Positions 1-64,000 of a stretch of 64,000 nt of DNA are shown one piece after another. Below the pieces are notes generated by a model. The model was given only the letters and a program-made list of their open reading frames with translations. It was not told where the DNA came from and searched no databases. Source of the stretch: Bacillus multifaciens (GTDB taxonomy: Bacteria; Bacillota; Bacilli; Bacillales; Bacillaceae_G); the NCBI RefSeq assembly GCF_030756675.1, contig NZ_JAVBXD010000014.1:1-64000 (forward strand), read 5' to 3'. How positions within the stretch are numbered: the first letter of the stretch is position 1; the number at the start of each line of letters is the position of its first letter. The position numbers and the translations under genes are program-made.

Positions 1-99
1 CATGTTTTATTTTCAAGTTTTGTATTTCTTAATTATACAAAAATGTACCATACAGAGAGAGACTTTTTTAGTGTCTACTCTATAGGGTACATTTTATTT

Positions 100-232
100 T
101 TTGGAGGGACGAGAGCATCTGAAGCGGTTAGTGCCTTTTCCTACCACATGCAAGATAGAAAGTGAAAGTAAGGTATTTTTTCGCCTGTAAAGCAGCAGTT
201 TACATGTTGAAAAATGAAAATAGATGTATTTG
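100..232 (-). repeat. Degenerate inverted copy of a ~190-nt dispersed repeat
   Basis: Read on the minus strand, this stretch matches the repeats at 23524-23711, 50020-50222 and 55403-55605. Shared blocks are CTGCTG near the 5' end, GCATGTGG-type sequence followed by the AGGAAAAGG block, and AGATGCTCTCG near the 3' end. It is shorter and more diverged than the other copies. It lies downstream of the terminator of the minus-strand gene ending at 311, so the orientation relative to the preceding gene is the same as for the other copies. I see no gene in bases 1-310. Confidence 0.6.
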
Positions 233-264
233 CACGTAATGGAATAAGGGATACATATAGAATA

Positions 265-288
265 AAGGCCTCGATTCGAGGCCTTTTT
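265..288 (-). terminator. Terminator after the small gene at 311-523
   Basis: A perfect GC-rich inverted repeat (AAGGCCTCGA and its complement) with T-rich flanks on both strands. It lies just past the stop of the minus-strand gene ending at 311. Confidence 0.65.
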
Positions 289-310
289 CACATAGTTGTT
301 TCTATTTACA

Positions 311-523
311 TTAGTAAAAATATGGTGTTGGACAAGGAGGGCCGTAGCAAGGGTAAAATGGAGGTGGATAGTATGGTCTAGGGCCAAATGCCAATGCCCC
401 GCCGATTATACCTCCTGCAAGACCGGCTAGAAAAGGGAATCCGAAAAATGGTATAAATCGTGAATTTCCAATCGGACCAACTGGAGCTGAGCGAAATGGA
501 ATTGGCTGATAATGTGGATACAT
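311..523 (-). CDS. Small Pro/Gly/Tyr-rich protein, 70 aa, unknown function
   Basis: A 70-residue protein rich in proline, glycine and tyrosine. A central hydrophobic glycine-rich segment (about residues 28-45) looks like one short membrane-associating helix. The C-terminal third alternates Pro and Tyr and carries two Cys (PCYGPPCP). The start was taken at the ATG at 523 because GAAGGAGG sits just upstream; a longer frame to 589 lacks such a site. A terminator follows. The composition resembles small spore or coat-associated proteins of Bacillus, but I do not recognise the family, and that suggestion is inference. Confidence 0.6.
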   Translation of the reverse strand: MYPHYQPIPFRSAPVGPIGNSRFIPFFGFPFLAGLAGGIIGGALAFGPRPYYPPPFYPCYGPPCPTPYFY

Positions 524-629
524 GTTAAAACCTCCTTCAATGAACTCATTGTTATCATATGGGAAAATAACGTGGATGAGCGAGTACAAGAGAGAATGAT
601 GCTGAAAATAGGCGAAACACTTTCCTATA

Positions 630-1502
630 TTATGTCGATTGTAATGTGAAGAGTGTAATTTCCGGCTTTGCTAAAAATCGAAGTGGTACACGCGTTGTTC
701 CAATGCCTCGATTTACATACAATAACAATTCATACTCTTTCTTAATATGATAAAAACCTTCAATATAGTGCTTAGCAAATGTCGGAGTAATAATGGCGCC
801 AAAGAAAGGGAATTGTACTTGTCCGCCGTGACTGTGTCCAGAAAGTTGTAAATTAATAGGGAAATTTGCAATATGAGGTGCAACATCGGGTTCATGAACG
901 AGAACAATCGTATAAAGATGATCTTGCGCTTGTTTTAAGATACCATGTATGTCAGGGGTTCCGAGCATGATATCGTCAATACCGAAAATAGAAATTTCAC
1001 TTCCATCTAGTAGACGTATACGTTTTTCAGCATTTTGTAATATTTCAAATCCGGATTGTTTCATGATGTGACTGTAGTATTCTGTTCCGTATCCACCATG
1101 ATCATGGTTACCAAAAATAGCAAATTTACCGAGCGGAGCATGAATCGTTTGTAAAATTGATGAGACAAATGGAGTATCTTCATATGTTTGATAATTGTCG
1201 ATTAAATCTCCAGTAAAGAATACGATGTCGGGTTTTTTTTCATTTATTTTTGCAACTACTTTAGAAAGTTGCTGCAGTGAGTAATAATACCCTAAATGTA
1301 AATCGCTAAATTGAACAATTTTAATGCCGTTAAACCCATGTGGAATAAGTGGAGAGTGAAGTGTATGATTCGTAAAAGAGAGAAGGGATGGCTCTATAAA
1401 CCTTGCATAATAGTAACCTGTTCCAGTCGTTATACAAGTGTATAATAGTGTACGAATGCTTTTTTTTATAAAATTTCTTCTTGTAATTTGATTCATATTC
1501 AT
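630..1502 (-). CDS. ykuE: Metallophosphoesterase with twin-arginine signal (YkuE-like)
   Basis: A 290-residue calcineurin-type phosphoesterase. The N-terminus has RRNFIKKS followed by a hydrophobic stretch, a twin-arginine export signal. The metal-ligand blocks are in order: DLH at 67-69, GDLID at 98-102, GNHD at 131-134, an H-E-P block near 203 and GHSHGGQ at 222-228. B. subtilis YkuE is a known Tat substrate held at the cell wall, and the divergent neighbour fadH (ykuF) is the same as in B. subtilis. Two ATG codons (1502, 1496) are possible starts and neither has a strong ribosome site. The substrate is unknown; metal-dependent phosphoester hydrolysis outside the membrane is the family inference. 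Confidence 0.85.
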   Translation of the reverse strand: MNMNQITRRNFIKKSIRTLLYTCITTGTGYYYARFIEPSLLSFTNHTLHSPLIPHGFNGIKIVQFSDLHLGYYYSLQQLSKVVAKINEKKPDIVFFTGDLIDNYQTYEDTPFVSSILQTIHAPLGKFAIFGNHDHGGYGTEYYSHIMKQSGFEILQNAEKRIRLLDGSEISIFGIDDIMLGTPDIHGILKQAQDHLYTIVLVHEPDVAPHIANFPINLQLSGHSHGGQVQFPFFGAIITPTFAKHYIEGFYHIKKEYELLLYVNRGIGTTRVPLRFLAKPEITLFTLQST

Positions 1503-1659
1503 ATGAGCGAGATGATAGAAAATGATAAAAGTAGATAGACGTGATTTGTTATAATGATTCGCTGCGTATCTTCTCTCCTTTCGCTAATAAATAGTGTATT
1601 TTATTAAAAGATATCAGAAAAATTTAAATTTATAAAGAATTCTGTCGTGTAAAATGATA

Positions 1660-1679
1660 AAATGAATATGTATTCATTT
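1660..1679. promoter_or_regulatory. Palindrome at the fadH promoter, possible FadR operator
   Basis: A perfect inverted repeat with half-site AAATGAATA separated by two bases, ending 15 bases before the fadH start codon. In B. subtilis the fadH (ykuF) promoter belongs to the FadR fatty-acid regulon, whose operator also has TGAAT/ATTCA arms but with wider spacing. Position and symmetry suggest a repressor site; assignment to FadR is inference. Confidence 0.45.
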
Positions 1680-1694
1680 TAGGGAGGGAAAATT

Positions 1695-2459
1695 ATGACA
1701 GAAAAGGTAGTTGTAATTACAGGTGGTTCAAGTGGAATGGGAAAAGGAATGGCAACTCGTTTTGCAAAAGAAGGAGCGCGAGTTGTAATTACAGGACGTA
1801 CACTAGAAAAATTAGAAGAGACTAAGAAAGAAATTGAACAATTTGAAGGACAAGTATTACCTGTACAAATGGATGTGCGGAATATTGAGGATATAAAAGG
1901 AATGATTGAAACAATCGATAAAGAATTCGGCCGCATCGATGTACTAGTAAATAATGCAGCAGGAAATTTTCTTTGTCATGCTGAAGATTTATCGCCAAAT
2001 GGTTGGAATGCTGTTATTAACATTGTGTTAAATGGTACATTTTATTGTAGTCAAGCAATCGGTAAATACTGGATTGAAAAAGGGATAAAGGGAACAATTA
2101 TTAATATGGTTGCAACTTATGCATGGGATGCGGGTCCCGGTGTTATTCATTCCGCAGCAGCAAAAGCGGGTGTGTTAGCAATGACGAGAACGCTTGCTGT
2201 TGAGTGGGGACGTAAATATGGAATTCGTGTGAATGCAATTGCTCCAGGACCAATTGAACGTACAGGGGGAGCCGATAAGCTATGGATATCTGAAGAAGCT
2301 GCGAAGCGCACATTACACAGCGTACCACTTGGCAGGCTTGGAACACCAGAAGAAATTGCTGGTCTTGCTTTTTATTTATGCTCTGAAGAAGCTGCGTACA
2401 TAAATGGAGCTTGTATTACAATGGATGGTGGTCAGCATTTGCATCAATATCCGTTTTAA
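1695..2459 (+). CDS. fadH: Short-chain dehydrogenase, probable 2,4-dienoyl-CoA reductase
   Basis: A 254-residue SDR enzyme with the NADPH-binding GGSSGMGKG motif at residues 10-18 and NNAAG at 86-90. The usual YxxxK catalytic pair is replaced by H152-x4-K157 (HSAAAK), which is the pattern of 2,4-dienoyl-CoA reductases and supports FadH over a generic 3-oxoacyl reductase. FadH removes double bonds from unsaturated acyl-CoA during beta-oxidation. GGGAGGG precedes the ATG. A palindrome lies in the promoter and a terminator follows. The divergent pairing with ykuE matches B. subtilis ykuE-ykuF. Confidence 0.85.
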   Translation: MTEKVVVITGGSSGMGKGMATRFAKEGARVVITGRTLEKLEETKKEIEQFEGQVLPVQMDVRNIEDIKGMIETIDKEFGRIDVLVNNAAGNFLCHAEDLSPNGWNAVINIVLNGTFYCSQAIGKYWIEKGIKGTIINMVATYAWDAGPGVIHSAAAKAGVLAMTRTLAVEWGRKYGIRVNAIAPGPIERTGGADKLWISEEAAKRTLHSVPLGRLGTPEEIAGLAFYLCSEEAAYINGACITMDGGQHLHQYPF

Positions 2460-2592
2460 GAGGGGGGGATTTGTGACTAATTTGTGACATTTTAAAAGAG
2501 AGTCTTTACAGAAAATTGTTTATAAGGTATATTTAAGACCTCTTTTTTCTTCATAGTAGAATTGCTAATTCCCCTTAGCATTTTACCCCTCT

Positions 2593-2623
2593 AATCCCTT
2601 CAGGAGAACTGAAGGGATTTTTT
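2593..2623 (+). terminator. Terminator after fadH
   Basis: Ten-base stem (AATCCCTTCA and its complement) with a short loop and a T run, in the fadH-ykuI gap. The remaining bases between 2460 and 2592 show no gene. Confidence 0.8.
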
Positions 2624-2679
2624 ATTATTTTTTTTACATAACGTGTTATAATCTTGAAAAGCAAAGGGGGGGGAGAACT

Positions 2680-3897
2680 ATGGTAGATGCATTAGATGTG
2701 ATGAGTAATTTGGATAAAGTCCTTCCTTATTATCAAGCTATTTTTAGTGCAGATGAACATACTGTAATTGGATATGAAGTAGTAGGACGTATACAAACAG
2801 AAGAAGGGATTCACAGTCTTGCTGCGTTTTTTCGCGATGATTCGATTCCATATGAATTTCAACTTGAAGTAGATAATATTATTTTAGGAAAAGCATTGGA
2901 TCGGTATTTGGAAACAGATCAATCATGTTTATTATTTGTGCATCGTAATGCGCATATATTAATGAGTGATGAAAGTGAAAGTTTACTGCATTTATTATTA
3001 ATGTATGAGAAGAAAGGGCTTTGTTTAAATCGTATTGTATTAGAAATAACAGAACATGATTTTAAAGAAGATATTGAACAGTTTAACCATTTGCTTATGT
3101 ATTACCGTACATATGGTATTCAAGTTGCGATTAATAAGGTAGGAACAGGTACAAGTAATCTCGAACGAATTAGTATGTTAACTCCTGATATTCTAAAGGT
3201 AGATTTAACAAATTTACGTCAGACGGCGTTGTTACAATCGTACCAGGATATTTTATATTCATTATCACTCTTGGCGAGACGCATTGGAGCAACATTATTG
3301 TATGAAGATATTGATGCATTCTATCAGTTGCAATATGCGTGGAAAAATGGTGGAAGATATTACCAAGGTGATTATTTGAAAGAATCTTTGTCTAATTTTA
3401 TTGATAAAGACATTTTGAAAGAGCGCCTTGGCAGTGAGTGCCATCAATTTATTCAGCGTGAAAAACGAAAATTGCAGAAGGTTTATGAACTAACAGAAAC
3501 GCTTCGAGAATATGTTGGGAATGTATTAGCAAAACAGAAAAAAATAGAAGATTTTAATAAATGGCTAATGAATTTTAGTCAACAAGTGACACATTGTAGT
3601 TTTCGTATTTTTATTTGTAATGAAGACGGATTTCAAAAATCAGGAAATGTTATGAGAAAAGACGGAGAATGGGTGTTAATGCCAGAGTATTATATGAAAA
3701 ATTGGAGTTGGCGTCCGTACTTTTTAGAAAACATTATGAAACTACGTTTTGAGAAAAAGGGAAGATTGTCTGATTTATACGGGGATCTTGAAACTGGTGA
3801 ATTAGTTCGGACATTTTCGTTTCCTATTGATGATGAGCATTATTTATTTATTGACTTATCTTATGAATTTTTATATGAAGAAGATGTTTTATTATAA
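2680..3897 (+). CDS. ykuI: EAL-domain protein YkuI, likely non-catalytic c-di-GMP binder
   Basis: A 405-residue protein with an N-terminal EAL domain (about 10-250), a coiled linker rich in K/E/Q (about 255-295) and a C-terminal PAS-like sensor domain. The signature EAL reads EVV at 33-35. E122 of the EITEH block is kept, but the DDFG loop is replaced by INKVG at 151-155, so acidic metal ligands are missing. B. subtilis YkuI binds c-di-GMP without clear hydrolysis, and the loop change here fits a receptor more than an enzyme. A run of G (GGGGGGGGAG) gives a strong ribosome site. A terminator follows directly. Confidence 0.85.
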   Translation: MVDALDVMSNLDKVLPYYQAIFSADEHTVIGYEVVGRIQTEEGIHSLAAFFRDDSIPYEFQLEVDNIILGKALDRYLETDQSCLLFVHRNAHILMSDESESLLHLLLMYEKKGLCLNRIVLEITEHDFKEDIEQFNHLLMYYRTYGIQVAINKVGTGTSNLERISMLTPDILKVDLTNLRQTALLQSYQDILYSLSLLARRIGATLLYEDIDAFYQLQYAWKNGGRYYQGDYLKESLSNFIDKDILKERLGSECHQFIQREKRKLQKVYELTETLREYVGNVLAKQKKIEDFNKWLMNFSQQVTHCSFRIFICNEDGFQKSGNVMRKDGEWVLMPEYYMKNWSWRPYFLENIMKLRFEKKGRLSDLYGDLETGELVRTFSFPIDDEHYLFIDLSYEFLYEEDVLL

Positions 3898-3924
3898 TGC
3901 ACGAAATATTTCGTGCATTTTTTT
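3897..3924 (+). terminator. Terminator after ykuI
   Basis: Stem TGCACGAAA with its complement across a 2-3 base loop followed by a run of seven T. It starts at the stop codon of ykuI. Confidence 0.85.
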
Positions 3925-4081
3925 GTTTGTTTTTATCATAAATTGGTAATAGTGACAACTATGATAAGAATGGTGTCTATCGTTGTAAACATTTTACGAA
4001 CGAAAGCTACTCTTTCAGTGCATAATCATTGCTACAATGAATAGTAGAAGGATAAGCTCTTTTTACAAGGAGGGTGCGAAA

Positions 4082-4573
4082 ATGAAGAAATATGGGATTT
4101 GGATTGTGCTATTTCTTTTCGTTGCATTTGTAATTGGACAAGGTGTGACAACAGTGCTTGGAAAAGAAGAAACAAAAATCGATCAAAATGAAATATTTGA
4201 AACGATTCAAAAGGGATATGAAGCGCAGTTCTCTATTCGTAGTAAGCGACTATCGATGGATAAAATGTATGATACATTATCTCCTTATTTCACGGATAAC
4301 TTTCTTCAAGTTTTTACGGATGAAAATAATCAAGATGTAAAACGGAGCGCGCAATATTTGTTACCTACAAAAGAAGCACCATTTACTTTTTCATCCAAAA
4401 CAAAAATTGTATACAATCAAGAGTATAATTTGTTATACGTGTATGAACGGAATATAAAAACAGAAGAGTATCAAATTATTACACTGCAAAAAAACGGTGA
4501 TAAATGGAAAATGGCGGGATATCATGAAAATAAACAGCTCTTATCTGAAATAGAAAAATACGAAAAAGAGTAA
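4082..4573 (+). CDS. Secreted or membrane-anchored protein of unknown function, 163 aa
   Basis: The start ATG at 4082 follows AAGGAGGG; an upstream in-frame start at 4037 lacks a ribosome site. Residues 5-25 form a hydrophobic signal anchor (WIVLFLFVAFVIG). The rest is charged, Lys/Glu-rich and probably extracellular. The length and layout resemble Bacillus proteins of the DUF3993 type, but I cannot confirm this by eye. The gene sits between ykuI and a convergent glutaredoxin-like gene and ends in a long inverted repeat. Confidence 0.65.
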   Translation: MKKYGIWIVLFLFVAFVIGQGVTTVLGKEETKIDQNEIFETIQKGYEAQFSIRSKRLSMDKMYDTLSPYFTDNFLQVFTDENNQDVKRSAQYLLPTKEAPFTFSSKTKIVYNQEYNLLYVYERNIKTEEYQIITLQKNGDKWKMAGYHENKQLLSEIEKYEKE

Positions 4574-4626
4574 AGTGAAACTCTTGTCATGGAGGGGTTA
4601 TCCTAAAATGACAGGAGTTTCATTTT
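4572..4626. terminator. Long inverted repeat between convergent genes
   Basis: Arms at 4572-4590 and 4608-4625 pair at 17 of 19 positions (GTGAAACTC and GAGTTTCAT at the outer parts), with T runs on the plus strand. The hairpin covers the stop codons of both convergent genes. The outer arm also resembles the AAGTGAAAC end of the dispersed repeats seen elsewhere in the window. Confidence 0.7.
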
Positions 4627-4864
4627 ATTGTTCGATTCCTAAAAGTTGTTGTAATTTTTCGATTTGAAATCCTGCTACAACTTCCCCGTCTACAACAACA
4701 GTTGGGGTAGAATAGGACTCATAATCATAGAGAAGACGATTGCGAGCAGCAGCGTCTTTTTTGATATTGTATTCTGTGAAAATAACATCATTATGCTTTA
4801 GAAATTCTTTTATAATTTGACATGGTGGGCAATCAGGTTGTGTGTATACATCTACTTTCTTCAT
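4625..4864 (-). CDS. Glutaredoxin-like thiol protein with CPPC motif
   Basis: A 79-residue one-domain protein with the glutaredoxin fold pattern: VDVYTQPDCPPC at the N-terminus (C12 and C15 of CPPC), a cis-proline block STPTVVVDG near residues 52-60, and a C-terminal helix LQQLLG. These features fit a small dithiol glutaredoxin/NrdH-like protein that takes electrons from a cytosolic reductase. The ATG at 4864 has GAGGAGGAA upstream. The partner is unknown. Confidence 0.8.
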   Translation of the reverse strand: MKKVDVYTQPDCPPCQIIKEFLKHNDVIFTEYNIKKDAAARNRLLYDYESYSTPTVVVDGEVVAGFQIEKLQQLLGIEQ

Positions 4865-4916
4865 ATAGTTCCTCCTCTACAATTTATTTTCATTATATTC
4901 TCGTATATAAAAAACT

Positions 4917-4985
4917 TCAATAAAGTGAAACTTCTATCAGTGAGGAGTTTACTGCTCGTTAATGTAGGAGCAAGTAAAATTTATA
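4917..4985 (-). repeat. Short bcr-like repeat, minimal form
   Basis: Contains TAAAGTGAAACTT, then a CAGTGAGGAG/TTACTGCTC block and a degraded inner end. On the minus strand it corresponds to the two ends of the long repeats at 48557-48961 and 54328-54604 with the middle missing. The rest of the gap 4865-5255 shows no convincing gene. Confidence 0.5.
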
Positions 4986-5255
4986 TTAACATAACAAGTT
5001 TTTTATCGAGAACAAATTGAATAATCCTTATTTATCTTTTTTACAACATTGATATAAAATTTTTCTGTTAAATGCGTAAGAAAGGCAGTAGAAGTGTAGA
5101 TTTCGGCTTTTTGTATGTTTTTTCGACAAATTTTAGTTGAGTTTCTTGCTCATAAGCATTATCCTAGGGTGTGGGACATTTTTTCAGTTATGACGGATAG
5201 AATGAGTATTGCTGTAAAACCTATTCGTAGGAACATTAGAGAAAGGGGAGATTTC

Positions 5256-5492
5256 ATGTCTCTGCTCCAAGGAATTTTAACTCGTCTTGTTAGTCTAAAA
5301 GAACAAGCTGAAAGCGGCGAAGTAGCACAACGCTATTTTGAAGTGAACGGTGAACGCAAATGTAGCGTAAAATATTTTGATAAAAGCGATATGTACGAGC
5401 TAGAAGTGTATCAACAAGGAGAAAAACCACAAGTATATCAATTCGATAATATTGATATGGTTGCAATCGAAATTTACGATATTCTTTCTTGA
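5256..5492 (+). CDS. ykuJ: YkuJ family protein, unknown function
   Basis: A 78-residue acidic protein that matches the YkuJ family in length and in its position before ykuK and abbA. The start ATG at 5256 has AAAGGGGAG eight bases upstream; the frame is open further upstream, but that part has no ribosome site and reads as non-coding. Tyr- and Glu-rich beta-type segments (YDIL-type C-terminus) and no Cys or membrane segment suggest a soluble cytosolic protein. Its function is not established. Confidence 0.8.
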   Translation: MSLLQGILTRLVSLKEQAESGEVAQRYFEVNGERKCSVKYFDKSDMYELEVYQQGEKPQVYQFDNIDMVAIEIYDILS

Positions 5493-5497
5493 TACAT

Positions 5498-5538
5498 AAA
5501 AAGAAGGTGCCTCAAAAAATGAAGGCACCTTCTTTTTT
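5498..5538 (+). terminator. Terminator after ykuJ
   Basis: A 14-15 base-pair stem (AAAGAAGGTGCCT and its complement) with an A-rich loop and a run of T. Confidence 0.85.
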
Positions 5539-5679
5539 TATGATGAATAAGATTCTCTCTCTGACCCTAAACTGATAACGCATTCTATAAAGTGAAGTTT
5601 TCATCAATCGTGCTCTTACGGATAGGTAGCTTTAAGATAGAGGCCTGATTATAAGCGGCGATATAAAGAGGTGAGAAAA

Positions 5680-5829
5680 GTGGAAAAAATGCCGATTGTT
5701 GTGTGTCCAAAATGTCATAAACAGTCAGAAATTACACATGTGTTAACAGCACAATCGAATCAAAATGTTATTTTTAAATGTCCGTTTTGTGCATATTTAA
5801 TACGCAATATCGAAACGAGTAAAGGATAA
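5680..5829 (+). CDS. Small zinc-ribbon protein, 49 aa
   Basis: A 49-codon gene starting at GTG 5680 (AGAGGTG upstream; an ATG at 5689 is an alternative). It encodes two zinc knuckles, CPKC near residues 9-12 and CPFC near 34-37, separated by a Gln/Asn-rich linker: a complete four-cysteine zinc ribbon. It lies 74 bases before ykuK and is probably co-transcribed with it. The compact ribbon suggests nucleic-acid or protein binding; no specific function is known to me. Confidence 0.7.
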   Translation: MEKMPIVVCPKCHKQSEITHVLTAQSNQNVIFKCPFCAYLIRNIETSKG

Positions 5830-5903
5830 GTAAGGCATATTTTGTTGCTTTGTCCCATACAATGAGAATACGAAAGTCTGTCTATGAGAAGGGACGTGAC
5901 TGT

Positions 5904-6422
5904 ATGGGCGGAGAATATCAATTTTACAATTTATCAGAGCGACACATGAGTTTCGAAACTGTATTTTCAAGAATTTGTCATTTTATTCGAAGTGCACCGC
6001 GCAACATGTATCGATTGTCAATTGGAACAGATTCACAAGTACATCAAAATGATACACGTTTTATTACAGCTATTCATTTGCATCGCGTTGGAAAAGGAGC
6101 TTGGGGGTGCTTATATCACCAAACGATAAAGCGAAAGCCCCCAAGTTTACGGGAAAAAATTTATTTGGAAACGCAATTTAGTCAAGAGATCGCTTGTTTA
6201 TTTACACCTGAGCGAATACAACAACTTTGGGATATTCTTTATCCGTACTGCGGAGAAGGTGCTGAATTTGTAATGGAGATTCATTTGGATATTGGAAAAT
6301 ATGGTTTGACGAGAGAGTTTATTTCGGATATGACAAATAAGATTACAGCAATGGGATTAACACCTAAAATTAAACCCGATTCATATGCGGCGTTTAGCTA
6401 TGCAAATCGGTACACGAAATAA
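5904..6422 (+). CDS. ykuK: YkuK, RNase H-like fold family protein
   Basis: A 172-residue protein, the usual length for YkuK (DUF458), which is predicted to have a ribonuclease H-like fold. Visible landmarks are SIGTDSQVH near residues 41-49, where the Asp is typical of the fold's first strand, and HLDIG near 133-137. The ATG at 5904 follows GAAGGGA with nine-base spacing. No membrane segments. It lies between the zinc-ribbon gene and abbA. Catalytic activity has not been shown for the family as far as I know. Confidence 0.8.
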   Translation: MGGEYQFYNLSERHMSFETVFSRICHFIRSAPRNMYRLSIGTDSQVHQNDTRFITAIHLHRVGKGAWGCLYHQTIKRKPPSLREKIYLETQFSQEIACLFTPERIQQLWDILYPYCGEGAEFVMEIHLDIGKYGLTREFISDMTNKITAMGLTPKIKPDSYAAFSYANRYTK

Positions 6423-6509
6423 TTTTTGTACTGAATTTTCAATCTGTTAAATAAAGGGCATATTTTATATAATAAATAAATAAGGACGGTTTAATAAGGG
6501 GAGGAAAAA

Positions 6510-6701
6510 ATGAGTAGAGAAATTGATTTAACAAAAGAGGAACAAAATTTATTGTTAGATGTGTTGTTTCGACAAAATTATGCGAGTGAAATACTTTCCG
6601 TTGAACTTTCTGATATTGAAAACGGGCGAAAGAAAACAGATGTATCTCATTACAAACGAATTACAAGCTTATTTGCTCGTCTGAAAAACGAAGGATATTA
6701 A
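6510..6701 (+). CDS. abbA: AbbA, antirepressor of the transition-state regulator AbrB
   Basis: A 63-residue acidic/helical protein. Its pattern (EEQNLLLDVL, then an ELSDIENG block and a YKRI-LF-RL end) matches B. subtilis AbbA, which is about 65 residues and lies at the same place between ykuK and ykuL. AbbA binds the DNA-binding domain of AbrB by mimicking DNA and relieves repression of stationary-phase genes. In B. subtilis it is induced by Spo0A. GGGGAGG lies upstream of the ATG. I did not find a clear Spo0A box in the short upstream gap. Confidence 0.8.
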   Translation: MSREIDLTKEEQNLLLDVLFRQNYASEILSVELSDIENGRKKTDVSHYKRITSLFARLKNEGY

Positions 6702-6917
6702 GGCTGCCAGAATGGTGGTCTTTTCTTTTGTTTCTATGGTAAAATGAACTGTGATTATTTATTTTAAATAAGAAAATAGGGACAGATAATAATATGTAAA
6801 CGCTGTCATAAACTGAGAATAGAAATGAGAAAGTAAAACATTACTTGAACGAATTGTTTTTTACGATTGGTTTACAATTGCTACTTGTTAGAATGAGTCA
6901 AAGTGGGGGATATCAAT

Positions 6918-7361
6918 ATGATTAGCATTCCAAAAGAAGATTTTCAGCAAGTTTTTGTAAAGGACTTAATGATTTCATCGGAAAAAGTAGCACATGTTCA
7001 AATTGGAAATAGTTTGGAGCACGCTTTACTTGTTTTAGTGAAATCTGGCTATTCAGCAATTCCAGTATTAGATCCGATGTACAAATTGCATGGATTAGTA
7101 AGTACAGCGATGATTTTGGATGGTATTTTAGGGCTAGAGCGAATTGAATTTGAAAAACTAGAGGATATGAAAGTAGAAAGTGTGATGAAGGGAGATATTC
7201 CACGCCTCAAGTTACAGGATTCATTTTCAAAAGCATTGGAGATGACGATTGATCATCCATTTGTATGTGTTGAGAACGAGGAAGCGTATTTTGAAGGGAT
7301 TTTGACGCGTCGTGCCATTTTAAAATTACTAAATAAAACAGTGAGACGATTTAATCGATAA
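6918..7361 (+). CDS. cbpB: CBS-domain c-di-AMP receptor CbpB (DarB/YkuL)
   Basis: A 147-residue protein (the B. subtilis YkuL length) made of two CBS repeats, about residues 15-75 and 85-140, with the SGYSAIPVLD and EGILTRRAIL blocks typical of nucleotide-binding CBS pairs. In B. subtilis and Listeria this protein binds c-di-AMP; in the apo state it stimulates the (p)ppGpp synthetase Rel and, in B. subtilis, pyruvate carboxylase. The pyc gene is in this same window. The ATG at 6918 follows GTGGGGG; a GTG at 6903 is in frame but lies in the ribosome site. A terminator follows. Confidence 0.85.
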   Translation: MISIPKEDFQQVFVKDLMISSEKVAHVQIGNSLEHALLVLVKSGYSAIPVLDPMYKLHGLVSTAMILDGILGLERIEFEKLEDMKVESVMKGDIPRLKLQDSFSKALEMTIDHPFVCVENEEAYFEGILTRRAILKLLNKTVRRFNR

Positions 7362-7369
7362 TGTTGGAA

Positions 7370-7403
7370 AAGGCGACTTCAACTGAAAGAAGAAGTCGCC
7401 TTT
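7370..7403 (+). terminator. Terminator after cbpB
   Basis: An 11-base stem AAAGGCGACTT with its complement and a T-rich end, located before ccpC. Confidence 0.75.
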
Positions 7404-7436
7404 ATCGTTCAGTTGTAACGAAAGAAGGGGAAAACA

Positions 7437-8294
7437 TTGCAAATTGATGATTTTCAGATGATGGTTATTTTAGCACAAGAGTTAAATATGAGAAAAGCCT
7501 CTGAGCGCTTATTTGTATCACAACCAGCGCTTAGTCAAAGGCTTCAATCGATGGAAAAACAATGGGGAATGAAATTTTTTATTCGCTCTCAAAAAGGATT
7601 AACGATTACACCAGAAGGTGAAAAAGTAGCGAATTATGCTAAAGATATGTTGCAACGAGAGGAAGCGATTAAGAGTGAACTAGCAACTTTTCAAACGGAA
7701 ACATATGGGACTTTAAAGATTGCTGTTGCCTCTGTCATTGGGCAATATTGGTTGCCGCCAGTTTTAAAGATGTTTGTACAAAAGTATCCATCCGTAAAAA
7801 TCTCTCTCTTTACAGGCTGGAGTAGTGAAGTGCAAAATCACTTTTACGAAGGTGATGTTCATGTAGCGATTTTGCGAGGAACACAAGAATATAAAGGTTA
7901 TAAGAAACAATTATTTGAAGATGAATTGTATTTAGTTGATACAGAAATTAAGGATATTTCCATGTTAAAAGACACCAATAGGCCATTCATTCAATTCAAA
8001 AGTGATTCAACATATTATGGACAAATTCAAAATTGGTGGTATGGTTTATTTTCTAATCCCCCTAAACGTACGATTGTTGTCGATCAAATTGAAACGTGTA
8101 AACAACTTGTTTTAAATGGTATCGGTTATGCACTTTTACCCTCTACTGTTTTAAAAGAAGTAAGGGAAAAGACATATAAAACTCCAGTAAAACTGACGAG
8201 AGAAACGTGGTTATTAACAAGTGAATCAGCTAGACAATTAAAACAAGTGCAGGCGTTTTTAGATATTATTGAAGAAATTCAAGCAGGAAAATAA
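7437..8294 (+). CDS. ccpC: LysR-type regulator CcpC (catabolite control of citric acid cycle genes)
   Basis: A 285-residue LysR-family regulator. The N-terminal helix-turn-helix (about 1-60) contains NMRKASERLFVSQPALSQRL, and the C-terminal inducer domain covers about 90-280. The N-terminus is close to B. subtilis CcpC (YkuM), which lies directly after ykuL there too. CcpC represses citZ and citB and responds to citrate. The start is TTG at 7437 behind GAAGGGG. Targets in this organism cannot be read from the window. Confidence 0.85.
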   Translation: MQIDDFQMMVILAQELNMRKASERLFVSQPALSQRLQSMEKQWGMKFFIRSQKGLTITPEGEKVANYAKDMLQREEAIKSELATFQTETYGTLKIAVASVIGQYWLPPVLKMFVQKYPSVKISLFTGWSSEVQNHFYEGDVHVAILRGTQEYKGYKKQLFEDELYLVDTEIKDISMLKDTNRPFIQFKSDSTYYGQIQNWWYGLFSNPPKRTIVVDQIETCKQLVLNGIGYALLPSTVLKEVREKTYKTPVKLTRETWLLTSESARQLKQVQAFLDIIEEIQAGK

Positions 8295-8365
8295 GATTAT
8301 TTTCTTGCGAGGAGTCTTCTCGTTTGGTAGAGTAACAGTATAAATGGATTTAGGAGGCAACAAGC

Positions 8366-9088
8366 ATGAAAATGATGGATGCAAACGAGATTATCTCGTT
8401 TATTCAAAAAAGTGAGAAGAAAACTCCTGTAAAGGTATACATAAAAGGGGATCTAAAAGAAATTACATTCCCAGAAACAGTACAAGCGTTTGTAAATAAA
8501 AAATCAGGCGTATTATTTGGGGAATGGTCTGAAATTAAGACAATCCTTGAAGAAAATAAAAAACATGTTGTAGATTATGTTGTAGAAAATGATCGTCGTA
8601 ACTCTGCAATTCCAATGCTTGACTTAAAAGGCATTAAGGCACGTATTGAACCAGGTGCTATTATTCGTGACCAGGTTGAAATTGGTGATAATGCAGTTAT
8701 TATGATGAACGCAACAATTAACATTGGTGCTGTAATTGGTGAAGGCTCAATGATCGATATGAATGCAGTACTTGGTGGACGTGCAACAGTAGGTAAAAAC
8801 TGCCATGTAGGAGCTGGAGCTGTACTTGCAGGCGTTATCGAGCCACCTTCTGCAAAACCAGTTATCGTTGAAGATGATGTTGTAATTGGTGCAAATGTAG
8901 TAGTCTTAGAAGGTGTTACAGTAGGAAAAGGTGCAGTTGTTGCGGCGGGTGCAGTTGTAACAGAAGATGTACCACCATACACAGTTGTTGCAGGAACACC
9001 AGCGCGTGTTATTAAAGAAATTGACGAAAAAACAAAAGCGAAAACAGAAATTAAACAAGAACTTCGTCAACTGAACCCAGAAGAATAA
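8366..9088 (+). CDS. dapH: Tetrahydrodipicolinate N-acetyltransferase
   Basis: A 240-residue acyltransferase. The C-terminal two thirds carries left-handed beta-helix hexapeptide repeats ([18 protein letters not shown] and GKGAVVAAG blocks), and the N-terminus carries the DapH-specific helical domain. It transfers acetyl from acetyl-CoA to tetrahydrodipicolinate in the acetylated diaminopimelate route to lysine and cell wall. AGGAGG lies upstream of the ATG at 8366. The next gene, dapL, encodes the matching deacetylase, which fixes the assignment to the acetyl rather than succinyl branch. Confidence 0.93.
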
Positions 9089-9092
9089 AAAA

Positions 9093-9126
9093 GAAAGCGT
9101 AAGGGCTTGTAGGCTCTTACGCTTTT
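9093..9126 (+). terminator. Hairpin with T run between dapH and dapL
   Basis: Stem AAAGCGTAAG with its complement and a run of five T. It lies within a 60-base gap inside the dap pair, so it may attenuate rather than end transcription into dapL. Confidence 0.7.
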
Positions 9127-9148
9127 TATCAATGGTGGTGAAACGATA

Positions 9149-10276
9149 ATGGTAAATAAATTTATTCAAATGCGGAGAGATTTACATCAAATTCCGGAGC
9201 GTGGTTTTCAAGAATGGAAAACACAGCAATATATTTTGAATTATATAAATACTCTCCCGTGTGAGTATGTAGAAGTAAAGACATGGAAAACAGGTGTCAT
9301 TGTAAAAGTACATGGCAGTAATCCGAAAAGAACAATTGGTTACCGTGCTGATATCGACGGACTTCCAATTACGGAAGAGACAGGATATGAATTTTCTTCA
9401 TTACATGAAGGGATGATGCACGCATGCGGGCATGATATGCATACGACAATTGGTCTTGGGTTATTAACAGCTTTTGTTACAGAGCGAATTGATGATCATC
9501 TTGTTTTTATTTTTCAACCAGCTGAGGAAGGGCCGGGTGGCGCTCTTCCGTTATTACAAAGTGAAGAGTTACAAGCATGGAAACTAGATATGATTCTCGG
9601 GCTTCATATTGCACCAGAATATCCAGTAGGGGCAATTGCGACAAAAGAGGGATTACTTTTTGCGAATACATCCGAACTATACATTGATTTGAAAGGGAAA
9701 GGTGGACATGCAGCATATCCCCATACAGCAAACGATATGATTGTTGCCGCAAGCCATCTTGTCACACAACTGCAATCTGTTATTAGTCGCAATGTCAATC
9801 CACTAGATAGTGCAGTTATTACAATCGGTAAAATTACTGGTGGAACAGTACAAAATATTATTGCGGAAAAGGCTCGTTTAGAAGGAACGATACGGACATT
9901 ATCTGTTGAATCTATGAAACGAGTAAAGGAACGGATTGAAGCAATTGTTGCAGGAATCGAAACGTCTTTTGGGTGCACAGCGCATATTGATTACGGAGCG
10001 ATGTATCATCAAGTATATAACGATGAAACGTTAACGAAGGAGTTCATGAAGTTTACGGACGAACATACAGATATGAATGTAATCACTTGTACAGAAGCGA
10101 TGACAGGAGAAGATTTTGGATATATGCTACGTGAGATTCCAGGCTTTATGTTTTGGCTTGGTGTCGAATCTGAATATGGACTGCATCATGCGAAATTACA
10201 GCCAGATGAATCAGCAATTGAAAAAGCGATTTTATTTTTAACAACATACGTAAAATGGAAAGGGAACAGAGCGTAA
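9149..10276 (+). CDS. dapL: N-acetyldiaminopimelate deacetylase
   Basis: A 375-residue M20-family metallo-amidohydrolase. Zinc-ligand blocks are visible: ACGHDMHT near 90-97, PAEEGPGG near 126-133 and a [10 protein letters not shown] lid/dimerisation segment near 180-189. It removes acetate from N-acetyl-LL-diaminopimelate, the step after DapH and an aminotransferase. GGTGGTG precedes the ATG at 9149. The dapH-dapL pairing matches B. subtilis ykuQ-ykuR. Confidence 0.92.
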
Positions 10277-10293
10277 TGCTTGTTCCTTTTTTA
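10259..10293 (+). terminator. Terminator after dapL
   Basis: Stem GGGAACA with TGTTCC and a T run, overlapping the end of dapL. Confidence 0.7.
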
Positions 10294-10415
10294 TGTCGAT
10301 TTTTTATTTGTATTTATTTAGTACATTTTTTTTGTAATTCTAGCACAATACTTTATAATGGTAGGTAGGGGAAAGAGTTGGTAGTTACTCGTTTTATAAT
10401 AATTATTAAATGATA

Positions 10416-10445
10416 TTGACTGAAAACCATTTTTTCCCATATAAT
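10416..10445 (+). promoter_or_regulatory. SigA-type promoter of the peroxiredoxin gene
   Basis: TTGACT and TATAAT separated by 18 bases, 48 bases before the start codon of the peroxiredoxin gene. Confidence 0.7.
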
Positions 10446-10492
10446 ATAAGAGTAGACAAGATATGACTAAAAGTTAACGGAGGTTGGTACAT

Positions 10493-11041
10493 ATGGCAGA
10501 ACGTATGGTAGCAAAACAAGCTCCACGATTTGAGATGGATGCTGTTATGCCAAACAAAGAATTTGGTAAAGTAAGCCTTGAAGAGGTTATGAAACAAGAC
10601 AAATGGACTGTGCTTTTCTTCTATCCAATGGATTTTACTTTCGTATGTCCAACAGAAATTATCGCACTTTCTGATTGTTATGATGAGTTCGAAGACTTAG
10701 ATGCAGAGGTAATCGGTGTATCAACTGACACAATTCATACTCATTTAGCGTGGATTAACACTGACCGTACGAAAAACGGTTTAGGTGAGTTAAAATATCC
10801 ATTAGCTGCTGATACAAATCATGTAGTATCTCGTGATTATGGCGTATTACTTGAAGAAGAAGGAATTGCGCTTCGTGGTCTATTCATTATTAGCCCAGAA
10901 GGCGAATTAATGTATCAAGTTGTCCATCATAACAACATTGGACGGGAAGTTGACGAAGTACTCCGTGTTCTTCAAGCGCTTCAAACTGGTGGACTTTGCC
11001 CAGCAAACTGGAAACCAGGTCAAGAGACTTTAAACGTTTAA
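10493..11041 (+). CDS. ykuU: 2-Cys peroxiredoxin (YkuU-like)
   Basis: A 182-residue typical 2-Cys peroxiredoxin. The peroxidatic Cys is C52 in FVCPTE and the resolving Cys is C169 in GGLCPANW. It reduces hydrogen peroxide and organic hydroperoxides using thioredoxin-like donors. The ATG at 10493 follows CGGAGG with nine-base spacing; a TTG at 10484 inside the ribosome site is rejected. The next gene encodes a thioredoxin-like oxidoreductase, as in B. subtilis ykuU-ykuV. The gene has its own SigA promoter and a terminator. Confidence 0.92.
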   Translation: MAERMVAKQAPRFEMDAVMPNKEFGKVSLEEVMKQDKWTVLFFYPMDFTFVCPTEIIALSDCYDEFEDLDAEVIGVSTDTIHTHLAWINTDRTKNGLGELKYPLAADTNHVVSRDYGVLLEEEGIALRGLFIISPEGELMYQVVHHNNIGREVDEVLRVLQALQTGGLCPANWKPGQETLNV

Positions 11042-11058
11042 TTTTTGAATGAATGAAC

Positions 11059-11090
11059 AAGGTCTAGCAAATTGTTGTTAGACCTTTCTC
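11059..11090 (+). terminator. Hairpin between the peroxiredoxin and thioredoxin-like genes
   Basis: Stem AAGGTCTA with its complement, then a weak T-rich end. It may allow partial read-through into the next gene. Confidence 0.6.
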
Positions 11091-11113
11091 TACATATATA
11101 AGGGGGAAATGTT

Positions 11114-11572
11114 ATGAAATTACGTGAACCAATGCCTTCCTTAGAAGGAGCAACGACTGTACTAAATGGAGAAGTAGTTAAAGAAGCGCTAATTGGCGAT
11201 AAACCAACATTGATTCATTTTTGGTCTGTTAGCTGTCATTTATGTAAAGAAGCAATGCCGAGTATTAATGAGTTCCGTGATAACTATAAAGATAAATTAA
11301 ATGTAATTGCTGTACATATGCCGCGTTCAGAAGAAGATCTGGATCTTGAGAAAGTGAAAGCAGTAGCAGAGGAGCACGGTATTGTACAGCCTATTTTGGT
11401 GGACAATAAGCATGTGATTACAGACTCCTTTGAGAATCAATATGTACCAGCATATTACGTGTTTGATAAAAACGGTGTATTGCGCCATTTCCAAGCGGGT
11501 GGTAGCGGTATGCAAATGTTAACAAAACGAGTAAATCGCGTTCTTGATGAAGCTGAAAAAGAAGCTGAATAA
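11114..11572 (+). CDS. ykuV: Thiol-disulfide oxidoreductase YkuV
   Basis: A 152-residue cytosolic thioredoxin-fold protein of the TlpA/ResA-like class, without a signal peptide. The redox pair is C41-H-L-C44, and a cis-Pro block YVPAYYVFD lies near residues 113-121. B. subtilis YkuV has the same CHLCKEAMP motif and acts as a reductant. AGGGGG lies upstream of the ATG at 11114. The pairing with the peroxiredoxin suggests it may reduce that enzyme; this is inference. Confidence 0.88.
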   Translation: MKLREPMPSLEGATTVLNGEVVKEALIGDKPTLIHFWSVSCHLCKEAMPSINEFRDNYKDKLNVIAVHMPRSEEDLDLEKVKAVAEEHGIVQPILVDNKHVITDSFENQYVPAYYVFDKNGVLRHFQAGGSGMQMLTKRVNRVLDEAEKEAE

Positions 11573-11578
11573 AGGAAA

Positions 11579-11607
11579 GCCTCCCATGTAGCAGGGAGGT
11601 TTTTATT
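11579..11607 (+). terminator. Terminator after ykuV
   Basis: Stem GCCTCCC with GGGAGG and a T run. Confidence 0.8.
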
Positions 11608-11670
11608 TACATTTTATATGAAATTTGTGTAAAATTAATATGGTACATAGAGAAAAAGGTAGGGGATAGT

Positions 11671-12537
11671 GTGCAAATCGGAAGTACTATACTATGTTTC
11701 TTTTTATATACATATGTAATTGTAGCAGCAATTTATTTTGGTGTTAGTTTCTATACATATTGCTTAGCAAAAAAAGAAAATTATACGAACACATATGAGT
11801 GGGTGAAAGAGTATTTATCACCTGTTGCCGAAATTATGAATGCATTTGCTCTATTTTTATTTGTTGGATTAATCGCTTTTTCAACGAGTTTGGTTGGAAA
11901 TAAAATGACTTTATTTATCCTTGGTGCCATTATTTTTATGTTACTAGGAATTCGAATTGGTAATATGGTATTTTGGAATAAGTCACTGGTGGAAGGCTAT
12001 ACTGGCATATGCATTCCAGGCTTGTTAGCTGCAATTGTTACGAATATAGAACATGAGTATTATCAGCTTCATTTTTGGTTAATTATTATTCTAACAGTTG
12101 TCTCTGTCTTATACATAAGCGCGACCTTTTTAACGTATTGCGCACATAAACGAGAAGACAGGAAGGCGGTATTACTCTTTCGAAAGTGGGCTTTATTTTG
12201 GAGTGTTCCAACAATGATTGTTATAGGAGCAATTGCAATTGCTGTGAACGGATATGAGCTAGTAGGCTGGCAAAAGATGATGGAAATGTGGTGGGTGTTT
12301 ATTGTTTCTTTTATTGGCTTTTTAGGAGCAACTCATTATTTATTTCATCAGCATCACTATCAGCTTGCGATTTTATTTGCTTTTATAAATTTACTATTTG
12401 CTTTTTTTGGACAAGAAACATTAATGTTCGTATTTCAAACGTTCAGCTCGTTTGGAAATATATTTATCTTTGGTATGTTAGTATGTATGCTAGCTTTTTA
12501 TTTACAACAATTTTTTTATATTCAAAAACAGAAATAA
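11671..12537 (+). CDS. Multi-pass membrane protein, 288 aa, unknown function
   Basis: Almost entirely hydrophobic, with seven or eight predicted membrane helices. It starts at GTG 11671 behind GGTAGGGGA. Charged residues are few. Histidines cluster around residues 220-230 (HYLFHQHHY). The helix pattern and the short charged loops are reminiscent of cytochrome bd subunit II-like proteins, but I see no decisive motif and the protein is shorter than CydB. It follows two redox genes, so a role in membrane electron transfer is possible but unproven. Confidence 0.7.
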   Translation: MQIGSTILCFFLYTYVIVAAIYFGVSFYTYCLAKKENYTNTYEWVKEYLSPVAEIMNAFALFLFVGLIAFSTSLVGNKMTLFILGAIIFMLLGIRIGNMVFWNKSLVEGYTGICIPGLLAAIVTNIEHEYYQLHFWLIIILTVVSVLYISATFLTYCAHKREDRKAVLLFRKWALFWSVPTMIVIGAIAIAVNGYELVGWQKMMEMWWVFIVSFIGFLGATHYLFHQHHYQLAILFAFINLLFAFFGQETLMFVFQTFSSFGNIFIFGMLVCMLAFYLQQFFYIQKQK

Positions 12538-12761
12538 GAGTGAACAGGCAATTAATGCACGTTATGAAAGCGGCAAAACAACTACCTTAAGAATGTGATG
12601 AATCTAGAAGAGATAACTGCTGGTGAGAAGTTTTTTTCCATTATTAGGAATGGAAAAACAATAATGGACGTTTCACTTTGTAAAATATGCTACAATGATA
12701 GTTGGTTATGATGTATAGGGGAAAACGTCTTCACATTAAGTTTTTGAAGAATTAAAGAAGA

Positions 12762-12810
12762 TAGGTGGGAGATAAAGAAGCCCCACTGATCAAGATTTCA
12801 CTTGATACGA
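12762..12810 (+). repeat. Remnant of the bcr-like repeat before ktrC
   Basis: TAGGTGGGAGATAAA, then CCCCACTGATCAAG and TTTCACTTGAT: the 3' end of the long repeat at 48557-48961 with its middle missing. It ends about 25 bases before the ktrC start, so it lies in the ktrC leader. The rest of the gap 12538-12761 holds a weak T-flanked hairpin near 12632-12657 and no gene. Confidence 0.45.
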
Positions 12811-12834
12811 TTTGATATTACTGGAGGAATTTGT

Positions 12835-13503
12835 GTGAGCACGAAAGAAAAAGAGTTTGCTGTTATTGGTCTTGGACGATTTGGGGGTAGTATTTGCCGG
12901 GAATTAGCGCAATTAGGAATGGAAGTTATGGCGATTGATATGGATGAAGATCGTGTAAATGAGTTTGCAAATATTGCATCTCATGCTGTAATTGCAGATT
13001 CTACAGATGAGATGGTATTAAAAAGTCTTGGTATTCGAAACTTTGAGCATGTAGTTATTGCAATTGGGGATAATATTCAATCAAGTATTTTAACAACCCT
13101 TATCTTGAAAGAGCTAGGTGTGAAGAATGTTACTGTAAAAGCACAAAATGATTATCATGAAAAAGTTCTTCGTAAAATTGGAGCTGATCAAATTGTTCAC
13201 CCTGAGCGTGATATGGGAAAAAGAATTGCCAATAATATTGCCTCAAGTAGCGTTTTGGACTATTTAGAGCTTTCCGATGAACATAGTATTGTTGAGATTA
13301 TTGCGAACGAAAAGATTGATGGTCATTCATTGATTGATTTAGATATTCGTGCAAAGTTTGGATTGAACATTGTAGCAATTAAGCGTGGGAAGGAAGTTCT
13401 TGTTTCACCACGTGCGACAGAAAATGTTCAAATGGGAGATATTTTAATTGTAATTGGTCACGATAATGATGTAGACCGCTTCGAAATATTTTTAGCGAAA
13501 TGA
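12835..13503 (+). CDS. ktrC: KtrC, RCK regulatory subunit of a potassium uptake channel
   Basis: A 222-residue RCK protein with an N-terminal Rossmann domain (GLGRFG at 12-17, acidic DMDED near 37-41) that binds ATP/ADP or NAD(H), and a C-terminal RCK_C (TrkA-C) domain (about 140-222). It gates the membrane subunit KtrD or KtrB. In B. subtilis and S. aureus the RCK_C domain binds c-di-AMP, which closes the channel. GTG 12835 was chosen because GGAGG sits seven bases upstream; the upstream TTG at 12802 lies in repeat-derived sequence. The place next to rnjA matches B. subtilis. No channel subunit gene is in the window. Confidence 0.9.
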   Translation: MSTKEKEFAVIGLGRFGGSICRELAQLGMEVMAIDMDEDRVNEFANIASHAVIADSTDEMVLKSLGIRNFEHVVIAIGDNIQSSILTTLILKELGVKNVTVKAQNDYHEKVLRKIGADQIVHPERDMGKRIANNIASSSVLDYLELSDEHSIVEIIANEKIDGHSLIDLDIRAKFGLNIVAIKRGKEVLVSPRATENVQMGDILIVIGHDNDVDRFEIFLAK

Positions 13504-13542
13504 AAAAAGGACAATGCCAGCATAGCGGCATTGCCCTTTTTT
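13504..13542. terminator. Convergent terminator between ktrC and rnjA
   Basis: Stem AAAAAGGACAATGCC and its near complement across a short loop, with T runs on both strands. Confidence 0.85.
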
Positions 13543-13543
13543 G

Positions 13544-15211
13544 TTAAATTTCCATAATGATTGGTAAAATCATTGGTCGACGTTTCGTTTTTTCGTATAA
13601 GAATGGAGCCAATGTATCTGTAATTTCATTTTTGATTTCAGACCACTGTGTCGTTTTGCGCTCCATTACTTTTTCTAAATGAGTTGTAATTAATGTTTGT
13701 GCATCGTTAATTAAATCGCTACTTTCGCGCATGTAAACGAATCCGCGAGAAATGATATCTGGACCAGCAGCTACTTTGAAATCCTTCATATCGATGCTAA
13801 CAACAACGATAACAAGTCCCTCTTCTGAAAGAATACGACGATCGCGAAGTACGATGTTACCGATATCACCGATGCCATTTCCGTCGATATAGACAGAACC
13901 AGACGGAATCTTTCCTGCGATTGCTGCTTCATCTTCACGAAGTGCAAGTACATCACCATTATCAATTATGAAGCAATTTTCTTCGGGAATACCGCAATCA
14001 TTTGCAAGTTTTGCATGCATGCGTTGCATACGATATTCACCGTGAATTGGCATAAAATATTTTGGTTTAATGAGACGTAACATTAGCTTCTGTTCTTCTT
14101 GTCCACCGTGCCCACTTGTATGAATATCAGTCAATGGCCCGTGAATGACTTCAGCGCCTGCACGATATAACATGTTGATAGTACGGCTTACACTTACTGT
14201 GTTTCCTGGGATTGGAGAAGAAGAAAATACTACAGTATCACCTGGAATAATTTGGATTTGACGGTGTGTACCGTTAGCGATGCGAGATAACGCAGCCATC
14301 GGTTCTCCTTGACTCCCTGTACATAAAATAACAACTTTATTTGCTGGTATGCGATTTAGTTGTGATGGTTCAATAATTGTATCTTTCGGACAGCAAATAT
14401 AGCCAAGGTTTTGTCCGATTTCCATTGCAGCTTCCATACTTCGGCCGAAAACAGCAATTTTTCGATTGTTTGCTACTGCAGCTTCTACAACTTGTTGCAG
14501 CCTGTGAATATTAGAAGCAAACGTAGCGAATATAATACGGCCCTCTACTTTACGGAAAATATCCTGGATGCTGTCACCAACGCGGCGCTCAGACATCGTA
14601 AAGTGAGGGACTTCGCTATTCGTACTATCAGATAGCAAGCAAAGGACACCTTCTTTTCCGATTTCAGCCATTTTTGTTAAGTTTGCTGGCTCACCAACTG
14701 GAGTGAAATCAAATTTGAAATCTCCTGTATGCACAACCTGTCCTTGCGGTGTCTTCACAACGATACCATATGAATCAGGAATACTATGTGTTGTGCGGAA
14801 GAAGGAGACGGATGTTTTTTTGAACTTAATTACATCGTCTTCTTTAATTTCATGCAATTGTGCTTTTCGCAGTAATCCGTGCTCTTCTAACTTATTTTTA
14901 ATTAGTCCAAGTGCTAGTTTCCCACCATAAATTGGAATATTCACTTGGCGTAATAAATAAGGAATCCCACCGATATGATCTTCGTGTCCATGTGTAATAA
15001 AGAGCCCTTTAATTTTTTCTTCATTGCGTACGAGATACGTGTAGTCAGGGATCACATAATCAATCCCAAGAAGTTCGTCTTCTGGAAATTTGATTCCAGC
15101 GTCAATAATAATAATTTCATCTTGAAATTGAACAGCATATGTATTTTTGCCGATTTCACCGAGTCCGCCAAGTGCGAAAACAGCAGTCTGGTCATTTTTT
15201 AAGAATTTCAT
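13544..15211 (-). CDS. rnjA: Ribonuclease J1
   Basis: A 555-residue metallo-beta-lactamase/beta-CASP RNase. The zinc motif HGHEDH spans 74-79, followed by beta-CASP elements ([23 protein letters not shown] and PIHGEYR) and a C-terminal domain. It is the 5'-to-3' exonuclease and endonuclease central to mRNA decay and 16S maturation in Bacillus. It lies three bases after rpoY, so the two form an operon, as in B. subtilis. GGAG is present upstream of the ATG at 15211. Confidence 0.95.
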
Positions 15212-15214
15212 AAA

Positions 15215-15427
15215 TTAAACGTTCTCCGCTAATTTGAAATCTGCATATTGCTTTTCATATTCAAGATGAGCACCAGTAACAGGCTGGATAAACTCAATAT
15301 TATATGCGAACTTGTGTAATCTTGTGCGAACTTCTTTTTCAGACTCAGCTTCTAGATATAGCACCTTAGTATTTTCACGTACAGGTACTTCTAGCATTTT
15401 TTCTTGATAAAATACTTTAAAAATCAT
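15215..15427 (-). CDS. rpoY: RNA polymerase epsilon subunit
   Basis: A 70-residue protein matching RpoY (YkzG): N-terminal MIFKVFYQ, a central acidic EAESE segment and a C-terminal GAHLEYEK block. The epsilon subunit binds core RNA polymerase of Firmicutes and resembles the phage protein Gp2 in fold. It is located immediately before rnjA, a conserved pairing. GGAGA lies upstream of the ATG. Confidence 0.9.
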
Positions 15428-15522
15428 TAAAACAATCTCTCCTTGTCTATGTTTTAGGCTATCTTTTACCTATTATAAAGCAAACGGTTATGATTTTCAT
15501 GTTTTTTCGAATAAGAGTGAAG

Positions 15523-15541
15523 AAAAAAGCCCGAAATGGGC
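15523..15541 (-). terminator. Terminator of the 23-codon ORF
   Basis: On the minus strand GCCC-ATTTC-GGGC followed by six T, six bases past the stop of the small ORF at 15547-15618. Confidence 0.65.
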
Positions 15542-15546
15542 ATGAT

Positions 15547-15618
15547 TTAAGCAATTGTTTTTTTACGAAGTAAATCGTTCCAATATACTTTTAATTTTTT
15601 CTTCAATTTCTTTAGCAC
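15547..15618 (-). CDS. Candidate 23-aa basic small protein
   Basis: A short reading frame from GTG 15618 to TAA, preceded by GGAAGGG and followed at once by a terminator. The peptide is strongly basic and amphipathic (LKKLKKKLKVYWNDLLRK region) with one Trp. The combination of ribosome site, start, stop and terminator in the otherwise empty 490-base rpoY-ykrA gap supports a real small gene. No function can be named. The rest of the gap (15619-15921) shows nothing else I can support. Confidence 0.5.
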   Translation of the reverse strand: MLKKLKKKLKVYWNDLLRKKTIA

Positions 15619-15921
15619 GGTTGTCCCTTCCTTTCTTCGCTCAAAACATGCAGATAATCTTATTAGAGTGTGCAAAAAGAATTAAGATTAAAAAATGAAC
15701 TATCTTGTAAGAAAATAATTCGTTCAACTTATAGTATGAGATAGAATAGAAAAGAAAATGCATATGTTGAACCGTAGTACCGTTTTTATTTCAGTATATG
15801 CATAGTTAGGCAGGAAGGTTAGATAAGAAGCGCTTGATTTATCAATATGTTATACTTTTTTAGTGTTTGAAAAAATAGTAAGAGTATAGTTTGAATTGAT
15901 GAAGTAGAGAGGATTATAGAA

Positions 15922-16695
15922 ATGAATGATAAAATTGTCTTTTTTGATATTGATGGAACATTGCTAGATCATAACAAAGAAATACCAAAGTCCACAAAAG
16001 AAGCTGTACGTCGTTTGCAAGAAAAAGGTATACATGTGGCAATTGCAACAGGACGTGCCCCGTTTATGTTTGAAGATATTCGTAAAGAGCTTAACATTCA
16101 TAACTATGTAAGTTTCAATGGACAATATGTGGTGTTTGAAGATGAAGTTATATATAAAAATCCTCTACACGCTGATGCGTTGCGTGATTTCACGAAATTT
16201 TCAGAGCAAGAAGGCTATGCGCTTGTGTACATGAATCATAAAGAAATGAAAGCAACAGTGACATCGCATCATTATGTAACAGAAAGCTTTGCTAGCCTTC
16301 ATATGGCTCATCCCGCGTTTGAACCTAGTTTTTATGAGGAACGTGACGTATATCAAACGCTTTTATTTTGCAAGGCAGGAGAGGAAGAAAAGTTTATTAA
16401 CGACTATGCAAAGTTTCATTTTATTCGCTGGCATGCTTACTCTATGGATATTATTCCAATGGGAGGATCGAAAGCGAAAGGGATTGAAAAATTTATCGAA
16501 AAGCTTGGATTCACAAGGGAACAAGTGTATGCATTTGGAGACGGATTAAATGATTTAGAAATGATTGAAGCTGTGGGTACAGGAATTGCAATGGGAAATG
16601 GGCATGAAGATTTGAAAAGACTTGCGAATTATGTAACTAAAGATGTTGCAGAGGATGGTATACTTCATGGATTGCAGTGGGCAGGATTGTTATAA
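15922..16695 (+). CDS. ykrA: HAD-superfamily (Cof type) phosphatase YkrA
   Basis: A 257-residue Cof-type HAD hydrolase. The nucleophile loop is DIDGTLL at 9-15, the second motif is ATGRAP, and the metal motif is FGDGLND near 206-212. The large type-II cap lies between residues about 85 and 185. Such enzymes dephosphorylate sugar phosphates or related small molecules; the specific substrate is unknown. It is located between rnjA/rpoY and def as in B. subtilis. GAGAGGAT lies upstream of the ATG. Confidence 0.88.
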   Translation: MNDKIVFFDIDGTLLDHNKEIPKSTKEAVRRLQEKGIHVAIATGRAPFMFEDIRKELNIHNYVSFNGQYVVFEDEVIYKNPLHADALRDFTKFSEQEGYALVYMNHKEMKATVTSHHYVTESFASLHMAHPAFEPSFYEERDVYQTLLFCKAGEEEKFINDYAKFHFIRWHAYSMDIIPMGGSKAKGIEKFIEKLGFTREQVYAFGDGLNDLEMIEAVGTGIAMGNGHEDLKRLANYVTKDVAEDGILHGLQWAGLL

Positions 16696-16718
16696 AGTAT
16701 AAATATGAGAAGTATTTC

Positions 16719-16770
16719 AATAAACAGAGTCAGTTTTCACCAACTTCATTGAAAACTGACTCTGTTTATT
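16719..16770. terminator. Strong bidirectional terminator between ykrA and def
   Basis: A 21-base perfect stem starting AATAAACAGAGTCAG, with a ten-base loop, between convergent genes. Confidence 0.9.
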
Positions 16771-16800
16771 TTGTTATTTGCACGTCGTAAAAAGTTTGTT

Positions 16801-17355
16801 TTATCTTTCTAAAGGTGCTGCATTTTCTGGAATCATAAATGGATTATCTTTATTAATATGGTCATAAAACATAACACCATTTAAGTGATCAATCTCATGT
16901 TGGAATACAATTGCTGGTAATCCTTTTAAACGTAGTTTGACTTCTTCGCCATCTACTGTTGTCCCTTTTACAGTGATACGAGTGTAACGAGGTACATAGC
17001 CAGGGACTTCACGGTCTACGGACAGACATCCTTCTCCCCCTGAAATGTATGTACGTTCAACAGAGTGGCTAATAATTTTTGGATTAAATAAAGCGTAGCT
17101 ATATAATGTGCCATCTCGATCTGTGACATGAACAGCAATCATTCTTTTAGAAACACCAATTTGCGGTGCGGCTAAACCAATTCCAGGGCGTAAATTATAT
17201 TTTTCAACCATTTCTGGATTTTGACTGTTAATCACAAATTCGATCATCTTTCGTAATATATGAACATCTTCTTCGCTTGCAGGTAGAGCTATTTCTTCAG
17301 CCACTGCTTGTAAAATGGGATTTCCTTCACGAATTACATCATCCATTGTAAGCAT
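16801..17355 (-). CDS. def: Peptide deformylase
   Basis: A 184-residue type-II deformylase. The three catalytic motifs are GIGLAAPQ (58-65), EGCLSV with metal ligand C110, and HEIDH with H153, E154 and H157. It removes the formyl group from N-terminal methionine of new proteins. The length and the insertion before motif 2 are typical of Gram-positive type-II enzymes (B. subtilis DefB). AAAGGAGAG precedes the ATG at 17355. Confidence 0.95.
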   Translation of the reverse strand: MLTMDDVIREGNPILQAVAEEIALPASEEDVHILRKMIEFVINSQNPEMVEKYNLRPGIGLAAPQIGVSKRMIAVHVTDRDGTLYSYALFNPKIISHSVERTYISGGEGCLSVDREVPGYVPRYTRITVKGTTVDGEEVKLRLKGLPAIVFQHEIDHLNGVMFYDHINKDNPFMIPENAAPLER

Positions 17356-17410
17356 ATATAATCTCTCCTTTCATTTTTAGTCTACCAAAGGTTATGAAAA
17401 AAGTCATGGC

Positions 17411-17442
17411 AAAGAACAAGACGAACAAACGCCTTGTTCTTT
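17411..17442. terminator. Inverted repeat between the YjcZ-type gene and def
   Basis: Arms AAAGAACAAG and complement with a 12-base loop. It lies just past the stop of the small gene at 17463-17618 on the minus strand; T runs are short. Confidence 0.5.
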
Positions 17443-17462
17443 TATAGTTGTTTCATTTTACA

Positions 17463-17618
17463 TTAACAGATGCAGGCAGCACCGACGATAATTAAGAGAA
17501 TAAATAATACAACGATTAAAGCAAAGCCGTGTCCAAAGCCGCCGCAACCACCACCACCACCATAGCCATACGAAGGATATGCGCAAGTTGAGGGGTAACA
17601 AAAAGTATATCCGTACAT
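17463..17618 (-). CDS. YjcZ-family small sporulation-type protein, 51 aa
   Basis: A 51-residue protein with a Tyr/Gly-rich N-terminal half ([10 protein letters not shown]), four Cys, then a [16 protein letters not shown]-type hydrophobic segment and a short Cys-containing tail. This is the typical layout of YjcZ-family proteins, several of which are made in sporulating Bacillus and found in spores. The ATG at 17618 follows GGAGG. Its role here is inferred from family layout only. Confidence 0.8.
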
Positions 17619-18022
17619 GTTGTGACCTCCTTTACCATTTCCGCGAATGCTGCGGTTAATATAATGTATGGAGGAAAGGAGAGAAATGTATAGTTATTTG
17701 CCTAAAAAGACGAAAGATGCTGTATATTTTTATTAGGATAGGACAAAAGATAAGAGTGAAGTGAAACGTTTACATATTATTCTATGAGCAAAATATCTAG
17801 GAAAAGGAAATAATATAACAGGAGGTTTTTGTTCACTAATACAGATAGTATTTTGAAAACTTGTATTTGTTAAGAAAATCTCTGTAACCTTTGAGAAAAA
17901 TCGAAATCAAAGTGATTGACATGACGATTAGAATAGTTGTAAACTTAAAAACGTGATCAATATTGTATTAATTTGTTTAAATGAAAACATTAGTACAGAT
18001 TGTTAGGTATACAAATTATTCA

Positions 18023-18045
18023 ATAACTGACGAATGATGCGTCAG
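18023..18045. promoter_or_regulatory. Inverted repeat in the pdh leader
   Basis: AACTGACG-7-CGTCAGTT, a perfect 8-base inverted repeat 84 bases before the pdhA start. It could be an operator or an RNA hairpin; there is only a short T run after it. The remaining 17619-18022 is AT-rich and shows no gene. Confidence 0.4.
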
Positions 18046-18081
18046 TTTTCAAACTTATGCTTTCATTTTAGTGAGATGCTA

Positions 18082-18095
18082 GTGAAAGCGTTTAA
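18082..18095 (+). promoter_or_regulatory. Possible CcpA (cre) site before pdhA
   Basis: GTGAAAGCGTTTAA fits the catabolite-response element core (TGAAARCGYTTW) closely. It lies 33 bases before the pdhA start codon, which suggests CcpA control of the pdh operon. No experiment is implied. Confidence 0.45.
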
Positions 18096-19244
<1,149 letters not shown>

Positions 19245-19247
19245 GCC

Positions 19248-20225
19248 ATGGCTCAAATGACAATGATTCAAGCAATCACTGATGCTTTACGCGTTGAAAT
19301 GAAAAACGATCCTAACGTACTTGTGTTTGGTGAAGACGTTGGTGTAAACGGCGGTGTATTCCGTGCTACTGAAGGATTACAAGCTGAGTTCGGTGAAGAC
19401 CGTGTAATGGATACTCCACTTGCAGAGTCTGGTATCGGTGGACTTGCAATCGGTTTAGCATTAGAAGGCTTCCGTCCAGTTCCTGAAATCCAATTCTTCG
19501 GTTTCGTATACGAAGTAATTGATTCTATTTCTGGTCAATTGGCTCGTTTACGTTACCGTTCTGGTGGACGTTGGACTGCTCCAGTTACAATTCGTTCTCC
19601 ATTTGGCGGTGGTGTTCATACACCAGAATTACATGCTGACAGCTTAGAAGGATTAATGACACAACAACCAGGTTTAAAAGTTGTAATTCCATCTACTCCA
19701 TATGATGCGAAAGGTCTTTTAATTTCTGCAATTCGTGACAACGATCCAGTTGTTTACTTAGAGCATATGAAATTATACCGTTCTTTCCGTCAAGAAGTAC
19801 CAGAAGGCGAATACACAATTGAAATTGGTAAAGCTGATGTGAAACGTGAAGGTACAGATGTATCTATTATCACTTATGGTGCAATGGTACATGCTGCATT
19901 AAAAGCTGCTGAAGAATTAGAAAAAGAAGGTATCTCTTTAGAGGTTGTTGACTTACGTACAGTTCAACCATTAGATATCGAAACAATTATCGCTTCTGTT
20001 GAAAAAACAGGCCGCGTTGTTGTAGTTCAAGAAGCTCAAAAACAAGCTGGTATTGCAGCTAACGTTGTAGCGGAAATCAATGACCGTGCAATTTTAAACT
20101 TAGAAGCTCCAGTTGTACGTGTTGCAGCTGCTGATACAGTATTCCCATTCTCTCAAGCTGAGAGCGTATGGTTACCAAACCACAAAGATATTGTTGAAGC
20201 TGTTAACAAAGTAATGAACTTCTAA
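19248..20225 (+). CDS. pdhB: Pyruvate dehydrogenase E1 beta subunit
   Basis: A 325-residue E1 beta subunit with an N-terminal thiamine-diphosphate pyrimidine-binding part ([24 protein letters not shown]) and a C-terminal transketolase-like domain. It forms the alpha2beta2 E1 heterotetramer with PdhA. It starts three bases after the pdhA stop, so translation is coupled. A hairpin without a T run follows before pdhC. Confidence 0.95.
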
Positions 20226-20239
20226 TTTTAGTTTCATGT

Positions 20240-20273
20240 GCAAAAGAAGTCAGCACATGCTGATTTCTTTTGC
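20240..20273 (+). promoter_or_regulatory. Hairpin between pdhB and pdhC
   Basis: A 16-base nearly perfect stem (GCAAAAGAAGTCAGCA and partner) with a two-base loop, followed by AATTTC rather than a T run. It looks like an RNA processing or stability element that separates E1 from E2/E3 mRNA levels, rather than a terminator. The function is inference. Confidence 0.6.
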
Positions 20274-20314
20274 AATTTCTAATAATAATGATATGAATCA
20301 GGGGGCTGAATTCC

Positions 20315-21607
20315 GTGGCATTTGAATTTAAACTACCAGATATCGGTGAAGGTATCCACGAAGGCGAAATCGTAAAATGGTTTATTAAAGTAGGCGATGA
20401 AGTAAACGAAGACGATGTACTTCTTGAAGTACAAAATGATAAAGCAGTTGTAGAAATTCCATCTCCAGTTAAAGGGAAAGTACTTGACATTCTTGTAGAA
20501 GAAGGTACAGTAGCAGTAGTAGGAGATACTTTAATTAAGTTCGACGCTCCTGGCTATGAAAACCTTAAGTTTAAAGGTGACGATCATGACGACGCTCCAA
20601 AAGCTGAAGAAGTAAAAGAAGAAGCTCCAGCAGCGGCAACTACTCCAGCAGCAACTGAAGAAGTAGTTAATGAGCGCGTAATTGCTATGCCATCTGTTCG
20701 TAAATATGCACGTGAAAAAGGCGTAGACGTTCGTCTAGTAGCTGGTACTGGTAAAAACGGTCGTATTGTAAAAACTGACATCGATGCATTTGCAAACGGT
20801 GGACAAGCAGCGGTAGCACAAACTGACGCTCCAGTAGCAGCAGAAGCTCCAGCAGCAGCAGCGAAAGAAGAAGCTCCAAAAGCACAACCAATTCCAGCTG
20901 GTGAATACCCAGAAACTCGTGAGAAAATGAGCGGTATTCGTAAAGCGATTGCAAAAGCAATGGTTAACTCTAAACATACAGCTCCTCACGTAACATTAAT
21001 GGACGAAGTAGATGTAACAGAACTTGTTGCTCACCGTAAGAAGTTCAAAGCTGTTGCAGCTGACAAAGGTATTAAATTAACTTACCTTCCATACGTTGTA
21101 AAAGCGTTAACATCTGCATTACGCGAATACCCAATGCTGAACACTTCTTTAGATGATGCAAATCAAGAAATTGTTCACAAACATTACTTCAATATCGGTA
21201 TCGCAGCTGATACAGACAAAGGTCTTTTAGTACCAGTTGTTAAAGATACAGATCGCAAATCTATCTTCACAATCTCTAACGAGATCAATGAACTTGCTGG
21301 TAAAGCACGTGAAGGTCGCTTAGCTCCAGCAGAGATGAAAGGTGCTTCTTGCACAATTACAAACATTGGTTCTGCAGGTGGACAATGGTTCACTCCAGTT
21401 ATTAACCACCCAGAAGTAGCAATCCTAGGTATCGGCCGTATTGCTGAGAAACCAGTTGTGAAAAACGGTGAAATCGTTGCAGCTCCAGTATTAGCATTAT
21501 CTTTAAGCTTTGATCATCGCTTAATCGACGGTGCAACAGCTCAGAAAGCATTAAACCAAATTAAACGTCTATTAAACGACCCACAATTATTAGTAATGGA
21601 GGCGTAA
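20315..21607 (+). CDS. pdhC: Dihydrolipoamide acetyltransferase (E2) of pyruvate dehydrogenase
   Basis: A 430-residue E2 core protein: one lipoyl domain (1-80; lipoylated K43 in NDKAVVE), an Ala/Pro/Glu-rich linker, a peripheral subunit-binding domain (about 120-160; [12 protein letters not shown]), a second Ala/Pro linker, and the catalytic domain with DHRLIDG near 403-409. The start is GTG 20315 behind GGGGG. It transfers acetyl to CoA and forms the 60-mer core. Confidence 0.95.
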
Positions 21608-21613
21608 TAAACA

Positions 21614-23026
21614 ATGGTAGTAGGAGATTTCCCAATTGAATTAGATACAGTCGTTGTTGGTGCAGGTCCTGGTGGATATGTTGCAGCAATTCGTGCAGCA
21701 CAATTAGGACAAAAAGTAGCTATTATTGAAAAAGCTAACCTTGGTGGTGTTTGCTTAAACGTTGGATGTATTCCTTCTAAAGCGTTAATTAATGCAGGTC
21801 ATCGTTATGAGAATGCAAAACATTCTGATGACATGGGTATTACTGCAGAAAACGTAAAAGTTGACTTCACAAAAGTTCAAGAATGGAAAAACGGTGTAGT
21901 TAAGAAATTAACTGGCGGTGTAGAAGGCCTTCTAAAAGGTAACAAAGTTGAAATCATTCGCGGTGAAGCTTACTTCGTAGATGCAAACACATTACGCGTA
22001 ATGACTGAAGAAGCAGCACAAACATATACGTTTAAAAATGCTGTTCTTGCAACAGGTTCTACACCAATTGAAATTCCTGGATTCAAATACTCTAAACGCG
22101 TACTTAACTCAACTGGTGCATTAAGCTTACCTGAAATTCCGAAAAAACTTGTTGTAATCGGTGGCGGTTACATCGGTATGGAATTAGGTACTGCATATGC
22201 AAACTTCGGTACAGAAGTTACTGTATTAGAAGCTGGCGATGAAATTTTAGCTGGTTTTGAAAAAGCAATGAGCCAAGTTGTAAAACGTGCTCTTCAGAAA
22301 AAAGGCAACGTAACAATCCATACAAAAGCTATGGCTAAAGGCGTTGAAGAAACTGAAAACGGCGTAAAAGTTAGCTTCGAAGTAAAAGGCGAAGTACAAA
22401 CTGTAGATGCTGATTATGTATTAGTAACTGTAGGTCGTCGTCCAAATACTCAAGAAATTGGTCTTGAGCAAGTTGGAATTAAAATGACTGACCGCGGCGT
22501 AATCGAAATCGATGAGCAATGCCGTACAAACGTATCAAATATCTATGCAATCGGTGACATCGTTCCTGGACCACCATTAGCTCACAAAGCTTCTTACGAA
22601 GGTAAAGTAGCGGTAGAAGCAATTAGTGGACATGCATCAGCAATCGATTACATCGGAATTCCAGCAGTATGCTTCACTGATCCAGAATTAGCATCTGTTG
22701 GTTACACGAAAAAACAAGCTGAAGAAGCTGGAATGAGTGTAGCTGTATCTAAGTTCCCATTCGCTGCAAACGGTCGTGCGTTATCATTAAACAGCACAGA
22801 TGGTTTCGTACAACTTGTAACACGTAAAGAAGACGGTCTTCTTGTAGGTGCGCAAGTTGCAGGTGCAGGTGCTTCTGACATTATCTCTGAGATTGGTTTA
22901 GCTATCGAAGCTGGAATGACAGCAGAAGACATCGCTCAAACAATCCATGCTCACCCAACATTAGGTGAAATCACAATGGAAGCAGCAGAAGTTGCTCTTG
23001 GAATGCCAATTCACATTGTAAAATAA
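21614..23026 (+). CDS. pdhD: Dihydrolipoamide dehydrogenase (E3)
   Basis: A 470-residue FAD flavoprotein disulfide reductase. The FAD motif GAGPGG spans 16-21, the redox pair is C47 and C52 in [12 protein letters not shown], the NAD motif is GGGYIGME, and the active-site base is in HAHPTLGE near 440-447. It reoxidises the lipoyl arm of PdhC and may also serve other 2-oxoacid complexes. It starts six bases after pdhC; a strong terminator closes the operon. Confidence 0.95.
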
Positions 23027-23037
23027 TATAAGAAAAA

Positions 23038-23077
23038 TAAAACAACCGTCTCCTAGCTAGTAGGAGGCGGTTGTTTT
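23038..23077 (+). terminator. Terminator of the pdh operon
   Basis: Stem AACAACCGTCTCCT with its near complement, an eight-base loop, and a T run. Confidence 0.85.
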
Positions 23078-23293
23078 ATTTAGTAAAGAAGTTTGTAACA
23101 AATTGTAGGTTTCTTTCTTTTTTAGAAATTAGTACATATATCTGAAATACTGCCATACAAAATAAAAAATGTGATAATTAGCTAAAAAATATAACACTTT
23201 GCGTCTTTTATCCGTTTCCTCATATATATGTAATGTTTTCTTTTAGCGCCCATATATTGTAATACAATAGGACGTGTGAAAGGAGGCAACAAC

Positions 23294-23527
23294 ATGAAAA
23301 TAACTTTCGTTGCTTTGTTTCATTTTATTATATGGAGCGGATTTTCCATTGTGTTATTGCTATCAAGTCGCGATAAGTTGCATTACAAAGTACTGCTCTT
23401 TTTTGTGTTCTTTTATTTGGCTTATGTTATTGCACATATGATGTTGCACTCCAGAAAAGAGGCAATTTTTTTTACTGTTACAAATAGTTTTCTCTTTTTT
23501 ATGAGTAAGCTGCTTTTTTTTGTATGA
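23294..23527 (+). CDS. Small membrane protein, 77 aa, unknown function
   Basis: A very hydrophobic 77-residue protein with three likely membrane helices (about 4-22, 33-50 and 57-75) and short basic loops (SSRDKLHYK, HSRKE). The ATG at 23294 follows AAAGGAGG; a GTG at 23276 lies upstream of that site and is rejected. The last codons and stop fall at the 5' edge of the repeat that begins about 23524, so the C-terminus may have been set by the repeat. I do not recognise the family. Confidence 0.6.
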   Translation: MKITFVALFHFIIWSGFSIVLLLSSRDKLHYKVLLFFVFFYLAYVIAHMMLHSRKEAIFFTVTNSFLFFMSKLLFFV

Positions 23528-23711
23528 ATCCATTTTGATTTTTCGACATATAGATTGCTGCTGTGCAGAAAAGAAGGAGCTTCCACTCGCTTTTTCCCTT
23601 TGTTTAAACTTCGCATGTGGCAGGAAAAGGCCCTGACCGCTTCTATGCATGGCCAAATGCTCTTGCCTACCTAAAAAAGATGGTCTATGTCGTTTTTAAA
23701 TTTGAAATAAT
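23524..23711 (+). repeat. ~190-nt dispersed repeat, copy 2
   Basis: Shares ATGAATCCATTTTGAT, the CGACATATAGATTGCTGCT block, GCATGTGGCAGGAAAAGG, CTGACCGCTTCTATGCA and ATGTCGTTTTT with 55403-55605, and most of these with 50020-50222. It has no plausible coding frame. Its 5' end overlaps the stop codon of the preceding gene. The 3' end is T-rich. Confidence 0.8.
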
Positions 23712-23715
23712 ATAG

Positions 23716-24108
23716 TTAACGTTTATAAAAGTACATTGTTCTTCCATTAAAAAGCTGTAATTCTCCTTCTAATTTCTTTGCTAAAAATCTGCAAAATTCA
23801 TTAGCTTTTCCTTTATCTCCAAATGTTGCAGCAGACGGTAATGTAATTTGTATAAAAAATTGTTCGTTTTCAATTCCTATTCCTACATAAATAGAATGAT
23901 AGCGTTCATGATTAGATTTCAAACAGAGTGTTGTATCGGAAGTATCAACCATTTCGTATGGAAAGGCAGTGTTTGCGTATGAAAAGCCGAGTTGTTGACC
24001 TGTTTGAGCTGTAATTGTTTTATAGTAATGAAATAGTTGTTTAACATCGTCTAAAGAAATAGATTGCTTTTTTGAATTTGGGACGAGTTTAATGAATGCA
24101 TCTTGCAT
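23716..24108 (-). CDS. DUF1885-type protein, 130 aa
   Basis: A 130-residue soluble protein starting at ATG 24108, which has AGGAGG seven bases upstream. The in-frame extension to 24276 has no ribosome site, overlaps the divergent gene's promoter and is not counted. The sequence is alpha/beta with Gly/Phe-rich strands (FFIQITLP, YVGIGIENEQ). Length and style match the Bacillus DUF1885 family as I recall it; function is unknown. It is divergent from the DUF3055 gene. Confidence 0.65.
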   Translation of the reverse strand: MQDAFIKLVPNSKKQSISLDDVKQLFHYYKTITAQTGQQLGFSYANTAFPYEMVDTSDTTLCLKSNHERYHSIYVGIGIENEQFFIQITLPSAATFGDKGKANEFCRFLAKKLEGELQLFNGRTMYFYKR

Positions 24109-24239
24109 AATAAACCTCCTAAGGACATAATATATTACTATTTTAACATTGTTGTAAATTTTTTGACAATTAAAAGGAATCTTGTTTGTTTTGTTTAATA
24201 TATACATTGGAGATAAATCAAGAAGAAAGGAGAGGGACA

Positions 24240-24536
24240 ATGTTTGAAAAATTATATGATGAACATGAAAATACAAAAGTCCGCTTTCTTGGTTTTATGA
24301 CAAATGAGACACGTTATGATTTTGGTGTGGTGTACACAACTATGTTTTTTGGTAAACCTCTTGTTGTTTGTATGCAGACTGGTCGAGCAACTCTCCTTGG
24401 ACAGGATGACATTGAAAATGTGCACCATTTACAAGACGTTTTTAAACTAAAGACGAGTGAAGAAGCGAACGATCTTGCGCAGTTTTTTAAGTTTCTATTG
24501 CCACCTACTTCTGTGCATGCTGAATATGAGGAATAA
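24240..24536 (+). CDS. DUF3055 family protein, 98 aa
   Basis: A 98-residue acidic protein with the family blocks MFEKLYDEHE, RYDFGVVYT, FFGKPLVVCMQTGR and a Glu/Ala-rich helix before FKFLLPP. These match DUF3055 (also known as the SAV0927 family). The ATG at 24240 follows AAAGGAGAGG. Function is unknown. It is followed by a hairpin and the SR1 locus. Confidence 0.8.
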   Translation: MFEKLYDEHENTKVRFLGFMTNETRYDFGVVYTTMFFGKPLVVCMQTGRATLLGQDDIENVHHLQDVFKLKTSEEANDLAQFFKFLLPPTSVHAEYEE

Positions 24537-24544
24537 TTGTGTAA

Positions 24545-24583
24545 AAGCAGTCGTAATAATAAATATACGACTGCTTATTATTT
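24545..24583 (+). terminator. Terminator after the DUF3055 gene
   Basis: Stem AAGCAGTCGTA and complement with a loop of about eight bases, then ATTATTTG. Confidence 0.6.
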
Positions 24584-24621
24584 GTAAATGTTTCATACTA
24601 ATAAAATGAAAAAATAATTAA

Positions 24622-24662
24622 TGTGTCACAATTAAAACTATTGACGAAAACAGTATAACATA
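24622..24662. promoter_or_regulatory. Two CcpN-like operator sites at the SR1 promoter
   Basis: The reverse complement of 24652-24662 reads TATGTTATACT, an exact match to the CcpN consensus TRTGHYATAYW, placed between the -35 and -10 boxes. A second, 9-of-11 match (TGTGTCACAAT) lies at 24622-24632, upstream of the -35 box. In B. subtilis, CcpN represses sr1 through two such sites. The transfer to this species is inference. Confidence 0.6.
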
Positions 24663-24669
24663 TTAAAAT
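24641..24669 (+). promoter_or_regulatory. SigA promoter of SR1
   Basis: TTGACG and TAAAAT with a 17-base spacer. Transcription would start near 24676 and give an RNA of about 220 nt ending at the terminator at 24875-24898. Confidence 0.75.
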
Positions 24670-24734
24670 AAAGACAGAAAGTTAAGCGGTTACAAAAAAT
24701 TCTTTGGAATTACAATATTAGGGGGAATTTAAAA

Positions 24735-24866
24735 ATGGGAACTATCGTATGTCAAATTTGTGAAAACACAATTGCGCATTTTGAGGATGAAAAAGTAACA
24801 GTATTATACGGAAAATGCGGTTCTAAATGTGAGTGTGAGCATAAAGAACATACTAAAGCCCAATAA
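24735..24866 (+). CDS. sr1P: SR1P, GapA-binding peptide encoded by SR1
   Basis: A 43-residue peptide that begins MGTIVCQICE and continues with AHFEDEKVTVLYGKCG and a Cys/His-rich end. Except for a slightly longer Cys-containing tail it is very close to the B. subtilis SR1P peptide (39 residues). SR1P binds glyceraldehyde-3-phosphate dehydrogenase GapA and stabilises gapA mRNA with RNase J1. The ATG is nine bases after GGGGG. The four Cys suggest a metal site. rnjA, whose product GapA-SR1P binds, is also in this window. Confidence 0.85.
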   Translation: MGTIVCQICENTIAHFEDEKVTVLYGKCGSKCECEHKEHTKAQ

Positions 24867-24874
24867 ATAAAGAA

Positions 24875-24898
24875 ACGCCTGCATGCGCAGGCGTTTTT
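24875..24898 (+). terminator. SR1 terminator
   Basis: ACGCCTGC-ATGC-GCAGGCGT type self-complementary stem followed by six T. The last T overlaps the stop codon of convergent tgl. Confidence 0.9.
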
Positions 24899-25728
24899 TA
24901 GTGGATTGAAGTCGTGTGACCAATTGTTGCAATAATTGCATCATCTCGAATGGGAATGAGCTCGATTTCTGTTTGCATTTTCTTTGTAGAGGCAAATTTA
25001 CTCATTATTCGACTATCTATACGTGTTAGAAAATCTGTTAAATATGCTGTTAAAAAAGCGAAAGGAATACGTCGTTGATTGAGTACCTCGATAATTTGAC
25101 TTTCTGTTTTTACACCGACACCGTGCCCATAAAAAAAGAAATTTCCTAAATAAATTGCATTCTCTCCTTGCCATTCAATTGTTGCTGGGTTCACTTGAGG
25201 GTTTTTAAAATAAACAAGGTCACCAGGAACAACTTCTCCTCCCGTTTTTGTAATGAGTTTCAAATTTTTATCATAGTCCCATGTATATAAGTGAAGATTT
25301 GCAAATAAACGATTAAATGTTTCCTCATCATAAAATGCTAGCAGTGATTTATAGAAGAGAATAATCATTGCGGTTGCACATTCTGTTCCGTATTTTTTTC
25401 CATTTAGAAAAATATCGCGAATAGCAAAAGAGGGTAACACATTAGGGCGAAGTTGAAAACCGCCTAAATGTGTTCTTTCCCAAAACTCGGGATTGCAGTA
25501 AGATTGTGCAAATGTACGAAATTGTAGTCCACTATTAAATAACTCTAAAGAAGAAGTAATGATATGAACACGGATATTTATATCAAAATTTAACTCGTAT
25601 AATGATTGGAAGTTGTATACTTCTTGGTTTCCAGTCATGATTTCTAAAATTTGTTGTTTTTCCGAAAAGAAAGGTTCGTTTTCATTTTTTATATATGGAT
25701 GTACAATGGAACGGCCAATTACAATCAT
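24898..25728 (-). CDS. tgl: Spore coat protein-glutamine gamma-glutamyltransferase
   Basis: A 276-residue transglutaminase of the Bacillus spore type. The catalytic Cys is C117 in YGTECATA, within a papain-like core. Other blocks are [11 protein letters not shown] near 82-92 and [13 protein letters not shown]-like sequence near 165-177. It cross-links coat proteins through glutaminyl-lysyl bonds at spore maturation. It is about 30 residues longer than B. subtilis Tgl at the C-terminus. The ATG at 25728 has GGTGGG upstream. Its stop is shared with the SR1 terminator. Confidence 0.9.
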
Positions 25729-25766
25729 AAAATCCCACCTATATGTTTACATTCTTTTGGTTTTGT

Positions 25767-25965
25767 CTTAAAGGGCGGTGAGGCTCTCAGTTTAAATTTT
25801 AGGGGAAGTACTACTGAGAGGTGTCTAATTGATTCTCACCTACTAATGTGACCCGTATATGAACGGATCAGAGCTTTTAGTGATTAACAATTCGTAAGAG
25901 CTAGGTTTGGCAGGCTTTTCGTCTCATGGAAGTTTCACATTATATCGTATGAATAGGCGAATAAA
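25767..25965. repeat. Degenerate bcr-like sequence between tgl and speA
   Basis: Contains GTGAGGCTCTCAG and CTGAGAG inverted parts, a GCTTTTAGTGATTAA block and GGAAGTTTCACATTATA. The last two blocks recur at 27890-27960. It looks like a decayed repeat. Nothing coding is supported in the 25729-26016 gap. Confidence 0.35.
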
Positions 25966-26016
25966 GGGTGCATAGGAAAAAGAATATGAGGGCCGGAAGA
26001 GGAATGTTTGTGAATA

Positions 26017-26047
26017 AAAAATCCCACTTCAAAGTATGAAGTGGGAA
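26017..26047 (-). terminator. Terminator of speA
   Basis: Stem CCCACTTCA with its complement across a five-base loop and a run of T on the minus strand. Confidence 0.85.
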
Positions 26048-26052
26048 GGTGG

Positions 26053-27528
26053 TTATTCGCTAATTGCTTTATATTCTTTAATGACACGTAAAGTTTGTAA
26101 TGTCATATCTTCAGGACCCTGTACTGGTAGTCCTGCTTCTAAGTTCTTTTGGATATAGTCTAAATTTTCTTGTGTAATAATCTCACCAGGAGCGAAAATT
26201 GGAATACCTGGTGGATAGACCATAACGAAATCGGCTATAATGCGGCCAGCAGCTTCAGCAAAAGGAACAACTTCTGTTTCAGAATAAAAGGCATCGCGCG
26301 GAGATAGCGCAAGCACAGGGATTTCTGGGATATCCACTTGCATTTGTACACCTTTTTCTGCTCTATGTTTAAAGGCAACTGATAAATCATGCAGAGCGTT
26401 CACGAGTAAATTTGTTTCATCTTCTGTATCTCCAAGTGTAATAAGACACAGAATGTTATATAAATCGGAAAGCTCAACCTCTATATTATAATGCTCTCTT
26501 AACCATAGTTCAGCGTCGTGTCCTGTAATTCCTAATTCTTTTACAGAAATGATAAGTTTTGTTGGATCATACTTAAAAGTTGCATCTGTTCCAAGCAGTT
26601 CTTTACCAGGACAATAGAGGTGTTCAATCTCATTTACGCACTTTCGAACATCTTCTGCTAATTGAATGGTTTTTGTAATAAGTTCTCGTCCTTCTGTTGC
26701 AAGACGCTTTCTTGCAACGTCAAGTGAAGCTAATAAAATATAAGATGTTGAAGTTGTTGTCAGCATACTAATAATCGATTGAACATGCTTTACGTTTACA
26801 AGCCCTTCTTTTACATTCAAAATAGAGCTTTGTGTTAATGAGCCACCTAGTTTGTGAACACTTGTTGCGGCCATATCGGCACCAGCTTGCATTGCTGACA
26901 TCGGCATTTCATCGTGAAAATGAATATGAACACCGTGGGCTTCATCAACTAGTACCGGTATATTGTAGGAATGAACTAATTTTACAATTTGCTCTAAGTC
27001 AGCTGCAAATCCAAAATATGTTGGATTAATGACAAGGAGTCCTTTAGCATCAGGATGTTCTTCAAGCGCTTTTTTTACAGAAGGAATTGTAATTCCGTGT
27101 GAAATCCCTAATGTTGGATCAATTTCTGGATGAATAAAAATTGGTTTTGCGCCTGAGAAAATAATCGCTGACATAACAGATTTATGAACGTTACGTGGTA
27201 CAAGAATTTTATCTCCAGGACCACAAACACTCATCACCATTGTCATAATTGCCCCACTAGTTCCTTGGACAGAAAAAAACGTATGATCAGCGCCGAAAGC
27301 CTTTGCTGCTAAATCTTGCGCCTGTTTAATCATACCTTTCGGATGATGTAAATCATCGAGCGGTGCAATATTAATTAAATCAATTGATAATGCATTATGC
27401 CCAATAAATTCGCGGAATTCAGGATCCATTCCTTGTCCTTTTTTATGACCTGGGATATGAAATTGGACTGGATTTCGCTTGCTGTGCTCTTTTAAAGCAG
27501 TAAACAATGGTGTTTCGTATTGGGACAA
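26053..27528 (-). CDS. speA: Arginine decarboxylase (Orn/Lys/Arg decarboxylase family), SpeA
   Basis: A 491-residue fold-type I PLP decarboxylase. The N-terminus has FHIPGHKKG, then DEAHG (about 195-199), the PLP lysine K226 in SVHKLGGS, and the C-terminal group II decarboxylase domain (YPPGIP). In B. subtilis the gene at this place makes agmatine from arginine for polyamine synthesis; many genomes label it lysine decarboxylase. I prefer SpeA from synteny (SR1, yktA). The start is TTG 27528 behind GAAGGGG; an in-frame GTG at 27537 overlaps that site. Confidence 0.88.
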   Translation of the reverse strand: MSQYETPLFTALKEHSKRNPVQFHIPGHKKGQGMDPEFREFIGHNALSIDLINIAPLDDLHHPKGMIKQAQDLAAKAFGADHTFFSVQGTSGAIMTMVMSVCGPGDKILVPRNVHKSVMSAIIFSGAKPIFIHPEIDPTLGISHGITIPSVKKALEEHPDAKGLLVINPTYFGFAADLEQIVKLVHSYNIPVLVDEAHGVHIHFHDEMPMSAMQAGADMAATSVHKLGGSLTQSSILNVKEGLVNVKHVQSIISMLTTTSTSYILLASLDVARKRLATEGRELITKTIQLAEDVRKCVNEIEHLYCPGKELLGTDATFKYDPTKLIISVKELGITGHDAELWLREHYNIEVELSDLYNILCLITLGDTEDETNLLVNALHDLSVAFKHRAEKGVQMQVDIPEIPVLALSPRDAFYSETEVVPFAEAAGRIIADFVMVYPPGIPIFAPGEIITQENLDYIQKNLEAGLPVQGPEDMTLQTLRVIKEYKAISE

Positions 27529-27859
27529 TTTATACACCCCTTCTTTTTTTTGGTATATTTATTAGTTTTGTTTTATGTTTATCCTGTTAGACTAATCAAC
27601 AGCAGAAGAGAAATTCTCACTACTATTTGAAGTATCCCTTTATGTTCTATAAAACAAAAGCATTATATCACCTATAGGAGAAGATGTATAGAAAAATAAT
27701 AATGGTAATTATCGTTTTTTTGTCTGCGGGGTAATGTGTAAAAAATGAATGACTGGGATAATAAAAATTCAAGGGGAGAGTATTAACGAACGGAGCTTGA
27801 ACAAAATAAGTGGCAGAAAGAGTGAAAGGTATTTTAATTAATGGCTGATATTCCTGCCG

Positions 27860-27975
27860 AATCCAAGAAAAAAATAGTATCGACTAGATTTTGGATTGTT
27901 GAAAAAACTATTAGTGACTAAGCATACAGGTGGAAGTTTCACTTTATCTCGCGTATGATAATGAAGAATAACAAA
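27860..27975 (+). repeat. Degenerate bcr-like sequence upstream of yktA
   Basis: Holds CTATTAGTGACTAAGCATACAGG and GGAAGTTTCACTTTATCTCG in short blocks that match parts of 25767-25965 and the end of the long repeats. The remaining 27529-27859 (speA upstream region) is AT-rich with no gene seen. Confidence 0.35.
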
Positions 27976-28007
27976 TTAGAGTGAGTTGGACTAGATGAGG
28001 TGTTATT

Positions 28008-28277
28008 ATGGAATATCAATATCCAATTAATTATGATTGGTCAACAGAAGAAATGGTTGCAGTAATTAAATTTTATGAAGCGATTGAACAAGCTTATGAA
28101 AAAGGGTTGAAAAGAGAAAATCTGATGAGTTTGTATCGTCATTTTAAAGAAATTGTGCCAGGAAAAGCAGAAGAAAAGAAAATCGACAAAGAATTCCAAG
28201 AAGTGAGTGGTTACTCCATTTATCGTACAATTCAAAAGGCGAAAAATTTACAAGAAGAAGATATTGTTAAAATGTAA
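28008..28277 (+). CDS. yktA: YktA, UPF0223 family protein
   Basis: An 89-residue protein matching UPF0223: an N-terminal [11 protein letters not shown] block, helical [12 protein letters not shown], and [12 protein letters not shown] near the end. It is a small soluble helical protein of unknown function. It lies next to speA and yktB as in B. subtilis. The ATG at 28008 follows GAGGTG. Confidence 0.88.
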
Positions 28278-28325
28278 AAATTTTTTGAAAAATGAAAAAT
28301 GAAGTGTTATAATGGGATAACAACT

Positions 28326-28355
28326 AAAACGGACAATACAAATATTGTCCGTTTT
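28326..28355. terminator. Bidirectional terminator between yktA and yktB
   Basis: A 13-base stem AAAACGGACAATA with its complement and a four-base loop, between convergent genes. Confidence 0.85.
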
Positions 28356-28358
28356 GCT

Positions 28359-28985
28359 TTATCGATTACAGATTTTATATAAAGGAAGGAGTGATTGCAT
28401 CGTTGTTTCAATTTTTTGAGTGAATTGTTCATCAGTAAGATCTTTAAATTCTTCTGGAGAAATGTGAATTCCTACTAATAATTCTGCCTTTTTAACAGTG
28501 CCTAATCGTTCAATCATTTTTTGTAGCTCTTCTAATTGAAGAGTGCTATGTAATTTTACATCAGGCTTAGTATGGTCAATGGACCAAACGAAATCATTTG
28601 GTATATTTGTCTTTAAATCATTTAAATGCTTTAAAAAGGCATGAGCCGCTTCCATTTTTTGTGGGCACTCATAAATTAAACCAAAGTATATAAAAGCATG
28701 TGTCCCCCATAGTCCAATTTGAAAATGTGGTAGCATTTTATATCCGCGTTTATTTGTTGAAAATGCAACCCAAGTATCGTTTGGTGGATTGACTTTACGA
28801 CGAGCATGTTTCGCGACATGATGGAAAAAAGGTTCACCAGTTTCATTTGTTAAGAAATGAGAAATTTGTTCGCCGAGAGTTTCTAACTTCGGATGAATGT
28901 TCGTTTTTATTGCAGCCATTCTTTCTTCTAGACCATCCACAGAGAATACAGTGAAGTCTTTTTCTTTAAAAGTTTTTGATGTCAT
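28359..28985 (-). CDS. yktB: YktB, UPF0637 family protein
   Basis: A 208-residue protein of the UPF0637/DUF1054 family. Blocks include [19 protein letters not shown] and [17 protein letters not shown], and no catalytic triad is obvious. It is probably soluble. Function is unknown. It is convergent with yktA, the same arrangement as in B. subtilis. AGGAGTTGGAGGAAC-type sequence provides the ribosome site upstream of the ATG at 28985. Confidence 0.88.
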
Positions 28986-29194
28986 AGTTGTTCCTCCAAC
29001 TCCTAGTTTGTTTTTATTCTAACATAGCTAGTACAATTCATAAAAAAAGACGCTTATAAAAAAATTTTAGATAAAAATGCAAATTAGTTGCATAGATGAT
29101 TTATCCCACATAATATAGTATAAAACAAAAAAATCAGAAAATTGAGTAAATTCAAAGTCGAGGGCAAACGAATATTGGGAGGAGGCAAATGAAT

Positions 29195-29383
29195 ATGAGA
29201 CAGGTAATTAACGCGTTAAAAAGAACGGATGCGGAGAAGAGAATTCCGGTGTTACGTTTAGAGTTAGATTATGAGTTAGCAACGCTATATGATGCAATGA
29301 TGGAAAATGACGACATGAAAAAAGAAGAGTGTATGAAAAAATTAGAAGTGTTAAGACTTGAAATGATCCGGTTAGAGGCGTAA
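29195..29383 (+). CDS. ykzI: YkzI-like small protein, 62 aa
   Basis: A highly charged helical protein (acidic and basic alternation, Met-rich centre) of 62 residues. The second ATG at 29195 is chosen because it is nine bases from GGGAGGAGG; the first ATG at 29189 is only three bases away. Its location between yktB and yktC matches B. subtilis YkzI, and the size agrees. Function is unknown. A terminator separates it from yktC. Confidence 0.72.
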   Translation: MRQVINALKRTDAEKRIPVLRLELDYELATLYDAMMENDDMKKEECMKKLEVLRLEMIRLEA

Positions 29384-29413
29384 TAATAGTGTATGTATAA
29401 AAAATTAGTTGGT

Positions 29414-29440
29414 GCGAACCTTATAAAGGGTTCGTTTTTT
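29414..29440 (+). terminator. Terminator after ykzI
   Basis: GCGAACC paired with GGGTTCGT and six T. Confidence 0.75.
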
Positions 29441-29471
29441 CTGTGAACTGTACAGATCGGAGTGTTTAAAT

Positions 29472-30260
29472 ATGCAAGAGGTATGGGAAGAAATTGATGC
29501 ATACGCAAAACAATGGATAAAAGAAGCGGGGCAGCACCTTGTTTCATCAATGAAGCAGTCTCTTATTATTGAAACGAAGTCAAATGCCTCTGATTTAGTA
29601 ACGAATATGGATCGAGAAATTGAACAGTTTTTTATTGGGAAAATTAAAGAGACATTTCCTAAACACTATATTCTCGGAGAAGAAGGATATGGCGATGAGC
29701 TTGCTTCAACGGATGGAATTTTGTGGTTAATTGATCCGATTGATGGAACGATGAATTTTGTTCATCAAAAGCGAAATTTTGCAATTTCAATTGGCATATA
29801 TGAGAATGGTATCGGGAAAATTGGTCTCGTATATGATCCAGTTCATGATGAGTTATATCATGCGAAGATGGGTGCTGGAGCATTTTGTAATGATATAAAA
29901 ATCCCATCATTACAGCCGAGTGAAGTATCTTTAGGAGTTATTGCTGTAAATGCTACGTGGCTTACTGATAATCCTCGTCTTGATATGAGGAAAATGGCAC
30001 AACTTGTAAAAAAAGCAAGAGGAACACGTTCGTATGGCTGCGCAGCACTTGAAATGGTATATGTAGCAACAGGACGATTAGATGCATATGTAACACCTCG
30101 CTTGTCTCCATGGGATTTTGGCGGTGGAAAGATTATTGTAGAAGAGGTTGGAGGAAAAGTAACCACTTTTACTGGAGAATCGCTTGAAATTATTGAGAAG
30201 AGCAGCGTTCTCGTTGCAAGACCAGGTGTGTATGAAGAGATGCTGCAATATGTACAGTAG
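29472..30260 (+). CDS. yktC: Inositol monophosphatase family protein YktC
   Basis: A 262-residue Mg-dependent, Li-sensitive phosphatase of the IMPase superfamily. Metal-ligand blocks are GEEGYG (E70/E71), DPIDGTMNF (D88, D91) and PWDFGGG near 212-218. It hydrolyses inositol phosphates or related phosphomonoesters; some family members act on fructose-1,6-bisphosphate or PAP, so the substrate remains open. ATG 29472 is behind a GGAG. It is convergent with ylaF. Confidence 0.88.
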   Translation: MQEVWEEIDAYAKQWIKEAGQHLVSSMKQSLIIETKSNASDLVTNMDREIEQFFIGKIKETFPKHYILGEEGYGDELASTDGILWLIDPIDGTMNFVHQKRNFAISIGIYENGIGKIGLVYDPVHDELYHAKMGAGAFCNDIKIPSLQPSEVSLGVIAVNATWLTDNPRLDMRKMAQLVKKARGTRSYGCAALEMVYVATGRLDAYVTPRLSPWDFGGGKIIVEEVGGKVTTFTGESLEIIEKSSVLVARPGVYEEMLQYVQ

Positions 30261-30282
30261 GTGTATAAAATCCAGAGAAAAA

Positions 30283-30328
30283 ACAAAAAAGTAAGAGGCA
30301 TAGAAAATTGCTTCTTACTTTTTTGTTG
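30283..30328. terminator. Bidirectional terminator between yktC and ylaF
   Basis: A long stem AACAAAAAAGTAAGA.. with complement, an eight-base loop and T runs on both strands. Confidence 0.85.
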
Positions 30329-30508
30329 TTATTGTAGCTTACGCATTTTTCTTTTTGTTATAAATCCGTATCCGATTGTAAAAATCGTACCGACAATACA
30401 AATAATAACACCGATTGGGCTATTCTCAGCAATCATAATTCCAATACCAATCATAAAAATAACGCCAATGATAGCTGTTAATAAAAAACGATACTGAATC
30501 TGTTCCAT
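30329..30508 (-). CDS. ylaF: YlaF-like small membrane protein (DUF5325 type), 59 aa
   Basis: Two hydrophobic helices (about 8-26 and 29-47) and a basic tail ending KRKMRKL. ATG 30508 was chosen because GGAGG is nine bases upstream; the longer frame to 30517 overlaps that site. It is divergent from typA as ylaF is in B. subtilis. Function is unknown. Confidence 0.7.
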   Translation of the reverse strand: MEQIQYRFLLTAIIGVIFMIGIGIMIAENSPIGVIICIVGTIFTIGYGFITKRKMRKLQ

Positions 30509-30649
30509 GTATTTCACCCTCCAGTTTTATTGTACTTTCACAAAAGTGAGAATACAACTATATTTTCATTCTTGATTTTATTTTGATTGCTATTGTATCC
30601 CCTTCGCTCTTATAATAGAAAAGGATTAAAAAGACACTAGGAGTTGGAC

Positions 30650-32491
30650 ATGTTGAAAAAACGAGAAGATTTACGAAATATAGCAATTATCGCCCACGTT
30701 GACCATGGTAAAACAACACTTGTTGACCAATTGTTACGTCAAGCGGGGACGTTCCGTGCAAATGAGCATGTTGAAGAACGTGCGATGGATTCGAATGATT
30801 TAGAAAGAGAACGCGGTATTACTATTTTAGCAAAAAATACAGCGATTCATTATGAAGATAAACGAATTAATATTTTAGATACACCTGGACACGCTGACTT
30901 CGGTGGTGAAGTAGAGCGTATTATGAAAATGGTTGATGGTGTGTTACTTGTTGTTGATGCATATGAAGGTTGTATGCCACAAACACGATTTGTTTTAAAG
31001 AAAGCACTTGAGCAAAATTTAACTCCAATCGTTGTTGTGAATAAAATTGACCGTGACTTTGCTCGTCCAGACGAAGTGGTTGATGAAGTAATTGATTTAT
31101 TCATCGAACTTGGGGCAAACGAAGATCAGTTAGAATTCCCTGTTGTATTTGCATCAGCAATGAACGGAACAGCAAGCTTAGATTCAAACCCAGCAAATCA
31201 AGAAGAGAACATGAAATCATTGTTTGACACAATTATTGAACATATTCCAGCACCAGTTGATAATAGTGAAGAGCCACTTCAATTCCAAGTAGCACTTCTT
31301 GATTACAATGATTATGTTGGTCGTATCGGAGTTGGACGTGTATTCCGCGGTACAATGAAAGTAGGGCAACAAGTTGCGTTAATGAAAGTTGATGGAAGTG
31401 TAAAACAATTCCGTGTAACGAAATTATTTGGTTACATCGGATTAAAACGTCAAGAAATTGAAGAAGCGAAAGCTGGAGACCTAGTAGCTGTTTCTGGTAT
31501 GGAAGACATTAACGTTGGTGAAACGGTATGCCCAGTTGAACATCAAGAGGCATTGCCATTATTACGTATTGATGAACCAACACTACAAATGACATTCCTT
31601 GTAAATAACAGCCCATTTGCAGGTCGCGAAGGTAAATATATTACATCTCGTAAAATCGAAGAGCGTCTTCGTTCACAGCTAGAAACGGATGTAAGTTTAC
31701 GTGTAGACAATACAGAATCTCCGGATGCATGGATTGTATCTGGACGTGGAGAGTTACATTTATCAATCTTGATTGAGAATATGCGTCGTGAAGGATATGA
31801 ATTACAAGTATCTAAACCAGAAGTAATCATTAAAGAGGTTGACGGCGTAAGATGTGAGCCGGTAGAACGTGTACAAATTGATGTGCCAGATGAATATACT
31901 GGTTCTATTATGGAATCAATGGGGGCACGTAAAGGTGAAATGTTAGATATGGTGAATAACGGAAACGGTCAAGTTCGCCTTACTTTCATGGTTCCAGCAC
32001 GTGGTTTAATTGGTTACACGACAGAATTCCTAACATTAACTCGTGGTTATGGTATTTTAAACCATACATTCGATTGCTACCAACCAGTACATGCTGGACA
32101 AGTTGGTGGACGTCGCCAAGGTGTTCTTGTTTCACTTGAAGCAGGAAAAGCATCACAATACGGTATTATGCAAGTTGAAGATCGCGGTGTAATCTTCGTT
32201 GAACCAGGTACAGAAGTATATGCTGGTATGATTGTTGGAGAACATACACGTGAGAATGATTTAACAGTTAACGTTGTGAAAATGAAGCAACAAACTAACA
32301 TTCGTTCTGCGACGAAAGATCAAACTTCAACGATGAAAAAACCACGTATTATGACTTTAGAAGAGTCATTAGAATACTTAAATGATGATGAATACTGTGA
32401 AGTAACACCAGAATCAATTCGTCTTCGTAAAAAGATTCTTGATAAGAGCGAACGTGAAAGATCTGCAAAGAAAAAGAAATTCGCTGAGTGA
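30650..32491 (+). CDS. typA: Translational GTPase TypA/BipA
   Basis: A 613-residue ribosome-binding GTPase. G motifs: AHVDHGKTT (G1) near residues 16-24, GITI (G2), DTPGH (G3), NKID (G4) and a SA motif (G5). Domains II, III, V-like and the BipA-specific C-terminal domain follow. It supports 50S assembly and growth under stress or cold. The ATG at 30650 follows CTAGGAG; TTG at 30644 is too close to it. A strong terminator follows. Confidence 0.95.
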
Positions 32492-32493
32492 TA

Positions 32494-32541
32494 ACCAAAA
32501 AGGAAGCTACCTCATCTGAGGTAGCTTCCTTTTTGGTTATT
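32494..32541 (+). terminator. Terminator of typA
   Basis: An almost perfect long stem AACCAAAAAGGAAGCTACC with its complement and a tight loop, with T run. Confidence 0.9.
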
Positions 32542-32650
32542 GAGGTTTGAATTTTCGGAATTTTGTATAGACAATGTGTATATAGCACGCTACTCTTATA
32601 GTAGAGCATAATAGAAAGTATAACTGGGGAAGAAGGGAAGTGGCAAAAAA

Positions 32651-32962
32651 ATGTCGGAAGTGCTAGAAAGAATGTCATTTTTTGCGAGGTTATACAATGT
32701 AGATACGAACCCTGAAGTAGGAATGTGGCTTCTTTACGGTACAATTATTATATTCAGCATTATTGTTTATAATTTAGGGTTTTCTAGAAAGTTATCTTTG
32801 TTAAAGAATGTAGTAATTTATACTGTACTAGTACTTGGTTGCACTATTTTAACCTTTTTTGCTGTTTTTCTGCCTGTAGGAGAAGGGCTTGTTGTAGCGA
32901 TTATTATACTTGGTATATATAAATTACGTTTACGGCAAGCGAAATATTCAAAGGTAGGCTAA
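32651..32962 (+). CDS. ylaH: YlaH-like membrane protein, 103 aa
   Basis: A 103-residue protein with three hydrophobic helices (about 23-43, 51-70 and 72-90) separated by short loops, the YlaH layout. The C-terminus is basic. It is directly downstream of typA as in B. subtilis. Function is unknown. GGGAAG lies upstream of the ATG at 32651. The next gene starts 15 bases later, so the two form an operon. Confidence 0.82.
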
Positions 32963-32977
32963 AAGGGGGAATGAAAG

Positions 32978-33253
32978 ATGCGTTCTGTGCAAGATGTACT
33001 ATATAATTGGTTAACCATTAAAATTATTGCAGAAGCCCGACCGTATGATGAAGCCGCTCAAGAAACATATATGCTTTTTCATAATATGTTACATGAAGAC
33101 CATCAGTTAAAACATGTTACGGTGGAAAAAAAGGAAGATATGTATTTTGTTACATATGAAAGAGAAGGGGAAAAGAAATCAGTTCGATTTCCGCTTGAGT
33201 TAATTGATTGTTTTTTAGAACAGATAAACCGAGATCCAGAGAAATATAAATAA
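32978..33253 (+). CDS. Small soluble protein, 91 aa, unknown
   Basis: A 91-residue charged protein, helical N-terminal half (VLYNWLTIKIIAEARP, DEAAQETYMLF) followed by a beta hairpin (YFVTYEREGEKKSVRF) and a short helix. AGGGGG precedes the ATG. It is co-transcribed with ylaH and followed by a good terminator. I do not recognise a named family. The fold pattern suggests a small regulatory or chaperone-like protein, but that is only a guess. Confidence 0.7.
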   Translation: MRSVQDVLYNWLTIKIIAEARPYDEAAQETYMLFHNMLHEDHQLKHVTVEKKEDMYFVTYEREGEKKSVRFPLELIDCFLEQINRDPEKYK

Positions 33254-33283
33254 GCTCTTATCCTGTTCGATAAGAGCTTATTT
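33249..33283 (+). terminator. Terminator after the 91-aa gene
   Basis: A 14-base stem (ATAAGCTCTTATC and partner) with a five-base loop, followed by TTTATA. Confidence 0.75.
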
Positions 33284-33390
33284 ATACGTTACAATTATGT
33301 ACACCATATTATATATGGTTGCATTAACCATATAGTGATGTTTATTTAATTGCTTTCAGCGTTCAAATAGACGATATTCCTATTAGCATA

Positions 33391-33591
33391 TTACCATTCA
33401 TCTTCAACCGTTTTATCGCGATATAATCGGAAGTTACCTGTTGCATGTCTTTCTAAAGTACGTTCTGTAATTCGATCTGTACATTGTTTACACAGAAATG
33501 TATGAATAGGACGATTGCGAAGACGTTTTGCTACGGGATTTTCGTCATTTAAATCTTCTTTTTTATCACAAAGAACACATTTGACTCTCAT
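33391..33591 (-). CDS. ylaI: YlaI-like zinc-binding small protein
   Basis: A 66-residue protein with CVLC (about 5-8) and CKQC (about 34-37), a two-knuckle zinc site, then RTLERHATGNFRLYR, which matches B. subtilis YlaI closely. It is probably soluble; function unknown. TGAGGTGAC precedes the ATG at 33591. It stands alone on the minus strand with an AT-rich upstream gap (33592-33845) that holds a weak GTGAAACTA repeat remnant near 33708. Confidence 0.85.
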   Translation of the reverse strand: MRVKCVLCDKKEDLNDENPVAKRLRNRPIHTFLCKQCTDRITERTLERHATGNFRLYRDKTVEDEW

Positions 33592-33845
33592 TTTGTCACC
33601 TCAGCACAAATTCTATCTTACTTTAGTATATCATGTGCTTTAGATATTTTTGAACTATAGAAGAAAAAATAAATATTTTCGCAATTCGAAAAATAGGTTA
33701 TTATATAAGTGAAACTACTATCAACGTAGAATTATAATTTTTGATGATGGTTAGTGGAAACATATAGGCAAGTTTCTTTTCTTAAGTTTTTCAGTTAAGT
33801 GCTTGGCAGAGCGAAAGCAATATAGTTGATTATGGAGGTGGAAAC

Positions 33846-34301
33846 ATGGCAAATATAGTAGAGCTAACATTAACAGATGCTTTAGTGAAAGCGCTACGTG
33901 AAGAGCGTATTGTAACAGTGGCAACGACTGATTTTGAGAAGGGTATTCCCAATGTAAGTGCGATTTCATGGGTATATGCAATGGATGAAAAAGTGATTCG
34001 TTTTGCAGTGGATCAACGCTCTCGCATTGTAGAAAATTTGCGTCATCATGCAGGGCTCGTTTTGACTGTTATGGCAGATGAGTCCGTATATTCTATAAGT
34101 GGTAAAGCGATTATAAAAACTGAGCGCATAGAAGGTATTCCGCTGAAATTAACATTAATTGAAGTTTCTGTGCAAGAAGTGCGTGACGTAATGTTTTATG
34201 GTGCGAAACTTGCTATTGAACCGAAATATGAAAAAACATATGATCTTCGCGCTGCGGCAAAGTTAGACAATCAAGTTTTATCAGCGATGAAGGATATTTG
34301 A
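33846..34301 (+). CDS. ylaL: Pyridoxamine 5'-phosphate oxidase-like protein (YlaL-like)
   Basis: A 151-residue split-barrel flavin-binding type protein. The pattern (ALREERIVTVATTD, NVSAISWVYAMDEKVIRFAVDQRSRIVENLRHH) is typical of the general PNPOx-like/FMN-binding split barrel. The B. subtilis gene near this place is ylaL; the identity is by position and length and is moderate. Substrate unknown. ATGGAGGTG precedes the ATG at 33846. It ends in a terminator before ylaK. Confidence 0.7.
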   Translation: MANIVELTLTDALVKALREERIVTVATTDFEKGIPNVSAISWVYAMDEKVIRFAVDQRSRIVENLRHHAGLVLTVMADESVYSISGKAIIKTERIEGIPLKLTLIEVSVQEVRDVMFYGAKLAIEPKYEKTYDLRAAAKLDNQVLSAMKDI

Positions 34302-34341
34302 AAAAGGATGGGCAGCAAAGAAAGTTGTTCATCCTTTTTCT
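34301..34341 (+). terminator. Terminator after the PNPOx-like gene
   Basis: Stem AAAAAGGATG and complement with imperfect inner pairs, then a T-rich end. Confidence 0.7.
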
Positions 34342-34468
34342 TTATATTTCAAGTAATTTCTATTCTACCTCGCTTGTACAGTACATATAATTATAACAAT
34401 GGTTCGTCCATAGTTATGGATGAAACCCTTGTTCTACAAATTTTATGGTGGAGTCAGGGGGTAACAGG

Positions 34469-35797
34469 TTGAATAAAATTTATGTGCTAGATACGAATGT
34501 ACTTTTGCAAGATCCGTTATCTATTTTTTCTTTTGAAAATAATGATGTAGTCATTCCGGCTGTTGTGTTAGAGGAAGTAGATTCAAAGAAACGCTATATG
34601 GATGAAGTTGGCAGGAATGCGCGCTATGTATCAAAACTAATAGATAAATTTCGTGAACTTGGGAAATTACATGATAGCATTCCTCTTGAGAATGGAGGGA
34701 CATTTCGAATTGAGTTAAATCATCGTTCGTTTGTTCAATTACAAGATATTTTTGTAGAAAAAACAAATGACAATCGTATTTTAGCTGTGGCTAAAAATTT
34801 ATCATTAGAAGAGCAAGAAAAAGAAAATGGAAAATCTGTCATCCTTGTGAGTAAGGATGTACTTGTACGAGTAAAAGCTGATGCTCTAGGTTTACAAGCT
34901 GAAGATTATTTGAGTGATCGTGTTACGGAAGTAGAAAACATATATACTGGCTTCTTAGAGTATTACATACAAAAAGAAATTTTAAACCGCTTTTATGAAA
35001 AAGGAGAGCTTCCTCTTTCTGAAATTGCTAATCATCCGTTTTATCCCAACCAATTTATTGTAATGAAAGATGCTTTAGGTGGATCAAGTTCGGCTCTTGG
35101 GATTGTGGATCATTCCGGGAAAAAGATAAAAAAGCTTATTTTTCCAAATGAACAGATTTGGGGGATTCGTCCTCGGAATGTACAACAAATTATGGGGATG
35201 GAATTGTTGCTACGTGAAGATATTCCTCTTGTAACATTGACCGGGAAAGCTGGAACGGGGAAAACGTTAATAGCATTAGCTGCGGGACTAATGCAAACAG
35301 AAGATTTGGGAATGTATAAAAAGTTGCTCGTGGCAAGGCCGATTGTTCCAGTTGGAAAAGACATCGGATATTTACCAGGAGAGAAGGAAGAAAAGTTAAG
35401 ACCGTGGATGCAACCAATTTATGATAACTTGGAATATTTATTTAATACAAAAAAGCCTGGGGAACTAGATGCAATTTTAGCGGGAATGGGTTCTATTGAA
35501 GTAGAAGCTTTAACATATATTCGCGGACGCAGTATTCCAGAGCAGTTTATTATTATTGATGAAGCGCAAAATTTAACAAAACATGAAGTGAAGACAATAT
35601 TAACTCGTGTCGGCGAGAGAAGTAAAATTGTTTTAATGGGAGATCCACAGCAAATTGATCATCCATATTTAGATGAATATAATAATGGTTTAACATATGT
35701 AGTAGAGAAGTTTAAAGAACAAAAAATTAGTGGACATGTGAAGTTTGTAAAAGGTGAACGCTCTAATTTAGCACAACTGGCAGCGGATTTATTGTAG
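34469..35797 (+). CDS. ylaK: PIN-PhoH family protein YlaK (RNase/helicase type ATPase)
   Basis: A 442-residue fusion: N-terminal PIN domain (residues 1-140; acidic D8 in VLDTNVLL and later Asp/Glu) and C-terminal PhoH ATPase with Walker A GKAGTGKT at 259-266 and Walker B FIIIDEAQN near 355-363. Such PhoH2-type proteins act as RNA-unwinding RNases in mycobacteria; here the role is inferred. TTG 34469 is chosen because AGGGGG lies seven bases upstream and the protein then begins like B. subtilis YlaK. Confidence 0.88.
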   Translation: MNKIYVLDTNVLLQDPLSIFSFENNDVVIPAVVLEEVDSKKRYMDEVGRNARYVSKLIDKFRELGKLHDSIPLENGGTFRIELNHRSFVQLQDIFVEKTNDNRILAVAKNLSLEEQEKENGKSVILVSKDVLVRVKADALGLQAEDYLSDRVTEVENIYTGFLEYYIQKEILNRFYEKGELPLSEIANHPFYPNQFIVMKDALGGSSSALGIVDHSGKKIKKLIFPNEQIWGIRPRNVQQIMGMELLLREDIPLVTLTGKAGTGKTLIALAAGLMQTEDLGMYKKLLVARPIVPVGKDIGYLPGEKEEKLRPWMQPIYDNLEYLFNTKKPGELDAILAGMGSIEVEALTYIRGRSIPEQFIIIDEAQNLTKHEVKTILTRVGERSKIVLMGDPQQIDHPYLDEYNNGLTYVVEKFKEQKISGHVKFVKGERSNLAQLAADLL

Positions 35798-35798
35798 G

Positions 35799-35826
35799 AA
35801 AGAGTGGCGAAAAGCCACTCTTATTT
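35799..35826 (+). terminator. Terminator of ylaK
   Basis: AGAGTGGC-GAAA-AGCCACTCTT, a stable GNRA-type loop, then T-rich sequence. Confidence 0.85.
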
Positions 35827-35856
35827 GTTTGTTTCCTATGAACGGAAAGGTTCACT

Positions 35857-36354
35857 TTACACAATAGTAAATTTTCGAATATATCGAACAGGATTATGGA
35901 CATTAGAGCCATCACCGAAATAAAGATGAACAGGTCCATCTTCTTTTAGTGGCTTCCCTTTACTAGAAAATCCGAGAATAGCATCCTTGGCTTCTTTTAT
36001 TGAAATCGTTGTAATACCAGATTCGGTATGAATTTCTACATGTGTTGCGTCATTAGAAATTTCTGCGTTTTCTAAAAAAGGTAAAAAAGGTATACCGAAT
36101 GTTCCTGTAATAATTTTCTCTTTTTCAAATCTTGCAACGCTTTTATTAATAGGTGGGAAAATAGCTCCTTCTCTAATTTCACGATCCCAATGTTTGGATG
36201 CTTCTTTCGTATATTGTGCTAACTCACTTGTTTTTTCTTTTGGAGTTGTAAAGTATGTTGTTAAGTCGACTTTTCGATCATCAAAAATCCAGACACTTGG
36301 ATCAATTGTAATTGGAAAGCGTACATTGCCGTTAATAAATAAGATTTCATTCAT
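35857..36354 (-). CDS. Protein of unknown function, 165 aa
   Basis: A 165-residue soluble protein with no signal or membrane segment. Beta-rich parts dominate: MNEILFINGNVRFPITIDPSVW at the start and SNVHNPVRYIRKF near the end. GGGGGAACAAC precedes the ATG at 36354, a good site. It is divergent from ylaN. I do not recognise the family; the gene does not occur at this place in B. subtilis as far as I recall. Confidence 0.65.
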   Translation of the reverse strand: MNEILFINGNVRFPITIDPSVWIFDDRKVDLTTYFTTPKEKTSELAQYTKEASKHWDREIREGAIFPPINKSVARFEKEKIITGTFGIPFLPFLENAEISNDATHVEIHTESGITTISIKEAKDAILGFSSKGKPLKEDGPVHLYFGDGSNVHNPVRYIRKFTIV

Positions 36355-36507
36355 TGTTGTTCCCCCATTTGTCTTATACTCCCACTTTTCAGTATAATAG
36401 GACTAGGAACAATTGTCACAGAAAATGTTTCTATTGCAATTTATGAAAACTATCGCTAATATTAATAGATAGGATAGGAGAGTAGGACGGAAACGGAGGG
36501 AACCAAT

Positions 36508-36792
36508 TTGGCGTCTGAGACAGTAACAAATCATCAGGAAAAGGCACTTGCCCTTCTACAAGCTGATGCAGAGAAAATTTTAAAACTTATTAAGGTGCAA
36601 ATGGACCACCTTACGATGCCACAGTGTCCATTATATGAAGAGGTACTCGATACACAAATGTTTGGCTTATCCCGTGAAGTTGATTTTGCGGTTCGTCTTG
36701 GTCTCATAGCAGAAGAGCAAGGTAAAGAAATTTTGGGAGAATTAGAACGCGAGCTATCAGCGCTGCATGATGCTTTTACAAACAAACAATAA
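36508..36792 (+). CDS. ylaN: YlaN, iron-homeostasis protein
   Basis: A 94-residue helical protein of the YlaN/UPF0358 family (blocks [37 protein letters not shown] in pieces). YlaN binds Fe(II) and the Fur repressor and lowers Fur repression when iron is scarce; it is essential in B. subtilis unless iron is added. It starts at TTG 36508 behind GGAGGG. It is followed by a terminator and ftsW, as in B. subtilis. Confidence 0.88.
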
Positions 36793-36811
36793 TAGCTGGT
36801 TCAAATAAAGG

Positions 36812-36840
36812 GCTCAAACTGAATCAGTTTGAGCTTTTTT
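36812..36840 (+). terminator. Terminator of ylaN
   Basis: GCTCAAACTGA paired with TCAGTTTGAGC and six T. Confidence 0.88.
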
Positions 36841-36932
36841 GGTGGAAAAAAACGATTTTTCTTGAAAAGCAGGAAGAATGTAAATACATATGGAATACAA
36901 CTGTAAAAAAGAAGAGAGAAAGAGGATTTGGG

Positions 36933-38132
36933 ATGAAAAGAGTCTGGAAGTCGATAGATTATTCTTTAGTGCTTCCTCTAGTTATCGTATGTGTGCTCGG
37001 GCTTATTATGGTTTATAGTGCTAGCTCTATTGTTGCGATTACAAAGTATTATCCGAAATACGGATGGACGAGCGATCACTTTTTTCTGTCGCAGTTAAAA
37101 GCGTTGATCGTCGGAACAATTGGATTGCTTATTATTATGTTTGTTCCCTTTCAAGTTTGGCGAAAGCGTATCATTACAGTTTTAATCGTCGTAGTTAGTA
37201 TTGGAATGCTGCTAATTGTTTTAAAATGGGGAACTGTTGTGAATAATGCTAAATCGTGGGTGTTTGGTGTACAGCCGTCGGAATTTGTTAAATTAGGGAT
37301 CATCATTGTATTAGCGCGCTTTTATGCAAAAAAGCAAGCAACGGATGGACCGATTTGGCATGGTGCTGGCCGAGTGTTTATTTTTTTATTCATTACAATT
37401 TGTTTAATTCTAAAACAGCCTGATTTAGGAACAACATTATTAATTCTATCAACTATTGGGATTATGACGTTCTGTTCAGGGGTACCCTTTCAAATTTGGC
37501 TAAAACGAATTGTTCTCACATCTATTATATGGATTCCGCTCGGATATTTTATAGGAAAAAGTGTTTTATCGCCTGTTCAAATTGCGCGGTTCACTACGTT
37601 TTGGAATCCATTTGGGGATGCGCAAGGGTCAGGATTTCAATTAGTCAATTCGTTTGTTGGAATTGCTTCTGGTGGTGTAGGTGGTAGAGGACTAGGAAAT
37701 AGTATTCAAAAGTATGGGTATTTACCAGAACCGCATACAGACTTCATTATGGCAATTATATCTGAGGAACTAGGATTTGTTGGAGTCGCGATTATTTTAA
37801 TAGGTTTATTACTCATTGTCGTTCGTGCTTTTCGAGTTGCACAAAAATGTAAAGATCCTTTCGGGAGTCTACTTGCAATTGGAATTGGCAGCATGATTGG
37901 AGTGCAATCTATTGTAAACTTAGGCGGAATTACGGGGATAATGCCACTTACTGGTGTACCATTACCATTTGTTAGTTATGGTGGTACATCTTTAGTGTCA
38001 ACTTTAGCAGCTATGGGAATTTTATTAAATGTAGCTAGTTTTGTGAAACAGCAAGAAAAAAGAGAGCAGCAAGAGCGAGAACAACAACAACAACAACCTA
38101 AACAAGAGAGACATCTTGTTGTTGTAAAATAA
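36933..38132 (+). CDS. ftsW: FtsW, septal peptidoglycan glycosyltransferase
   Basis: A 399-residue SEDS protein with about ten membrane helices. Motifs: PSEFVKLG near 113-120, QPDLGTT near 155-161, GLGNSIQKYGYLPEPHTDFI region near 254-273 and PLPFVSYGGTS near 344-354. It polymerises lipid II at the division site with a class B penicillin-binding protein. The C-terminal tail is Gln/Glu-rich. It lies between ylaN and pyc as in B. subtilis. GAGAGAAAGAGG precedes the ATG. A strong hairpin follows. Confidence 0.93.
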   Translation: MKRVWKSIDYSLVLPLVIVCVLGLIMVYSASSIVAITKYYPKYGWTSDHFFLSQLKALIVGTIGLLIIMFVPFQVWRKRIITVLIVVVSIGMLLIVLKWGTVVNNAKSWVFGVQPSEFVKLGIIIVLARFYAKKQATDGPIWHGAGRVFIFLFITICLILKQPDLGTTLLILSTIGIMTFCSGVPFQIWLKRIVLTSIIWIPLGYFIGKSVLSPVQIARFTTFWNPFGDAQGSGFQLVNSFVGIASGGVGGRGLGNSIQKYGYLPEPHTDFIMAIISEELGFVGVAIILIGLLLIVVRAFRVAQKCKDPFGSLLAIGIGSMIGVQSIVNLGGITGIMPLTGVPLPFVSYGGTSLVSTLAAMGILLNVASFVKQQEKREQQEREQQQQQPKQERHLVVVK

Positions 38133-38167
38133 AAGAAGCTTTGTACATTTGTACAAAGCTTCTTTTA
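38131..38167 (+). terminator. Terminator of ftsW
   Basis: A 17-base perfect stem (AAAAGAAGCTTTGTACA and partner) with a two-base loop, starting at the ftsW stop. Confidence 0.88.
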
Positions 38168-38370
38168 TTAGCATATTTTTAGGAAAAATGATGATTATTT
38201 TATTGTTTTACAATAAAGGGTATGACACATTTGTTGAATGTGTTCTACAAAAAGGATGGTTGCTTCCGTCTTTTTATGCTATACTAATTTTGCGAGATAA
38301 ATTGGACAGAGTGCTTATCATTTGTCAAAAAATAAGGTATGATGAATAAAAATAAGATGAAGCTTGCACG

Positions 38371-38435
38371 CAGTGAAAAAGTACTGTTGGAAGTGAAATA
38401 CTTACTCCCACTAAAGCGGGACAAATTTGTGGTGT
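38371..38435 (-). repeat. Short bcr-like repeat, minimal form, in the pyc leader
   Basis: GAAGTGAAATACTTACTCCCACTAAAGCGGGACAAATT is present in short blocks that match the minimal repeats at 49914-49972 and 55306-55367. It ends about 33 bases before the pyc start codon. Nothing else is recognised in 38168-38467. Confidence 0.5.
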
Positions 38436-38467
38436 AATGAATGGTAGGAAAATTGAGGGGGAAAATC

Positions 38468-41400
38468 ATGAAAAAGCTGCAACGTATTCAGAAAGTATTA
38501 GTAGCTAACCGCGGTGAAATCGCAATTCGTGTGTTTCGTGCTTGTGCAGAATTAGGGCTACGCACAGTTGCGATTTACTCGAAAGAAGATAGCGGCTCAT
38601 ATCATCGCTATAAAGCAGATGAAGCGTATTTAGTTGGAGAAGGAAAGAAACCAATTGACGCATATCTTGATATTGAAGGTATTATTGAAATTGCAAAAAG
38701 TAATCATGTTGATGCAATTCACCCTGGATACGGATTCTTGTCAGAAAATATCGAATTCGCAAAACGTTGCGAAGAAGAGGGGATTATTTTTATCGGTCCA
38801 AAGAGTAAGCATTTAGACATGTTTGGAGATAAAGTAAAGGCAAGAACGCAAGCTCAATTGGCGAATATCCCTGTTATTCCTGGTAGTGATGGTCCTATAA
38901 ATAATCTTGAAGAAGTAGCCGATTTTGCGAAAAAGTATAGTTACCCGATTATCATTAAAGCAGCTCTTGGCGGTGGCGGACGAGGGATGCGGATTGTACG
39001 CAGTGCAGAGGAATTAAAGGAAGCGTATGATCGTGCAAAATCCGAGGCGAAAGCTGCATTTGGGAACGATGAAGTATATGTAGAAAAATTTGTTGAAAAT
39101 CCAAAACATATTGAAATACAAATATTAGCAGATGAGCAGGGAAATATTGTTCATCTATATGAACGTGATTGTTCTGTACAGCGCAGGCATCAAAAAGTTG
39201 TAGAAGTAGCACCAAGTGTGTCTCTTCCAGTTGAATTGCGCAATCGTATTTGTGAGGCGGCAGTTCAATTAACGAAAAAGGTTAATTATGTGAACGCGGG
39301 GACAGTTGAGTTTCTAGTAAAAGGAAACGAATTTTATTTCATTGAAGTGAATCCGCGTGTTCAAGTGGAACACACAATTACAGAAATGATTACAGGGATT
39401 GATATCGTTCAATCACAAATCTTAATTGCTGACGGATATGCTTTACATGGTGAAAAAGTAAGTATTCCAAAACAAGAAGATATCATTACGCATGGATTTG
39501 CAATTCAATCACGTGTGACAACAGAAGATCCCCTAAATAACTTCATGCCAGATACCGGAAAAATTATGGCGTATCGTTCTGGTGGCGGCTTTGGGGTGCG
39601 TTTAGATACAGGGAATAGCTTCCAAGGTGCAGTTATTACACCATATTATGACTCATTACTTGTAAAAGTAACAACTTGGGCATTAACGTTTGAACAAGCG
39701 GCATCTAAAATGGAACGTAACTTAAAAGAATTCCGCATTCGCGGTATTAAAACAAATATTCCGTTTTTGGAAAATGTTGTAAAGAATCAAAACTTTTTAT
39801 CGGGAGAGTATGATACATCATTTATCGATTCCTCACCGGAACTATTCGTATTTCCAAAACGAAAAGACCGTGGTACAAAAATGCTATCGTATATTAGCAC
39901 TGTAACGGTAAATGGATTCCCTGGAGTAGGAAAACAAGAAAAACCGATTTTTGCAGAAGCACGCATTCCAAACATAAAACATTCTGAACCAATCAAAGCT
40001 GGTACGAAACAAATTTTAGATGAGCGCGGAGCCGAGGGATTAGTAAAATGGGTTCAAGAACAAAAACAGGTTCTATTAACCGATACTACATTTCGTGATG
40101 CACATCAATCATTATTAGCAACTCGTATTCGTACACAAGAGTTGAGACACATTGCTGAACCAACAGCAAGAATGTTACCGAATTTATTTTCGGCAGAAAT
40201 GTGGGGCGGAGCAACATTTGATGTCGCGTATCGTTTCTTAAAAGAAGATCCATGGGAACGTTTATTACATTTACGTGAGAGTATGCCAAATGTATTATTC
40301 CAAATGCTTCTTCGTGCATCAAATGCAGTAGGGTATAAAAACTATCCAGATAACTTAATTCAAAAGTTTGTAGAATGTTCTTCGCAAGCGGGCATTGATG
40401 TATTCCGTATTTTTGATAGCTTAAACTGGGTAGAAGGTATGCGTGTTGCAATTGATGCTGTGCGTCAAAGCGGTAAAATTGCAGAGGCAACAATGTGTTA
40501 CACAGGTGATATCCATGATCCAATGCGTAGTAAATATGATTTAAATTACTATAAAAACTTAGCAAAAGAGTTAGAAGCATCAGGTGCTCATATTTTAGGG
40601 ATTAAAGATATGGCAGGCTTATTGAAACCAAATGCAGCGTATGATTTAGTATCCGCATTAAAAGAGACGGTATCGATTCCAGTTCATCTTCATACGCATG
40701 ATACGAGTGGAAACGGTGTATTAACATATGCGAAAGCAATTGAAGCTGGTGTTGATATTGTAGACGTTGCGGTAAGTTCTATGGCCGGTTTAACATCTCA
40801 GCCGAGCGCTAATACATTGTTCTATGCATTAGAAGGAAATGAAAGACAACCGAATGTGGACGTGAATTCTTTAGAGAAACTCTCTCATTATTGGGAAGAT
40901 GTTCGTAAATATTATTCTTCTTTTGAAAGTGGAATGAATGCACCGCATACAGAAGTGTACATGCATGAAATGCCAGGCGGTCAATATAGTAATCTACAGC
41001 AACAAGCAAAAGCTGTCGGGTTAGGCGATCGCTTTGATGAAGTGAAAGTGATGTATCGTCGTGTTAACGATATGTTCGGCGATATCGTTAAAGTAACTCC
41101 ATCATCTAAGGTAGTCGGTGACATGGCTCTATTTATGGTACAAAATCATTTAACAGAAAAAGATATTTATGAGCGTGGTCATGCATTAGATTTCCCAGGA
41201 TCAGTTGTCGAAATGTTCTCTGGTGATCTTGGACAACCATATGGGGGGTTCCCTAAAGAGTTACAAGAGATTATTCTAAAAGGAAAAGAGCCCTTAACTG
41301 TAAGACCAGGTGAATTACTAGAACCAATCGACTTTGAAGCATTAAAAGAGGAATTATTCTATAAACTTGGTCGTGAAGTAACGATGTTTGATATTGTAGC

Positions 41401-41914
41401 GTATGCGTTATATCCAAAAGTATTTCTGGATTATCAAAAGGTTGCAGAGCTATATGGAAATATTTCTGTTCTTGACACACCGACATTCTTCTATGGAATG
41501 AAACTTGGTGAGGAAATTGGTGTGGAAATCGAACGCGGTAAAACGTTAATTGTGAAATTAATTTCGATTGGAGAACCACAATTAGACGGTACACGTGTTG
41601 TCTACTTTGAATTTAATGGACAGCCTCGTGAAGTTGTTGTAAAAGATGAAAGTGTTAAAGCGACGGTTTCACAACGAGTGAAAGGGAATCGTGAAAATCC
41701 AAGTCATATTAATGCAACAATGCCGGGAACGGTAATTAAAGTAGTAGTAAAAGAAGGGGAGCAAGTGAAAAAAGGTGATTCCATGGCAATTACAGAAGCG
41801 ATGAAAATGGAAACAACTGTACAAGCCCCATTTACTGGTACGGTGAAAAAAGTGTATGTGAAAGACGGAGAGGCAATTCAAACAGGTGATTTGTTGATTG
41901 AATTAGAGCAATAA
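38468..41914 (+). CDS. pyc: Pyruvate carboxylase
   Basis: An 1148-residue biotin enzyme: biotin carboxylase (1-455; ATP-grasp GGGGRGM and RDCSVQRRHQK), carboxyltransferase (about 530-800; TTFRDAHQSLLATR and the Zn-binding HLHTHDT), and the C-terminal biotin-carrier domain (biotinyl Lys in AMKMET). It makes oxaloacetate from pyruvate. Pyc is a c-di-AMP target in Listeria and is regulated by DarB (CbpB) in B. subtilis; cbpB is in this window. ATG 38468 is behind GAGGGGG and gives the length of B. subtilis PycA; a GTG/ATG at 38441 is rejected. Confidence 0.95.
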   Translation: MKKLQRIQKVLVANRGEIAIRVFRACAELGLRTVAIYSKEDSGSYHRYKADEAYLVGEGKKPIDAYLDIEGIIEIAKSNHVDAIHPGYGFLSENIEFAKRCEEEGIIFIGPKSKHLDMFGDKVKARTQAQLANIPVIPGSDGPINNLEEVADFAKKYSYPIIIKAALGGGGRGMRIVRSAEELKEAYDRAKSEAKAAFGNDEVYVEKFVENPKHIEIQILADEQGNIVHLYERDCSVQRRHQKVVEVAPSVSLPVELRNRICEAAVQLTKKVNYVNAGTVEFLVKGNEFYFIEVNPRVQVEHTITEMITGIDIVQSQILIADGYALHGEKVSIPKQEDIITHGFAIQSRVTTEDPLNNFMPDTGKIMAYRSGGGFGVRLDTGNSFQGAVITPYYDSLLVKVTTWALTFEQAASKMERNLKEFRIRGIKTNIPFLENVVKNQNFLSGEYDTSFIDSSPELFVFPKRKDRGTKMLSYISTVTVNGFPGVGKQEKPIFAEARIPNIKHSEPIKAGTKQILDERGAEGLVKWVQEQKQVLLTDTTFRDAHQSLLATRIRTQELRHIAEPTARMLPNLFSAEMWGGATFDVAYRFLKEDPWERLLHLRESMPNVLFQMLLRASNAVGYKNYPDNLIQKFVECSSQAGIDVFRIFDSLNWVEGMRVAIDAVRQSGKIAEATMCYTGDIHDPMRSKYDLNYYKNLAKELEASGAHILGIKDMAGLLKPNAAYDLVSALKETVSIPVHLHTHDTSGNGVLTYAKAIEAGVDIVDVAVSSMAGLTSQPSANTLFYALEGNERQPNVDVNSLEKLSHYWEDVRKYYSSFESGMNAPHTEVYMHEMPGGQYSNLQQQAKAVGLGDRFDEVKVMYRRVNDMFGDIVKVTPSSKVVGDMALFMVQNHLTEKDIYERGHALDFPGSVVEMFSGDLGQPYGGFPKELQEIILKGKEPLTVRPGELLEPIDFEALKEELFYKLGREVTMFDIVAYALYPKVFLDYQKVAELYGNISVLDTPTFFYGMKLGEEIGVEIERGKTLIVKLISIGEPQLDGTRVVYFEFNGQPREVVVKDESVKATVSQRVKGNRENPSHINATMPGTVIKVVVKEGEQVKKGDSMAITEAMKMETTVQAPFTGTVKKVYVKDGEAIQTGDLLIELEQ

Positions 41915-41945
41915 AATAAGGTTATCACACGAATTTTGAAAATAA

Positions 41946-41974
41946 AAAAGAGCTGCTTATGTGCAGCTCTTTTG
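41946..41974. terminator. Terminator of pyc
   Basis: AAAAGAGCTGC-TTATGT-GCAGCTCTTTT with T-rich ends on both strands; pyc and ctaA converge here. Confidence 0.88.
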
Positions 41975-42012
41975 TTTTGAAAAAATAATAACATGCCGGA
42001 AAAGACAAGTTA

Positions 42013-42960
42013 TTATGATAGTTTCGTTTGCTTAGTAGTACGGTTTATTTCTGTTTTTTTCATGTTTGTTTTACTGCGTGTTCCTAGCATCACTAAATAG
42101 CATAATACAGCAAATAAGCATGATATAAAGAGTGAATGCAGAAGAGACATTGTTAAGCTTGCTTCTGTATATACAACTAAAATACCGGCGATTGCTTGAC
42201 ATGTGACAAGAATGAAAGCTGCAATCCATCCATAACATATAACAGGTTGTTGCTTATAATGCCTGATAGCTATCAGCATTGCATATAAAATCCAAGCGAA
42301 AATTAATAGTGCAGCAATTCGATGTCCCATCTGTACCCATTCATGAAACTGCATTGGGAGTGGGCTATTTTTACTGCATAATGGGAAACTCGGACATGCT
42401 AAACTTGCATGTTCATGACGCACTAACGCTCCCGTATAGACAACAAGGTAACTGTAAATTGTTACACCGTAAATGTGAAATTTCATTTTCTTATCAATAA
42501 CAAGTGAATGGGCATCAAATTTCTTATCAATCTCAAAGATAAGAAGTGTTAATAAAATAACAGCAGCAAACGAAATAAGGGAAATACCGAAATGAATTGC
42601 TAATACAGCCGGAACTTGCCCCCATACAACTGCAGCAGCACCCATAAGCGCTTGCGCTATTAAAAATACGAAAGATAAAATAGCAAGTGCTTTTGTTTCA
42701 CGAACGTGTCCATAGTATTTCCAAGATAAGATACATAGTAGTGTAACGAGAATTCCTGCAGAACCTGAAGTAAGACGATGACTCAGTTCAATAATTGTTT
42801 CCATTGATAAATTCGAAGGAACAAGTTCTCCGTTACACAGCGGCCAAGATTTACCACAGCCTTGTCCAGAGCCGGTTTTAGTAACTAATGCCCCGCCAAG
42901 TAGTACAAATAATAAATCAAGACTTGTAATGACTGCTAACCATTTTATAAAGCGTTGCAA
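42013..42960 (-). CDS. ctaA: Heme A synthase
   Basis: A 315-residue membrane protein with eight helices in two four-helix bundles. Heme-ligand His are visible in [23 protein letters not shown] and LLHSLF. Conserved loop Cys pairs CGKSWPLC and CPSFPLC are present. It oxidises the C8 methyl of heme O to heme A for the aa3/caa3 oxidases. It starts at TTG 42960 with AAAGGA very close upstream, so a weak start is possible. It is divergent from ctaB, as in B. subtilis. Confidence 0.93.
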
Positions 42961-43415
42961 TCCTTTTCACCAGCTTTCAATTTCAAAGTTATTGTGCAAT
43001 ATTTTAATAAAATAAAGTAAAACTTCCCTCGTTTTTGTTTTCAAACCTTACTAAGGATTAGTTCAACTAATTTGGCACATACCAGCAGTTACCCGACCGA
43101 TATTCTTTGTGTCTTTAGAATCTTGAGGTGGAGGTCATACTACTTGTAAATAGCCAAATAAATGTTATAGAAACAGAAATGCACTACAGTCCTATGATAT
43201 ATAAAATCTGATAAAATAGCAAAGGGATGAGAAAGGGAGAAGGGAAGGAAAATAAAATGTTGATTTTAACAAAAAATAGTGAGTTTTATAAAGAAATGCA
43301 CGGAAATGCATGCGGAATCTGACAAAATGGTTTATTATAAAAGATAATTACATTCTATACTTGATGAAGGAATCGAAAACTTTTTAAGTCATAGACACAA
43401 AAAGTTCATGTTTTC

Positions 43416-43426
43416 TTCACAAATTC
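43416..43426. promoter_or_regulatory. Possible ResD-type site in the ctaA-ctaB gap
   Basis: TTCACAAATTC, reverse complement GAATTTGTGAA, resembles the TTTGTGAA ResD motif, and it forms an inverted repeat with GTGAA at 43430-43434. A TAATAT box follows at 43443. In B. subtilis ResD activates ctaA. The gap 42961-43587 is unusually long (627 bases). It also holds a 21-codon ORF at 43257-43322 behind AAGGGAAGG, which I do not call as a gene. Confidence 0.3.
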
Positions 43427-43587
43427 TTCGTGAAATATGTTTTAATATATTCTAGCGAGAAGTGTATATTAATAGCAAAACCACAAAACAACATTTCCAT
43501 TGTAATAATATTGCTATATAAAAGCACGCTGTTTTATTTTAAGTAAATGGGCAAAAGAAAGTATGGAAGTTTTAAGAGGGGGTTAAA

Positions 43588-44514
43588 GTGATGAGCCATG
43601 CAACAAGTGAACTGCATGATGAGTCAGCTGTAACAAATGTACCGGAAACAACACGTGTACAAGATTTATTAGCGCTCGTTAAGATGGGGATTGTAAATTC
43701 GAATACACTTACTGTATTTACAGGATTATGGTTAGCTCTACATTTCAATGGATTGAATGTAATGGACCATTTAGATAAAATGTTTTTTACAATCGTCGGC
43801 TCTGCATTAATTATGGCGGGGGCATGTAGCTTAAATAATTATATTGACCGCGATATTGATCATTTAATGGAACGAACAAAAAATCGTCCAACAGTAACAG
43901 GAAAGTATAAACCTGGATTCGCATTAACTTTAGGGATTACAATTGCGCTTTTGGGCTTTGTATTTTTACTATTTACAACACCGATGGCAGCATTTATTGG
44001 TTTTATTGGTTTCTTTACCTATGTTGTTCTATATTCATTATGGACAAAGAGAAAATATACGTTAAATACAGTAGTAGGGAGTGTATCAGGTGCAGTTCCA
44101 CCTTTAATCGGTTGGGCAGCTATTGATCCTAGCTTGAATCATCCTATTGCTTGGATGCTATTCTTAATTATGTTTGTTTGGCAAATTCCACATTTCCTCG
44201 CACTTGCGATGAAACGTGTTGAAGAATATCGCAATGCAGGCATTCCCATGCTTCCTGTTGCGCATGGATTTGATATTACAAAACGTCAAATTATGATTTG
44301 GACAGTATGCTTATTGCCACTGCCATTTTATATGAGTGCACTTGGAGTAACATTTATGGTGATTGCAACATTGCTTAACATCGGTTGGATCGTGTTAGGG
44401 TTTTATGGCTTCCGTAAGAAAGATGACATCAAATGGTCCGTGCAAATGTTTGTATACTCCTTAAATTACTTAACAATCTTATTTATTTCAATGATTGTTG
44501 TAACTTTCTTCTAA
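43588..44514 (+). CDS. ctaB: Protoheme IX farnesyltransferase (heme O synthase)
   Basis: A 308-residue UbiA-family prenyltransferase with nine membrane helices. The first Asp motif is NNYIDRDID near 88-96 and the second region is [10 protein letters not shown] near 228-237. It adds a farnesyl group to heme B to make heme O, the CtaA substrate. GTG 43588 or ATG 43591 may be the start; GAGGGGG fits both. It begins the ctaBCDEF cluster. Confidence 0.93.
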
Positions 44515-44606
44515 GACAACGACATGAGGGGATTTCTTTACGTTGAGATTTACTTTACTTACTATAAAGTACAATCTAATTAACAAAGAAAGTGGGGGTT
44601 GTTTGC

Positions 44607-45656
44607 ATGAAGAAACAGTGGCGATTGCTTTCGCTCGTTTCACTAGTGGCTTTACTGTTAGGGGGATGCGGTAAAGCCTTTCAATCTACTTTGATTCCAC
44701 AAGGTGAAGTAGCAAAAATGCAATATGATTTATTGTTATTAGCTAGTGCAATCATGATTGGTGTCGTTCTTGTTGTTACGATTATTTTCTTGTATGTAAT
44801 TGTGCGTTTCCGTCAAAGGAAAGGCCAGGAAGATTATATTCCGAAGCAAGTAGAAGGAAATCACAAGCTAGAAATTATATGGACAGTCATTCCGATTTTA
44901 CTTTTATTGGTATTGGCTGTCCCTACTGTTACATATACGTTTAAACTTGCTGACGTTAGTGGAATGGAGAAAAAGAATATTGATAAAGATACAATCGTTG
45001 TTGATGTAACAGCGAATCTTTATTGGTGGGAATTTTCTTATAATAATGAAAAATTAGTAACTTCGCAAGATTTAGTCATCCCTACAGGTAAAAAAGTGTA
45101 TTTAAATTTAAAAGGCGCTGATATCAAACACTCATTTTGGGTGCCATCTTTAGCTGGAAAAATGGATACAAATACAGATAATGTGAACAAGATGTGGATT
45201 AAAGCAGATAAGGCAGGCACATATAATGGCTTTTGTACAGAATTTTGCGGACCTTCTCATTCTTTAATGCAGTTTAAAGTGAAAGCTGTTAATGAAAGCG
45301 AGTACAAAAAATGGGTTGCTAGTATGAAAGAATTAGATGGTAAGAAAACTGTTGCTTCTACGCAAGAGCAAGAAGGAAAACAAATTTTTGAAAAGAGTTG
45401 TATCGGTTGTCATGCTGTTGGATCAAATGATAGCAGACCACCTTCCGCACGTATCGCACCTAATTTAGCAAATTTCGCAGACCGTGATATGGTTGCGGGA
45501 ATTGCTGAAAATAATGAACAAAACGTAAAAAAATGGTTAAAAGACCCTGAAAGCATGAAACCAGGAAATAAAATGACTGGAAAATACGGTAATCTTACTG
45601 ACGATCAAGTAGAGTCATTAAATGCTTACTTGAAAACATTAAAAGTTGAAAAGTAA
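44607..45656 (+). CDS. ctaC: Cytochrome caa3 oxidase subunit II with fused cytochrome c
   Basis: A 349-residue lipoprotein: lipobox LLGGC with C21, two membrane helices (about 40-67 and 90-112), a cupredoxin domain with CuA ligands H175, C210, C214, H218 and M221, and a C-terminal cytochrome c domain with heme motif CIGCH at 265-269 and a later axial Met (NKMTGKYG). It passes electrons from cytochrome c to subunit I on the outer face. The ATG at 44607 follows AGTGGGGG; the GTG at 44592 is part of that site. Confidence 0.95.
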   Translation: MKKQWRLLSLVSLVALLLGGCGKAFQSTLIPQGEVAKMQYDLLLLASAIMIGVVLVVTIIFLYVIVRFRQRKGQEDYIPKQVEGNHKLEIIWTVIPILLLLVLAVPTVTYTFKLADVSGMEKKNIDKDTIVVDVTANLYWWEFSYNNEKLVTSQDLVIPTGKKVYLNLKGADIKHSFWVPSLAGKMDTNTDNVNKMWIKADKAGTYNGFCTEFCGPSHSLMQFKVKAVNESEYKKWVASMKELDGKKTVASTQEQEGKQIFEKSCIGCHAVGSNDSRPPSARIAPNLANFADRDMVAGIAENNEQNVKKWLKDPESMKPGNKMTGKYGNLTDDQVESLNAYLKTLKVEK

Positions 45657-45689
45657 TGAGAAACTATTTGCGAAGGGGAGGTTGAAAAC

Positions 45690-47552
45690 GTGAGTTCTGT
45701 AGCAAAAAAACAGGGAGTTGGCTCTGTTATTTGGGATTATTTAACAACAGTGGATCATAAAAAGATCGCCATTCTCTATTTAATTGCAGGTGGATTATTT
45801 TTTATCATCGGTGGATTAGAAGCTATATTTATTCGGTATCAGTTAGCGTTTCCAAACAATGATTTTCTTGTTGGAGATGCATATAATCAAGTTTTAACAA
45901 TGCACGGAACAACAATGATTTTTTTAGCAGCAATGCCGCTTGTATTTGCAATGATGAACGCAGCTGTACCACTTCAAATCGGCGCACGCGACGTTGCGTT
46001 TCCATTTATTAATGCGCTTGGATTTTGGTTATTTTTCTTTGGAGGCGTATTTTTAAATTTAAGTTGGTTTTTAGGCGGAGCGCCTGATGCAGGATGGACA
46101 TCATATGCATCGTTATCACTTGCATCAAAGGGGCATGGCATTGATTTCTATGTTCTCGGTTTGCAAATTTCAGGTATTGGAACATTAATAGGTGGAATTA
46201 ACTTCCTCGTTACCATTATTAATATGCGTGCACCTGGAATGACATATATGCGTATGCCGATGTTTACATGGACGACATTTGTAACATCTGCACTTATTTT
46301 ATTTGCATTTCCGCCACTTACAGTCGGTTTAGCTTTATTAATGTTAGATCGTTTATTTGGAACAAGCTTTTTTAACCCGGCCTTAGGAGGAAATACGATT
46401 ATATGGGAGCATTTGTTTTGGATCTTCGGTCATCCAGAAGTATATATTCTTATACTCCCAGTTTTCGGAATATTCTCAGAAATATTCGCGACATTCTCTA
46501 AAAAAAGATTATTTGGCTATTCATCTATGGTATTTGCAACGGTACTAATTGGATTTTTAGGATTCATGGTGTGGGCACATCATATGTTCACAGTGGGTCT
46601 TGGACCAGTAGCAAATGCTATTTTTTCTGTAGCTACAATGGCAATTGCTGTTCCGACAGGGATTAAAATTTTCAACTGGCTCTTTACGATGTGGGGTGGC
46701 AGTATTCGCTTTACAACGCCAATGATTTGGGCTGTTGGCTTCATTCCATCATTCGTTATGGGTGGTGTAACAGGGGTTATGCTTGCCTCTGCTCCTGCTG
46801 ATTATCAATTTCATGATAATTACTTCGTTGTCGCTCACTTCCATTACGTAATTGTGGGTGGAGTTGTGTTTGGATTATTTGCGGGGGCTCATTATTACTG
46901 GCCGCTTATGTTTAATAAAATCTTAGATGAGACACTTGGTAAAATTACGTTTTGGTTGTTCTTTATTGGTTTCCATCTAACGTTCTTTATTCAGCACTTC
47001 CTTGGTTTAATCGGTATGCCGCGTCGATATTTTACGTATTTGCCAGGACAAGGATTAGAAACCGGAAACTTAGTTAGTTCAGTAGGCGCAGTATTTATGG
47101 CTCTTGGAACAATTGTACTTTTGGTTAATGTTATAAAAACATCTTTTTCAAAAAAACAGGCCGGCCGCGATCCTTGGGATGGCCGCACGCTAGAATGGGC
47201 AATTCCTGCACCGACACCTGAATATAATTTCAAACAATTACCGTTTGTGCGTGGATTAGATCCATTATGGATTGAAAAACGAGAAGGGAAAAATGAGATA
47301 ACGCCAGCAGAGCCGATTGGTGATATTCATATGCCAAATTCATCTTTCTTACCGTTTGTTATCTCTTTAGGCCTGTTTATCGCAGCATTTGGAGCGATGT
47401 ATATGCAAGGTGGGAAAGAGAAAATGTGGTTAGTGGTAGCAATCGTTGGTCTTATTATTACGTTTGGAGCAATGTTCTTCCGATCTGTAATTGATGATCA
47501 TGGATACCATATTCATAAGGAAGATTTAGATGATAAAGGGGGTAAGGCGTAA
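45690..47552 (+). CDS. ctaD: Cytochrome caa3 oxidase subunit I
   Basis: A 620-residue heme-copper oxidase subunit I with twelve core helices plus a C-terminal extension of two helices. It has the low-spin heme His in MHGTTMIF, the CuB/crosslink region HPEVYI with HH in MVWAHHMFTVG, and HFHYVIVGG with the heme a3 and a ligands. It reduces oxygen to water with proton pumping. GTG start behind GGGGAGG. The stop overlaps the ctaE start by one base (TAATG). Confidence 0.95.
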   Translation: MSSVAKKQGVGSVIWDYLTTVDHKKIAILYLIAGGLFFIIGGLEAIFIRYQLAFPNNDFLVGDAYNQVLTMHGTTMIFLAAMPLVFAMMNAAVPLQIGARDVAFPFINALGFWLFFFGGVFLNLSWFLGGAPDAGWTSYASLSLASKGHGIDFYVLGLQISGIGTLIGGINFLVTIINMRAPGMTYMRMPMFTWTTFVTSALILFAFPPLTVGLALLMLDRLFGTSFFNPALGGNTIIWEHLFWIFGHPEVYILILPVFGIFSEIFATFSKKRLFGYSSMVFATVLIGFLGFMVWAHHMFTVGLGPVANAIFSVATMAIAVPTGIKIFNWLFTMWGGSIRFTTPMIWAVGFIPSFVMGGVTGVMLASAPADYQFHDNYFVVAHFHYVIVGGVVFGLFAGAHYYWPLMFNKILDETLGKITFWLFFIGFHLTFFIQHFLGLIGMPRRYFTYLPGQGLETGNLVSSVGAVFMALGTIVLLVNVIKTSFSKKQAGRDPWDGRTLEWAIPAPTPEYNFKQLPFVRGLDPLWIEKREGKNEITPAEPIGDIHMPNSSFLPFVISLGLFIAAFGAMYMQGGKEKMWLVVAIVGLIITFGAMFFRSVIDDHGYHIHKEDLDDKGGKA

Positions 47553-48175
47553 TGCATGCAGAGGAAAAATTAACGAATGAAACCTTTCCAGCAGAGCCTG
47601 AAAAAGCAACCCTCGAAGGAAAGAATAAATTTATTGGATTTTGGTTGTTTCTAGGAGGCGAAACGGTACTGTTTGCTTCCTTGTTTGGAACATATTTAGC
47701 ACTGAAAAATTCAACAAATGGTGGACCGACGTCACAAGAAATGTTTCAAATGCCGCTCGTGTTCATTATGACAATGCTTCTTTTAACGAGTAGTTTAACA
47801 AGTGTATATGCAATGTATCATATGAAGAATTTTAATTTTAAACAAATGCAGCTTTGGCTAATTATTACAGTATTGCTTGGAGTTGGGTTTTTAGGTTTTG
47901 AGATTTATGAGTTTAATCACTATACCCATGAATTTAAGCATACGATGAAAAGTAGTGCATTTGGTTCTGCATTTTATGCATTAGTTGGTACGCATGGGTT
48001 ACACGTTTTATTTGGATTACTTTGGATTTTAACTCTAGTAGTGCGTAATGCGAAGCGTGGTTTAAATTTATATAATGCTCCAAAGTTTTACGTCGCATCA
48101 ATATACTGGCATTTTATCGACGTAGTTTGGGTGTTTATTTTCACTGTAGTATATTTAATGGGAATGGTGGGATAA
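47552..48175 (+). CDS. ctaE: Cytochrome caa3 oxidase subunit III
   Basis: A 207-residue subunit III with five membrane helices; blocks are GGETVLFASLFGTY near 33-46, GTHGLHVLFG near 148-157 and YWHFIDVVWVFIF near 184-196. It stabilises the oxidase core. Translation is coupled to ctaD through the one-base overlap; ctaF follows after three bases. Confidence 0.93.
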   Translation: MHAEEKLTNETFPAEPEKATLEGKNKFIGFWLFLGGETVLFASLFGTYLALKNSTNGGPTSQEMFQMPLVFIMTMLLLTSSLTSVYAMYHMKNFNFKQMQLWLIITVLLGVGFLGFEIYEFNHYTHEFKHTMKSSAFGSAFYALVGTHGLHVLFGLLWILTLVVRNAKRGLNLYNAPKFYVASIYWHFIDVVWVFIFTVVYLMGMVG

Positions 48176-48178
48176 ACA

Positions 48179-48517
48179 ATGGCGATAAAACAAACAAATA
48201 TAACTAACCCTAAAGTGGATCTTGCTTATCGTAGAAAAAAAAGTGCAGAAGAAATGAAGCATCAAGTCGTTACTTTCGGGTTAATGATTTTTTTGACAAT
48301 CATCGCATTTGTAGCAGTAGCATATCCAAAAACATTTAGTCCACTTTTTTCTGTACCATTTATTTTACTGTTAGCTGCCGTACAAGTTATTTTTCAATTG
48401 TATTATTTTATGCATATGAGCCATAAGGGGCATGAAGCTCCGACATTTTTCTTGTATGCTGGTTTACTAGTCGGATTATTAACGATTTTAGCATTTATGA
48501 CAATTGTTTGGGTTTAA
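48179..48517 (+). CDS. ctaF: Cytochrome caa3 oxidase subunit IV
   Basis: A 112-residue subunit IV with three helices (about 30-50, 57-78 and 88-110) and the YYFMHMSHKG block. It is the small accessory subunit of caa3-type oxidase. It is the last gene before a terminator and a 400-base repeat that separates it from ctaG. Confidence 0.9.
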   Translation: MAIKQTNITNPKVDLAYRRKKSAEEMKHQVVTFGLMIFLTIIAFVAVAYPKTFSPLFSVPFILLLAAVQVIFQLYYFMHMSHKGHEAPTFFLYAGLLVGLLTILAFMTIVWV

Positions 48518-48522
48518 AAAAA

Positions 48523-48555
48523 GAAAGGAGATTGGGTTTCATCAATCTCCTTTTA
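48523..48555 (+). terminator. Terminator after ctaF
   Basis: AAAGGAGATTG with CAATCTCCTTTT and a short loop. Confidence 0.8.
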
Positions 48556-48556
48556 T

Positions 48557-48961
48557 TTATCCCGCTATTTGTGGGCAGTAATACTCTCATCTCAAAATTC
48601 GGCGAAAGCATTGTCTAGCTTCAGTGGCTAGAATGTTCGGTGGCTTCGCTTCTTCCTACGAGGTAAAAAAACACCTCTACGTCAGAAGCTCCATCCCCCT
48701 CACATTCTGAACGAGCCACTTCCGCATTTCTTTGTTGTCCAGCTCTAGCGGCTAGAATCGCAGGCCGTTTCGCCCCCTCGGACGAGGCAAAAAGTACCTC
48801 TCCGCCCTGTGCGTGGGCGTCCTGCGATTCTGAGCGAGCCGCTTCCGCTTTTCTGAAGAAGTTAGGTGGGAGATAAACTGCCCGTAAAAGCCCGATTGGC
48901 GAGGGCTAATAATCAGTGGGGGATGAAAAACCCCCCACTGATTAAAGTTTCACTTTATGAA
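48557..48961 (+). repeat. Long bcr-like repeat with internal tandem duplication
   Basis: Starts TATCCCGCTATT and ends AAAGTTTCACTTTAT. It holds two diverged tandem modules (about 48613-48727 and 48748-48856), each running from a CTAGCNNNAGNGGCTAGAA block through a GAGG/CCTC hairpin to GAGCGAGCC(A/G)CTTCCGC. The 3' part holds hairpins AGCCC/AGGGCT and AATCAGTGGGGG/CCCCCACTGATT. The copy at 54328-54604 has only one module. No coding frame is convincing. It fills the ctaF-ctaG gap and reaches the ctaG ribosome site. Confidence 0.85.
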
Positions 48962-48978
48962 AGGGAGGGTGTCAAAAA

Positions 48979-49917
48979 ATGGACAACTTATGGATATTTG
49001 GTTTTGAAGCACTGTGGAGCCCAATCTTTTTTCTTTTTATACTAGCTATCGTAATTTGTTATTTTTTAATTATTGGAAAGTATCGACATCGTTTTCCGTA
49101 CGGAGAGGAAGTGAGTAAACGGAAAATCTTTTATTTTACAAGTGGTATGTTCCTATTATATTTGGTTAAGGGTGGCCCAATTGATTTACTTGGACATATT
49201 GTGTTTAGTGCACATATGTTAGAAATGGCAATCATGTATATTGCTGTACCTCCATTATTATTACTGGGGTTACCAATCTGGTTGTTTGAGTATATAACAT
49301 CATTTCGATTTATTCGTATAACGTTACGTATATGGGCAAATCCTATTATCGCATTAATTGTTTTTAACGGGTTGTTTTCGATGTATCATTTACCAATTGT
49401 GTTTGATACGGTAAAGCAGAGTCAAATTGGACATCCAATTGTTCTTGCTGTATTGTTTTTTATGGCAATTATGTTGTGGTGGCCGATATTTAATCCGTTA
49501 CCACAATATCAAACATTAAGTGATATTAAAAAGATTGGTTATATGTTTGCTAATGGGATGCTATTAACACCGGCCTGTGCACTTATCATTTTTGCTAATG
49601 AGCCGTTGTTTGTGACATATACAGATCCAAATGCATGGATGAAGGCGATGGAGCTTTGCGTGCCAGCTGGAACATTATCTAATTTAAATATTACAGGTCC
49701 TGATTTCTTACATTGGATTCCTATTTTAGAGGATCAGAAAACAGGAGGGATTGTAATGAAGATTATACAAGAAATTGTATATGGCACAGTTATTGGGTAT
49801 GTTTTCTTCTCGTGGGCGCGTAAAGAACGGAAAAAAGATGCTGAACAGATACATGCATTACCTCCGTATTTGCAATCTCAATCATCCACGTCTGATGGAA
49901 AACTCTCATCTAGATAA
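48979..49917 (+). CDS. ctaG: Caa3 oxidase assembly factor CtaG
   Basis: A 312-residue membrane protein with seven to eight helices of the CtaG_caa3 family. His/Met-rich spots such as FSAHMLEMAIMY and SMYHLPIVFD may handle copper. It is needed for correct assembly of caa3 oxidase in B. subtilis. AAAGGGAGGG precedes the ATG. Here it is detached from ctaCDEF by a terminator and a repeat, so it may have its own promoter; the C-terminal tail is polar. Confidence 0.92.
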   Translation: MDNLWIFGFEALWSPIFFLFILAIVICYFLIIGKYRHRFPYGEEVSKRKIFYFTSGMFLLYLVKGGPIDLLGHIVFSAHMLEMAIMYIAVPPLLLLGLPIWLFEYITSFRFIRITLRIWANPIIALIVFNGLFSMYHLPIVFDTVKQSQIGHPIVLAVLFFMAIMLWWPIFNPLPQYQTLSDIKKIGYMFANGMLLTPACALIIFANEPLFVTYTDPNAWMKAMELCVPAGTLSNLNITGPDFLHWIPILEDQKTGGIVMKIIQEIVYGTVIGYVFFSWARKERKKDAEQIHALPPYLQSQSSTSDGKLSSR

Positions 49918-49972
49918 AGTGAAACTTTTCTCAGTAGGAAGGCTTACTGCCCTAAAGTAGCGGGATAAATTT
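49914..49972 (-). repeat. Short bcr-like repeat, minimal form
   Basis: ATAAAGTGAAACTT, TTACTGCCCTA and AGCGGGATAAA: the reverse complement of the two ends of the long repeat joined by about 15 bases. It starts at the ctaG stop codon. Confidence 0.7.
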
Positions 49973-49978
49973 AGTAAA

Positions 49979-50016
49979 CCAAAAGAAGGTGTACACGATG
50001 GTACACCTTCTTTTGG
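49979..50016 (+). terminator. Terminator after ctaG
   Basis: A 16-base perfect stem CCAAAAGAAGGTGTAC with its complement and a six-base loop. Confidence 0.85.
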
Positions 50017-50019
50017 TTT

Positions 50020-50222
50020 ATATAAATCCATTTTAATTTTTCGACATATAAATCGCTGCTATGCAGAATACAATCTGATCGCTACTAGCTTGCTCATTTT
50101 GTTTTAAATCTCGCATGCGGCAGGAAAAGGCCCTGACCGCTTCTATGCACGGCCAGATGCTCTCGTCCTCTCCTAAAAAGAAAGGGGTTTTTAAGTAGGT
50201 TTTTCAATTTGCATTTATATAT
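50020..50222 (+). repeat. ~190-nt dispersed repeat, copy 3
   Basis: AAATCCATTTTAATTTTTCGACATATAAAT-type start, CGCTGCTATGCAGAA, GCATGCGGCAGGAAAAGGCCCTGACCGC and CTATGCACGGCCAGATGCTCTCG in shared short blocks. The middle region differs from the other copies. It follows the ctaG terminator. The tail 50223-50293 has no gene. Confidence 0.8.
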
Positions 50223-50293
50223 CTTTCTTTTGAGAAGTGCAGTGTTCATAAAAGTATAGTAGGTTGTGTTAGTAAAATTTATAGAAGTTTTCT

Positions 50294-50659
50294 TTATTCT
50301 ATAATTGCTAAATCTTGTAACTCTTTTTCAATGTTTTGAAGTAACTGTTCACTTTTTTGGAGAACATTTTTGGGGAAACCCTCGTTCTCTCCATACTCCA
50401 CGCCGTGTGGATAATAATGTTTGCCAAGAAGAGGTTTTAATAACTTAATATGGGCATGTCGTCTGCCAATATCTCCTTCTATCGCAAAACCTTGTATACG
50501 TAAATAATATACATCTTTCAGCATTTCAAATTTATAGTCGTATGTAACTCGCTCGTAATCCCATTGCCCAGCTAGTACAAAGTGATGATTGTCCATTACC
50601 TCTGAAAGAAGTGTGAAATCAACAACTACGCCTTCAAGTTTCGTATTTGTAAATTGCAT
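50294..50659 (-). CDS. yugN: YugN-like family protein
   Basis: A 121-residue protein of the YugN-like family: VLAGQWDYERVTYDYKFE near residues 28-45, YYLRIQGFAIEGDIG and LLGKHYYPHGVEYG in short blocks. B. subtilis YugN lies elsewhere, so this is a family match and not a synteny match. It is soluble; function unknown. GGAGG precedes the ATG at 50659. Confidence 0.82.
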   Translation of the reverse strand: MQFTNTKLEGVVVDFTLLSEVMDNHHFVLAGQWDYERVTYDYKFEMLKDVYYLRIQGFAIEGDIGRRHAHIKLLKPLLGKHYYPHGVEYGENEGFPKNVLQKSEQLLQNIEKELQDLAIIE

Positions 50660-50870
50660 GAAATAGCCTCCTTATTATAAACGTAGAACCACTTAAATTT
50701 ATAATAGTACGAATAGTAAGAAAACGCAATTCGTATAGAGAGAAAAGGGAGAATGTCTGATTTTATAAAAGAAATATGATATAGTGAACATAGTGTGGTA
50801 CACACAAAATGGAGAAAACAGTTTTGTTTGTGTATACCTCAATTTCATGGTTATTCAGGAGGTATATAAT

Positions 50871-51908
50871 TTGAAAAAATTGTTTCGTATTATAGTAATT
50901 ACTATTCTTATTTTAGCAATTGATCTATACGGGAAATTACTCGTTTCTCAATATATATTTCAATCTCCTCAGTTAAAAAAAGAGCATAAAATTGTGAAAA
51001 CAAAAAAAGAAAAAGAGATTAAGGGAGTACCAGAAACAATTCCAGAGTTACTTGGTAGTGATTCTGAAATTTTATTAGCGAACTGGGGCGAACCAGCACG
51101 AATTGAATCATCTGCATATGGTTATGAATGGTGGGTATATAATCAAGACTTATCGAAATATGTGCAGTTTGGGGTTAAAGAGCACAAAATTGTTACGATT
51201 TATGTTGGCGGAGAGAAAGTGAGTGTTTCACCATTTCATATTGGTGAAAAGTATGAAGATATTTATAAAAAAAATCCGTTTTCATATGAAATTTCACTCA
51301 AAATGGGAAAAAATAGCTATCAATTCGAATTATCTGATGTTGAGCTAACAGAACAACCACTCGCATCGATAGAAGAGGGATGGGCGCAATTATATTTTGA
51401 TCATTTCACACATAAACTTGTCGGTGTTCGTTATATGGATGATGAAACGTTAATCAAACAAAGACCGTATCAACTTGTTTCTTCTGGAGAATTAACGAAT
51501 CCACAGCCGTTATCACCAGAGCAAATAAAGCAAGTTGAACAAGGGAATGCACAACAAATTTTAGATTTGACAAATGTTATTCGAAGCCGTTATCATCTCC
51601 CGTTATTAGTATGGGACCAGCAAACGGCGGCAGTAGCATATGAACATAGTAAAGACATGAAAGATAACAACTATTTTTCTCATGATTCACCTTCGTTTGG
51701 TACATTAGGAGATCGTTTGCAAAAAGGAAATGTATCATTTCAATTAGCTGGGGAAAACATTGCGGCGCAGCATAGTGATGCAATTGCAGCGGTTCAAGGA
51801 TGGTTAAATAGTGAGGGACATCGAAAGAATTTACTAAACGAACAATTCACTGGTTTAGGAATTGGTGTGTATGATAAATTTTATACACAAAATTTTATTC
51901 AGAAGTAG
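50871..51908 (+). CDS. ylbC: YlbC, CAP-domain protein with N-terminal anchor
   Basis: A 345-residue protein: membrane anchor (about 4-22), a Lys-rich stalk, a middle domain typical of Bacillus CAP proteins (CAP-associated domain; GEPARIESSAYGYEWWVY region), and a C-terminal SCP/PR1-like CAP domain (about 220-340; LTNVIRSRYHLPLLVWD, AYEHSKDM, FSHDSP, GENIA and SEGHRKNLL blocks). TTG 50871 follows AGGAGG; the longer frame to 50784 has no such site. It probably acts outside the cell; B. subtilis ylbC is linked to sporulation only loosely. Confidence 0.85.
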   Translation: MKKLFRIIVITILILAIDLYGKLLVSQYIFQSPQLKKEHKIVKTKKEKEIKGVPETIPELLGSDSEILLANWGEPARIESSAYGYEWWVYNQDLSKYVQFGVKEHKIVTIYVGGEKVSVSPFHIGEKYEDIYKKNPFSYEISLKMGKNSYQFELSDVELTEQPLASIEEGWAQLYFDHFTHKLVGVRYMDDETLIKQRPYQLVSSGELTNPQPLSPEQIKQVEQGNAQQILDLTNVIRSRYHLPLLVWDQQTAAVAYEHSKDMKDNNYFSHDSPSFGTLGDRLQKGNVSFQLAGENIAAQHSDAIAAVQGWLNSEGHRKNLLNEQFTGLGIGVYDKFYTQNFIQK

Positions 51909-51996
51909 GGTGTATGGATTGCCTAAAAATAGGCGAACCATGCGCCCCTTTTTTTCTTACAATATAGTAAAAGATACATCTGATGGGGTGATTGTA

Positions 51997-52410
51997 ATGA
52001 CAATAGTGAAAGGAGATTTACATCCTTCTATTCAAAAGTTCAAGGAGTTTGTACGTCAGCATCCAAAGATGGTTCATGATGTTCGAAATGGAACGAAATC
52101 ATGGCAACAGTTTTACGAAGAATGGTATTTACTTGGAGAAGAAGATGGTGTATGGAATCGCTACAAAGTAAATGGGGAGATAGTCCCTCCTTCTGTACAA
52201 GAAGAGAGCGGAGAAAAGTCAGAGGATTTTATGGGACAAATGGTATCGTTTTTTAAAAAAATAGATGTGGAACAGGTGCAGCAACATTTAGTGAATATGA
52301 CGACAGCTATTGGAAGCGTGCAGCAGGTTATTCAACAGTTTCAAGGGAACCAGACAACAAAGCAACAGCGTAATTCCGAAAATAATCCGTTTTTCTTTCA
52401 AAAAGACTAG
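51997..52410 (+). CDS. ylbD: YlbD-like coat-associated protein
   Basis: A 137-residue acidic, helical protein of the YlbD family (HPSIQKFKEFVRQHPKMV, GTKSWQQFYEEWYLLGE blocks), with a Gln-rich C-terminus ending NNPFFFQKD. YlbD is described as a spore coat-related protein of B. subtilis. The ATG at 51997 follows GGGGTG; the open frame upstream overlaps ylbC and is rejected. ylbE starts just after its stop. Confidence 0.82.
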   Translation: MTIVKGDLHPSIQKFKEFVRQHPKMVHDVRNGTKSWQQFYEEWYLLGEEDGVWNRYKVNGEIVPPSVQEESGEKSEDFMGQMVSFFKKIDVEQVQQHLVNMTTAIGSVQQVIQQFQGNQTTKQQRNSENNPFFFQKD

Positions 52411-52421
52411 GAGGAAGAGTG

Positions 52422-52667
52422 ATGAGAGCAGAACTCATCGAATTTATAAAGTCAAATGAAGATTTACAGAAATATATTCGCGAGCAGCCGTATTGGTATC
52501 GGAAACTTTCTAGGAATCCAAGTGAAAAAGAAGCATTTGAATTAGCAGCCATGCAATATTTTAAAAAGACAATCCCAGATAAGGTAGCTAAGTTTCAAAA
52601 TCAATTATCCGTTGCTTCTCTTATGATAGACATGTTTCAATATATGAAACAGCAAAACGTTAATTAA
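52422..52667 (+). CDS. ylbE: YlbE-like protein, 81 aa
   Basis: A charged, helical 81-residue protein matching the YlbE family (EFIKSNEDLQKYIREQPYWYR, RNPSEKEAFELAAMQYFKK in parts). It follows ylbD by eleven bases. ATG 52422 is preferred over GTG 52419. Function is unknown; co-transcription with ylbD suggests a linked role. Confidence 0.82.
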   Translation: MRAELIEFIKSNEDLQKYIREQPYWYRKLSRNPSEKEAFELAAMQYFKKTIPDKVAKFQNQLSVASLMIDMFQYMKQQNVN

Positions 52668-52743
52668 TTGGTAGTAAAAATTGTGTCCGTCATGCGAAAC
52701 TTTTGTTACAATAATAATGGATTATAGAAAAAGGAGTTACAAC

Positions 52744-53316
52744 ATGACGGAAATTTGTTTAGTACGACATGGACAAACTGATTGGAATTTTCAAGAAATT
52801 ATTCAAGGAAGAGAAGATATTCCTTTAAATGAAATTGGAAAAAAACAAGCAAGTCAAAGTGCCGCAGCGTTAAAAGCCGGATCATGGGATATCATTGTTA
52901 GTAGTCCGCTAGTAAGAGCACACGAAACAGCACAAGCTATTGCTAATGCGGTGAAAATGGATACAATTCATCTTGATGAACGTTTTATGGAACGAAATTT
53001 TGGTGTAGCATCAGGAAAGCCAGTTGCTGAAGTTAGACAGTCTATTGCAGATGGTAACGTGGAAGGAATGGAAACAGATCAAGAAATTGTTGAGCGGTGC
53101 TTTACAGCATTAAAAGATGTTGCCCAAAAATATATGGGGAAACGTATTATTATTGTTGCGCATTCCCACGCAATTAAAGCTATGTTACATGGTATTTCTC
53201 CAGAAGAAATTACATTTCAAACACCATTACAAAATGCTTGTATCAGTTATGTGAGAGAAATAGAAGGAACATGGGAAGTTGTGAAGTACAATATTGCTGA
53301 ACATATTTGTTTGTAA
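52744..53316 (+). CDS. Histidine phosphatase (phosphoglycerate mutase-like)
   Basis: A 190-residue branch-1 histidine phosphatase. The catalytic motif LVRHGQTDWN is at 6-15, with later conserved residues E (MERNFG near 82-87) and H (VAHSHAIKAML near 140-150). Members dephosphorylate small phosphoesters or act as mutases; the substrate is not known. AAAGGAG precedes the ATG at 52744. It is inserted between ylbE and ylbF relative to B. subtilis gene order. Confidence 0.85.
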   Translation: MTEICLVRHGQTDWNFQEIIQGREDIPLNEIGKKQASQSAAALKAGSWDIIVSSPLVRAHETAQAIANAVKMDTIHLDERFMERNFGVASGKPVAEVRQSIADGNVEGMETDQEIVERCFTALKDVAQKYMGKRIIIVAHSHAIKAMLHGISPEEITFQTPLQNACISYVREIEGTWEVVKYNIAEHICL

Positions 53317-53392
53317 TTTATATCTGAATAAAGTCATAGAGTTAGTAGTTCTGCTATAAATGTGATATGATTAATATTCGGAGGTGTCTCTA

Positions 53393-53845
53393 ATGATTGT
53401 AGCGACGCTAGAGAGCGTAATGATTTTAGATAAGGCTGAACAATTTGCAAAGGCAGTTGTTCGTTCAGATATAGCAGAGCAGTACCGCAAGTGCTACCAT
53501 ACATTGCAGCAAGATCCGGAAGTACAAATGCTGATTCAACAATTTACAGCAATGAAAGAGCGTTATGAAGAAGTGCAGCGTTTTGGAAAATATCATCCTG
53601 ACTATACAACTGTATCGAAACAAATGCGAGAGTTAAAACGAGAAGTAGATTTGCATGAAAAAATTTCTGCTTTTAAAAAAGCAGAAAATGATTTGCAAAA
53701 GTTATTGGATGAGATTAGTGTAATTATGGGAGCCGAAATCTCACCTGCTATTAAAGTTCCGACAGGCAATCCGTTTTTTGATGCAGGTGGTTGTGGAGGC
53801 GGTTGTGGCTCTGGTGGTAGTTGTGGGTGTAAAAAAACGGGGTAA
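53393..53845 (+). CDS. ylbF: YlbF (RicF), Fe-S/RNase Y regulatory complex subunit
   Basis: A 150-residue helical protein of the YlbF/YmcA family with a C-terminal tail of six Cys in a glycine-rich setting (residues about 132-146). In B. subtilis YlbF, YmcA and YaaT form the Ric complex, which carries [4Fe-4S] clusters and promotes RNase Y processing and development. The Cys-rich tail fits cluster binding. ATG 53393 follows GGAGGTG; an upstream start at 53384 lies in the ribosome site. The stop codon is in the loop of the terminator. Confidence 0.88.
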   Translation: MIVATLESVMILDKAEQFAKAVVRSDIAEQYRKCYHTLQQDPEVQMLIQQFTAMKERYEEVQRFGKYHPDYTTVSKQMRELKREVDLHEKISAFKKAENDLQKLLDEISVIMGAEISPAIKVPTGNPFFDAGGCGGGCGSGGSCGCKKTG

Positions 53846-53862
53846 TTTGCCCCGTTTTTTAG
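53830..53862 (+). terminator. Terminator overlapping the ylbF stop
   Basis: AAAAAAACGGGG paired with CCCCGTTTTTT; the TAA stop lies in the loop. Confidence 0.85.
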
Positions 53863-54009
53863 AATATAAGAAATGGCTTCCGTTTTTTAAATATTTGAAA
53901 ATCGATGATGAAATTTTCAGCGGTGGGGGCTTAATACCTGTTAATACGGAGGGAAATTCTGAAGCTTATTGTGAAATAAATGAATGATATTAAATAAAAG
54001 GAGAACATT

Positions 54010-54285
54010 ATGTTTGGGCAACGACAAAGTATGATTGTCTATCTACATTCCTTAAAACATGCTAAAATTTTAAGGAAATATGGAAACATTCATTACATAT
54101 CAAAACGGTTTAAATATGCTGTTGTGTATTGTGATATGGAGCAATTAGAACATATGATGCGAAAATTAAATAAGCTTCCGTTTGTAAAGAAAATCGAGCC
54201 ATCTTATCGGCCGTTTTTAAAAACGGAGTTCGAAAATTCCAGACCAGATCGTGCAAAAGAATATGATTATAATAAGATGGATTAA
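54010..54285 (+). CDS. ylbG: YlbG, UPF0298 family protein
   Basis: A 91-residue basic protein of UPF0298 ([37 protein letters not shown] in parts). It is small, soluble and of unknown function. AAAGGAG precedes the ATG at 54010. It lies between ylbF and rsmD (ylbH), as in B. subtilis, and ends in a perfect terminator. The gap 53863-54009 shows no gene. Confidence 0.87.
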
Positions 54286-54317
54286 AACCCCACCAAAATT
54301 TTGGTGGGGTTTTTTGT
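54285..54317 (+). terminator. Terminator of ylbG
   Basis: AAAACCCCACCAAAA paired with TTTTGGTGGGGTTTT, and T run. Confidence 0.9.
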
Positions 54318-54327
54318 ATTATTCATC

Positions 54328-54604
54328 TTATCCCGCTATTTTGGGGCAGTAATACTCCTGCCTCAAAATTCAGCGAAAGCATTGTCTAGCTCCAGCGGCT
54401 AGAATGTTCGGTGGCTTCGCTTCTTCCTACGAGGTAAAAAACGCCTCTACGTCAGAAGCTCCATCCCCCTCACATTCTGAGCGAGCCACTTCTGCTTTTC
54501 TTAAAGGTAGGCAGGAGATAAACTGCCCGTAAAAGCCCGATTGGTGAGGGCTAATAATCAGTAGGGGATGAAGAAAACCCCCACTGATTAAAGTTTCACT
54601 TTAT
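54328..54604 (+). repeat. Long bcr-like repeat, single-module form
   Basis: About 90 percent identical by eye to 48557-48961 but with only one module; same ends (TATCCCGCTATT and AAAGTTTCACTTTAT) and the same 3' hairpins with altered paired bases. The last bases supply the stop codon region of the minus-strand gene at 54601-54990. Confidence 0.88.
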
Positions 54605-54990
54605 TGCAGCGGTGGAATAAAATGATTCATTCGTAAAATACTGATAAGATGATTAAAGTATAGTTCATTTTCTGGAAATACAGTAGATGGTTTTACAGTA
54701 AAAGAAACTATTTTTTTTCCGATTTGTTCGGCGGTTTCTTCAAATAAAGTAATTCGTTTGCTTTTTTTATCTGTTAATACAGGGATCCCTTCTCGACATA
54801 TGTATAAAGGTTGGAAATCGCCTACTGTCGTGGGGTGAAGAACAACGACGAGAGAGCATACAGCTTTGTCGTTTTTCGAAGTATTAAATTGTAGCATATG
54901 CGATACTCGATGTTTGTTTGCTTTTGCAATTTCGAGTAATTCGTATAAATCGGAGTATCCTTCTCCTAGTTCAATAAAACGTTGAATCAT
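54601..54990 (-). CDS. Protein of unknown function, 129 aa
   Basis: A 129-residue soluble protein starting MIQRFIELGEGYSDL, with a hydrophobic beta strand VCSLVVVLHPT near 45-55 and a Pro-rich end (HFIPPLQ). AGGAGGA lies upstream of the ATG at 54990. The stop codon is at the border of the long repeat, so the repeat may define the C-terminus. I do not recognise the family; the gene is absent from this place in B. subtilis. Confidence 0.68.
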   Translation of the reverse strand: MIQRFIELGEGYSDLYELLEIAKANKHRVSHMLQFNTSKNDKAVCSLVVVLHPTTVGDFQPLYICREGIPVLTDKKSKRITLFEETAEQIGKKIVSFTVKPSTVFPENELYFNHLISILRMNHFIPPLQ

Positions 54991-55048
54991 GTCTTTTCCT
55001 CCTCTTTCTTTTACTGTATCATTTCATTTTCAAAATGAAAAGGTGACA

Positions 55049-55079
55049 AAGAAAAAACCCTGCCGAAGCAGGGCCCTTC
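55049..55079 (-). terminator. Minus-strand terminator upstream of the 129-aa gene
   Basis: On the minus strand GCCCTGC-TTCG-GCAGGG with a run of six T. It would end a short minus-strand transcript. A 43-codon frame at 55080-55211 ends exactly before it but has no standard start with a ribosome site, so no gene is called. Nothing else is recognised in 54991-55305. Confidence 0.75.
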
Positions 55080-55305
55080 TTATACTAGCATGACTAGCAA
55101 GAAGGCAAAGGGAGAGGAGAAACCGGAGGAAGAACTTATGGGGAAACGTAAGTCTTCTCCGCGGTTGGCAACAACATCGAAGGTGATGTTGTTATATTTA
55201 TTTATCTCCAAACTGTATAAAGATATACATTGTAAAATTAAATTTTCTCTTTTCCTTTTTATTTTTCTTTCGTATGTTTTATGATAGGATAAAAAAGGTG
55301 AATAT

Positions 55306-55367
55306 ACATAAAGTGAAACTTTCGTTCGTGGAGGTATTACTGCCTACGAATAGCGGGATAAAGTTGA
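55306..55367 (-). repeat. Short bcr-like repeat, minimal form
   Basis: ATAAAGTGAAACTTTCG, TTACTGCCTACGAATAGCGGGATAAA in short blocks: the same end-to-end layout as at 49914-49972. It is followed 35 bases later by copy 4 of the other repeat family. Confidence 0.7.
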
Positions 55368-55402
55368 GCTTATACAAGAATGATTTATATAAACATTTGT
55401 TA

Positions 55403-55605
55403 TATGAATCCATTTTGATTATTCGACATATAGATTGCTGCTATGCAGAAAAAAGAAGCCTGCACTTGCTTTCTTCCTTTGTTTGAACTTTGCATGTGGC
55501 AGAAAAAGGATCTGACCGCTTCTATGCATGGCCAGATGCTCTCGCCCGCCTAATAAGAATGGTTTTATGTCGTTTTTTTAATTTGGATTGATATAGAAAG
55601 AGATA
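55403..55605 (+). repeat. ~190-nt dispersed repeat, copy 4
   Basis: Closest to the copy at 23524-23711 over its whole length (ATGAATCCATTTTGATTATTCG, then CTGCTATGCAGAAA, GCATGTGGCAG, CTGACCGCTTCTATGCATGG and ATGTCGTTTTTTTAATTTGGA in short blocks). It ends about 15 bases before the rsmD ribosome site region, so it lies in the rsmD leader. Confidence 0.82.
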
Positions 55606-55621
55606 AAGGTAGTGAAAAATT

Positions 55622-57900
<2,279 letters not shown>

Positions 57901-58007
57901 TTTATATCCCCCTTTGTCCAAAATGTTCATTTCAGTATACGAGGATACATAGTGAAATTAGACCATAAGTATAAAAAGAGAGTGAAAAATTTTTGAGGGT
58001 GAAGAAG

Positions 58008-58799
58008 ATGAAAGAACCGAAAATTGGGTTAGCGCTTGGGTCAGGTGGTGCGAAAGGATTTGCACATGTTGGTGTTATTAAAGTTCTGCGAGAAGCTGGT
58101 ATACCTATTCATATGATTGCGGGAAGCAGCATGGGGGCACTAATAGGTACGTTTTATGCAGCAGGATGTAATGTGGACCGTTTGTATCGTTTAGCAACAG
58201 TATTTAAGCGGAAGTACTATTTGGACTTTACTGTACCCAAAATGGGATTTATTACTGGAAAACGTGTAAAAGATATGATTAAAATGTTTACATATAATAA
58301 AAAATTAGAAGAGCTAGATATTCCAACAGCGGTTGTAGCAACTGATATTTTAAATGGTGAAAAGGTTGTCTTTACAAAAGGTTCTATTGCAGATGCTGTT
58401 AGGGCAAGTATTTCTGTGCCCGGCATATTTGTTCCAGAGAAAATAAATGGAAGACTGCTCGTGGATGGAGGAGTAATTGATCGTATTCCAGTATCCGTAG
58501 TAAGAACGTTAGGGGCTGATATTGTGATTGCTGTTGATGTATCCCCTATTAAGGTCAATGGAGAAGTTACATCCATTTATGATGTCATTATGCAAAGTAT
58601 CGAAATTATGCAACATGAGCTTGTAGTTAATAGACAAATTGCATCAGATCTTATGATGCATCCAGCTGTAGAACAATTTAGTTCGCGAGCCTTTACGAAT
58701 ATAGAAGATATTATTCGTGTCGGTGAAGAAGAAGCAAAGCAACACATTCAAACAATTTACACATTGATTGAGCAGTGGAAGGAGAAAAAAGATGTTTAA
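58008..58799 (+). CDS. ylbK: YlbK, patatin-like serine hydrolase
   Basis: A 263-residue patatin-family protein of the bacterial RssA/YlbK type. The oxyanion loop GSGGAKG spans 11-17, the nucleophile S41 is in AGSSMGA, and the dyad Asp is in LLVDGGV near 150-156. The family comprises cytosolic lipid acyl hydrolases or esterases; the substrate is unknown. ATG 58008 follows GAGGGTGAAG. It overlaps ylbL by eight bases. Confidence 0.88.
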   Translation: MKEPKIGLALGSGGAKGFAHVGVIKVLREAGIPIHMIAGSSMGALIGTFYAAGCNVDRLYRLATVFKRKYYLDFTVPKMGFITGKRVKDMIKMFTYNKKLEELDIPTAVVATDILNGEKVVFTKGSIADAVRASISVPGIFVPEKINGRLLVDGGVIDRIPVSVVRTLGADIVIAVDVSPIKVNGEVTSIYDVIMQSIEIMQHELVVNRQIASDLMMHPAVEQFSSRAFTNIEDIIRVGEEEAKQHIQTIYTLIEQWKEKKDV

Positions 58800-59817
58800 A
58801 AAGTTTCGGTATTTATATGCACTACTAATTGGAGTAATCATTGCAATGTTAATCGTGTTTGTCCCTTTGCCATACTATATTACAAAACCAGGTATGGCAG
58901 AGAAATTAGAGCCGTATGTAAAGGTTGAGGGAGGGAATAAAGAGAAAGGGGATTTTATGCTCGTTACAGTTTCGATGGGGCGAGCGAATGTTGTGAATTA
59001 TCTTTCTGCTAAATTTAACAAATATGAAGAAATTTTTAAGAAGGAAGAAATTTTAAGAAAAGGTGAAAGTGATGAAGAGTATCAATTTCGCCAAGTATAT
59101 GCAATGAAAGAGTCACAAGATGCAGCTATTTATAATGCATATAAACGAGCAAATGCCTCTGTTACGTTTGAAAATCAAGGTGTGCTTGTTGTTGGTGTTG
59201 CAGATGATATGCCAGCTGCTGAAAAATTAAAGCTTGGGGATCATATTCTTGCTGTTGATGGTCAATCATTGCAAACGGCAGAGCAGTTTATTGCCTATAT
59301 GAAAACAAAAAAACAAAATGATGAAGTAAGCGTTAAATATGTCCGTGAAAATAAAGAAAAGGAAGACAAATTTGCACTGAAGCCAATTCCAGAAGATAAA
59401 AGCCGCGCTGGTATTGGGGTTTCTATTATTACAGATAAGAAGCTAACAGTAAGTCCTGATGTGAAAATTGATGCGCATAAGATTGGGGGACCTTCTGCTG
59501 GACTTATGTTTACGTTAGAAATTTATAATCAGCTTGTGAAAGAAGATATAACGAAAGGTCACGAAATAGCTGGAACTGGAACGATAAATGAAAAAGGAGA
59601 AGTTGGTCCAATTGGAGGTATTTCTCAAAAAGTAGTTGCAGCTCATAATGCAGGTGCAGAAGTATTCTTTGCTCCAAATGAAAATGGAAAAGAGAATTCG
59701 AATTATAAAGAGGCATTGAAAACAGCTAAAGATATAAACACCAAAATGAAGATTATACCTGTAGATACGTTAGATGACGCCTTAGCGTATTTGGATAAAA
59801 TGTCAGAAAAAAAGTAA
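58792..59817 (+). CDS. ylbL: YlbL, membrane-anchored PDZ-Lon protease
   Basis: A 341-residue protein: N-terminal membrane helix (about 8-26), an extracellular PDZ domain (about 125-200) and a C-terminal Lon-type (S16) protease domain with the catalytic dyad S235 (GGPSAGL) and K280 (GISQKVVAA). In B. subtilis YlbL with CtpA degrades the division inhibitor YneA after DNA damage. GTG-type upstream frame to 58768 is rejected in favour of ATG 58792, which overlaps the ylbK stop. Confidence 0.9.
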   Translation: MFKKFRYLYALLIGVIIAMLIVFVPLPYYITKPGMAEKLEPYVKVEGGNKEKGDFMLVTVSMGRANVVNYLSAKFNKYEEIFKKEEILRKGESDEEYQFRQVYAMKESQDAAIYNAYKRANASVTFENQGVLVVGVADDMPAAEKLKLGDHILAVDGQSLQTAEQFIAYMKTKKQNDEVSVKYVRENKEKEDKFALKPIPEDKSRAGIGVSIITDKKLTVSPDVKIDAHKIGGPSAGLMFTLEIYNQLVKEDITKGHEIAGTGTINEKGEVGPIGGISQKVVAAHNAGAEVFFAPNENGKENSNYKEALKTAKDINTKMKIIPVDTLDDALAYLDKMSEKK

Positions 59818-59843
59818 ATCCTCTCGTTTAAGAGAGGATTTTT
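59818..59843. terminator. Convergent terminator between ylbL and tmcAL
   Basis: AATCCTCTC-GTTTAA-GAGAGGATT followed by T. Confidence 0.85.
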
Positions 59844-59844
59844 T

Positions 59845-61086
59845 CTATAAAAATATATGTTGGATTTCATTAAATCGAACAGGATGCTGCGTTATATCTC
59901 GCTTTATCATTTCACTGCAAAGAGATCCCTGTAAAATAGAGCAATAAGCAGCGCTTGCTTTTCGGTCTATATCTAGAAGAGGATGTTGGAACGTTTTTGC
60001 ATGAGAAAGCAATGGAAGTGTTATTTGCTTTTTTATTGCTGATATATATGCTTGTCCTTTTTGAGACATGCCGAGTAAACGAATATATTGTGCGTGTTGT
60101 TCAACATGCGCTTTGTACATTTCTTCTTTTGTAGTGTTCGTTAAAATGTGTGTGCAAATGCGCTGTAGTCGTGTCCACGTGTAACGTTTTGTTTTTAATA
60201 CTTCCATAAATTTTGTGAATGAAGTTGCTTCTTGGATAGAAGATAAAATTCGATGTTCCAACCCTTCTTCCACTTCATATATATTTTGTAATTGCGATGG
60301 TGACATTGTTAGGAGTTTATATTTTAGAAAGTGAAAATAATGCTCCCAATTATGTAATAGGTGATAGGAATGTTTATATTGCTCTAAAAATAGTTTTGTA
60401 ATTTTTGGAACAAAAGGAATAATTGTTGAAAAATTTTCCTGATTATTAAATAATTGTTTGCGAATGCTCGTTGCACTGGCAATTCGTTCATCTTGAAATG
60501 TTTCGTCATGATAGTGCGAAGCGAAACGCGTAATTGTACTTGCTTTCATTAAACTTTTTTGTTTGATAATTGCCTCTATGTAATGCATTCCTAAAATATT
60601 ATTAGGCTCTGAAATGTCGATAGTAGTTATGTTTTTTTGTAAGGATGAAAACGCTTCAGAAGTTGCTTTCGCATAACTCATTCCTGTTTTTGAGTATTGT
60701 TGTATGAGGGAATGGAATGTGTTTTGCTCAGTTTGACGCAAAGTAACTGTATTGTAGAAGTGCTCGATATTACCACTTTCACTCCCAAAGCAAACCTCAG
60801 AGACACGAAGAGCATCTAATATTGAAATAGCACCGTTTGCAAAAGTTTCGGCTTTTTGTGTCGCGAAAGCATATGGCAGTTCGACGACAATGTCCACGCC
60901 ATTTGCTAATGCCATTTGAGTTCGCGCCCATTTTGAAACGAGAGCCGGTTCCCCTCGTTGTAAAAAGGGTCCGCTCATAACAGCAATGATGATATCCGCA
61001 TTTGTTAACTTTTTCGTTTGTTGCATATGATAAGCATGACCATTGTGAAATGGATTATATTCAACAACAATTCCGCTAGCCTTTAT
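59845..61086 (-). CDS. tmcAL: tRNA(Met) cytidine acetate ligase with a non-AUG start
   Basis: A nucleotidyltransferase-family enzyme (YlbM/TmcAL) that uses acetate and ATP to make N4-acetylcytidine in elongator tRNA(Met). The first ATG (61026) gives 393 residues starting MQQTKKL, which lacks the N-terminal strand and HxGH-type motif. The frame stays open upstream and encodes [11 protein letters not shown], the family's active-site motif, at residues 8-17 of the longer form. It is preceded by AAAGGGGAG with ATT ATT ATA just after. Aligning with the B. subtilis N-terminus (MKA) puts the start at the ATA codon 61084-61086, six bases from the ribosome site, and gives 413 residues; an ATT at 61089 is the alternative. 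No ATG, GTG or TTG is available. [16 protein letters not shown] and SATSIRKQL blocks follow. Confidence 0.85.
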
Positions 61087-61161
61087 AATAATCTCCCCTT
61101 TCAGTGTAGCATCTTTTTCTAAAACATGATAATCTATATATTATTTCCTATAATGACTTCA

Positions 61162-61192
61162 TTATAGTGTAAAGAAAAAACTTACACTATAA
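61162..61192. other. Inverted repeat at the element boundary
   Basis: TTATAGTGTAA with its perfect complement across a nine-base A-rich loop, between tmcAL and the integrase. It may be the integrase terminator or part of an attachment region, since the att site of such elements lies beside int. The second attachment copy is outside the window. Confidence 0.45.
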
Positions 61193-61220
61193 ATGCATTA
61201 TATCATTTGTACCACGGGAT

Positions 61221-62351
61221 TTAATCCTCTTGATTTTCATCAACGACCACTTTTTGACCACTTCGACCACTTTTTAGTACATTTCCGAGCTTTTCAGTAG
61301 CTTCAATTTGACGTTCCTCATACGTATCAGTATAAATATTTAAGGTTGTGGAAACATTTGTATGACCAAGTAATTTTGCGACAACCTTTGCATTTGCGCC
61401 AGAATCGATTAAAATAGTTGTAAACGTTCTTCGGATATCGTGGAATCTAATATACGGTACGTCTATTGCTTCGCACAAAGCTTTCATTTGATAACGTATT
61501 GTATATGGATGCACGATTTTTTTATTTCTTGTGCAAATTAATAAATCAAAAGAATTCTCTTTTTTATGTTTTTGATATTCCAGCAATTCTTCCATTAATT
61601 CTTCCGTCATTGGGATCACACGATTAGATGCTTCTGTTTTCGTCTCACCTAATTCATATTTACCATCCACGAGCGTTAATGTCCTTTGTACATGAATAGC
61701 TTTATTTTCAAAATTAATATCATTCCACTGTAGAGCCAATACTTCACCAATACGCATGCCTGTATGCAGTGCTAAAATAAATGCAATATAGTAGCTGCCT
61801 TTCATTTTGGCGTACTCCATAAACTTCATTGCTTGTTCAATTGTCCAACTAGCTTGCGCTTTCTTTTTCACTTTTGGCCGCTTTGCTTTCTTAGCAGGAT
61901 TAGAGCTAATCATTTCTAACTCTACGCCTTTATCAAGGATTTGCTTTAACATAACATCGACTGATGAAATGTATTTTGTAGTCAGACCCTCTTTAAGTAG
62001 CTTCTGATGAAAATTATGCACGGTCAGAGGTTTTATATCTGATAACCTCTTATCGGCAAATTCAGGCATAACACGTGAGCGTAGAATGCGTTTGTATTGA
62101 TACAATGTTGATGGCCTACATGATGATTCTTTCTCTTGCATCCAGATTTCTACGAGTTGAGAAAAGCGAATATCACTATTCTCATAATCCCCACTTGCTA
62201 AATTATTCGTTATTTTAGCTACTTCTTCCTGGGCAGCTTTCTTTGTTTTAAAACCGCCTTTAGTGATTTGTTTCCGTTTACCTGTGAGTGGGTCTTTGCC
62301 AACATCCATAGTGAAGGACCACTTCTCACCACGTTTACGAAAGTATGCCAT
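61221..62351 (-). CDS. int: Phage-type tyrosine integrase
   Basis: A 376-residue tyrosine recombinase with an N-terminal arm-binding AP2-like domain (about 1-45), a SAM-like core-binding domain (about 58-150) and a catalytic domain. Catalytic residues: R200 (TGMRIGE), K238 (GETKTEAS), H304 and R307 (HDIRRTF), H330 (LLGHTNV) and Y340 (NIYTDTY). ATG 62351 follows GAGGTG; the frame upstream to 62387 lacks a site. It is inserted where ylbN-rpmF is expected after ylbM, marking an integrated element. The C-terminal tail is polar. Confidence 0.92.
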   Translation of the reverse strand: MAYFRKRGEKWSFTMDVGKDPLTGKRKQITKGGFKTKKAAQEEVAKITNNLASGDYENSDIRFSQLVEIWMQEKESSCRPSTLYQYKRILRSRVMPEFADKRLSDIKPLTVHNFHQKLLKEGLTTKYISSVDVMLKQILDKGVELEMISSNPAKKAKRPKVKKKAQASWTIEQAMKFMEYAKMKGSYYIAFILALHTGMRIGEVLALQWNDINFENKAIHVQRTLTLVDGKYELGETKTEASNRVIPMTEELMEELLEYQKHKKENSFDLLICTRNKKIVHPYTIRYQMKALCEAIDVPYIRFHDIRRTFTTILIDSGANAKVVAKLLGHTNVSTTLNIYTDTYEERQIEATEKLGNVLKSGRSGQKVVVDENQED

Positions 62352-62684
62352 GATTTTCACCTCGTCATAATCATTTTCTAGATACAAGCTGTGATATGTG
62401 GTACAAGAAATGATAGCATAGAAAATGAATTTTTGTAAAAATATAGCTGAATTTGAATAAAAGTTCTCTACATATTGGTACGAAATGGATATAATGGACT
62501 ATATATATAAATGCAGATAATACCTAAATGGAAACCAAAGTTAATTAGATAATATAAACGAAAATTTTGTAAAACTCCCATTACTATACGATTTTGAGTG
62601 GAAACTAATTAGCATTATATATAAAAAGGAGAATACAGAATGAGAAAATAATTATGATTCACATGTAAAAGGGGACATCGGTAA

Positions 62685-63494
62685 ATGGAAATCGTGACAG
62701 CAAAAATAGCACATAAAGAAATCACAAATGGCGTTACAAAACCATATATTATTACATGCGATGATAGTGAACAATATGTTGTGAAATTTAAAGAAAACCC
62801 AGAAGGAAAAAGGGTATTAGCAAATGAATATGTATGTGCAAAGATAGCCGAAATTCTTGAATTGCCCCTTGCTTCTCCATCTTTGGTACAAGTTAATGAC
62901 ACTTTTATTGGGGATTTTGGAAAGCAAGTTTCAGAACATACAGAGGATACTGTTACTACAGGTCTCCATTTTGGAACTAAAAGAATAAAAAAGGCGTTCC
63001 AAATTACTGGAGCAGGTATGTTGAAATTAGCGAAGAATATTGAATGTATACCGGATATAATTTTATTCGATCAACTAGTTTGTAATTGCGATAGAGAGTG
63101 TAATGGTGGTAATCTATTGTTTGACCAATCTAAAATGGAAATTGTAGTTCTGGATCATACACACGCATTTGATATAGGTCCATTGTGGGATGAACATAAT
63201 TTAAATTTCAAAATTGGGGAAGCTTTCAAACCCCTTCAACCAGATGGATATGTATATAGAAAATTAATCCCCTATGTAAATGGTCATAATCCGTTTAACT
63301 CAATTTTAGAGAAAATGGCAAGACTAGATGATAATTCTTTGTGGGACATTATAAATAATATTCCTGAAGAATGGGGCGTTACTGGTGCCCAAAAAGAAAA
63401 ATTACTTGAATACCTAGGAGATAGGCTGAATAGAATTGAAAAAGCTTTACCTGTATTAAAACCAGGATTACCTTATTGGAAAGGAGGGTCATAG
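62685..63494 (+). CDS. HipA-like kinase-domain protein
   Basis: A 269-residue protein with a HipA/phosphatidylinositol-kinase-like fold pattern: ATP lysine K34 in YVVKF, a helix E48 in ANEYVCAKI, catalytic loop NCDRECNGGN at 134-143 (D136, N143) and metal Asp D157 in VVLDHTHAF. It is shorter than E. coli HipA and lacks its N-terminal subdomain; it fits the HipA-like family that is coded next to DUF3037 proteins. GGGGACATCGGTAA is the only purine-rich stretch before the ATG. The stop abuts the next ATG. Substrate unknown; a stress, toxin or defence role is possible. Confidence 0.75.
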   Translation: MEIVTAKIAHKEITNGVTKPYIITCDDSEQYVVKFKENPEGKRVLANEYVCAKIAEILELPLASPSLVQVNDTFIGDFGKQVSEHTEDTVTTGLHFGTKRIKKAFQITGAGMLKLAKNIECIPDIILFDQLVCNCDRECNGGNLLFDQSKMEIVVLDHTHAFDIGPLWDEHNLNFKIGEAFKPLQPDGYVYRKLIPYVNGHNPFNSILEKMARLDDNSLWDIINNIPEEWGVTGAQKEKLLEYLGDRLNRIEKALPVLKPGLPYWKGGS

Positions 63495-64000
63495 ATGGAA
63501 CGTTTGTGTAAATATGCTGTTCTTAGATATGTGCCAGATGATATTAGAGAAGAGTTTATAAATATTGGTTTAGTTTTTCATTCACCTGAGGATGCTTATG
63601 TGAATTTGCAGTTGACTGCCAATTTTAGTCGTGTTAGTCAATTTGATGATGAATCGGATGTTAAGTTTTTAAAATTGGTACTAGAAGGAGTCAAAGACGA
63701 TTTTACACAGTCCATTACCGACGGTCCTTCTCTTCAACAGGCAAAAGATCCTAAATTTCTAGAAAAGGCAACATCCATATATGTAAATCAGCTTCAATTT
63801 TCTCCAATTAGAACTATTAGAAGTCGTGATTATTTAAAAGATGAAATAGACCTTTTTAGAACATATGTATATTTTGATCCTAATAAATCAAAACGTATAA
63901 CAGACACAGAAGTTAAAAGCATTATGAGTCGCGTATTTAGAAATCATGAAAAGAATATATCTGGGAATTTAGAGCGGAATGTTGAAGTGGATATTGGGGC
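63495..64000 (+). CDS. DUF3037 family protein, cut by the window end
   Basis: At least 168 residues, starting MERLCKYAVLRYVPDDIREEF in parts, then INIGLVF. This YxVLRYxPD...EFxNIGxV pattern is typical of DUF3037. The reading frame is open to base 64000. AAAGGAGGG, inside the end of the preceding gene, is its ribosome site, and its ATG directly follows that gene's stop, so the two are translationally coupled. DUF3037 has no known activity; its constant partner is a HipA-like kinase. Confidence 0.78.
   Translation, partial: MERLCKYAVLRYVPDDIREEFINIGLVFHSPEDAYVNLQLTANFSRVSQFDDESDVKFLKLVLEGVKDDFTQSITDGPSLQQAKDPKFLEKATSIYVNQLQFSPIRTIRSRDYLKDEIDLFRTYVYFDPNKSKRITDTEVKSIMSRVFRNHEKNISGNLERNVEVDIG

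Follow-up and report, generated by a model that had tools for sequence, protein, structure and literature searches.

At which codon does translation of tmcAL (ylbM), the gene for tRNA(Met) cytidine acetate ligase, begin in Bacillus multifaciens? The gene is located on the minus strand of the window, by which we mean the whole stretch of 64,000 nucleotides analysed, and its first in-frame ATG (61024..61026) opens an ORF of 393 codons (59845-61026). The frame is open upstream of this ATG up to an in-frame TAA stop codon (61141..61143, minus strand). This open part contains, in that order, the Shine-Dalgarno (SD) sequence AAAGGGGAG, two consecutive ATT codons (61092-61090 and 61089-61087), an ATA codon (61084..61086), AAG GCT AGC GGA and then an 11-residue nucleotidyltransferase motif (61036..61068), which is outside the ORF opened by the first ATG. 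Re-reading of the sequence confirmed the positions given in the initial annotation, which had also claimed that no ATG, GTG or TTG is present between the ribosome-binding site and the motif. A scan of the frame in the window bears this out, with no in-frame codon of these three kinds from the upstream stop (61143-61141) to the motif.

Read from the ATA, tmcAL comprises 413 codons and a stop codon (59845..61086, minus strand). Its product harbours a motif of the NPFHNGH type, absent from the 393-codon ORF, which we take to be part of the active site in the nucleotidyltransferase superfamily to which TmcAL belongs. The PF05636 profile, matched from its position 2, yields 466.7 bits for the ATA form and 414.2 bits for the ATG form (cut-off 27), and NF010191 yields 498 and 446.6 bits, respectively (curated cut-off 360); the 413-residue protein is a near full-length family match above the curated cut-off. 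Solved TmcAL chains are matched as well. The alignments with 5y0n-5y0q, presumably TmcAL of B. subtilis, begin at residue 2 of the query, and that with 5y0r begins at residue 2 of both proteins. The profile matches and the frame support the earlier proposal that tmcAL starts upstream of its first ATG and that the motif is lost in an ATG-based gene call. The start is very probably a codon other than ATG, GTG or TTG.

AUA and AUU had both been put forward as this codon. The two ATT codons are in frame and near-cognate, and initiation at either would add one or two residues to the protein. The computed pairing of the SD site (61093..61101, minus strand) is GAAAGGGG (61102-61095), and from the last paired base the spacing is 8 nt to the ATA as against 5 and 2 nt to the two ATTs. 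Furthermore, the start codons of the relatives align with the ATA position, and in the key relative described below (locus L061) the ATT adjacent to the ATA is replaced by ACC. The first ATT is retained in that relative, and infC, the classic rare-start gene, has ATT at its presumed start in all 19 related genomes analysed, both of which speak for an ATT start. We nevertheless consider such a start quite improbable: the start codon is very probably the ATA at 61086-61084, and only the AUA half of the earlier proposal is retained.

The SD duplex at the ATA has an energy of -11.8 kcal/mol in the window and -12.9 kcal/mol in L061, and that at the downstream codon has an energy of -2.7 kcal/mol in the window (ATG 61026, which has no clear SD site) and -2.9 kcal/mol in L061 (GTG), all computed against an assumed anti-SD sequence. 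The tmcAL ATA is therefore a near-cognate codon with a strong SD site (-11.8 kcal/mol) at a suitable distance (8 nt). Folding of the 116-nt leader gave no indication of an RNA structure hiding the start, as it folds no better than shuffled sequences (z 0.77). A CTG located six codons upstream in the window was discarded as a start candidate, being TCG in L061 and having weak SD pairing (-2.4 kcal/mol). A short upstream ORF, ATG CTA CAC TGA (61112-61101), is out of frame and 5' of the SD site. The equivalent ATG opens nine codons in L061, with a stop codon overlapping the ATA, is in frame with tmcAL in L071, and was not seen in L051, L053, L054 or L058; we treat this short ORF as a chance occurrence.

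L061 is an IMG/VR contig in which tmcAL is adjoined by an integrase gene whose product is 93% identical to that of the window. Its TmcAL shares 281 of 413 residues (68%) with that of the window, and its start region reads GAAAGGAGAG ATT ACC ATA AAA GCC AGT. The ATA and the first ATT are thus kept, ACC precedes the ATA, and GTG stands in place of the ATG at 61026. From the ATA to position 61026, 8 of the 20 codons differ between the two loci, all by synonymous changes in third positions and with no non-synonymous change; the 18 codons upstream of the ATA, by comparison, show 2 synonymous and 5 non-synonymous changes. This difference argues that coding constraint begins at or near the ATA, and by this comparison the 20 codons from the ATA to 61026 are under purifying selection and evolve as coding sequence.

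Such constraint upstream of ATG 61026 is difficult to reconcile with a start at this codon, by which the lineage would make a shortened TmcAL devoid of the catalytic motif, and so are the weak SD pairing there and the loss of a motif that is part of the active site in this nucleotidyltransferase superfamily. ATG 61026 is the first canonical in-frame start, L061 has a GTG at this position that would also be usable, and the cereus-group database entries, of the 393-residue form according to the initial annotation, would count on the same side. We regard this start as very improbable, and the ATG as probably an internal Met codon.

We then consider the start codon across relatives, in a partial sample. 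In the main draw 286 of 398 genomes have a match, of which the best 111 were attempted (30 loci, 80 regions, and G001 through its own locus); 20 of 80 genomes, those above a strict cut-off, were read from a second draw, and 7 of 397, above a stricter cut-off, from a third. Of a first set of loci (L001-L062), 60 have the motif and the other two, L059 and L060, are without tmcAL. Removal of two duplicates, L061 and L062 being one and the same contig, leaves 58 loci, with ATG in 39, TTG in 14, GTG in 4 and ATA in 1. Fourteen additional loci from the family of genome G803 have CTG (7), ATG (3), TTG (2), GTG (1) and ATA (1), and 80 further short regions, taken by descending score, have ATG (54), TTG (22) and GTG (3), with one (L156) lacking the motif. 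Altogether, 142 of 152 distinct loci, the window included, start with ATG, TTG or GTG and 10 are non-canonical, and a recount with a single script agrees with the separate counts. Outside the family that comprises G803, L061 and the window, every one of the 131 Bacilli loci read has a canonical codon at the homologous position (92 ATG, 33 TTG and 6 GTG; L156 left out).

An unambiguous ATA at the start position was found in two loci, the window and L061, which represent sister lineages and both have a prophage beside the gene. Searches for closer relatives of the window's TmcAL returned proteins of at most 61% identity among those compared in the whole-genome draws, a single relative (Virgibacillus) in genome contigs, and 15 plasmid records, none at 60% identity or more. 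Viral contigs gave no match with TmcAL as the query, and queries with the integrase or with DNA patterns identified one contig that also carries tmcAL, namely L061. The peptide deformylase encoded with the window's tmcAL shares 154 of 184 residues with PDB 2okl, presumably a B. cereus protein; a comparison of CoaD with PDB chains added nothing. A literature search, in the portions of the articles available to it, did not turn up any description of tmcAL/ylbM beginning at AUA.

Across 19 genomes of the G803 family, the codon at the tmcAL start is CTG in 7, TTG in 5, ATG in 4, GTG in 2 and ATA in 1. A weak start is therefore not a fixed property of tmcAL, given the ATG, TTG or GTG of 11 of these 19 genomes. 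The CTG loci (L074, L076, L078, L079, L082, L083 and L084) have GGAGGTG ahead of the CTG. Five of them have no in-frame canonical codon anywhere between the upstream stop and the interior of the motif, and the other two have a GTG five codons on (L079) or a TTG twelve codons on (L076). The ATA of L071 is ambiguous, with in-frame ATGs 9 and 14 codons upstream. Strong SD sites precede both near-cognate and canonical tmcAL starts in the family, so that a strong SD site is not by itself a sign of compensation.

Other genes of the same genomes were used for comparison. The neighbouring gene ylbN, taken as a control, was found in 67 of 70 loci and starts there with ATG (38), TTG (28) or GTG (1), never with a near-cognate codon; the loci in which it was missed (L074, L079 and L082) are all CTG-tmcAL genomes. 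For tilS, an ATG or a TTG is available at a plausible place in 19 of 19 genomes as judged by eye, with no sign of a weak start. Because an in-frame ATG lies four codons downstream of the infC ATT codons mentioned above, we assign those as starts by their position and by what is known of infC in Bacillus. In a tree of 28 TmcAL proteins, built with residue 1 left out, L061 is the sister of the window (100/99), L071 groups with two genomes that have TTG (99/96), and a third clade contains the CTG genomes; 14 of the 25 inner branches are open, including those among the CTG genomes. With L071 counted, the tree needs five changes between near-cognate and canonical codons, and we read the near-cognate tmcAL start as having arisen at least twice separately.

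The presence of a prophage next to both ATA genes raises the possibility that insertion of the prophage introduced the ATA at the attachment site and displaced a canonical start. The tyrosine integrase gene of the window (61221..62351, minus strand; PF00589, PF14659 and PF14657) is directly upstream of tmcAL and in the same direction, and in L061 an integrase gene is likewise directly upstream; relatives of the protein at 92, 93 and 95% identity are found in three IMG/VR contigs. The putative attachment site (61162..61192, minus strand) consists of an inverted repeat, TTATAGTGTAAG / CTTTACACTATAA, around TTTTTT. To the left of GTTTTTTCTTTACACTATAAT, the window and L061 both depart from the relatives, and the sequence there ends in TATAGTGTAAG, which is an inverted copy of CTTTACACTATA. 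Relatives served to delineate the putative site; the prophage's other end is outside the window. The native promoter appears to be TTGTCA-N17-TATAAT, as present in L051, L054 and L058, with its putative -10 box TATAAT (61161..61166, minus strand) kept in the window and in L061. This would place the attachment site within the promoter spacer, and the prophage would therefore retain the -10 box and replace the -35 region (TTGTCA in the relatives) with the left half of the repeat.

The position of the attachment site, approximately 76-106 bp upstream of the ATA and in the promoter, argues against a prophage origin of the codon, and so does the DNA from that site to the ATA, which is alignable, with gaps, to that of relatives that have ylbN upstream. 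The ATA is in host DNA, some 76 bp downstream of the attachment site, and we consider its introduction by the prophage hardly likely. A consensus promoter scan of positions 60950-61400 gave four sites, close to the 2.2 that chance would produce; all are on the plus strand, and none belongs to tmcAL. It reveals no minus-strand promoter, and the match of the tmcAL leader to those of the relatives is comparative only. Transcription from the integrase gene, which reads towards tmcAL, could supply tmcAL transcription. As for the other genes carried next to the integrase, a HipA_2-like kinase gene (PF20613; 62685-63494, plus strand) is found beside it in the window and is presumably prophage cargo. 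In L061, a gene that by inspection looks like an HNH-type endonuclease gene (5129-5641), absent from the window, lies between the integrase gene and the attachment site.

In light of these data, we propose, with a probability of roughly 90%, that translation of tmcAL in this Bacillus begins at the AUA at 61086-61084. The codon itself, its homology to the start codons of relatives, the onset of coding constraint and the SD site with its spacing are read directly, and from them we infer initiation at the AUA in the cell. The extended SD GAAAGGGG would hold the 30S subunit at the AUA, the initiator fMet-tRNA (anticodon CAU) would be set on this codon with one mismatch, and the resulting protein would be complete TmcAL, NPFHNGH active site included.

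AUA, AUU and CUG belong to the class of codons selected against by IF3. The AUA start is likely to lower TmcAL output, to between about 10% and one third of that from AUG by analogy with AUA sites measured in Staphylococcus aureus, and to make it IF3-sensitive. The simplest reason would be that the cell has little need of TmcAL and that a throttled start is either tolerated or favoured in the lineage, which fits with the CTG found at the same place in related genomes. In addition, much as the initial annotation supposed, the weak start might serve regulation by coupling TmcAL to IF3 or to general initiation stringency, in parallel to infC. Near-cognate codons recur at the tmcAL start, with ATA in the clade of the window, CTG in another clade and perhaps ATA again elsewhere; they are accompanied by strong SD sites, and infC has its own ATT throughout the 19 genomes. 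The ccpN AUA site of S. aureus also responds to the growth medium (PMC13009471). However, low expression alone would give the same pattern, the strong SD sites are shared with canonical starts, and most of the G803-family genomes have canonical codons. The prevalence of ATG, TTG and GTG over the whole set of loci would similarly argue against a dedicated regulatory role, and we therefore hold such coupling to be rather unlikely. More speculative still is the idea that selection places tmcAL, like infC, under near-cognate starts, so that AUA fidelity in elongation and start-codon stringency would be tuned jointly through IF3 and TmcAL would be made in proportion to the looseness of start-codon choice.

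A more direct loop of self-control, suggested by the AUA at the head of the gene and running through acetylation of the initiator tRNA by TmcAL, appears unlikely. In two related genomes (L220 and L221), the loop that we take to be that of the initiator is CTCATAA, identical to that of tRNA-Ile2, and that of the elongator tRNA-Met is TTCATAC; the assignment of the three CAT tRNAs as initiator, Ile2 and elongator is our own, based on sequence features. The initiator loop agrees with tRNA-Ile2 at positions 32 and 38 and differs there from the elongator. Because of this match to tRNA-Ile2, the initiator is not expected to be a TmcAL substrate. The ac4C34 modification is put on elongator tRNA-Met by TmcAL and blocks the reading of AUA (PMC12514573), and it was mapped on tRNA-Met in B. 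subtilis (PMC7408541).

If our proposal is correct, an annotation that begins at the first ATG deprives the TmcAL of this lineage of its active site, and the same fault could affect the CTG genomes of the G803 family. The short list of bacterial genes that start with AUA or CUG would also gain a tRNA-modification gene. Moreover, TmcAL would keep the elongator tRNA-Met off AUA, yet its own synthesis would need an initiator tRNA that accepts AUA.

Like 5y0p, over 411 residues aligned from residue 2 of the query, the window's TmcAL keeps the motif EYNPFHNGH, and it belongs to the same protein family as the solved TmcAL of Thermotoga maritima (5y0r-5y0t). It differs in its ATA initiator from B. 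subtilis ylbM, which we assume to start with ATG. Among near-cognate starts, peptides and GFP fusions led to the proposal of a CTG start for a B. anthracis gene of the GntR family, whose authors leave the function of this CTG open (PMC4589699). That start was deduced from the lack of ATG, GTG or TTG between the peptide found and the upstream stop, much as the tmcAL start is here; the gene and the codon are different, and there is peptide evidence for the GntR gene. In S. aureus, ribosome profiling revealed AUA or AUU starts with strong extended SD sites for infC, whose start is AUA, and for ccpN, cvfC1 and citZ, with reporters for three of them. Their output is approximately 10% of that from AUG in poor medium, with ccpN reaching as much as 30% in rich medium (PMC13009471). 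Relative to these sites as reported, tmcAL similarly combines a near-cognate codon with a strong extended SD site and an expected lower, possibly tuned output. Unlike them, it codes for a tRNA-modifying enzyme, its start codon varies among relatives, and its AUA start is proposed from sequence comparison.
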